DNA of 33,407 bases from Candidatus Abyssobacteria bacterium SURF_5. GTDB lineage: Bacteria > Abyssobacteria > SURF-5. Shown one piece after another: positions 1 to 33,407 of this stretch. The stretch lies in assembly GCA_003598085.1 (NCBI GenBank), contig QZKU01000089.1, positions 1 through 33,407 on the forward strand, read 5' to 3'. Made by a program: the position numbers and the translations under genes. Under the pieces are notes generated by a model. It was not told the origin of the DNA and searched no databases. It saw only the letters and a list, made by a program, of their open reading frames with translations. How positions within the stretch are numbered: the first letter of the stretch is position 1; each line of letters opens with the position of its first letter.

Positions 1-1
1 C

Positions 2-184
2 CCGATCAGCTCGGCGCCCTGCAGCGCATGCCACAAAGAGGCGCCGCATCCGACCGCGCCGGCATCGCCGCACCCGCCGTTCAGCGGATTCGACTGCGCC
101 GCATGCCACCCCGGCGGAGTGCCCGGACGCCCGCCGCATCCCAATCCGGGACATGAATGCACCATCTGCCATCCAAGAGGATGA
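2..184 (+). CDS. C-terminal end of a multihaem c-type cytochrome (partial)
   Basis: An open frame enters from the left edge and ends at TGA 182-184, giving about 60 residues. It holds three CXXCH haem-attachment motifs (CSACH, CAACH, CTICH) separated by spacers rich in Pro and His, and the protein stops only four residues after the last haem motif. Such motifs covalently bind haem c in the periplasm or at the cell surface, and extra His residues often act as distal ligands. The 37-base gap to the next cytochrome gene on the same strand suggests one operon for extracytoplasmic electron transfer. The N-terminus and total haem count lie outside the window. The Pro-rich spacing differs from the five-haem modules of the downstream gene, so this is not simply another copy of that repeat. 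Confidence 0.85.
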   Translation, partial: PISSAPCSACHKEAPHPTAPASPHPPFSGFDCAACHPGGVPGRPPHPNPGHECTICHPRG

Positions 185-221
185 CCATGAATAAGCTGAA
201 AATAAAAAGGAGTATTCGGTT

Positions 222-3200
222 ATGATAATCAAGAAGACCTCTTTGCTGGCTATTGTCCTCCTGATTCTCTGTCCTGTCGTGCTGACCTCTGCCTGCAGCG
301 GTGGTGGCGGTGGCGGCGGGGGTGGTGGCGGCGACACAGGACATGTGCTTGATCAGGAAGCGGACTTCCTGGTTTCCGGCCATGCCGACGCCATGGCTGA
401 AGCTTTCGTCCATTGGGACGAAGAGGACCCTCCAGAGGTTCCGGTGACTTGCGCAAAATGCCATAACACTGCCGGTTTCCAGGACTTCCTCGGTGTCGAC
501 GGCTCTACGGTGCGGGTTGTTGATTTTGCCGTCGCCATTGATCCCGCCGCAAACAACGCATTCACCTGTGATCTCTGCCACAACAGTGAAATCGATCATT
601 GGAACTCGGTGATCTTTCCATCAGGCGCGGAGGTCACCGGACTTCAACGCGAAGCTTTCTGTATGGAGTGTCATCAGGGAAGGGAATCGACGGTGAGCGT
701 TGACGCCGCCATCGCGGCCGCCGCCCCGCCGGACGATGACACAGTCAGCGCTTCCTTGAGTTTTAAGAATGTCCATTATTTCCCTGCCGCAGCCACCTTA
801 TATGGCGGTACGGCAATGGGTGCGTATCAATACACCGGCAAATCATATGATGTCAAATTCGCTCATGTGGAAGGATTCGATACCTGCATCGACTGCCATA
901 ATCCTCATAGCCTGGAGGTGGAAGTTCAGAGCTGTCAGCCATGCCATACCGGCGCGGCTACTGCGGCTGATCTCGTGAATATCCGGATGCTCGGTTCCAC
1001 CAGAGACTATGATGGTGACGGGAACATCACTGAAGGCATGGCTCGAGAGATAGAGACTTTGCAGAGTATGCTGTATGCGGCCATTCAGGCATATGCGAGC
1101 GAGGTGGCCGGAGCGGATATCATTTATGATCCTAATGCTTACCCCTATTTCTTTGGGGATACCAACGGCAACGGTGTTGTCGATGAAGGGGAAGCGAAGT
1201 ATGCCTCATGGACAGCGCGCCTCGTTCGGGCAGCCTACAACCACCATTATGTTGTAAAAGATCCGGGCAGCTACGCGCACAATGGAAAATACATTGTCGA
1301 GCTTCTGTACGATTCTATTGAAGATATTAATTCCGCGCTCGCGCCTGCAAGCCAGATCGACCTCTCGAGCGCCCATCGTATCGATGCCGGCCACTTCGCC
1401 GGATCGGAAGAAGCTTTCCGCCATTGGGACGGCGACGGCGAAGTCTCCAGTTCGTGCAGCAGGTGCCACTCGGCGACCGGACTTGCGGAATATCTGGAGA
1501 CCGGTACCGTGGCGACACAGGCTCTGGCTAACGGTTTCCTGTGTTCGACCTGCCACGATGCCATTCCCAATTTCTCATCACAAAGACTCGCCGTGCAGGT
1601 AACTTTCCCCAGCGGGGAAGTGATCGACAGCGGCGACAACACCACAAACCTGTGTATGCAGTGCCACCAGGGGCGTGAATCGAAAGTCTCCGTCGATGCG
1701 AAAACAACAGGGAAGCCCGAGGATACTATCGATGCGACATTGAGCTTCGTCAATGTCCACTATTTCGCCGCCGGCGCCACCCGCTACGGGACAGAAGCGC
1801 TCGGCGGATATGAATACGACGGCATGTCGTATGACGGCTATTTCCCGCACGTCGCCGCCTATAGCGCGTGCAACGATTGCCACGATACTCACGCGCTTGA
1901 GCCAAAGGTGGAGGTCTGCGGGCAGTGCCACGCCGGCGTTGTGGATCCTGCCGATATGTTCAATATCCGCATGGCCGGTTCCACCGTCGATTACAATGGC
2001 AACGGCAACGTTACCGAAGGCATCAGCAGCGAGATCGAAGGTCTGCGCACTCTCCTGTATGCCGCCATTCAGGCATATCCCGCAACCGTTCCGGGCGCAA
2101 ACCCGATCGCGTACGACGGAAGCAGTTACCCCTATTTCTTTGACGACCTCAACGGCAATGGGGTAGCCGATGCGGGCGAGGGCAAATACACCACGTGGAC
2201 TCCGCGCCTGCTGAAGGCCGCTTATAACATGCAGTACACGTTGAAAGACCCGGGTTGCTCGGCTCACAACGCCAAGTACGTGATCGAGCTGCTGTACGAC
2301 GGCATCAACTCGCTCGATCCCACCGTCGCCGCCGGATTGACTCGTAACGACGAAGGCCATTTCAACGCAGCCTCTGAAGCGTTCCGGCATTGGGACGGCG
2401 ATGGTGAGGTCTCGGCGTCCTGCACGCGGTGTCACGCGCCGGCCGCTGGGTTCGATTACTATATCCAGAATGGTGTCGACTCGCCGGCGGCGCTGCCGGT
2501 CTCGTACGGGCTGACCTGCGAAACATGTCATACCGGCACGGATTTCGCCGGCTCGGCCCCCCGTAAATTCGTTCCTTCCGTCACCTTCAAAAGCGGCGTG
2601 ACCATCACCAATAATCCCGCAACCCCCGATGACTCGTTTCTGTGCATCGTTTGCCACCAGGGGCGCGAATCGAAATCAACTATAGATGCCGCTATCGGGG
2701 CCGGCAGCTTCTCGTTCAAGAACGTTCATTACCTGCCCGCCGGCGCCATTCAATACGGTTCCGACGCGATAATCGGATACCAGTATGATGGCAAGAGCTA
2801 CGTCGAGATGTTTGACCATTTCAGCCCCAACTCCGCGCAGTGCAATTTCTGCCATGAACTGGCGCCGGAGAAGCATACGTTCCACGTGGTCCTCACCACC
2901 GAATGTACCGGCTGCCATGGTCCTGTCGCGACGGTGGAGGATATCAGAACGCTCAGGGCGACGGATTATGACGGCGACACCAACAACACCGAGAGATTGA
3001 TAGATGAAATTGCCACTCTTGGGAACGCTCTGTACGCGGAGATTCAAACCTATGCTGCGACGACACTCGGCTCTCCGATTGTCTATGACGAACACGCGCA
3101 TCCGTATTTCTTCATCGACACGAACGGAAACGGCGTGCGCGATGCCGGTGAGGACTCCAAGTACACCGCATGGGATGGAGCCTTGATGAAAGCGGCGCAT

Positions 3201-3323
3201 AACTTCCAGATCTGGGTAAAAGAACCGGGAGCGTGGGCGCATAATACAAACTATATCGCCCAGTTGCTGATCGATTCGATTGAGGATTTGGGAGGAGACG
3301 TGAGCTCGTTTAAGCGACCGTAA
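222..3323 (+). CDS. 15-haem c-type cytochrome lipoprotein with three pentahaem repeats
   Basis: A 1033-residue exported electron-transfer protein. The N-terminus is a hydrophobic signal peptide ending LTSAC; Cys25 may be lipidated (an imperfect lipobox, with T at -3), and an 11-glycine linker follows. The rest is three homologous modules at roughly residues 54-385, 391-707 and 713-1030. Each has five CXXCH motifs, in the first module near residues 77, 116, 147, 222 and 238, so 15 haems are predicted. Each module also has a conserved NVHY segment that could supply an axial His, two Asp/Gly/Asn-rich EF-hand-like loops (DYDGDGN..., DTNGNG...) and a closing AHN.KY...LL.D.I helix. ATG 222 follows AAGGAG with 9 bases between. 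The upstream neighbour is another multihaem cytochrome. The role is probably periplasmic or outer-surface electron transfer; the redox partner is unknown. Module architecture is clear, specific function is not. Confidence 0.92.
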   Translation: MIIKKTSLLAIVLLILCPVVLTSACSGGGGGGGGGGGDTGHVLDQEADFLVSGHADAMAEAFVHWDEEDPPEVPVTCAKCHNTAGFQDFLGVDGSTVRVVDFAVAIDPAANNAFTCDLCHNSEIDHWNSVIFPSGAEVTGLQREAFCMECHQGRESTVSVDAAIAAAAPPDDDTVSASLSFKNVHYFPAAATLYGGTAMGAYQYTGKSYDVKFAHVEGFDTCIDCHNPHSLEVEVQSCQPCHTGAATAADLVNIRMLGSTRDYDGDGNITEGMAREIETLQSMLYAAIQAYASEVAGADIIYDPNAYPYFFGDTNGNGVVDEGEAKYASWTARLVRAAYNHHYVVKDPGSYAHNGKYIVELLYDSIEDINSALAPASQIDLSSAHRIDAGHFAGSEEAFRHWDGDGEVSSSCSRCHSATGLAEYLETGTVATQALANGFLCSTCHDAIPNFSSQRLAVQVTFPSGEVIDSGDNTTNLCMQCHQGRESKVSVDAKTTGKPEDTIDATLSFVNVHYFAAGATRYGTEALGGYEYDGMSYDGYFPHVAAYSACNDCHDTHALEPKVEVCGQCHAGVVDPADMFNIRMAGSTVDYNGNGNVTEGISSEIEGLRTLLYAAIQAYPATVPGANPIAYDGSSYPYFFDDLNGNGVADAGEGKYTTWTPRLLKAAYNMQYTLKDPGCSAHNAKYVIELLYDGINSLDPTVAAGLTRNDEGHFNAASEAFRHWDGDGEVSASCTRCHAPAAGFDYYIQNGVDSPAALPVSYGLTCETCHTGTDFAGSAPRKFVPSVTFKSGVTITNNPATPDDSFLCIVCHQGRESKSTIDAAIGAGSFSFKNVHYLPAGAIQYGSDAIIGYQYDGKSYVEMFDHFSPNSAQCNFCHELAPEKHTFHVVLTTECTGCHGPVATVEDIRTLRATDYDGDTNNTERLIDEIATLGNALYAEIQTYAATTLGSPIVYDEHAHPYFFIDTNGNGVRDAGEDSKYTAWDGALMKAAHNFQIWVKEPGAWAHNTNYIAQLLIDSIEDLGGDVSSFKRP

Positions 3324-3344
3324 CGAACGCTCTAACTGCCACCA

Positions 3345-3376
3345 CAGGCCGGGCATCTTACTCGATGTCCGGCCTG
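3345..3376 (+). terminator. Hairpin terminator after the 15-haem cytochrome gene
   Basis: Arms 3345-3357 and 3364-3376 form a 13-bp stem with one G.T-type pair and a 6-base loop, followed by a short T run (CTCGTTTT). It lies 21 bases past the cytochrome stop and between convergent genes. The T tract is on the plus side, so it best serves the cytochrome operon. Confidence 0.75.
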
Positions 3377-3448
3377 CTCGTTTTCGGAGCGCGCTATCGT
3401 GAAAAGAAAGCGCAGCGCCCCCGGCCACCAAGTTCTAGAGGAAATACC

Positions 3449-4243
3449 CTACACTTTCATTCCAGGCAGGTTCAAGGAAGCGGTGTTACCGCCGTCTACC
3501 GGCATCGCCTGGCCGGTAATGTAACTGGCTTCATCGCTGACGAGGAACAGAATGGCCGCTGCGACTTCTTCCGGCCTGCCGTAGCGCCTCAGCTCGCACC
3601 GGTAGCCGAGTTTGGCTTCCTTCCCCGTCGTGCGCGCGTAATCGAATATTGGCTGCGTCATGCCCGTCTCGATGAGGCCGGGACATACCGCATTCACTCG
3701 CACATTATATCCGCCGAGGTCGCAGGCTGACGTTTGGGTAAAGTTGATCAATGCGGCTTTTGAGGCGCTGTAGGCGTTTCCGCCTGCGCCCGAGCGGATG
3801 CCAGCGACGGAAGCAGTATTTACAATGGAGCCCGACCTGCGCTGCTGCATGTGACGGGCAACATGCTTTGTGGCGTAAACGGCGCCCATCAAATTCACGC
3901 CGAAAACCCGGTGCCAGTCCTCTGCCTCTTCATCTTCAACGCTCCGATAACCGCTTGATATCCCGGCATTGTTGCACAGGATATCCACCTGCGAATACGT
4001 GTTCAGGGCGAGTTCGATCAGGTTCTTCACTTCCTCTTCCACCGCCACGTTCGTCCTTTGCACTATTGCGGCTCCGCCCTGATTCTTTATCTGATCCGCG
4101 ACCGCATTCAGGTCCTCTTCGTTCACGTCGGCAAGCACCACTTTTGCGCCTTCGCGCGCGAATAACAAAGCTGTAGCTTTGCCGATTCCGCTTGCCGCAC
4201 CCGTTATTATCGCAACCTTGCCCGATAATCGCCCGTCTCTCAT
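3449..4243 (-). CDS. Short-chain dehydrogenase/reductase (SDR), NAD(P)-dependent
   Basis: A 264-residue classical SDR, the usual length for the family. The N-terminal Rossmann motif TGAASGIG binds NAD(P), the family motif NNAG follows, and the catalytic residues are the Ser of the NTAS segment and the Tyr/Lys of YSASK. The C-terminal ITGQAMPVDGG segment is typical of FabG-like SDRs. An acidic Asp after the second beta strand (VVLADV) favours NAD(H) over NADP(H), by analogy with the family. I start at ATG 4243 because AAGGAG sits six bases upstream; the frame could extend to a TTG at 4264, but that lacks a ribosome site. It follows the MOT1-type transporter by 88 bases on the same strand and may be co-transcribed. 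The substrate cannot be deduced; FabG itself is less likely without fatty-acid genes nearby. Confidence 0.9.
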   Translation of the reverse strand: MRDGRLSGKVAIITGAASGIGKATALLFAREGAKVVLADVNEEDLNAVADQIKNQGGAAIVQRTNVAVEEEVKNLIELALNTYSQVDILCNNAGISSGYRSVEDEEAEDWHRVFGVNLMGAVYATKHVARHMQQRRSGSIVNTASVAGIRSGAGGNAYSASKAALINFTQTSACDLGGYNVRVNAVCPGLIETGMTQPIFDYARTTGKEAKLGYRCELRRYGRPEEVAAAILFLVSDEASYITGQAMPVDGGNTASLNLPGMKV

Positions 4244-4331
4244 TACCCTCTCCTTACCAATCAATTTCTGAAAAGATATCGGCCGACTCCCAGCCGCTCT
4301 TTAACGGTTAATGAAGGAATGGAGGTAACAA

Positions 4332-5561
4332 TTACAATCGCACCCACTGCCGATGCAGGAGCTGATACAGAATTATTCCGGCAAGAAAGGCAATCCCCAT
4401 ATTCCACATGGCAATGCCGGCCACCACAAGCATTACATAGACATCCTCTTTCTTGTTTCCGATATCTCTTGTTGTAATGGCCAGCTCGGTTCCGGCGAAA
4501 AACAGGATGACGCCCAGGATGGCTTTCGGAAACGCCTGGAAAAGCAAGCCGATGGACTGGCTGAAGAACAGGCCGAGCACGAGGAGGATGCATCCCAACA
4601 TCACCAATGAGCCACCGGTACGGGCGCCGAATCTTACGTGCCCCGCCATTCCGCCGGCTCCATGACACATCGGGATCCCGCCGAAAGGAGCCGACACCAG
4701 ATTCATCACGCCCTGCGAGACCGCCATTAAACGATCCGTCACCGGTCGATCCGGAAAGAGTTCGTTGTTCTCCGCGCGGATCGCGATGACTGCATTGCCG
4801 ATGGTAAGAGGAATCTGAGGAATAGCCAATATGAAGGTGCCCGCCACCATCTCTTTCCAGGTGGTTCGAGCCAGCGTGAATTCAGGCCACCGAAAATCGG
4901 GGCGCAGTGTCGCTATCGCGTCAGTAAGGGATTGATCCAATTGGAACGCGCCGATTATGCCGAGCAGAAGCAGCGCGAACATTGCCGGAACCTTCGGATA
5001 TGTCAGGAGGAGATAGGTCACAATCAGGCCGACTATCGCCAGCCATGGGGTCACCCGCATCATACGAACGCCCTCGGTTATGAAAGAAAGCCCCAGCCCC
5101 AACACAATTCCGCGGATTATGGGCTTTGTCGCAAGTTTTGTAACGACATTGATAAACCTTGTCGTTCCCGCCAGAAACCAGAATATGCCGGTGAACAATC
5201 CGGCGCCGCAAATCATGCCCGCGCTGATGCCGCCGCCGGAGGCGATTGCCGCGCCTCCTATCGCTTTCATCGGCTGTACCGGTATCGGCGTCTTATAGTA
5301 CAGGCCTGCGGCGATCAGTGAAATTCCGAACATGAAGAGGATACCCAGCGGGTCGATGTCCATCACGGCGATGTAGCCGACCACAAAAGGAATCAGCGTC
5401 CCCAGGTCTCCAAACGCGCCGGCTAGCTCAATATGGTCGTAGCGGTTCTTCCCCAGCCTCGCCCGGCTGGTCCACGGAATCTCTACCGTCTCCGCCGCCG
5501 GCTTCAGAGGGGTCTCCTCCCCGGGCGCATGGGATGCGGATTTCAGGTCGTTAGTTTGCAC
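4332..5561 (-). CDS. MOT1-type molybdate/sulfate transporter
   Basis: A 409-residue integral membrane protein with about ten hydrophobic segments. It carries the repeated signatures of the MOT1/SulP-related family: GAFGDLGTLIPF near the first membrane segment, PVQPMKAIGG in the first half, and PMCHGAGGMAGH followed by FGARTG in the second half. Family members move molybdate, and in some cases possibly sulfate or tungstate, across the inner membrane. The start is read as GTG 5561, preceded by AAGGA with about seven bases between; no in-frame ATG fits better. The C-terminus ends shortly after the last membrane segment. An SDR gene lies downstream. The AOR-family enzyme 10 kb away would need tungstate or molybdate and the APS reductase/sulfite reductase genes need sulfate, so either substrate suits the region. 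Substrate choice is inference. Confidence 0.85.
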   Translation of the reverse strand: MQTNDLKSASHAPGEETPLKPAAETVEIPWTSRARLGKNRYDHIELAGAFGDLGTLIPFVVGYIAVMDIDPLGILFMFGISLIAAGLYYKTPIPVQPMKAIGGAAIASGGGISAGMICGAGLFTGIFWFLAGTTRFINVVTKLATKPIIRGIVLGLGLSFITEGVRMMRVTPWLAIVGLIVTYLLLTYPKVPAMFALLLLGIIGAFQLDQSLTDAIATLRPDFRWPEFTLARTTWKEMVAGTFILAIPQIPLTIGNAVIAIRAENNELFPDRPVTDRLMAVSQGVMNLVSAPFGGIPMCHGAGGMAGHVRFGARTGGSLVMLGCILLVLGLFFSQSIGLLFQAFPKAILGVILFFAGTELAITTRDIGNKKEDVYVMLVVAGIAMWNMGIAFLAGIILYQLLHRQWVRL

Positions 5562-5831
5562 GAGAACATCCTTTAAGCGGGCGTATTATTACTACTGCGG
5601 GAAACAATCTCGAATTTTAGGCTAGCACATTTTTTGCGAAAATACAACGAGGGCACGAAGGCAGGGAAAACCTCAAACCATGCTGAAAATAATCGCTATG
5701 GACAAGGCTGCGAATGGAAATCGGCGGAAATATCACTGCGTTTGCCCATTACGCGTCCAACTGAGGCACTCGACACTTATCGCCGATCCCATGCTCATTC
5801 ATCCTTTTGGGGGGTCTTTGTACTCTTGCTC

Positions 5832-6848
5832 TTAAACCCGCTCGCGAAAGCTTTCTCCGTGAGGAAAGATGCCGGGATACCCGCCCGTATGAATAAAGAC
5901 CAGGTTCTCGTCTTTTCGGAAGGTGCCTTTGCGGACCAGGTCGAGCATGCCCGCCATGGTCTTGCCGGTATAGACAGGATCAAGGAAAACCCCCTCAAGC
6001 CGCGCCAGCAACTTGATCGCTTCAATGCAAGCGGGAGTCGATTTCCCGTAGGTCTCCCCATAATAGTCGTAATGGACGGTGACTTCTCCGGACTTCGCAT
6101 TGAGCTGCACATCAAGGAGGTCCCCGATCTGGTTGACGATCGTCTCGATCGGCGGCAACCCGAGCGCGGCGAGCGAACCCTTCTTGCTCACAGCGACGCC
6201 ATGAACGGTCGCCGGCATATCCAGGTATTTCACCCCCGCCAATAGTCCCGCCTGAGTGCCGCTGCTGCCCATTGCAACAAAGATGTGATCGATCCTCAGC
6301 CCCATCTCGCGCGCCTGATCGAACATCTCGATTGCAGCCAAAAAATAACCGACGTCCCCGAGCGGAGTGGAGCCGCCGGGAGGGATCATGTAAACGCTGC
6401 GCCCTTGCTCATTCAGCTCTTGGACTTTATCAAAAATCGCAAGTTGCATGCTCTCCATGTTAGACTCGTTGGTAAAATCGGGCAAAAATAAATATTCGCA
6501 GCCCATGATCTCGTCGAGCAGGAGATTGCCGGTGAGCGCGTCCGCGCGGCTGCCGGAAAGAATGAGGAAGCTCTTGAGGTTGTATTTGCAGGCGGCGGCA
6601 GCAGTCATACGACAGTGGTTGGACTGCACCGCCCCAAACGTCAAAAGCGTGTCAGCTTTGTTTTGGATCGCGTCAGCGAGCAGGAACTCGAGTTTTCGCG
6701 CCTTATTGCCGCCCGTCGCGAGGCCGGTCATGTCGTCGCGCTTCATCCAGATCTGCGGTCCGCCGAGGTGCTTCGTGAGGTTGGGCAAGAACTCGAGCGG
6801 AGTGGGCAGAAACGCAAGCGGGACGCGGGGTATATGATTCAACTTCAT
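5832..6848 (-). CDS. PLP-dependent D-cysteine desulfhydrase / ACC deaminase family enzyme
   Basis: A 338-residue fold-type II PLP enzyme. The Schiff-base lysine is in GGNKARKLEF (Lys49), followed by a conserved GAVQSNHCR segment and, in the C-terminal half, a Gly-rich GSSGTQAG phosphate-binding loop. Length and motifs match the group holding D-cysteine desulfhydrase, 1-aminocyclopropane-1-carboxylate deaminase and L-cysteate sulfo-lyase. D-cysteine desulfhydrase would yield pyruvate, ammonia and sulfide. Separating these activities needs alignment of active-site residues I cannot do reliably here. ATG 6848 has AGGAG seven bases upstream; the TTG immediately before it is not preferred. It lies 38 bases after the diiron protein gene, so the two are probably co-transcribed. 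A sulfur role would suit the sulfate-assimilation genes elsewhere in the window, but that is inference. Confidence 0.85.
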   Translation of the reverse strand: MKLNHIPRVPLAFLPTPLEFLPNLTKHLGGPQIWMKRDDMTGLATGGNKARKLEFLLADAIQNKADTLLTFGAVQSNHCRMTAAAACKYNLKSFLILSGSRADALTGNLLLDEIMGCEYLFLPDFTNESNMESMQLAIFDKVQELNEQGRSVYMIPPGGSTPLGDVGYFLAAIEMFDQAREMGLRIDHIFVAMGSSGTQAGLLAGVKYLDMPATVHGVAVSKKGSLAALGLPPIETIVNQIGDLLDVQLNAKSGEVTVHYDYYGETYGKSTPACIEAIKLLARLEGVFLDPVYTGKTMAGMLDLVRKGTFRKDENLVFIHTGGYPGIFPHGESFRERV

Positions 6849-6886
6849 CAATCTTCTCCTGTCTCACGGATCGCTTTTAAGGGTAG

Positions 6887-7381
6887 TTACTTTCGCAGAA
6901 GGGATTCGAGCCTCTTCACATGATCCTGCTCCTCGCTGATCAGACTGTGAAGCGCGGCTCTTCCCGTCTTGTTTTGCGTGTTCGCGAGAATCTGATTATA
7001 GAACATGATCGATCGTTTTTCCACCTCAATCGCGAGGCGAACCGCTTCCTGGGGAGTGCACAGGATATCGGCGACCCGCTCGGGGTCTTTCAAAATGTCA
7101 AACACCTTGGAATCAGCGATGTCGGCAAGTGTTTCTCCTTCATCTGTGACTCCATACTGCCTTGCCAGTTCTTCTACCTTCTCACTGAAAAGATTCAGGT
7201 GGGCGCGCTCGTCTCGAATCAGCATCTGGAGAACATCGAGAATCTTCGGCTTGAGGATCTCATCGAGCATTCGGGAATAATAGTAGATCCCGTCCTCCTC
7301 CATCTTGCGCGCTATGCGATACGCCTCCAATTCGTCAAAATCGAAGATTCTTATTTCGTCATCCGAAAAATCGATCTTCAT
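6887..7381 (-). CDS. Rubrerythrin-like diiron ferritin-like domain protein
   Basis: A 164-residue all-helical protein with two Glu/ExxH half-sites typical of ferritin-like diiron carboxylate proteins. The first helix pair has KMEEDG and DERAH (about residues 26-61); the second has VEKRSI and a closing EEQDH. It has no C-terminal rubredoxin Cys4 domain, so it is a short erythrin form and not full rubrerythrin. Family members reduce peroxide or handle iron in anaerobes. Two ATGs lie close together. At 7387 the ribosome site GAGGAGG abuts the codon, while ATG 7381 has a normal six-base spacing, so I take 7381. A -35/-10 pair lies upstream at 7476-7504 and the PLP enzyme gene follows. The exact activity (peroxidase, or sulfur or iron metabolism) is not fixed by sequence. 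Confidence 0.85.
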   Translation of the reverse strand: MKIDFSDDEIRIFDFDELEAYRIARKMEEDGIYYYSRMLDEILKPKILDVLQMLIRDERAHLNLFSEKVEELARQYGVTDEGETLADIADSKVFDILKDPERVADILCTPQEAVRLAIEVEKRSIMFYNQILANTQNKTGRAALHSLISEEQDHVKRLESLLRK

Positions 7382-7475
7382 GCTCATCCTCCTCGTGCCA
7401 TTGCCGTCGCGACAACCGCTTTTTGGCGCTAAGCGAGACGCTCTTCACGATATCGAAAAGCAGCATCCCTCCGGA

Positions 7476-7504
7476 ATTCTAGCATAGGGCGGCAGTATCA
7501 GCAA
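7476..7504 (-). promoter_or_regulatory. Candidate sigma70-type promoter for the diiron protein/PLP enzyme pair
   Basis: On the minus strand TTGCTG (7504-7499), a 17-base spacer and TAGAAT (7481-7476) lie 95 bases upstream of the diiron protein ATG. The -10 is good and the -35 is partial. Confidence 0.5.
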
Positions 7505-7516
7505 ACATAGAGAGAC

Positions 7517-7538
7517 GCTCCGAACCTTTGTTCGAAGC
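7517..7538 (-). terminator. Hairpin terminator after the GPAT-GpsA fusion gene
   Basis: Arms 7517-7525 and 7530-7538 pair over nine positions (one G.U) around a 4-base loop. On the minus strand a pyrimidine-rich GTCTCTCTATGTTT tract follows. It sits 25 bases past the stop of the fusion gene and just upstream of the next promoter, as expected for a transcript end. Confidence 0.6.
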
Positions 7539-7562
7539 ATACAGGACGAGCGAACCGGGATC

Positions 7563-10010
7563 CTAATGGGGTTGGGAAAGAAGCGCCTGCTCGAATTTGG
7601 CCTTTGTCAGCTCGGCATCTTCATGAATGACCTGGTACCCGAGTTCAATAATGGGCATCTTGACGCCGACCCGATTCGCAAGGCGATAGAGACTGGCAAT
7701 AGAATGGAACGTTTCGATGGTCTGATTTTTCTCGACGAAAGTCTGATACGTCTTGCGGCCATGCCTTTTTTCTCCGAGCAGGCTGCCAAATTTGCTCGAA
7801 CGTCCCGCCATCGAGGTGGCATGCAGGTCGGGCCACCAGGCATGGCTTTCGGTGAAGGTTCTCGCATCCGCCCCCAGAACAAGGCCGAGACGCATGATCT
7901 CGTTTGTGGCCGCCATCAGATATTCGCCCAGATAATTCTCGCCCATACCGAAAGATTTGGCCGCCGCATAGATCGACGCATACGGATTTTTCGCCGCGCC
8001 CGCAAGAGAGGTGCCGATCGGATCGGTCGAAACGTGGACGACAAAGCGTTTGTTCTCGAGCATCTGCTTGAGCTTGGCGGTCCGCTCCGGCTTCGAGCCG
8101 GCGATCTGTGTCGAGCACATCTCGCCGCGGATAACCTCGGATGCGATATTGGCGCCAGAGATCACCGCGATATGTATTTCGTGATCGATTCGGGAACGGT
8201 CGATTATCTGCCTGGCCACTACCGGCAGCAAGTCGGCCGTCTGGTGAGAAAAACCCTTGGTGGCAATGACAAGGTCGAGATCGCGCGTGGCATACTTGCA
8301 GACCCGCTCGATCACTTTCTCAAATTCGCTCGAGGGCGTGGCCACAATAATTGCTTTCGAGTCGGTAATGGCGTCCCGATACGAGAATTTCGGATATACG
8401 ATCTTGGGCGCAAGCATGCCGGGGAAGAAGTTCGGATGCACGCCCCGTTCTTTGAGCGCTTCAGTGATCTCCTCGCGTGTATCGTAGATGACTACGCTGT
8501 GACGGCGGTAGGCCTGGTCCTCCAGAAATTTGTTTCCGATAACGTAGGCAATGGTGTAGCCCCACTGGCCCGCCCCGATTACGCATACCTTGTCGTCATA
8601 GTCGGGCGAGTAGAGGCGGTGGTCGCTCATGTTGCCGTAGTAGGCAAGCGCGGGCCGGTCGTTGACCGATACCCTCGAGTTGAAGAACACGCGCCCGCGG
8701 CTGATGATTCCCATCAACTCCAAATCTCTCAGCCCAACCTCCATAACGGCGCGCGGACCCATCTCGAACTCATAGGAGAAATTGGGCTCAGAACCAAAGG
8801 TGTTCTGATGATAATTGATGATCTTCTCTATCTCCGCCTGAATCTGCTGCGTGAGGTGGGGAATCGATATTCGATCGCCGGCCTCGATAGCCTCAGCCAC
8901 AACATGGCTCGGCATAACCTTCTTGACCTTTGCTATTCGGCGAATGCTTTCCTCAGCCACCAGCCGGGCAGGATTGGAAACATCCTTCCGGTCCGAAAGA
9001 AATTTCTTGATCGAGAACGGCTCGCCGACGGCGGCGCAGGCGCGGCCATAGATATCACGATAGCTCACCAGCAGGTTGTGTGAGAGCATGGCAAACGGAT
9101 TGTTCCCATTCGCACGGTCGCGACTTAAACGAAATGATCGGCGACGGTGGCGAAGGAAGTTGTACGTACCCTTGCCGTGCACAAGCTTGTAGTACTCCGG
9201 TACGCGCGAAAATGAGACTGCAATCGGAATCACAATCGCATCCTTGGCGGAATCAAGAATTCCATCAACCACTTTCAGCCGTTCCGGCAGACGCAGTGTC
9301 CCGTTTCGGCTGCGCGCGCCCTGGCGGTTGTTCGCTTCAGGAAAAATGATGAAATCCTCTCCACAGTCCGTCAGTACCTCGCATGTCTTCTCGAGAATCA
9401 CCTTGTACAGATTCCCGAACTCTTCGTCCTTGAACGACCGCTTCACCTTGATAACGTTCAGTTCCTTCATGATCCGCTCGACCTCGGGGAGGAACATCAG
9501 GTTCGCGCCTGCGGCGAAATGTCCTAATCCAAGCCTGAACGAATCCGCAAGATCGCCAACAAGGATGTCATCAATATTGGAAGAATGATTCGCAGCTATC
9601 ACTTTGCTGATCGAATTACCCGGCGGCAACAAGTCGAGATTCGCTTTGTCCGACGGCTTCTCCGTAAAAAAACTGGTGCAGCCGGAAAGATCGAAAATCA
9701 GGTCGAGTAGAAAATAGGCGATCAATCTGAATTTCGCATGCGTCTCTCTGTTGTAAGTCGGGAGAATATCCCGTACTTCAGCCTCCACTCTCGCCAAATC
9801 CGTCGCAGGCGGAAGCTCCTCTCGCAGGCGCATCATCGTCTGATGTAACACCGCCTCGATATCTATCGGTTTCTGAGGGGCGAACGGAGCCACTCGCTCC
9901 TGGATTCCGCTGGCTGCGGTCTCCTTTTCGAGAAAATCAACAAGCGCATCGATACGCGTTGAAGATAACTTCACAAGCTGTCGTCGCAAACCACGCAGAA
10001 GAGGTATCAT
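7563..10010 (-). CDS. Fused glycerol-phosphate acyltransferase and NAD-dependent glycerol-3-phosphate dehydrogenase
   Basis: An 815-residue two-domain protein. Residues about 90-400 are a PlsB/PlsC-type acyltransferase: the catalytic HX4D box is His142-Asp147 (NHSSNID), and FPEANN at 223-228, followed by RQGARSRNG, matches the FPEG-type motif. Residues about 473-815 are a GpsA-like glycerol-3-phosphate dehydrogenase. It has a GAGQWG nucleotide loop at 479-484, an ATKGF segment, GANIASEV (like the GPSFAxEV of GpsA), a GAAKN segment carrying the expected catalytic Lys, and a WPDLHATSMAGRSSKFG block. GpsA reduces dihydroxyacetone phosphate to sn-glycerol-3-phosphate, and the acyltransferase would then acylate it, so one chain may cover the first two steps of phospholipid synthesis. 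An in-frame stop nine bases upstream limits the start to ATG 10010, which has a poor ribosome site. A single ORF with both sets of motifs argues against a sequencing artefact. Confidence 0.88.
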   Translation of the reverse strand: MIPLLRGLRRQLVKLSSTRIDALVDFLEKETAASGIQERVAPFAPQKPIDIEAVLHQTMMRLREELPPATDLARVEAEVRDILPTYNRETHAKFRLIAYFLLDLIFDLSGCTSFFTEKPSDKANLDLLPPGNSISKVIAANHSSNIDDILVGDLADSFRLGLGHFAAGANLMFLPEVERIMKELNVIKVKRSFKDEEFGNLYKVILEKTCEVLTDCGEDFIIFPEANNRQGARSRNGTLRLPERLKVVDGILDSAKDAIVIPIAVSFSRVPEYYKLVHGKGTYNFLRHRRRSFRLSRDRANGNNPFAMLSHNLLVSYRDIYGRACAAVGEPFSIKKFLSDRKDVSNPARLVAEESIRRIAKVKKVMPSHVVAEAIEAGDRISIPHLTQQIQAEIEKIINYHQNTFGSEPNFSYEFEMGPRAVMEVGLRDLELMGIISRGRVFFNSRVSVNDRPALAYYGNMSDHRLYSPDYDDKVCVIGAGQWGYTIAYVIGNKFLEDQAYRRHSVVIYDTREEITEALKERGVHPNFFPGMLAPKIVYPKFSYRDAITDSKAIIVATPSSEFEKVIERVCKYATRDLDLVIATKGFSHQTADLLPVVARQIIDRSRIDHEIHIAVISGANIASEVIRGEMCSTQIAGSKPERTAKLKQMLENKRFVVHVSTDPIGTSLAGAAKNPYASIYAAAKSFGMGENYLGEYLMAATNEIMRLGLVLGADARTFTESHAWWPDLHATSMAGRSSKFGSLLGEKRHGRKTYQTFVEKNQTIETFHSIASLYRLANRVGVKMPIIELGYQVIHEDAELTKAKFEQALLSQPH

Positions 10011-10225
10011 GTGCCGTCACCATTTTCCCAGAGAATTTGCTTTCAAGAAGTGAAAAGTACAGCGGCAACAAGAGCAATATCAGTGCCAGCCAACTTTTTT
10101 GTCCTCAACTTCTTTACGAACAAGGACATCCAAAAGAAGAGCAAAAAGCGTGAAAACCGTTTTTTGAACCTTTTTGCAACAATCGCACTGCGGATGCAGA
10201 AAATTTCTTGCAGGATGCTCTTTTC

Positions 10226-10254
10226 ATTATAGAGGAATATTGCCGGCGTGTAAA
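10226..10254 (-). promoter_or_regulatory. Strong sigma70-type promoter for the GPAT-GpsA fusion gene
   Basis: On the minus strand TTTACA (10254-10249), an exact 17-base spacer and a consensus TATAAT (10231-10226). The predicted start leaves a leader of about 210 bases before ATG 10010; I see no riboswitch fold in it. Confidence 0.7.
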
Positions 10255-10262
10255 TACCGGCA
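10241..10262. promoter_or_regulatory. Inverted repeat overlapping the GPAT-GpsA promoter (candidate operator)
   Basis: TGCCGG (10241-10246) and CCGGCA (10257-10262) are perfect arms separated by ten bases. They flank the -35 hexamer and part of the spacer. The position fits a repressor site; the binding protein is unknown. Confidence 0.45.
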
Positions 10263-10396
10263 TGCCTGCGTCTCGCTCATCCTTATTGCGCCGCTTGACG
10301 CCTTATGAGGCCTGTTGCTACAATTGCGCAATCCATTGAAGCAGATACTGGAGGGTGTGAACAATTAACGCAAACAAATATCCTTTACCTCTCGAA

Positions 10397-11551
10397 GTGC
10401 AACGAGTGCGGGCAGAGTTGCCGGTGGTCGAAAAAAAACTGTTCTTCAACACGGGTTGGTCCGGCCCCTCGCCGATCTCCGTTGTGAACGAACAGAAGCG
10501 CGTGCTCGAGTGGCTGGCAAGTGAAGGGGTCTCGCATCATATCTATAAACAGACGAGCAGGAACATCAAGCGGCTGCGTCAGCGGCTCGCAAAATTTTTC
10601 CGGGCGCACCCGCGCGAGATCGCGCTCACGCGCAGCACGACCGAGGGCATCAATATCGTTCTCGGCGGCATCGACTGGCAGCCCGGCTGGAAAATCGTCA
10701 CCACGAACATCGAGCACGGCGCCTGCCTCGTCCCTCTCTATAATCTTCGCGACAGGTATGGAGTCGATGTCGAGATTGTCGATCTTACCTCTGCTCGCCA
10801 CCCTGTTCGCGCCGTCATGCGCGCAATCGACAGCCGCACGCGCCTTGTCGTGGCAAGCCACGTCAGCTTCAATACCGGATTGCGCCTGCCGTTGAAAGAG
10901 CTTTCCGCTGCGGCCGCCGAGTGCGGAGCCGAACTCCTGATAGACGGCGCGCAGTCGGTCGGCGTGTTCCCTATAGACCTGCATGAGTCCGGCTGTCATT
11001 ACTATGCATTCCCCGGACATAAATGGATGCTGGGACCCGACGCCGTGGGCGGCCTCTACGTCCGAGCCGACAGGCTTCCTCGCCTCAAAATCTGTTTTGC
11101 CGGAAATGAGTCGGCGAAAAAATTCGACCGCGAAGGAAATGTGAGCTATCACCGAACCGTCAAGAAATTCGAGTACGCCGATTTCAACGCGGCCCTTGTC
11201 GCCGGATGGCTGAAGGCGCTTGATTTCCTCGAGGATTTCGGAATCAACAACATCGAGAAGGCGATTCGCCTTAACACCGAATACTTAAAGGGACGCCTCT
11301 CACAGATAAAAAAAGTCTCCGTCGTCACGCCGCTTCAGTGGAATAAGTCCGCAGGACTGGTTTCAATCGCGATCAAAGGCGGAAATTGCGAAGACGTATT
11401 TCATGCCCTGCTTCAGCGGAATGTCGTGGCGCGTTTCACCCCGCCGCCCTCGTATATCAGATTTTCGGTAAACTGGTTTAATACGAAAACCGAGCTCGAT
11501 AAGCTGGTGCAAGCGGTAAAAGAGATAATCGGTTCACACGCTGAAGGATGA
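10397..11551 (+). CDS. Class V aminotransferase-fold PLP enzyme (cysteine desulfurase-like)
   Basis: A protein of about 384 residues of the class V PLP fold (NifS/CsdA, isopenicillin-N epimerase and serine-pyruvate aminotransferase relatives). Asp183 in DGAQSVG contacts the PLP ring nitrogen, and GHKWMLGP carries the Schiff-base Lys209. The STTEGIN segment near residue 80 is the usual phosphate-side loop. I see no catalytic-loop Cys of the kind needed by a true cysteine desulfurase, so an epimerase, lyase or aminotransferase role is more likely; the substrate is unknown. GTG 10397 has no ribosome site. The frame is open back to 10361, and a good GGAGG at 10350-10354 sits nine bases before an ATT codon at 10364, so the real start may be ATT, adding 11 residues. 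The 146-base gap to the class IV aminotransferase leaves co-transcription open. Confidence 0.82.
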   Translation: MQRVRAELPVVEKKLFFNTGWSGPSPISVVNEQKRVLEWLASEGVSHHIYKQTSRNIKRLRQRLAKFFRAHPREIALTRSTTEGINIVLGGIDWQPGWKIVTTNIEHGACLVPLYNLRDRYGVDVEIVDLTSARHPVRAVMRAIDSRTRLVVASHVSFNTGLRLPLKELSAAAAECGAELLIDGAQSVGVFPIDLHESGCHYYAFPGHKWMLGPDAVGGLYVRADRLPRLKICFAGNESAKKFDREGNVSYHRTVKKFEYADFNAALVAGWLKALDFLEDFGINNIEKAIRLNTEYLKGRLSQIKKVSVVTPLQWNKSAGLVSIAIKGGNCEDVFHALLQRNVVARFTPPPSYIRFSVNWFNTKTELDKLVQAVKEIIGSHAEG

Positions 11552-11697
11552 TCCCTCGAAAGGTGAACCCGTTCGAAGCTTTCTAATCCAGCCTGCACCC
11601 GTGGATTCTGTTTCGGCCTCGTACAGGTTCGATCACGGCATTTAATGATGAAGATCCCCCTTACAATTACTCTTCCGTCAATAGGAAGGACAGGCAT

Positions 11698-12651
11698 ATG
11701 AGCGACAAACCAGGTCAATACACCTTTTACGTAAACGGCGAATTCCTCCCCATGAGCCAGGCGAAAATTTCGGTCCTCGATTCCGCCCTTCATGGCGACA
11801 GCGTGTACGATACATTGCGCACGGTGAACGGGGCACGCATCTATCGCATCGATGAGCACGTCGAGCGCCTCTTTTGCTCATGCAGGGCGGCGGCAATCGA
11901 TCCGGACATCTCCCCAGACGATATGAAGCGGATTCTTAACGAACTGCTCGATCGAAACAGGCATCTGCTGGCCAATAACGACGACGCGTGGCTCATTCCC
12001 CGCATCTCGTCGGGCAGCCTCCTCGGCGGAGGCCCCAACGTCATGGTCATGTTCGTACATCTTCCGTTTCGATTGTACGCGAAGTTCTTCAGGCTCGGCA
12101 TCCACGTAATCGTATCATCCATCCGGCATGTGCCGCCCCAGTGTATGGACCCGAAAATCAAGTATGACGCTCGCCTGTTCATGCACATCGCAGAGCGCGA
12201 GACCAGGCGCATCGATCCCGAAGCCGCAACTTTGCTTCTCGATATCCATGGCAACGTCGCCGAACTCACCGACGCCAGCTTCTTCATCGTCAGGAAAGGA
12301 ACGGTCATCACGCCCACCACGCGAAACGTTCTGCCGGGCGTCAGCCGGCAGGTCGTCCTCGAATTGTGCGCGAAGTTGAAGATTCCCGCCGTCGAGAAAG
12401 ATTTCCAGCTTTATGACGTCTACAACGCCGATGAGGCTTTCCGCACCGGGACGAGCTACCGCATGATGCCTGTCTCCCAAATCAACATGCGCCATCTCTG
12501 GAAGAGGGTGCCCGGCCCGATCACTCAGCGCCTGCTCGACGCATACAGCGAGGAATTCGGCCTCAATATCGCCGAACAATACCTCAGCCACCTGTCAAGT
12601 GACGAGCGCGCGGAATTGGAAAAGGAAAAACTCCCGCACGGTGCCGAATGA
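11698..12651 (+). CDS. Class IV aminotransferase (branched-chain / D-amino-acid aminotransferase family)
   Basis: A 317-residue fold-type IV PLP enzyme. It starts with YFVNGEF-like sequence (YVNGEFLP) and the DSALHGDSVYDTLR block, where IlvE and D-amino-acid aminotransferases have D.G...GdGVFe. The PLP lysine is probably Lys153 in DPKIKYDAR. Glu in NVAELTDASFF and the NVLPGVSR segment match the ENxxxV and LPGxTR motifs of the family. Family members transaminate branched-chain or D-amino acids, or cleave aminodeoxychorismate. The residues here do not settle which; the tail after residue 285 is longer than usual. ATG 11698 follows AGGAAGGA with a seven-base gap. The next gene is a sensor kinase with its own upstream promoter-like sequences, so this gene probably ends its transcript. 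Confidence 0.87.
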   Translation: MSDKPGQYTFYVNGEFLPMSQAKISVLDSALHGDSVYDTLRTVNGARIYRIDEHVERLFCSCRAAAIDPDISPDDMKRILNELLDRNRHLLANNDDAWLIPRISSGSLLGGGPNVMVMFVHLPFRLYAKFFRLGIHVIVSSIRHVPPQCMDPKIKYDARLFMHIAERETRRIDPEAATLLLDIHGNVAELTDASFFIVRKGTVITPTTRNVLPGVSRQVVLELCAKLKIPAVEKDFQLYDVYNADEAFRTGTSYRMMPVSQINMRHLWKRVPGPITQRLLDAYSEEFGLNIAEQYLSHLSSDERAELEKEKLPHGAE

Positions 12652-12707
12652 CTTCCGGCGGTCCCGACACGACAGCCCGTTAAAAGCCTTGTCAAGCCAT
12701 TTTCTCC

Positions 12708-12737
12708 TTGACAACTGTTTAGTGTTTAGTTTACAAT
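12708..12737 (+). promoter_or_regulatory. Candidate distal promoter for the PAS histidine kinase
   Basis: TTGACA (12708-12713), an 18-base spacer and TACAAT (12732-12737). It would give a leader of about 180 bases before ATG 12924. Confidence 0.5.
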
Positions 12738-12806
12738 TTCGTTGGAAGCTATTGCTGAAAACGCCTGATCCCGCGAAGGAGAAGCAGATTTTATATAAAT
12801 TCCCTC

Positions 12807-12836
12807 TTGTCCATAGTACCTTCCCCGTTGCATAAT
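12807..12836 (+). promoter_or_regulatory. Candidate proximal promoter for the PAS histidine kinase
   Basis: TTGTCC (12807-12812), an 18-base spacer and CATAAT (12831-12836), giving a leader of about 80 bases. It is weaker than the distal pair; the two could act as tandem promoters. Confidence 0.35.
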
Positions 12837-12923
12837 CTAAAACTATCTCGTAACCCTTTAGTTTTCGCGGCATTGGGCGATCGACGATTGCGGCTGCCGT
12901 CGGTGTTGGGCCAAATAACCATT

Positions 12924-15722
12924 ATGAAAAAAACAGACAAAGACAAGAAACACGTGTTGGAGAAGATGGATCAATCTGCCAATGGGTCCGACGTGCTTCT
13001 CGCGTACATGGACCCGCAGTTCAATTTCATTCATGTCAATAAGGCATATGCCGACGCGGATAAGCGCGACCCGAATTTCTTTCCAGGAAAAAATCATTTC
13101 GACTTGTACCCCAATGATGAGAACGAGGCGATCTTTCGCAGGGTTGTCGAAACCGGCGAACCCTATTCAGCTTACGCAAAACCGTTTATCTATGCCAATA
13201 ACCCGGAACGAGGAGTTTCGTATTGGGACTGGACGCTCCAGCCGGTGAAAGCGACTTCCGGCGAGACGACCGGCCTACTGTTCCGCGCCGTGGATGTGAC
13301 AAAGCACGTTCGGATGGAAGAGGAACTGCGAAATAGCGAAGCGTATTTCCGCCAACTGTTCGATGAGTCCCCGCTCCCTGCCGGCATGGCAGGCTTCGAT
13401 TACCGGTTCCGGATGGTGAATAAGGCGTTCTGCCAAATGCTGGGATACTCGGCCGACGAAATGCTCTCGCTCACCGTTATGGACGTCACGCACAGCGACG
13501 ACCTGTTGGCGGACGCCGTCCAAAGAGACGCACTTGCCGCGGGAGAAATCGACCAGTACCAGATCGACAAACGCTTCGTCCGTAAAGACGGCGCAATGAT
13601 CTGGGTCCGGTTCTGGGCTCGCTTGCTTCGAGATAAAGAGGGAACCTCCCTCCACCTCATGCTTCTTGTCGAGGACATAACGGATGAAAAACGAGCCGAA
13701 GAGGAACTGAAGCTGTATCATGAGCGCCTCGAGCAGATGGTCGGCGAACGAACGACGGAACTGGCCGAGGCAAACGCGAAACTTCAGCAGGCGATAGTCG
13801 AGCACGAGTGCGACGAAGAAAAATTGCGTGAGACAAACGAACAACTGAATAACATTCTCAGCAGCATCAGCGACGGCTTCTTCACACTCGATAACCAGAT
13901 GGTCGTTACATACTTCAACCAGGCGGCGGAACATCTGGTTGGCCGCAAAGCTGAAATTGTTGTGGGCCGGCCTCTGTTCGACGCGTTCCCGGAAGCCAGA
14001 GGCTCTGTTTTCGAAGAGAAATACACATACGCACTGAAACATAAAGTGGCGCTTTCGTTTGAAACATATTTCGGCGTCGAACCGCTCACCAACTGGTACG
14101 ACGTCCGGGTATATCCGTTCAAGGATGGGATCAGCGTCTATTTCCAGGTGACGACGGCGCGCAGGGAAGCCGAAGAGGCCATTCGAATCAGCGAGGAGAA
14201 ACTGCGGCTGGTGACCGACTCTCTTCCCGCGCTCATTGGATATGTCGATGCGGATCGGCGATTCCTGTTTAACAACAAGTTGTACGGGGAATGGTTCAAG
14301 CAACCACAGGCTGAACTTGCCGGCAAACATATGAGGGAAGTCCTGGGAGAAGCGTCATATCGGAAAGTGGCGCCATATGTCGAAAAGGTTCTTTCCGGCC
14401 AACCCGTTCGATTCGAGGTCGTTTTCGAATTTGAAGGCGGATTGCAGAAACCCGTCGAGGGCAGATATGTCCCGCACATTGATGGGGAAGGCAACGTGCA
14501 AGGCTTTTTTGCACTGGTGACCGATATCAGCGAGCGCAAACAGTTCGAAGCCGAGCGCGAGCGCCTGCGCAAAGAGGCCGAAGAGGAACGCGACCGGCTG
14601 ATGACCCTGCTCAATACCGTAAGCGACGAAGTTTGGTTCTGTGACACAAAAGGGAATGTCACTCTCCTGAATGTGGCCGCCGAAAAGGGAGGCTTTACGC
14701 CGGAAGACGTGAATCAGCCGCTTCACCAATGGCTGCAGACGGTTGAGATCTTGGATGCTGAGGGGGGACATCCGCGTCCCACTGAAGACGCTCCGCTTCT
14801 GCGGTCTTTGCGAGGCGAAACCGTCCGTAATTTTGAAGAGATCGTGCGCGATCCGCTGACCGGACTGCTGAGATACCGCGAGGGCAGCTCCACTCCGTTA
14901 CGGCGGCGCGACGGACGCATCGTCGGCGCCGTTGCCGCGGTGCGCGATGTCTCCGCCCGCAAGCGAGCCGAGATCGCCCTTCGCGAGAGCGAAACGCGCT
15001 TTCGAGAACTTTCTGAGCACCTCGAGCAGAAGGTAAGGGAGAAAGTAGTCGAGCTGCAACAGGCGGAAACCCTCGCCGCAATCGGCCGCATGGTCTCCGT
15101 CGTCGCCCACGAGGTGCGCAATCCTTTACAGAAGATCGGCATGGGAGTCGAGACCCTGAAGAGCGACCTGGGACAGGATTCGACTGAACTGGAAATCCTC
15201 GATGAAATCGCCTTCGGCGTCGATTCGTTGAACGGCATTATCGGCGATCTGCTGAATTATTCAAGGCCCATCAAACTCGATCCCGCTCCGGTCCGCATCG
15301 AGGACCTGGTGGAACAGGCCATTAGCCTGTTGCACAACAAACTGCCTAATATATCGCTCAGCATAAAGCTGGACCGGCCCCAAGAGGAACTCCGGGTTGA
15401 CCGGATGAAATTCGTGCAGGTCCTGGCTAATCTCATATCCAATTCCGCCGACGCCATGCCCGACGGCGGCACCATGACCATTCAGTCAAGCTACAATGAC
15501 AACGCCGGCATATTCAGCCTGTCTGTCTCGGATACCGGCCACGGAATCAAAGAACACGATATCAAGAAGATATTCGAACCCTTCTTCACCACGAAAGTCA
15601 GAGGAACAGGACTGGGGCTCGCCTTCTGCAAGAAAATTATAGAGGCCCATCACGGAGAATTGCGGATAACGAGCAAAGAGGGCAATGGGACAACGGCCGA
15701 AATCATTCTGCCGGCCACGTGA
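12924..15722 (+). CDS. Multi-PAS sensor histidine kinase
   Basis: A 932-residue sensor kinase with no obvious membrane segment, so probably cytoplasmic. Five PAS-like domains lie at about residues 20-135, 141-255, 308-420, 427-540 and 560-680, joined by charged coiled-coil linkers. The phospho-acceptor His729 is in AHEVRNPL (HisKA), and the ATPase domain has the N box NLISNSADAMP, DTGHGI, a FEPFFTTK box and GTGLGL. Several PAS-C-like ends (VTDISERK, VRDVSARK) are visible. Such kinases sense redox state, ligands or gases and phosphorylate a response regulator, but none is encoded next door, so it is an orphan. The frame is open back to a TTG at 12807; I chose ATG 12924 as the first ATG ahead of PAS1, though no clear ribosome site precedes it. 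ATG 12966, after TTGGAGAAG, is an alternative. Confidence 0.87.
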   Translation: MKKTDKDKKHVLEKMDQSANGSDVLLAYMDPQFNFIHVNKAYADADKRDPNFFPGKNHFDLYPNDENEAIFRRVVETGEPYSAYAKPFIYANNPERGVSYWDWTLQPVKATSGETTGLLFRAVDVTKHVRMEEELRNSEAYFRQLFDESPLPAGMAGFDYRFRMVNKAFCQMLGYSADEMLSLTVMDVTHSDDLLADAVQRDALAAGEIDQYQIDKRFVRKDGAMIWVRFWARLLRDKEGTSLHLMLLVEDITDEKRAEEELKLYHERLEQMVGERTTELAEANAKLQQAIVEHECDEEKLRETNEQLNNILSSISDGFFTLDNQMVVTYFNQAAEHLVGRKAEIVVGRPLFDAFPEARGSVFEEKYTYALKHKVALSFETYFGVEPLTNWYDVRVYPFKDGISVYFQVTTARREAEEAIRISEEKLRLVTDSLPALIGYVDADRRFLFNNKLYGEWFKQPQAELAGKHMREVLGEASYRKVAPYVEKVLSGQPVRFEVVFEFEGGLQKPVEGRYVPHIDGEGNVQGFFALVTDISERKQFEAERERLRKEAEEERDRLMTLLNTVSDEVWFCDTKGNVTLLNVAAEKGGFTPEDVNQPLHQWLQTVEILDAEGGHPRPTEDAPLLRSLRGETVRNFEEIVRDPLTGLLRYREGSSTPLRRRDGRIVGAVAAVRDVSARKRAEIALRESETRFRELSEHLEQKVREKVVELQQAETLAAIGRMVSVVAHEVRNPLQKIGMGVETLKSDLGQDSTELEILDEIAFGVDSLNGIIGDLLNYSRPIKLDPAPVRIEDLVEQAISLLHNKLPNISLSIKLDRPQEELRVDRMKFVQVLANLISNSADAMPDGGTMTIQSSYNDNAGIFSLSVSDTGHGIKEHDIKKIFEPFFTTKVRGTGLGLAFCKKIIEAHHGELRITSKEGNGTTAEIILPAT

Positions 15723-15841
15723 GGGCATCATCACCCTCGCAATCGTCATCTTCCTCCGCCCGTGTCTTCCTGCTTGTATACTGCCGCTGTTGAATCCTCG
15801 TGGTGATCCGTCCGCATCTGCCTAACCCTGATAGACGGTAT

Positions 15842-15866
15842 AGGCGGTCTCACTCCGCGACCGCCT
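15842..15866. promoter_or_regulatory. Perfect inverted repeat abutting the AOR-gene promoter
   Basis: AGGCGGTC (15842-15849) and GACCGCCT (15859-15866) are perfect 8-base arms around a 9-base gap, touching the candidate -35 element. It could be an activator site, or a terminator stem for the kinase transcript, though only a poor T tract follows. Confidence 0.5.
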
Positions 15867-15895
15867 TGAATCGGTTAATCGGTTTGTGTCATAAT
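15866..15895 (+). promoter_or_regulatory. Candidate promoter for the AOR-family gene
   Basis: TTGAAT (15866-15871), an 18-base spacer and CATAAT (15890-15895). An 8-base direct repeat, AATCGGTT twice (15869-15884), starts inside the -35 element and runs into the spacer. Confidence 0.45.
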
Positions 15896-15951
15896 TGCCC
15901 CAACCAATGATGCCGCTATAACCCGCCCCGCTCGAAAGGAGGTCGTTCCCG

Positions 15952-17685
15952 ATGGATAAGATTCTCCGCGTCAACATGTCCTCGCAGTCAGTCAAACTGG
16001 AATCGATTCCAGCCGAGTATGTTGGCCTGGGTGGACGGGCGCTCACATCCAAGATCGTCGCTCTCGAGGTGCCGCCGCTGTGCCATCCGCTTGGACCGGA
16101 AAACAAGCTCGTCATTGCGCCCGGCCTGCTTTCGGGAACGACTGCGCCGTGTTCGGGCAGGCTGTCGGTCGGAGCGAAGAGCCCGCTCACCGGCGGCATC
16201 AAGGAATCCAACGCCGGCGGAACCGCCGCGCAGAAATTGGCGCGATTGAGTATCGCGGCTATCGTGATCGAGGGGCAGGCGCCCCCTCATGCGCTATGGA
16301 ATCTTCTCATAGCGAAAAATAAAGCCGAACTCCTGCCGGCGAAAAATCTCAGGAAAAAAGGGAACTACAAAACCATAGAAATCCTTTCAAAAGAATACGG
16401 CGAGAAAGTTTCATATATCACGATCGGCCCGGCCGGCGAATGCTTGCTTTCAGCCGCCAGCGTGGCCGTGACCGACCTCGAAAACCGACCCACCCGGCAC
16501 GCAGGAAGGGGCGGCCTCGGCGCCGTTATGGGATCGAAAGGAGTAAAGGCGATTATCGTCGACGACCGCGGCGCGCCGGCTCCGGCCATAAAAAACGTGG
16601 AAGCCTTCAGACAAGCGGCCAAAACATTCGCCGATGCCTTGCGCAGGCACCCTATCACCGGCACAGGCCTGCCTACCTACGGCACGAACATTCTGACCAA
16701 TGTCATCAATGAGTCCGGCGGGCTTCCAACACGTAATTTCAGCGCCGGTCAATTCGAGGACGCATCGAGAGTGAGCGGCGAGTTCCAGCGCGAGATTATC
16801 CTCGCACGCGGAGGCGTGGCCACTCACGCATGCCACCGCGGATGCGTCATCCGATGCTCTCGCATATACATGGACAAGAACAAGAAGTATCTCACCAAAG
16901 GACCGGAATACGAGACCGTGTGGGCGAACGGACCCAATTGCGGAATTAATGATCTCGACGTGATCGCGCGTCTCGACCGGCTCTATGACGATATCGGGCT
17001 CGACTCCATCGAAATGGGAGCCGCGCTCGGCGTGCTCATGCAATCGGGCTTCCTGCGGTTCGGCGACGGCAAAGGCGCAATAAAACTGATGCGCGATGAA
17101 GTTGGAAAGGGAACACCGCTCGGACGCACCTTGGGAAGCGGCGCCGCCGTCACCGGACAGGTTTTCGGCGTCGCGCACGTCCCGGTCGTTAAGCGCCAGG
17201 CCCTGCCCGCATACGATCCGCGCGCCATCAAAGGAATCGGCGTCACCTACGCCACCTCGCCGATGGGCGCCGACCATACTGCCGGCTATTCGATAACCGC
17301 AAACGTTCTGGGCGCAGGCGGCAGAGTGGACCCGTTGCGGGTGGAAGGTCAGGTCGAATTGTCGCGAAACCTCCAAATCGCGACGGCAGCCATCGACAGC
17401 ACCGGGCTTTGCCTCTTCGTCGCTTTTCCGGTACTCGATGATCCAGCCGCTTTCCAGGCGATCTACCAAATGATCAACGCCCAATATGGGTTGAGCCTTG
17501 GACCGGATAATATCACCTCTTTAGGGAAAGCCGTCCTGAATTTGGAACGCGACTTCAACAAGAGGGCCGGCTTTGCGCCCGAAGACGACCGCCTCCCGAT
17601 GTTCTTCGAAACAGAGCCGCTCCCGCCGCATAACCTGGTCTTCAATGTGGCGGCCCGCGATCTGGACTCGGTGTTTAATTTCTAG
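15952..17685 (+). CDS. Aldehyde:ferredoxin oxidoreductase family (tungsten/molybdenum bis-pterin) enzyme
   Basis: A 577-residue AOR-family oxidoreductase, close to the usual 580-620. The N-terminal domain has the GGRAL, APGLLSGT, SGR.SVGAKSPLTGG and TRHAGRGGLGAVMGSKG blocks that bind the pterin cofactor. The [4Fe-4S] ligands are Cys294, Cys298 and Cys302 in CHRGCVIRC, plus Cys487 in GLCLF. The first spacing is CX3C where the Pyrococcus enzyme has CX2C. Family members oxidise aldehydes to acids with ferredoxin, or reduce acids and aromatic acyl compounds; the substrate here is not known. ATG 15952 follows AAGGAGG with nine bases between. A MoaD-like gene begins five bases after the stop, an arrangement expected for cofactor sulfur transfer. 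No [4Fe-4S] electron-transfer subunit is adjacent, so free ferredoxin is the likely partner. Confidence 0.9.
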   Translation: MDKILRVNMSSQSVKLESIPAEYVGLGGRALTSKIVALEVPPLCHPLGPENKLVIAPGLLSGTTAPCSGRLSVGAKSPLTGGIKESNAGGTAAQKLARLSIAAIVIEGQAPPHALWNLLIAKNKAELLPAKNLRKKGNYKTIEILSKEYGEKVSYITIGPAGECLLSAASVAVTDLENRPTRHAGRGGLGAVMGSKGVKAIIVDDRGAPAPAIKNVEAFRQAAKTFADALRRHPITGTGLPTYGTNILTNVINESGGLPTRNFSAGQFEDASRVSGEFQREIILARGGVATHACHRGCVIRCSRIYMDKNKKYLTKGPEYETVWANGPNCGINDLDVIARLDRLYDDIGLDSIEMGAALGVLMQSGFLRFGDGKGAIKLMRDEVGKGTPLGRTLGSGAAVTGQVFGVAHVPVVKRQALPAYDPRAIKGIGVTYATSPMGADHTAGYSITANVLGAGGRVDPLRVEGQVELSRNLQIATAAIDSTGLCLFVAFPVLDDPAAFQAIYQMINAQYGLSLGPDNITSLGKAVLNLERDFNKRAGFAPEDDRLPMFFETEPLPPHNLVFNVAARDLDSVFNF

Positions 17686-17690
17686 AGATT

Positions 17691-17978
17691 ATGCAGGAAG
17701 AGCAAAATATCACCGTTTTCGTCAAGCTATACGCTATTCTCGCAAAATATGCCGGCGTCCCCATCATGCATCAACCGCTCCGGCTCGAAATCCCGGCAGG
17801 AACCCGCTTGCTCCAACTTTTTGAGCGGCTCGGTATTCCCGACGACGAGGTCAAAACAGCCTTCGTCAATTCTACTATGCAGCCGCCCGAGTACGTCCTG
17901 CGGGAAGGAGACCACGTGGGAATCTTTCCGCCCGTAGGCGGGGGAGCGACCGAACACTCTGTCTGTGGTATAATATGA
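17691..17978 (+). CDS. MoaD/ThiS-like ubiquitin-fold sulfur carrier with C-terminal extension
   Basis: A 95-residue beta-grasp protein. Features are the TVFVKLYAILAKYAG start, a Leu-rich helix, and the typical HVGIFPPVGGG end of MoaD-like carriers, where the last Gly-Gly is adenylated and thiocarboxylated to give sulfur to molybdopterin. Here the Gly run is not terminal: 11 more residues (ATEHSVCGIIN-like without the N, ending in Ile-Ile) follow before TGA. Such a tail would block activation unless it is cut off; QbsE of Pseudomonas, matured by a JAMM protease, is a known precedent. The gene is five bases after the AOR gene, so translation is probably coupled and the protein most likely serves tungsto- or molybdopterin assembly for that enzyme. 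Confidence 0.85.
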   Translation: MQEEQNITVFVKLYAILAKYAGVPIMHQPLRLEIPAGTRLLQLFERLGIPDDEVKTAFVNSTMQPPEYVLREGDHVGIFPPVGGGATEHSVCGII

Positions 17979-18023
17979 TCAACCCCGCATCCGAAATGAG
18001 GAGAAATTTCTTTAAAGAACTTC

Positions 18024-18052
18024 TTGACAGCATCGGATCATTGTGCTATAAT
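18024..18052 (+). promoter_or_regulatory. Consensus sigma70 promoter for the Rrf2 gene
   Basis: TTGACA (18024-18029), an exact 17-base spacer and TATAAT (18047-18052): a perfect match at both hexamers. Transcription should start near 18059, inside the inverted repeat listed next. Such a strong promoter for a regulator suggests it is held in check by repression. Confidence 0.85.
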
Positions 18053-18057
18053 TCCGA

Positions 18058-18070
18058 TTGACTTAGTCGA
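18058..18070. promoter_or_regulatory. Candidate Rrf2 operator 1 (TTGAC-N3-GTCGA)
   Basis: TTGAC (18058-18062), three bases and GTCGA (18066-18070) form an inverted repeat with one mismatch, directly over the predicted transcription start. Near-identical sequence occurs at 18599-18611 ahead of the APS-reductase gene, and GAGAT follows both sites. Confidence 0.6.
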
Positions 18071-18088
18071 GATGGCTCAGGAGAGACG

Positions 18089-18538
18089 ATGTCCATATCC
18101 CAAAAATGTCAGTATGCATTACGTGCAGTTTTCGAACTGGCCAAGCAACAGGGCGAAGGACCAGTAAAAATATCCGATATCGCCCGGACGCAGGCCATAC
18201 CGACCCGGTTCCTCGAAGTGATTCTCAACCAGCTCAAACAAGGCGGGTTCGTCGATTCCAGGCGCGGCAGCGCGGGCGGCTACATACTCACCCGGAGTGC
18301 ATCGGCCCTCACCGTGGGCGAGATCATCCGGTTCATCGAAGGGCCGCTCTCGCCTGTGCAATGCATCACAGGCAGCTCATCCGATCAATGTCCCTTACAC
18401 GGGGAGTGCGCTTTTCTGCCAATGTGGGAAAAGGCCAAGGAGGCCTTGGCGGAGGTGTATGATACGACCTCATTCCAGGATTTGGTGGAACAGGAGGAAC
18501 TGCGGCAGAAGAAACGGGTGCTGGATTATAGCATCTGA
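18089..18538 (+). CDS. Rrf2-family transcriptional regulator with three Fe-S-type cysteines
   Basis: A 149-residue Rrf2 regulator. The N-terminal winged helix (MSISQKCQYALRAVFELA..., then SRRGSAGGYIL in the wing) is typical of IscR, NsrR, CymR and RsrR relatives. The C-terminal half has Cys at C-x8-C-x5-C (QC.......QCPLHGEC), the ligand set used to bind an Fe-S cluster in IscR/NsrR types; CymR-type proteins lack it. It probably senses cluster status or a sulfur or nitrogen-oxide signal. The ATG has AGGAG five bases upstream. A consensus promoter with an overlapping inverted repeat suggests autoregulation. The next genes are APS reductase and sulfite reductase, so control of sulfur assimilation is the simplest reading; this is inference from position and the shared inverted repeat. 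Confidence 0.88.
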   Translation: MSISQKCQYALRAVFELAKQQGEGPVKISDIARTQAIPTRFLEVILNQLKQGGFVDSRRGSAGGYILTRSASALTVGEIIRFIEGPLSPVQCITGSSSDQCPLHGECAFLPMWEKAKEALAEVYDTTSFQDLVEQEELRQKKRVLDYSI

Positions 18539-18543
18539 GGCCG

Positions 18544-18569
18544 GAAGTAGCGGAGTCGGTACTTTTTTT
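18544..18569 (+). terminator. Weak candidate terminator after the Rrf2 gene
   Basis: A short AAGTA/TACTT stem (18545-18549 with 18560-18564) runs into a seven-T tract. The stem is AT-rich and only 5-6 bp, so termination may be partial. Confidence 0.3.
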
Positions 18570-18598
18570 GGAGGTGAAGTGTTTTTTTGCCCCATATC

Positions 18599-18611
18599 TT
18601 GACTACGTCAA
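18599..18611. promoter_or_regulatory. Candidate Rrf2 operator 2 (TTGAC-N3-GTCAA)
   Basis: TTGAC (18599-18603), three bases and GTCAA (18607-18611) form a perfect inverted repeat 46 bases before the APS-reductase ATG. It matches operator 1 apart from one arm base and the central bases, and is likewise followed by GAGAT. A weak -10-like TATCTT (18595-18600) overlaps it. Confidence 0.6.
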
Positions 18612-18656
18612 TCGAGATAGTGAGGAGACCGGAAGGGGTGGCAGGAGGAGGAATCT

Positions 18657-19391
18657 ATGAACAGTCCCAGTAATGGAAACGACGTCCGTTGCCTTGTGGA
18701 AGAACTGAATTTCGCGCAGAAAGTCGACCGGTCGCTCGGACTCCTCCGCGAGGCGTACGAGCAATTCGGCGACCGAATGGTTGTTGCCAACAGTCTGGGG
18801 AAGGATTCGGTGGTTGTCTGGCACCTCGTAAAGAAGGTTTCACCAGACATTCGCGGTTTTATTGTGACCACACGTTTCAAGCCGGCCGAAACCAAACAGT
18901 TCATGCGCGAGGAGGTTGCCCGGCATCCGGAACTTCGCGTCTACAAAAATGACGAGCCTATCGCCGACGAACTTTATAGAACCAATCCCGATCAATGCTG
19001 CGACATCCTGAAGGTTGCGCCGACGCGCCAGGCTATCGAGGAGATGAAAGTAGAGTGTTGGGTCACCGGCCTGCGATGCACGGAAGGGCGCACTCGTACC
19101 GATTTTCGTGAAATCGAGCGGCGTGATGAGGACCTGATCAAGCTGAACCCGATCCTGGTCTGGAAAGAACTCGAAGTTTGGCAGTACATCGCACTGTTCA
19201 ACGTGCGCGTAAACCCACTTTACAAGCAAGGCTACCGCTCTCTCGGCTGCGCTCCCTGCACGAGGATTGCAACGGGAGAAAATGAGCGAGCCGGCCGCTG
19301 GGTCGGCACCAGCAAGTGCGGCGGCGAGTGCGGTATCCATACCAGGCCGCTGAAGGAAAACATCGACGCATTGTACAGGGGCGGCCACTGA
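18657..19391 (+). CDS. cysH: Assimilatory adenylyl-sulfate (APS) reductase, [4Fe-4S] type
   Basis: A 244-residue PAPS/APS reductase. It has a modified PP-loop (SLGKDSVVV), Cys114-Cys115 and Cys198/Cys201 (CAPC), which together bind the [4Fe-4S] cluster that marks APS-type enzymes, and the catalytic ECGIH with Cys225. An additional Cys221 precedes it in SKCGGECG, unlike most CysH proteins. The enzyme reduces adenylyl sulfate to sulfite and AMP using thioredoxin or a similar donor, in the cytoplasm. ATG 18657 follows a strong AGGAGGAGG. The sulfite reductase gene begins two bases after the stop, so the two steps from APS to sulfide are coupled. No ATP sulfurylase (cysD/N or sat) is in the window. 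The likely Rrf2 site upstream would regulate both genes. Confidence 0.9.
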   Translation: MNSPSNGNDVRCLVEELNFAQKVDRSLGLLREAYEQFGDRMVVANSLGKDSVVVWHLVKKVSPDIRGFIVTTRFKPAETKQFMREEVARHPELRVYKNDEPIADELYRTNPDQCCDILKVAPTRQAIEEMKVECWVTGLRCTEGRTRTDFREIERRDEDLIKLNPILVWKELEVWQYIALFNVRVNPLYKQGYRSLGCAPCTRIATGENERAGRWVGTSKCGGECGIHTRPLKENIDALYRGGH

Positions 19392-19393
19392 AA

Positions 19394-20842
19394 ATGAATC
19401 GAGAAGAGCGCCTTTCTTTTTTCGCTGACGCATCCCATGACGGCCAATCTCCCCGCCTGTGGGGAATCTATCCCCAGCGGCAGGAGGGGCTGTACATGCA
19501 GCGGGCAAAAACGCGATCAGGCCGCCTTTCGCCCGCGCAGCTGCGAGCGCTGGCGGAGATTTCCCGCCGCTTCACGCCCGAATATCCTCTCCACCTGACT
19601 ACCCGACAGGACATCGAGTTTCATGGTGTCAGGATCGAAGACATCCGAGCCGTACAGAAGAAAATCAAAACCGCGGGCCTGAGCTGCATCGGCGCGTGCG
19701 GCGACAGCGTGCGCAACATCACCCTCTGTCCCGGCGCCGGTATCTGCCCCGAAAGCGGAGATATCGCGCCTGTTGCCGACGCCGTAAGAGAGGCTCTGGA
19801 GGCGCTTCCTTTCATTCAAAACCTTCCCCGCAAGTTCAAGATCAGTTTTTCCGCCTGCGAAAAAGCCTGCGCAGCGCCTTTTGTAAATGACCTTGCTTTT
19901 GTGCTGCATTCTGATGGGACTTATTCTTTATTGGGGGCAGGGTCAATAGGGTCGCCGCCGCGCACAGGGATGGTGCTGTCATCACGCCTCCTCGGCATAG
20001 AAGTTGTGGCGGCAGCGACGGCGGCGGCCCGACTCTTTTACCGGTTGGGAGATCGGAAGAAACGGCATGCGGCACGCCTGCGCCATGCGCGCGAGCGACT
20101 CGGTGACGAGGCTTTCCTCGAACAGTTTCATGACGAATTTCGACACGCGCTGAAAGTTTCGGCAATCGCCAGGCCGATTGTTTTGCCCGATCGGAATGGC
20201 TTTTCACAGGTCACCCGACTCCGCATCCCGCACGGCGATCTCTTGCCGGATCACGCGGCAAAATTGGCCGACGCCGTCGAGCAGGCGCAGGGTGAATTTC
20301 GGATCGATCTTGAGCACGGAGTGTGGCTCGTGACGAAGAGAGCGGTTCAACTGCCGGTCGAGTTGCAGCGGATGGAAAACCTGCCCAGCGTCATCAGTTG
20401 CCCCGGCAGCTCTCTGTGCAGTCGCGGGATGACCGGTTGCCGCAATATAGCTCAGGCGGTTTCCGAAAAAGTAAAGGTTCCTGAAGGAATTTGTGTGAAG
20501 ATTTCCGGCTGCCCGAACAACTGCAGCCATGCCGCTGTCGCCGATATCGGCCTGATCGGCCGCGTGAAAAGTCTCAATGGCGCACGCACTGAATGCTACA
20601 GGTTGGTTGCCGGCGGCGGCAGCGGGCGCACGGCCGACCTTGCCGTTCCCCTGGCCCCGGCCGTTCCAAATGATCGCGCCGCCGACGCAATTGCGTGGCT
20701 GCTCGGAGAATATCAGGCGGCAGGAACAGGCATCAGCTTCGGGCGCTATATCAGGCAAGAGTCGGATCGGCTGACGGAGGCTTTGGCGAATCTTCTTCAT
20801 TCGAATAATCTCCCCCTGCGGTCTCCTTCCGTTCGTCGCTGA
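19394..20842 (+). CDS. Ferredoxin-type siroheme sulfite/nitrite reductase
   Basis: A 482-residue siroheme [4Fe-4S] reductase. It contains the two tandem half-domains of the family, with TTRQDIEFHGV in the first half and the cluster/siroheme ligands CPGSSLC (Cys336, Cys342) and CPNNC (Cys373, Cys377) in the second. A partial early echo of the motif (LCPGAGICP) reflects the internal duplication. It carries out the six-electron reduction of sulfite to sulfide, or nitrite to ammonia. Position two bases after the APS reductase gene favours sulfite. ATG 19394 is chosen for its position after the upstream stop; the frame could extend to a GTG at 19316 inside the previous gene, but family similarity begins at MNREERL. 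The ribosome site is weak, consistent with translational coupling. Confidence 0.88.
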   Translation: MNREERLSFFADASHDGQSPRLWGIYPQRQEGLYMQRAKTRSGRLSPAQLRALAEISRRFTPEYPLHLTTRQDIEFHGVRIEDIRAVQKKIKTAGLSCIGACGDSVRNITLCPGAGICPESGDIAPVADAVREALEALPFIQNLPRKFKISFSACEKACAAPFVNDLAFVLHSDGTYSLLGAGSIGSPPRTGMVLSSRLLGIEVVAAATAAARLFYRLGDRKKRHAARLRHARERLGDEAFLEQFHDEFRHALKVSAIARPIVLPDRNGFSQVTRLRIPHGDLLPDHAAKLADAVEQAQGEFRIDLEHGVWLVTKRAVQLPVELQRMENLPSVISCPGSSLCSRGMTGCRNIAQAVSEKVKVPEGICVKISGCPNNCSHAAVADIGLIGRVKSLNGARTECYRLVAGGGSGRTADLAVPLAPAVPNDRAADAIAWLLGEYQAAGTGISFGRYIRQESDRLTEALANLLHSNNLPLRSPSVRR

Positions 20843-20887
20843 ATGATTATCGGGGAGGATGAATCTGACCGGCGGCCTCAATCTTTG

Positions 20888-21120
20888 TAAAGACGCGCTT
20901 CATCGCGCCCGCAGACGCAACAAATTGCGCGCCTGCAACAGTTCTCATCGAGGACAGGTTCTCTGTTCGATGGACAGATCCAGTGGTATTCTTCGCTCCG
21001 TAAAGGCGCGCTTCATCGCGCCCCACTACCCGCCTGCGACAGTTCTGATCGAGCACTGGTTCTCCTAACAGATCCAGTCGTGTTTTTCGCTCCGTAGGGG
21101 CGGGTTTTAAACCCGCCCGT
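20888..21120. repeat. Tandem palindromic repeat cluster (two near-complete units and one partial)
   Basis: Unit A (20888-21000) and unit B (21001-21095) each begin TAAAGRCGCGCTTCATCGCG and share CAACAGTTCT/GACAGTTCT, CAGATCCAGT and the closing TTCGCTCCG. Unit C (21096-21120) keeps only the start. Each start is a palindrome: CGCG-CTTCAT-CGCG in A and B, and in C a 10-base arm pair, GGGCGGGTTT (21099-21108) with AAACCCGCCC (21110-21119). This resembles REP-type extragenic elements; no transposase is nearby. Confidence 0.75.
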
Positions 21121-21134
21121 TCCTGGAAAGCAAC

Positions 21135-21164
21135 AAGGCCGCCCGAACCAGTTCGAACGGCCTT
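21135..21164 (-). terminator. Hairpin terminator downstream of tRNA-Leu (possibly bidirectional)
   Basis: AAGGCCG (21135-21141) pairs with CGGCCTT (21158-21164), with a second inner stem, CGAAC (21144-21148) with GTTCG (21151-21155). On the minus strand TTGTTGCTTT follows, 28 bases past the tRNA 3' end; on the plus strand TTTATT follows. Confidence 0.65.
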
Positions 21165-21191
21165 TATTACATCCAAAAATCTATTATTCGG

Positions 21192-21276
21192 TGCGGGGAG
21201 GGGGACTTGAACCCCCACGGGATCATATCCCGTCAGCCCCTCAAGCTGGTGTGTCTGCCTATTCCACCACCCCCGC
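21192..21276 (-). tRNA. tRNA-Leu (anticodon GAG)
   Basis: An 85-base cloverleaf on the minus strand. The acceptor arms GCGGGGG and TCCCCGC, the D arm with GGUGGAAU..GGUAGAC-like sequence, anticodon loop TTGAGGG (anticodon at plus 21240-21242), a long class II variable arm (ACGGGAT/ATCCCGT) and a T arm of five G:C pairs around TTCAAGT are all clear. The long variable arm and GAG anticodon identify leucine (codons CUC/CUU). One C-A mismatch closes the anticodon stem. CCA is not fully encoded: A is followed by CCG. Confidence 0.93.
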
Positions 21277-21289
21277 TTAGTGCATTATT

Positions 21290-21317
21290 ATTATACCATC
21301 CCGTGGAAAAATGTCAA
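21290..21317 (-). promoter_or_regulatory. Consensus promoter for tRNA-Leu
   Basis: On the minus strand TTGACA (21317-21312), a 16-base spacer and TATAAT (21295-21290), with the tRNA 5' end 14 bases past the -10. Both hexamers are perfect. Confidence 0.8.
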
Positions 21318-21339
21318 TCAATGCGCCTTCTGATATAAT
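21311..21339 (+). promoter_or_regulatory. Candidate promoter for the MacAB-like operon
   Basis: ATGTCA (21311-21316), a 17-base spacer and a consensus TATAAT (21334-21339), about 80 bases before the adaptor gene ATG. Its -35 overlaps the tRNA promoter -35 on the other strand. Confidence 0.55.
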
Positions 21340-21421
21340 CGTAGGAGACTTCGTCAGGTGTGAGATCTGAATATGGCGTCGCCTGAACGAACGAGGCCGT
21401 GGAGCCCAAGGAGGGGAAGGG

Positions 21422-22621
21422 ATGGCTTTAAGAATAGCATCTCCTCAGAATGTCACTGGCACGGGCCGCCGCTTTCTCCACACGCCTCTCTCCTTCCTTC
21501 GTCGGGTCGTTCTCCTGGTTGCTCTCCTGATGTTCTCCATCACCAATGCCGGTTGCGGGCGGGCGCGCGCCGGTGAAGTCGAATTCGAAACCGCACGCAT
21601 CGAGCGGGGCGACATCGAGCATCGGGTAATTGCGACAGGTCGGATCGAGCCTCTTTCCAAAGTCGAAATACGGTCGAAAGTGAACGGGATTATCAGGACG
21701 CTTTCCGTGGATGACGGCGACCGGGTATCCAAAGGCCAAGTGATCATCGAACTGGACCGCGACATTCTGGCATCGCAGGTTAATGGGGCGCGGGCGGCTC
21801 TCGAGAAGGCGCGCGCCCGATACGAGCAGGCGCAGATCGAGGCTTCCACCGTCGATCTCGATTCAGCCCAACGAAAATATGATCGAACGAAGAAGCTTTT
21901 CGCCCAGGGATTGACCTCCGAAGAACAGATTGAGGACGCGCAAACCGCATTGGATATGGCAAAGCAGGCATATGCCGCAAGAAAAGCTGCGGTCATTATG
22001 GCGAACGCGGAATTGTCCGCGGCAACAGCGGCGTTGGAACTCGCCGAAAATGAATTGCAGTACGCCACGATAGTCTCGCCGGTGGACGGAATCGTTCTCC
22101 ACCGCGATGTCGACGTCGGTTCAGCCGTCGCATCGGTAACATCCACCATGGGCACGCTCCTCATGACGCTCGGCGACATGCGCGAGCTGCATATGGTGGG
22201 CGACGTCGATGAAAGTGATATCGGATTGGTTCGCGAAGGAATGCCTGTTCGAATCTCGGTCGAATCGTATCCCGATCGGAAATTCAATGGCCGCGTCAAA
22301 AGAATCTCGCCGCTGGGTGTCGCAAAGGACAGGATCATGAATTTCGAAGTTGAAGTCAGCATTGAGGACGCCGATGTGCCGCTCAGGACAAATATGACCG
22401 CCGATGCGGAAATCATCGTAAATAAACATCAGTACGTGATCCTCGTCCCGCAGAACGCTCTTCGCTTCGAGCGCAGCCAGAGTTTCGTCGAGACGCCCGA
22501 TTCCTCGCAGCCATCCGGCAAGAGACGGATCGATGTCACGCTTGGAATCGGCGGAACGGACTTCAGCGAGGTCTTGACGGGACTGGACGAAGGAACCGAA
22601 GTCGTCATCACGCAGAGATAA
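21422..22621 (+). CDS. MacA/HlyD-like periplasmic adaptor (RND-type membrane fusion protein)
   Basis: A 399-residue adaptor. An N-terminal hydrophobic segment (about residues 24-42) ends near NAGC; if this is a lipobox it is atypical at -3, so membrane anchoring may be by lipid or by an uncleaved helix. Then follow the biotinyl-lipoyl half (ATGRIEPLSKVEIRSKVNGII...GDRVSKGQVI), an alpha-hairpin rich in Ala/Glu/Gln (about 110-215), the second lipoyl half (IVSPVDGIVLHRDVDVG), a beta-barrel and a C-terminal membrane-proximal domain. It would bridge the inner-membrane ABC permease to an outer-membrane channel; no TolC gene is in the window. ATG 21422 follows AGGAGG with a seven-base gap. The ATPase gene begins 18 bases later, so the four genes to 25827 are one operon. 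Confidence 0.9.
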   Translation: MALRIASPQNVTGTGRRFLHTPLSFLRRVVLLVALLMFSITNAGCGRARAGEVEFETARIERGDIEHRVIATGRIEPLSKVEIRSKVNGIIRTLSVDDGDRVSKGQVIIELDRDILASQVNGARAALEKARARYEQAQIEASTVDLDSAQRKYDRTKKLFAQGLTSEEQIEDAQTALDMAKQAYAARKAAVIMANAELSAATAALELAENELQYATIVSPVDGIVLHRDVDVGSAVASVTSTMGTLLMTLGDMRELHMVGDVDESDIGLVREGMPVRISVESYPDRKFNGRVKRISPLGVAKDRIMNFEVEVSIEDADVPLRTNMTADAEIIVNKHQYVILVPQNALRFERSQSFVETPDSSQPSGKRRIDVTLGIGGTDFSEVLTGLDEGTEVVITQR

Positions 22622-22638
22622 CCTCGAATGGAAACGTC

Positions 22639-23328
22639 TTGGACGAGCACCTGATCTCCCTCCGAAATATAGGAAAAGTATACGACACCTCCCAGGTACA
22701 GGTGCAGGCTCTTCGCGGTATTTCGCTGGATATTCGTAAAGGAGAGTTTGTCTCTATTGTCGGCCCCTCGGGTTCCGGCAAAACCACACTCATGGACATT
22801 CTCGGATGTCTTTCGCGGCCCACCGCCGGCGAATATCACTTCGACAACAGGAACATCACCGGCGCGAGTGACGATGCCCTCGCCGGGATCAGGAACAGCA
22901 AAATCGGCTTTGTCTTCCAAACCTTTAATCTGCTTCCCCGCCTGAGTGCCCTCCAAAACGTCGAGCTGCCGCTTGTATACGGAGGGGTACCCGCGCGAGA
23001 GCGAAACCGGCGCGCAAGAGAGGTCCTCGAGGCAGTCGGGCTGGCTGATCGAATCCATCATAAACCAAGCGCTCTCTCGGGCGGTCAGGTACAGCGCGTC
23101 GCGATAGCTCGAGCCCTCGTGAATCATCCATCTCTCATATTGGCGGATGAGCCTACCGGTAACCTCGATAGCGCATCCGAGGCGGACGTCGTCGCTCTTT
23201 TCACAGACCTGCACCGGAAGGGAAACACCCTGATAATTGTGACCCACGAGGAATCGATCGCGGATCGGGCGGAGCGAAAGATTTCCATCAGGGACGGCCG
23301 GATCATCTCTGACGCCGCCAGAAAATGA
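22639..23328 (+). CDS. MacB/LolD-type ABC transporter ATPase
   Basis: A 229-residue nucleotide-binding subunit. Walker A is GPSGSGKTT, the signature LSGGQVQR, Walker B LILADEP and the switch His is in VTHE; FQTFNLLPRLSALQNVELP is the typical MacB/LolD Q-loop region. It drives the neighbouring permeases. The best start is TTG 22639, because family similarity begins at once (LISLRNIGKVY); the ATG at 22629 is out of frame. The ribosome site is weak, suggesting coupling to the adaptor gene, which ends 18 bases upstream. MacB of E. coli fuses this domain to its permease, while here they are separate, as in LolCDE. Specificity is not visible. Confidence 0.92.
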   Translation: MDEHLISLRNIGKVYDTSQVQVQALRGISLDIRKGEFVSIVGPSGSGKTTLMDILGCLSRPTAGEYHFDNRNITGASDDALAGIRNSKIGFVFQTFNLLPRLSALQNVELPLVYGGVPARERNRRAREVLEAVGLADRIHHKPSALSGGQVQRVAIARALVNHPSLILADEPTGNLDSASEADVVALFTDLHRKGNTLIIVTHEESIADRAERKISIRDGRIISDAARK

Positions 23329-23334
23329 ACTCTT

Positions 23335-24576
23335 ATGATCCTGCAAAACATCTTTGCCGAATCCCTCCAAAACCTCGGCTCGAACCGCCTGCGTTCCGCC
23401 CTGACCATGCTCGGCATTATCTGGGGAACTGCCTCAGTTGTCTTCCTGCTCGGCTGGGGACGAGGATTCGTCAACGTCATGCACACGGAGGCGAGAACAG
23501 TCGGCGACGGTTTCATCATCATCTGGCCGAAACGGGCTCGCTCCGAAATCAGCGGCCGCAAGGGAGCGCGGCAGTTGTATTTCGAAATGAAACACGTCGA
23601 TGCCGTGCTGGCGCAATGTCCGTCCGTCCGCTACGCGACACCGGTAGAGGAGTGGGGCGGTCTCGTTATGAAATCCGGTAACAACCTCAAACCCGGCAAC
23701 CTCGTCGGAGTCAATCCCGATGCGGCCAGTATCCTCAATCTGAAGATCGACCGCGGCCGATTCCTGCAACCTGCGGACGTCGACCACGGGAGGCGCGTCA
23801 TCGTGCTTGCGGCAGACCTGGCGCAAGGGCTGTTCCCCGATGAGAGCAAGGCACTCGAAGGACGCGTGAAGGTCCGCGGAGTCACATTCGAAGTGATCGG
23901 TGTGCTTGAGAGAAAGGGAGATACCCTCGTTGATTGGGGTGGACGCGACGACGACAAGGCGTACATTCCCGTAACCGCCTTTCATAAAGATATCAGCGGG
24001 TGGAGATATGTGGGTATGATTTTCGTTCATCCGCGCGATCAGGCCCAGAGCAAGGCCTGCACCGAAGAGGTGCGGGCTGTCCTCGCAAAAGAACTCGATT
24101 TCTCGCCGGACGACAAGGAGGCCCTTGAGATAATCGACATCAGCGGCATCCTGACTTCCTTGGATACTATGGCGCTCATTGCCGCAATCTTTGTGACCAC
24201 CATCGGCGTCATCACGCTCCTTGTCGGAGGAGTGGGCGTCATGAATATCATGCTGATCAGCGTGACCGAACGCACCCGCGAGATCGGCATTCGCAAAGCC
24301 ATCGGCGCCAAACGATCCCACATCCTGCTCCAGTTTCTGGGTGAAGCTCTAACCATCACCATCGCAAGCGGACTTATCGGCATTGTGCTCGGAGTCGCGC
24401 TCAGCCTGGCGTTTGCCGCGGCGCCCAGGCCCAAACTCCTTGCCGCCCCCGAAATCTCGACGATCACAATTATCGGCAGCTTTACGGTTATGACCCTCAC
24501 TGGCCTGCTTGCCGGCGTGCTGCCGGCCCGCCGGGCCGCCGGGCTGGAACCAGCCGAATCCTTGCGGTACGAATGA
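23335..24576 (+). CDS. MacB/FtsX-type ABC permease 1
   Basis: A 413-residue permease with the four-helix MacB plan. One N-terminal membrane helix (ALTMLGIIWGTASVVFLLGWG) is followed by a large periplasmic domain (about residues 45-270) of MacB_PCD type, then three C-terminal helices with the FtsX signature GVGVMNIMLISVTERTREIG and a last segment ending GVLPARRAAGLEPAESLR. It begins six bases after the ATPase stop. It pairs with the next permease, to which it is clearly homologous. Such transporters couple ATP use to periplasmic conformational change that moves substrates (macrolides, peptides, lipoproteins, lipids) through the adaptor. The substrate is unknown. Confidence 0.92.
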   Translation: MILQNIFAESLQNLGSNRLRSALTMLGIIWGTASVVFLLGWGRGFVNVMHTEARTVGDGFIIIWPKRARSEISGRKGARQLYFEMKHVDAVLAQCPSVRYATPVEEWGGLVMKSGNNLKPGNLVGVNPDAASILNLKIDRGRFLQPADVDHGRRVIVLAADLAQGLFPDESKALEGRVKVRGVTFEVIGVLERKGDTLVDWGGRDDDKAYIPVTAFHKDISGWRYVGMIFVHPRDQAQSKACTEEVRAVLAKELDFSPDDKEALEIIDISGILTSLDTMALIAAIFVTTIGVITLLVGGVGVMNIMLISVTERTREIGIRKAIGAKRSHILLQFLGEALTITIASGLIGIVLGVALSLAFAAAPRPKLLAAPEISTITIIGSFTVMTLTGLLAGVLPARRAAGLEPAESLRYE

Positions 24577-24588
24577 GGACTCCCCGAC

Positions 24589-25827
24589 ATGTTCTTCTGG
24601 GAATCGATCATCCAAGCCTGGTACAGCCTGAAGGGTCACAAATTACGGACCGGCCTCACTATGTTCGGAATCATCTGGGGCATCGCTTCCATGATCATTC
24701 TCGTCGGCATGGGAAGGTCATCACAAAAGCTGTTCTATAGGGAGTTCGAGAAGATCGGCGAGCGGCTGATCTTTGTTTGGGCCGGAAAATCAAGCAGCGG
24801 CCTTAGCGGTATAAAGGGGGGACGCCAGATTCGCTTCACGATCGAGGACGTCGAGGCTCTCAAAAATCATTGTCCGGATGTCGAAATGGTCACGCCGCAG
24901 GTGAGGGCCGGCTACAGGGAAGTCAAGCGAGATTCGGAAGTGCTCTCTTGCGAAACGTACGGGCTCAACGCGGATGCGAACATTATTCGCAACCTGATCG
25001 TGGAAGAAGGCAGATTTATTGTTTCCGATGACGTTACCTCCGGGCGCCGCGTATGCGTGCTTGGCGCCAATGTGAAAGAGAAACTCTTCGGCGATCAACC
25101 GGCAGTGGGGGAATCCATCCGCCTAAGCGGCATAATCTTCCATGTGATCGGCACGCTGGTGAAAAAAGGCGACCAGCTCAGCCGGCCCAGCACTCTCGAC
25201 GACGACCAGGTCTCAATCCCATATACTACCGCGCAGGACCTGCTTATCGGCTCGCCATATTTCTATTCCATCTGTGTGCGGCCGGTTTCGCTTCTCAATG
25301 AAAAGGCCGCTCGCGAACAGATTACGGCGGCCCTCGCCGTACGACATGGGTTCGACTCCTCCGATTCGAATGCGCTCCATATTTTCGGGACCACCGATAT
25401 GATAGCGCGAGTGAAAGGAGCTACCATAGGGCTCCAAATTTTTCTGGGGGCGGCCAGCATCATTACCCTTTTTATCGGCGGCGTCGGCGTCATGAATATC
25501 ATGTTCGTCTCAATCAACGAGCGGGTGCGGGAAATCGGCATCATTAAGGCCGTCGGCGCAAGAAACCGGCAAGTATTCCTTCAGTTCCTGATCGAGTCGC
25601 TCTTCATCACGTTCTTCGCCGGCTCCGTCGGCGCACTCGGCGGGTGCTCGATTTGCCTTGTGCTCGGTTTGTTCAAAATGCCCCGCTTCGTTGCCCCGCC
25701 GGAGATCGACCCGGCGGTGGTCGCTGTCTCCCTCAGTGTCATGATCGTTGTCGGCGTGCTCTCCGGCATTCTGCCCGCGCTCCGAGCCTCGCGCATGCAA
25801 ATCATCGAAGCCCTCCGCTCTCATTAG
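24589..25827 (+). CDS. MacB/FtsX-type ABC permease 2
   Basis: A 412-residue paralogue of the preceding permease with the same layout: a first helix in TMFGIIWGIASMIILVGMG, a periplasmic domain, then three helices with GGVGVMNIMFVSINERVREIG. Sequence identity to permease 1 is clear around both conserved ends but low in the periplasmic domain, so the two probably form a heterodimer with distinct substrate-facing surfaces. ATG 24589 is 12 bases after the previous stop, preceded by GAGG. It is the last gene of the operon. Confidence 0.92.
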   Translation: MFFWESIIQAWYSLKGHKLRTGLTMFGIIWGIASMIILVGMGRSSQKLFYREFEKIGERLIFVWAGKSSSGLSGIKGGRQIRFTIEDVEALKNHCPDVEMVTPQVRAGYREVKRDSEVLSCETYGLNADANIIRNLIVEEGRFIVSDDVTSGRRVCVLGANVKEKLFGDQPAVGESIRLSGIIFHVIGTLVKKGDQLSRPSTLDDDQVSIPYTTAQDLLIGSPYFYSICVRPVSLLNEKAAREQITAALAVRHGFDSSDSNALHIFGTTDMIARVKGATIGLQIFLGAASIITLFIGGVGVMNIMFVSINERVREIGIIKAVGARNRQVFLQFLIESLFITFFAGSVGALGGCSICLVLGLFKMPRFVAPPEIDPAVVAVSLSVMIVVGVLSGILPALRASRMQIIEALRSH

Positions 25828-25930
25828 ACTGTCCTCCACTGTTTCAGAACAGCCTCGAATGTTTTCCCCACAAGTACGTTCGCACCGTTTGCCTTTCATG
25901 CTCCTACTATTCCCATGAGGCAAATTGACC

Positions 25931-25960
25931 TTGACAAATGAATTTGGATAGGAATAGAAT
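25931..25960 (+). promoter_or_regulatory. Candidate promoter for the secreted propeller protein
   Basis: TTGACA (25931-25936), an 18-base spacer and TAGAAT (25955-25960), giving a short leader before the ribosome site AGGAGGG and ATG 26007. Confidence 0.6.
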
Positions 25961-26006
25961 CAGGCTCTCATAGTGACTGGCCGTCGGGATTAACAGGAGG
26001 GAAAAA

Positions 26007-28493
26007 ATGAGGAAGCAGACGGGTGTATGGTGTTTCTTTCTTTTGATGTTGGTGTTTGGGACGGTAACCGCCAGCGCCGAAACCGTTTCGGATAACTTTG
26101 ATGACGGCGTCATCGACCCAATGTGGATCGTTGACAATGGCGCGCTCGGATTAAGCGTGACGGAAGAAGGAGGCTGCCTGAACATCTCTGGCCTGGCGGA
26201 CCAGCCGGCAGCCTGGCTGGGCGGAAACATCTGGAATCTCCTTTATGACGGCGCACATCAGGTCGATGTTCAAATGAAATTTAAGGTGCCGGTGGCGACC
26301 GACATGAGTAATATCTGTATTTCTATCACCGGTCCGAGCGGTTCAGCACAGGTGGAATACAACACGCTGGGCGGCTACGCGATTGGCTGTAATTCAATGA
26401 GCGGGTGGCAGTGGTCCTCGCGCACGCCGGCCAAAGGAAACGAGGCAACTACTTACAATCTGCTCAAGCTGTCGTATGATCCTCTCTCGAACACTGCGAC
26501 CGCATATGTCGGTGACGCCGATGGTTCCAATCAGCAATTCATCGGCTCGTTCAACATTGAATTGGTGCCGGTGGGCCTGCCGAATCCGAAATTGGGGGTC
26601 GCAATCCAGTATTGGACGCTGCTATATGCGGCCGTCGATATCGATGTCGACGATTTCTCCGTTTCCGCAATGCCGTATCCGGAATTGGTTCCGCCGCCGC
26701 TGGCGCTTGGCGTATCGCTGGGTCAGAGGCAGGAGCTTCAACCGGATGACGCGGAAATCCTTTGCCCGGCTTTCTCGAACGACGGCAAGAAAATCGCCTA
26801 TCTGCTCAGGGAGGGCGCCCCTGAAGCCGGCGTATGGAATATCTATGTGAAGGAGCTGACCGCCGATAGCCCGGCGTACCGCATTACCGAAGACAGCGAT
26901 TGGGCGGCGGTCACTGCGTGTTTAAGCTGGAGCCCGAACGACAGGCGCATCTTCTTCCTTACCGATTCCCCCGACCGTACACGCCGCGTTCGTTATGTCG
27001 ATGCCACCCCGACGACCGATCGCGTCTCGCACCCTTATCTGACTGAATTTGACGGCGGCATAAGCTGGTTTTTCGACATAGATTTTTCTCGCAACACTGA
27101 GCACCAGGCGGCATATGTGCTCAATGGAGATGTCTTCGCTTTTTCTGTGGATGATTTCGGCGATCCGCTGCCCGGCGCTACTCATCGAAAGCTGCTGGAT
27201 ATGATCGACTTGCAGACAATTCCACGCTGGCTGCGCTGGTCGCCTGATGGAACGAAAATCACCTGTGGCTATGGCTTCAACATGCATTCATTCGCTATCT
27301 GGATAGTGGACGTCGCCAACCTTCCGTTGGGTGAAATGGTGCTTGATGAGAATAGTCCCTATGTAACCATCGTAACGGATACAAGAAATTTTGCCGCAGT
27401 CCCGGCCTTCTCTTATGACGGCCGGTATGTTTACTACTGCGCCGATTTGAACAATGTATTCAATCCAGGCACCTACGGCTGGAACAGGTTCAATACGACC
27501 GAGGTAATGCTGGGAGACGCCGACTTCGATATTTTTGTCGCGAAAGCCGACGGCAGTGCTCCTCCTGAACGATTGACCGCCGCTCCCCTCAGCCAGGGCA
27601 TTTTCACTGTCTCCCCGGACGGAACGCTCCTCGCCTATAACACCGATGATGACACCGACGGCGACGGGGTGCGTGAAGGCGACGTCTACCTCTTTAACCT
27701 GGTGATTTCTGAACCAGTCGATGCGAGCGGGGGAGAGGTGTCTGATGGAAGCGGTACCACTGTCACGGTTCCGCAGGATGCTTTGACTGAACCCGTCACC
27801 GTAACGATCGAGACTCCGCTCCCCGGCTCGGAGCCGCCGCTCGATACACTTCCCGCCGGTACTTCTCTCGCGCTGGCGCGGGAATTCGGACCCGACGGAC
27901 TCGTGTTTGCCGCACCGGTCAAAATAGAGATTAACTACACCGATGAAGAGGTTGCCGGGCTGGACGAAGCGAACCTCCAGATATATTGGTACGACGACAT
28001 TAACAGTACATGGGAAGCGTTGACATCCGACTCTGATTGCACCGACCCCGCGACAAATGTCGTTTGCGCCTGGGTAACTCATTTCAGCACGTTCGGCGTT
28101 CTTGACGTGCCTACGCTGATGGCGGGGGCCGAGCTCGAGCCGCCCTCCCTGAACGTCAAAAGCAAAGGACAATATGTGACCGCATACATCGAGCTGCCGG
28201 CGGGATTTCATCCCTCGTCAATCGACGTGGGACAGATCATGCTGAACCAGGCGATCTCCGCGCTGGCTGCGCCCACCGCAATCGGTGATCACGATGCTGA
28301 TGGGATTCTCGATCTGATGGTGAAATTCGATCGCGCCGCCGTGCAGGCATCCCTCCCGCTGGGATGGGCGCCCGTAACCATATCCGGCTGCCTCACCAAT
28401 GGCGTTCCCTTCGAGGACACCCTGAGCGTCTACGTCTTTGACAAGGGGATGGGTCACTATAACGACAGCCGGCCGGATTCAATTGTCGAATAG
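26007..28493 (+). CDS. Secreted multidomain protein: lamin-G-like, TolB-type propeller and ZU5-like domains
   Basis: An 828-residue exported protein. A signal peptide (MRKQTGVWCFFLLMLVFG...) is cut near ASA|ET. Residues about 28-215 form a beta-rich carbohydrate- or lamin-G-like region beginning DNFDDGVIDPMW. Residues about 225-560 hold PD40/TolB-like propeller blades (FSNDGKKIAYL, WSPNDRRIFFLTD, WSPDGTKITCG, VSPDGTLLAYN). Residues about 570-690 resemble a ZU5 domain (GGEVSDGSGTTVTVPQDAL...VTIETPLPGSEPPLD). The last 120 residues are another beta domain (ELPAGFHPSSIDVGQIMLN...DHDADGILDLMVKFDR), which can end exported surface proteins. No catalytic motif is seen. It probably binds sugars, proteins or calcium outside the cell. 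It is monocistronic, starting at ATG 26007 after AGGAGGG. Confidence 0.85.
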   Translation: MRKQTGVWCFFLLMLVFGTVTASAETVSDNFDDGVIDPMWIVDNGALGLSVTEEGGCLNISGLADQPAAWLGGNIWNLLYDGAHQVDVQMKFKVPVATDMSNICISITGPSGSAQVEYNTLGGYAIGCNSMSGWQWSSRTPAKGNEATTYNLLKLSYDPLSNTATAYVGDADGSNQQFIGSFNIELVPVGLPNPKLGVAIQYWTLLYAAVDIDVDDFSVSAMPYPELVPPPLALGVSLGQRQELQPDDAEILCPAFSNDGKKIAYLLREGAPEAGVWNIYVKELTADSPAYRITEDSDWAAVTACLSWSPNDRRIFFLTDSPDRTRRVRYVDATPTTDRVSHPYLTEFDGGISWFFDIDFSRNTEHQAAYVLNGDVFAFSVDDFGDPLPGATHRKLLDMIDLQTIPRWLRWSPDGTKITCGYGFNMHSFAIWIVDVANLPLGEMVLDENSPYVTIVTDTRNFAAVPAFSYDGRYVYYCADLNNVFNPGTYGWNRFNTTEVMLGDADFDIFVAKADGSAPPERLTAAPLSQGIFTVSPDGTLLAYNTDDDTDGDGVREGDVYLFNLVISEPVDASGGEVSDGSGTTVTVPQDALTEPVTVTIETPLPGSEPPLDTLPAGTSLALAREFGPDGLVFAAPVKIEINYTDEEVAGLDEANLQIYWYDDINSTWEALTSDSDCTDPATNVVCAWVTHFSTFGVLDVPTLMAGAELEPPSLNVKSKGQYVTAYIELPAGFHPSSIDVGQIMLNQAISALAAPTAIGDHDADGILDLMVKFDRAAVQASLPLGWAPVTISGCLTNGVPFEDTLSVYVFDKGMGHYNDSRPDSIVE

Positions 28494-28533
28494 GAAGTGA
28501 GATTAGCACGACAGCGGCTCTCTGCGCCGCACT

Positions 28534-28564
28534 CGCCCGGGCGGACTCTACATCCGCTCGGGCG
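28534..28564. terminator. Hairpin at the convergent ends of the propeller gene and argS
   Basis: CGCCCGGGCGG (28534-28544) and CCGCTCGGGCG (28554-28564) form an 11-bp stem with one G.T pair, spanning the argS stop codon. Neither side has a T tract, so termination is doubtful. Confidence 0.35.
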
Positions 28565-30224
28565 CTTCAATTCCGAGCAGGTGCAGCGCGTTTTTGACCA
28601 CCTGGCGGACCGCCTCGACCAGAGCCAGGCGCGCAAGCGAAAGTTGCTCGTTGTCGGATACCACGATGTGTTTGTTGTAGTAGGCGTGGAATAGGCCGAC
28701 GACCTCAAGAATGAACGCCGGAATGCGATGGACCTCGCGCTTCTCGGCGGCCGCCTCGACCACCGATGGGAACTTCGAGAGATACTTCATGAGATCAACC
28801 TCTTCGGGTTCCTTCAGGAGCGACAAATCGGCTTCGCGATTGCGATCAAGATCAAATCCCTTGGATTCAGCGTGTTTGTTGATGCTGCTGATCCGCGCGT
28901 GCGCGTATTGAATGTAATACACAGGGTTCTCGCTTGACTCCTTTTTCGCGAGATCGAAATCGAAAACAAGATGGCTGTCGTAGCTGCGCATCAGGAAAAA
29001 GAAGCGCGTTACCGGCAGCCCGACTTCGTGCACCAGGTCATATAAGGTAACAAACTGCCCGGCGCGCGTCGACATTTTTATTTCCTTCCCGTCGCGCACA
29101 AAGCTCACCATCTGGTGCACGATGCATTCCAGAAAATCGTCGGGATAGCCGAGCGCCTTGATGACAGCCATCATGCGCGGGACGTACCCGTGATGGTCGG
29201 CGCCCCAGATGTCGATGGCGCGATCAAACCCGCGCTCGTGCTTGTCCACGTGATAGGCGATATCGCCGGCAAAGTAGGTCAGAGCGCCGTTGCTTCTTCT
29301 GACGACGCGATCCTTCTCGTCGCCGAGGGCGGAGCTGCGGAACCAAAGCGCGCCTTCCTGTTCATATAGAAATCCGTGCTCTTCGAGAAGCTTGAGCGCG
29401 CGCTCGACCTTTCCTTCCGAATAGAGGGCCGATTCGAGCGACCACATGTCGAAGCGAACGCCATAATATTTCAGGTCGCGGTCGATGAGCGCGATCATCT
29501 CGCGAACGGCGAACTGCCTGAAAAAATCGATGGTCGCCTGATCATCCTTCCCGACATACTTATCGCCTTCCTGCTTGCGGATATCTTCGGCCACGTCACG
29601 GATATAATCCCCCTGATAGCCTTCATCGGGAAACGCGGACGAAGGATCGAAAAGCTGCTGATAGCGCGCATGGACGGAGCGCGCAAGCATGTCCATCTGC
29701 TTGCCGGCGTCGTTGTAATAGTACTCGCGGGTCACGTCGTATCCGCAGAACGTGAGGCAGTTCGAGAGCACGTCGCCAAGCGTCGCCTGCCTGCCGTGAC
29801 CAATGGTGAGCGGACCGGTCGGATTGCTGCTCACAAACTCGACGTTCACCCTTTTTCCGGCGCCGATGCGCGAGCTCCCATACGTGTCGCCGGCCGAAAG
29901 AACCTGCGAAATGACCGCGGCCACCGCCCGGTCCTTCAAGTAAAAATTGATGAAACCCGGTGCGGCAACGACCACTTTCTCGAAAAGCTCGTCGCTCACT
30001 TCGATATGTCTGACAACTGCATCCGCGATCTTCATCGGAGCCGTTCGCGCAAGACGCGCAAGCTGAAGCGAAACATTCGTGGCGTAATCGCCGTGCTCGG
30101 GATTATTCGGCGTCTCCAGGCGGATTTCGGGAACTGCGTCCAGACGCACACTTCCGTCTTCAATTGCCTTCTCAATGGCGCCGGCTATTTTCGCCTTTAT
30201 TTTTGACTCTATCTCTTTTTCCAT
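28548..30224 (-). CDS. argS: Arginyl-tRNA synthetase
   Basis: A 558-residue class I synthetase joining arginine to tRNA-Arg in the cytoplasm. It has the Arg-specific N-terminal additional domain, the HIGH-type motif in SSNPTGPLTIGHGRQ, the KMSK-type motif KMSTRAG and a C-terminal DALR anticodon-binding domain, and is near the usual 550-580 residues. ATG 30224 shares one base with the lnt stop (TAATG), so its translation is coupled to lnt; its own ribosome site is poor. It is last in the leftward housekeeping group. Confidence 0.96.
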   Translation of the reverse strand: MEKEIESKIKAKIAGAIEKAIEDGSVRLDAVPEIRLETPNNPEHGDYATNVSLQLARLARTAPMKIADAVVRHIEVSDELFEKVVVAAPGFINFYLKDRAVAAVISQVLSAGDTYGSSRIGAGKRVNVEFVSSNPTGPLTIGHGRQATLGDVLSNCLTFCGYDVTREYYYNDAGKQMDMLARSVHARYQQLFDPSSAFPDEGYQGDYIRDVAEDIRKQEGDKYVGKDDQATIDFFRQFAVREMIALIDRDLKYYGVRFDMWSLESALYSEGKVERALKLLEEHGFLYEQEGALWFRSSALGDEKDRVVRRSNGALTYFAGDIAYHVDKHERGFDRAIDIWGADHHGYVPRMMAVIKALGYPDDFLECIVHQMVSFVRDGKEIKMSTRAGQFVTLYDLVHEVGLPVTRFFFLMRSYDSHLVFDFDLAKKESSENPVYYIQYAHARISSINKHAESKGFDLDRNREADLSLLKEPEEVDLMKYLSKFPSVVEAAAEKREVHRIPAFILEVVGLFHAYYNKHIVVSDNEQLSLARLALVEAVRQVVKNALHLLGIEAPERM

Positions 30225-31831
30225 TATCTTTTAGATGATTTCCCTTTGGCCGTAACTACTGCTGCGGTGCGACCCTCTTCCACATCGCTGTCCTTCTGTC
30301 TGGCGGCGCGCATCCCCGAAAATCTCCCCCGGTAAAACCCGATGCCGCCCGCAAGAACAACGAGTCCCAAGCAAACCATCACAAACAGGTCCCCATATCT
30401 ATTATACAATGTCGGATGAGAAACGGTGGAGATCGGCTCCTCCGAAATCCCGCGCGCAAAAACCTCTTCTCCCCAGGCATTGTGAACGATTCCGCTCACC
30501 TTGCCCCAGGGATCGATGAAGCAGGAGATTCCCGTATTCGTACCTCTTGCCAAGGTCATTCCGTTTTCAATCGCGCGAAACACGGCAATTGCAAGGTCCT
30601 GCCGCGGCTGAGCCGAACGGCCAAACCAGCCGTCATTCGTGATCTGAACGAGAAAATCAACACCCTGGGCCGACTCGCGCACTACGTGAGGAAAACTGTT
30701 TTCAAAGCAGATAAGCACCGCGAACTTCCTGCCCCCGACCTCAAAATGAGTGATTTCGCTGCCGGCGCTGAAATCGGAAATCGCCGGCACCACTTTGCCA
30801 ACGAACCCGATCACATTCGCCATCGGAACATACTCGCCAAAAGGAGCAAGATGCCTCTTGTCGTACCTCCCCAGAATCCGCCCCTCGGGATCAAGGAGAA
30901 AAGCTGAATTATAGTAAAGGATGTCCTCCTCGCCTCGAATAACCACCCTTTCGTAATGGTTGCTCCCCATCAGCAGGTGAATGTTATTCTCTCGTACGAT
31001 CCTGCCTACCCTGTCGATCTCGTTCACCAAAAAACCGTACAAGGCGCTCTCCGGCCAGATTATGAGTTGCGCTCCTTCGGCGGCAAGTTGATCGGTCATC
31101 CGCTTCTGCACCTTCAGCATGTGCACGGCATACTCCTCGCTCCACTTGACATCGAGCGAAAAATTGGGCTGGATCACGCCGACTCGCAATGGTGATGTCA
31201 TGTCCGGCTGATCCGTCTGATGCGCTCCCCACAGCCAAACGCCGCCTATCACGAGGATTGCCGCCGCCGCAGGAATCAAAAGACGCTTCAGCGATCGAGC
31301 ATTCACGATCACTTGGTAAATGAGCACGTTGACCACCACGACGAAGAAGCCGGTACTGTAAATCGAGCCAACCGACGCAAGCTGAGCCACGGGCAGATTG
31401 TTCCATTGCGTATATCCAAGCGAACCCCATCCGAAACCGGTGAAAATGTGATTCTCAACGTACTCCATCAATATCCACAAGGCGGGAAAAAAGATCGCCA
31501 GCGCTGCCGGCATCGTTTCTTCGATGTATTTTTTCCCGACCCATACCGCTCCCCAAAAACATGCAAACAGGAGCAGCAACAGCCCGACACCCAGCAATGC
31601 GATGCTCCCAACCCAATAGGTCAGCGAGGCAAACCACGAGAACGTAATTCCGTAAAAAAGAAGGCCGGCGGCAGTCCCCGCAAAGAAAGCCTGCTTCCAG
31701 CTTCGCTTGCGGCTGAACAACATCAGAGGAATCAGCCCAACATACGCCAGCGGCCAAAAGCTCGCATTCGGAAATGCCAGCGCAAGCAAAACCGCCGTTG
31801 CCGCAATCTGGAGGATGTGTCTTGCTTTCAT
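30224..31831 (-). CDS. lnt: Apolipoprotein N-acyltransferase
   Basis: A 535-residue inner-membrane enzyme that N-acylates the lipid-modified Cys of lipoproteins, the third maturation step. About seven hydrophobic helices in the first 210 residues precede the nitrilase-like periplasmic domain. Catalytic Glu lies in IIWPESAL, Lys in the RYDKRHLAPFGEYVP region and Cys in ICFENSFP, as in E. coli Lnt. A further C-terminal helix (about residues 478-500) and a charged tail end the protein. It supports a Gram-negative host and fits the probable lipoproteins in this window. ATG 31831 lies only 36 bases after the terminator of the SPOR gene; I see no clear promoter there, so expression may depend on read-through. 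Confidence 0.94.
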   Translation of the reverse strand: MKARHILQIAATAVLLALAFPNASFWPLAYVGLIPLMLFSRKRSWKQAFFAGTAAGLLFYGITFSWFASLTYWVGSIALLGVGLLLLLFACFWGAVWVGKKYIEETMPAALAIFFPALWILMEYVENHIFTGFGWGSLGYTQWNNLPVAQLASVGSIYSTGFFVVVVNVLIYQVIVNARSLKRLLIPAAAAILVIGGVWLWGAHQTDQPDMTSPLRVGVIQPNFSLDVKWSEEYAVHMLKVQKRMTDQLAAEGAQLIIWPESALYGFLVNEIDRVGRIVRENNIHLLMGSNHYERVVIRGEEDILYYNSAFLLDPEGRILGRYDKRHLAPFGEYVPMANVIGFVGKVVPAISDFSAGSEITHFEVGGRKFAVLICFENSFPHVVRESAQGVDFLVQITNDGWFGRSAQPRQDLAIAVFRAIENGMTLARGTNTGISCFIDPWGKVSGIVHNAWGEEVFARGISEEPISTVSHPTLYNRYGDLFVMVCLGLVVLAGGIGFYRGRFSGMRAARQKDSDVEEGRTAAVVTAKGKSSKR

Positions 31832-31866
31832 TATTGAACTGATAGATGCTCCGTTTTTCTTTCAGC

Positions 31867-31894
31867 AAAAAAAGCAGGCCGAAAATGTGCCTGC
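31867..31894 (-). terminator. Rho-independent terminator after the SPOR-domain gene
   Basis: GCAGGC (31874-31879) pairs with GCCTGC (31889-31894), and on the minus strand the stem is followed by seven Ts (31873-31867). This is the best terminator in the window. Confidence 0.85.
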
Positions 31895-31968
31895 CTTTCA
31901 CAAAACCCTTTCCGGGAGTATTTCCGCAACTGCAACAGCAGGTGCTGCGTCCGACGTGTCCTTTTGTA

Positions 31969-32697
31969 TTATGGCAGAAATCGAACGTAACCGCCTGCGA
32001 AACGCGAATCCTTTTTCAGCCGGCTCAGAACCTCAGTAGCTTCAGCTTCCGTTTGATACGGCCCCACCAGGACTCGATAGAAGCGCCCTTTGTTTTCGAT
32101 ATCTATCTCCTCAATAAACGACGGAAAACCTTTGTCCTTCAACGTTGACATCTGAGCAGTCGCCATGTTCTTGTCCTGCGACGAAGTCACCTGGATCGCA
32201 AAATGTCCCTTTTCCACAGTTGCAGCGGCTTGTTTTTGTTCCGGCGCCGGCGGTGCCGGAAGGTCTTTCTTTTCAACCACCTTGGCAGGTTCGGCCTTCC
32301 CTTCTTCAGCTTTCACGTCTTCAGCTTTCACCGGAACGACAGCCGAAACAACCTGAGGGGAAATCTGCGGAGGCGCTTCAGGTTTTACTTCCTCCTTCGC
32401 GGCAACAGCCGGCGGTTCCGGGGCAGGCTTGCTATGAAGGGCCGCCGCCGGGGCCACTTCCTCTGTCTGTACTGTTTTCACCGCGTCGGTGATGGACTCG
32501 GGTGAGGTGATGAGAGGCGCCTGCACCGCCTGTTCGAAGTGCTGAAACCCAACGCCGCTCTGGTAGCGTTCAATCCTGATCCCGAGCATGAGACTGAGCG
32601 CCATCAGGATGAGCACCATCGATACGAGGAGAACCAGTTTCCCGGAGCTGAACGCATATATGTATTGCCTTCCGGAAGGAGATCCCTTATCGCTCAT
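31969..32697 (-). CDS. SPOR-domain peptidoglycan-binding membrane protein
   Basis: A 242-residue inner-membrane protein. A short cytoplasmic start, one transmembrane helix (about residues 20-39), and a long Pro/Ala/Glu/Lys-rich linker (about 50-160) lead to a C-terminal SPOR domain (about 163-242, HFAIQVTSSQDKNMA...GRFYRVLVGPYQTEAEA). SPOR domains bind denuded glycan strands at division septa, so a role in cell division or wall remodelling is likely. ATG 32697 follows AAGGA with eight bases between and overlaps the end of the zinc-ribbon gene by 11 bases, pointing to coupled translation. Confidence 0.9.
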   Translation of the reverse strand: MSDKGSPSGRQYIYAFSSGKLVLLVSMVLILMALSLMLGIRIERYQSGVGFQHFEQAVQAPLITSPESITDAVKTVQTEEVAPAAALHSKPAPEPPAVAAKEEVKPEAPPQISPQVVSAVVPVKAEDVKAEEGKAEPAKVVEKKDLPAPPAPEQKQAAATVEKGHFAIQVTSSQDKNMATAQMSTLKDKGFPSFIEEIDIENKGRFYRVLVGPYQTEAEATEVLSRLKKDSRFAGGYVRFLP

Positions 32698-33211
32698 TGG
32701 CCGAATCCTTTTGTGAAAGATGCGCCTCGAGTTTCTGTTTCACCTCTCGAAATTGGGCCTCGCTTATATTCGGGTCAACAACCTTCACCTGAACGTCGTG
32801 ATATCGATCATGGAATACCAAAATATTCTCTTTCGCGTCGCCCTCTTTCTCTTCGCGCACAAAGCGAAATACCTTTTGCCGCCTTAATATGAGGGCGCAT
32901 ACGTAGGCCAGGGGCTCGTCGGCCGGCATTCCGCCGGCAATTGCCTCATAGAACAGCTTGAGCAGCGGCATGTATTGCGTCTCAGGCGTCGCTTTGGCAG
33001 CCGCCGGATCCCGATAGCGCGTCTCCCAATGTGAATAAAATGCATCTCCTGCCTGATTCGCTAATGAGCTCGGCCAGCACTCTTCACAGAAATCCTCGCG
33101 CACGAAAACATTCTCGCTCAGCTTCAACCGCGAATAATGCTTTTGATCGTTTGTGAAAGGTTGGCTACACTGGCGACACCGGCTGGATTCTCTCTGTATC
33201 TGGATTTCCAC
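32687..33211 (-). CDS. Small zinc-ribbon-like protein of unknown function
   Basis: A 174-residue protein I do not recognise. It has two CXXC pairs near the N-terminus (CRQC at about residues 12-15 and CEEC at about 42-45), as expected for one zinc site, and a mostly helical, charged C-terminal part. The middle region (PLLKLFYEAIAGG...LAYVCALILRRQKVF) repeats no known enzyme motif that I can see. It starts at GTG 33211 with GGAG six bases upstream. It is the first gene of the leftward operon and overlaps the SPOR gene by 11 bases. It may bind nucleic acid or protein, but this is only suggested by the zinc ribbon. Confidence 0.75.
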   Translation of the reverse strand: MEIQIQRESSRCRQCSQPFTNDQKHYSRLKLSENVFVREDFCEECWPSSLANQAGDAFYSHWETRYRDPAAAKATPETQYMPLLKLFYEAIAGGMPADEPLAYVCALILRRQKVFRFVREEKEGDAKENILVFHDRYHDVQVKVVDPNISEAQFREVKQKLEAHLSQKDSANER

Positions 33212-33262
33212 TGCTATCTCCGCTTCTCAGACACACTTAGACATTCCGGGGATTCCAGACCG

Positions 33263-33291
33263 ATTCTACCACAGGCACTGTGGGGTGTCAA
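33263..33291 (-). promoter_or_regulatory. Strong promoter for the zinc-ribbon/SPOR operon
   Basis: On the minus strand TTGACA (33291-33286), an exact 17-base spacer and TAGAAT (33268-33263), placing the start about 45 bases before GTG 33211. Confidence 0.75.
33269..33283. promoter_or_regulatory. Inverted repeat inside the promoter spacer (candidate operator)
   Basis: CCACAG (33269-33274) and CTGTGG (33278-33283), perfect 6-base arms with a 3-base gap, fill most of the spacer between -35 and -10. That position is typical for direct repression. Confidence 0.45.
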
Positions 33292-33407
33292 GAAACCAAA
33301 ACTCCGATTGTAGGGCTTACGCATCTAAATCGGCCCTTGGGGGCGGATTTTTGCTGACTGCTCCTTCTTATTGGCTCTGTTGGGTTTCCTTTGTGGTTTT
33401 GGAGATG

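Follow-up and report, generated by a model that had tools for sequence, protein, structure and literature searches.

A PlsB-type acyltransferase fused to a GpsA-like dehydrogenase in Abyssubacteria, a predicted bifunctional enzyme of early glycerophospholipid synthesis

Described relatives and the fused gene

The first committed steps of membrane-lipid synthesis are essential and are almost always carried out by separate proteins. A related architecture is described for the algal phosphoserine phosphatase–GPDH bidomain enzyme (Dunaliella 6iuy), in which a C-terminal GPDH lies behind the enzyme that uses its glycerol-3-phosphate (G3P), and glycerol is made directly from DHAP (PMC7468427). The gene analyzed here has the same arrangement, but its partner domain is an acyltransferase rather than a phosphatase, and the algal product is glycerol for osmoprotection, not lipid. 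On the acyltransferase side, DHAPATs and mitochondrial GPATs have acyltransferase motifs in common, one of which, motif III, binds G3P/DHAP (PMC4207751). On the dehydrogenase side, K120, K204, and D260 of human GPDH are catalytic, R269 is phosphate-binding, K120 contacts the C-1 hydroxyl of DHAP, and N270 hydrogen-bonds the substrate phosphate, with N270A costing 5.6 kcal/mol (PMC12874384). Among open-licence papers, no description of a GPAT–GpsA fusion was found.

In the window, the whole 33,407-nucleotide stretch of DNA that was analyzed, a single minus-strand reading frame joins the two domains. The DNA comes from Candidatus Abyssubacteria, a lineage of the deep subsurface.

Positions 7563 to 10010, minus strand: fused PlsB-type acyltransferase/GpsA-type dehydrogenase gene, ATG at 10010, stop ending at 7563 (ORF and translation, Pfam, orthologs).
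Positions 10226 to 10254, minus strand: possible promoter 5' of the fusion gene, TTTACA-17-TATAAT (consensus scan, 11 of 12 matches); weak, because the number of such matches does not exceed that in shuffles.

The frame encodes 815 amino acids without interruption, and its start is well bounded because a stop codon lies three codons 5' of the ATG. It is located on contig C89 of the source genome (G000), an assembly of 5,103,455 bases in 145 contigs that is 98.5% complete. A preliminary description had proposed one polypeptide with both domains and had quoted the motifs HX4D, FPEANN, GANIASEV, and GAAKN; all four lie in this one frame, Pfam models match both halves, and full-length orthologs exist in two other genomes, in agreement with that proposal.

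These orthologs belong to two other members of the family and lie on independent contigs, C142 of G002 (SURF_17; QZKI01000094.1) and C8 of G001 (a groundwater MAG; JACRIR010000099.1). They are 74% and 72% identical to the window protein over the full length, with the junction within well-aligned sequence. The second contig (L083) is labelled 'Candidatus Poribacteria', a label that looks wrong, since taxonomy places its genome in the window's Abyssubacteria family. Between the fusion orthologs, amino acid identity per half is 0.72–0.76, and third codon positions differ at 0.54–0.60 compared to 0.10–0.15 for second positions. Values of dN range from 0.16 to 0.21, with dS saturated or above 2.6 in both halves, which indicates that both halves are under purifying selection. 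As all three sequences derive from metagenome assemblies, the fusion could in principle be an artefact in which assembly or gene calling joined two neighbouring genes. However, the three species share the same junction on separate contigs, in alignable sequence and without a stop or frameshift, and dN is low on either side of it. The recurrence of the same full-length fusion at 72–74% identity on separate contigs of two genomes excludes chance, frameshift, and assembly chimera, and the artefact reading is effectively refuted.

The two halves of the protein

The acyltransferase half forms the N-terminal part of the protein.

Positions 8607 to 9815, minus strand: PlsB/GPAT-type acyltransferase half, residues ~66–468, ending in a PlsB-type LAYYGNMSDH segment (hhalign).
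Positions 9570 to 9587, minus strand: acyltransferase motif I, H142-SSNI-D147, with H, S, and D invariant in 10 compared PlsB-type proteins.
Positions 9300 to 9344, minus strand: acyltransferase motif III with a five-residue insertion, FPE[ANNRQ]GARSRNG, residues 223–237 (alignment).

The Pfam Acyltransferase model (PF01553) matched residues 137–265 at 36 bits (cut-off 23), and GPAT_C matched residues 320–466 below its cut-off (17.2 vs 25 bits). Profile comparison by hhalign yielded a probability of 99.0 over 362 columns against short PlsB-like GPATs from other families and of 98.2 against long PlsB proteins. In these alignments the similarity is not limited to the generic acyltransferase domain but continues into the part specific to GPATs and reaches its YYxNxxxH segment, whose end is separated from the dehydrogenase by only a few residues. 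The same kind of comparison with the genome's own three PlsC-like acyltransferases produced no match. A phmmer search of the N-terminal half against the PDB gave no match even at E = 10; its link to the PDB came solely via the short PlsB-like relatives, which match PlsB models and solved GPAT structures. Judged by its profile, the half is of the PlsB/GPAT type and not of the PlsC type, and the earlier call of a glycerol-3-phosphate acyltransferase domain holds along its length.

At the level of individual motifs, H142, D147, R191, E225, G231, R233, R235, and P262 are kept relative to the 10 PlsB-type proteins. The motif II region ((F/Y)-x-I/V-R-R) corresponds to V189-K190-R191 and is present in relaxed form only, with the second Arg kept, the first replaced by Lys, and the aromatic residue by Ile. 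Motif IV (phi-x-P, then Y/F-x-R-x-x-E) is found as IPIAVSFSRVPE, in which P262 and E272 are invariant and R269 is common. In motif III (F-x-E-G-x-R-x-R), the ANNRQ insertion separates E from G, with F, E, G, R, and R themselves present. The insertion is absent from all 10 compared PlsB-type proteins and present in all three Abyssubacteria proteins, across which the motif is invariant except for S234, a Thr in one of them.

The half shares with the PlsB/mitochondrial GPAT family (PF01553 and GPAT_C; TIGR03703; PDB 9vuq, 8e4y) its full-length profile, motifs I and IV, motif II in the relaxed form, Glu and RSR from motif III, and the C-terminal YYxNxxxH. It differs from long PlsB in having neither the N-terminal nor the distal C-terminal region and in the added ANNRQ, and it scores far below the curated PlsB cut-offs (16 vs 618.5 bits). 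Short stand-alone PlsB-like acyltransferases (~475–533 amino acids; genomes G222, G008, G203, and G058) have the same length and boundaries as the N-terminal half and end at YYANSxxH, but they are unfused to GpsA, and PlsY also occurs in three of their four genomes.

The dehydrogenase half follows almost immediately.

Positions 7596 to 8594, minus strand: GpsA-like NAD glycerol-3-phosphate dehydrogenase half, residues 473–805 (PF01210, PF07479; PDB relatives 3k96, 2pla).
Positions 7797 to 7847, minus strand: remodelled substrate loop SHAWWPDLHATSMAGRS, residues 722–738, with D728, T732, and R737 kept, G725 changed to W, G727 to P, and the N270-equivalent to S738 (column counts vs 48 GpsA/GPD sequences).

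Both Pfam domains exceeded their gathering cut-offs, NAD_Gly3P_dh_N (PF01210) with 108.9 bits at residues 474–641 and NAD_Gly3P_dh_C (PF07479) with 75.3 bits at residues 663–803. The best NCBIfam match, NF000942, reached 179.6 of the 257 bits needed, below the curated GpsA subfamily cut-off, and we therefore call the half GpsA-like and not a GpsA equivalog. In common with GpsA and GPD1, it has, besides the two domains, the GxGxxG loop and the equivalents of human K120, K204, N205, D260, T264, and R269 (K585, K674, N675, D728, T732, and R737), consistent with the complete dehydrogenase described earlier.

That description had also suggested that the dehydrogenase block may be a divergent branch, pointing to GANIASEV (residues 619–626) and GAAKN (residues 671–675). 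GANIASEV turns out to be ordinary, as eukaryotic GPD1-type enzymes carry GANIA and a human GPD1-like protein has GANIANEV at this position. The unusual features lie elsewhere, in the WWPD...RS loop, in the length of the branch stem, and, on the acyltransferase side, in the motif III insertion. Before the catalytic Asp, the usual G-x-G-D (GLGD) is WWPD in the fusion, with Trp and Pro in place of two near-invariant glycines, and the position of human N270 is Ser in all three species, whereas all 45 comparison sequences in which this position is occupied have Asn. In a tree of 51 sequences built from the GpsA half, the three fusions group as one clade whose stem is 3.71 changes per column long, an orphan branch without a close stand-alone relative in the sample. 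The tree joins this clade with one other sequence, L088 (94/66), a grouping flagged as a meeting of long branches, and no origin is therefore claimed for the dehydrogenase half. Among sequences from other families, L088 (G175:C244:3919-4857) is one of those that score highest in bits against the fused dehydrogenase; its weak grouping is possibly long-branch attraction. It comes from a genome with two divergent GpsA paralogs and, by eye, lies directly after an ftsA-like ORF.

The changes in both halves sit in polyol-phosphate recognition sites, so that the substrate assignments of the two halves are provisional.

Lipid-synthesis genes and distribution of the fusion

In the source genome, PF01210 scored 110 bits for the fusion ORF and at most 27 bits elsewhere, and a whole-protein search of the three genomes (G000, G001, and G002) returned no second match beyond the fusion. 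PlsY (PF02660) and PlsX (PF02504) were absent from all three, with control genomes positive for each, and no other PlsB-type protein was found in them. The preliminary description had named separate gpsA and pls genes, together with a loss of catalytic residues, as evidence against its proposal; Pfam and whole-protein searches turned up no separate gpsA, plsX, or plsY, and both halves retain their chemistry residues. CdsA is encoded in all three genomes. Glycerol kinase also occurs in all three, well above its cut-off, which means that G3P can also come from glycerol. Among the PlsC-like acyltransferases of the source genome, that on C26 passes the TIGR00530 (AGP acyltransferase) cut-off, and those on C112 and C13 are weaker. 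Iron-alcohol-dehydrogenase matches had suggested a G1P dehydrogenase, a candidate that was set aside for the best match in the source genome, which is 3-dehydroquinate synthase. On the basis of these searches, the fusion is probably the sole enzyme that makes G3P from DHAP in this genome and also the one recognisable G3P acyltransferase there.

The wider distribution was assessed in a sample of 386 genomes treated as relatives, almost all of which lie outside the fusion's family. PlsB-like matches occurred in 32 of them, including three Abyssubacteria, and among the ORFs recovered from these 32 genomes none besides the Abyssubacteria fusions carried GpsA. GpsA C-terminal domains were present in 328 of the 386 genomes, with none longer than 622 amino acids among the open frames listed (about 150 of the matches). 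Two sets of long frames were examined as further fusions and rejected: seven scanned GpsA frames of 531–622 amino acids contained GpsA domains only, together with read-through upstream frames, and long PlsB-like frames (850–1000 amino acids) were without GpsA. A collection-wide contig scan relied on just two patterns, both taken from the N-terminal half, a design that reaches close relatives, and two relatives were found. Within what was examined, the fusion is confined to the Abyssubacteria family, which does not prove uniqueness. In genome G008, plsY is immediately adjacent to gpsA on the same strand; the two genes of G203 also share a strand and are near each other.

Predicted function and alternative readings

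The reading we favour, with a probability of roughly two in three, is that the fusion is bifunctional and catalyzes both opening reactions of glycerophospholipid synthesis, from DHAP to G3P and from G3P to lysophosphatidic acid. The C-terminal GpsA-like domain would use NAD(P)H to reduce DHAP to sn-glycerol-3-phosphate, and the N-terminal PlsB-type domain would acylate G3P at the sn-1 position, with acyl-ACP or acyl-CoA as the donor. The resulting lysophosphatidic acid would be processed further by the PlsC-like enzyme encoded on contig C26 of G000, a protein distinct from the fusion, and by CdsA. In architectural terms, a short PlsB-type acyltransferase without the distal PlsB C-terminal region is joined to GpsA almost without a linker, and this fusion would replace the usual plsY–gpsA pair of a PlsX/PlsY bacterium. 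Both activities, the acyl donor, and local G3P delivery between the domains are predicted from sequence; an AlphaFold model built from the three sequences reached a mean pLDDT of only 43 and a pTM of 0.33 and carries no weight here. Direct channeling of G3P, as the preliminary description proposed, is plausible but does not follow from the fusion itself, and glycerol kinase constitutes a second G3P source.

Several observations argue for the bifunctional enzyme: the domain content and order with full-length conservation in three genomes; the sole strong GpsA match in a genome where PlsX and PlsY are absent and CdsA and the TIGR00530 PlsC-like enzyme are present; the PlsB-type similarity along the length of a half that is unlike the genome's other acyltransferases; and the retention of the six human GPDH residue equivalents, with low dN and saturated dS in both halves. 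The plsY–gpsA proximity in G008 and G203 points the same way, the fusion coupling equivalent functions via a different acyltransferase, and in JACRIR010000099 an AMP-binding acyl-CoA synthetase-like gene directly follows the fusion. A precedent exists in the algal fusion of GPDH with the next G3P enzyme (PMC7468427). Against these points stand the Ser at the N270-equivalent in all three proteins, given the loss of 5.6 kcal/mol in human N270A (PMC12874384), the Trp and Pro in place of two near-invariant substrate-loop glycines, the insertion of five residues between Glu and Gly of motif III, the very long stem of the dehydrogenase (3.71 changes per column), and the alternative G3P source provided by glycerol kinase.

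In a rival reading the order of the reactions is reversed, with the N-terminal half acylating DHAP and the C-terminal half reducing 1-acyl-DHAP to 1-acyl-G3P, such that the protein never makes free G3P. Peroxisomal DHAPAT, a member of the same acyltransferase family, acylates DHAP. DHAPATs have the mitochondrial GPAT motifs (PMC4207751), and the DHAP-phosphate grip (N270 to S), the GLGD-to-WWPD loop, and acyltransferase motif III are all altered in the fusion. An acyl-DHAP route would explain this joint change of both recognition sites. We know of no GpsA-family acyl-DHAP reductase, however, which counts against this route, as do the kept R269-equivalent and the need to fit an acylated C-1 into a pocket that known GPDHs keep closed off. 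Also kept is the equivalent of K120, the residue in contact with the DHAP C-1 hydroxyl (PMC12874384), and we regard the acyl-DHAP route as unlikely. Equally improbable in our view is that one half is non-enzymatic, such as a dehydrogenase that senses DHAP/NADH and regulates the acyltransferase, with G3P supplied by glycerol kinase or an FAD-linked dehydrogenase, or an acyltransferase that only anchors the dehydrogenase at the membrane. The replacement of an otherwise invariant Asn and of the loop glycines, the very long stem branch, and a glycerol kinase above cut-off in all three genomes are compatible with such a role, but every carbonyl-chemistry residue is retained, as is the GxGxxG loop, both halves are strongly constrained, and no other GpsA, PlsB-type, PlsX, or PlsY protein was found in the genomes.

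A bolder version of the bifunctional reading, which we put forward tentatively and with considerable doubt, is that of a lineage-defining enzyme that commits DHAP to lysophosphatidic acid and whose two polyol-phosphate sites were remodelled together, either for direct hand-over of G3P between adapted sites or for the reversed order of acylating DHAP and reducing acyl-DHAP. If true, the reversed order would represent a bacterial acyl-DHAP pathway assembled from PlsB and GpsA components. The corresponding changes at the two phosphate-binding sites lead to a specific, testable prediction, namely altered or coupled substrate recognition. More generally, the fusion, seemingly the lineage's only G3P-forming reductase and only recognisable G3P acyltransferase, offers a natural system for testing substrate channeling in lipid synthesis, and its genomic context indicates that the PlsX/PlsY route can be missing from a deep bacterial branch.

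Two genes lie downstream of the fusion in the window.

Positions 6887 to 7387, minus strand: ferritin-like/rubrerythrin protein, conserved immediately downstream of the fusion gene in two species (L082:3614-4105 in SURF_17; Pfam/NCBIfam).
Positions 5832 to 6851, minus strand: PLP enzyme of the D-cysteine desulfhydrase/D-cysteate sulfo-lyase group (L082:4243-5256 in SURF_17).

The same ferritin-like and PLP genes follow the fusion in SURF_17, and a hexapeptide-repeat gene precedes it in both relatives. The ferritin-like protein has weak similarity, below cut-off, to the encapsulin cargo EncB. For the PLP enzyme, the score against D-cysteate sulfo-lyase CuyA was 364 bits at a cut-off of 450, and the score against TIGR01275 (D-cysteine desulfhydrase family) exceeded its cut-off. 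Elsewhere in the window, the plus strand encodes a 1033-amino-acid multiheme cytochrome c that has numerous c7/c3-type repeats and matches to MtrC/MtrF-like domains (positions 222 to 3323), a candidate for extracellular or periplasmic electron transfer, and a 971-amino-acid sensor histidine kinase with about five PAS domains (positions 12807 to 15722).
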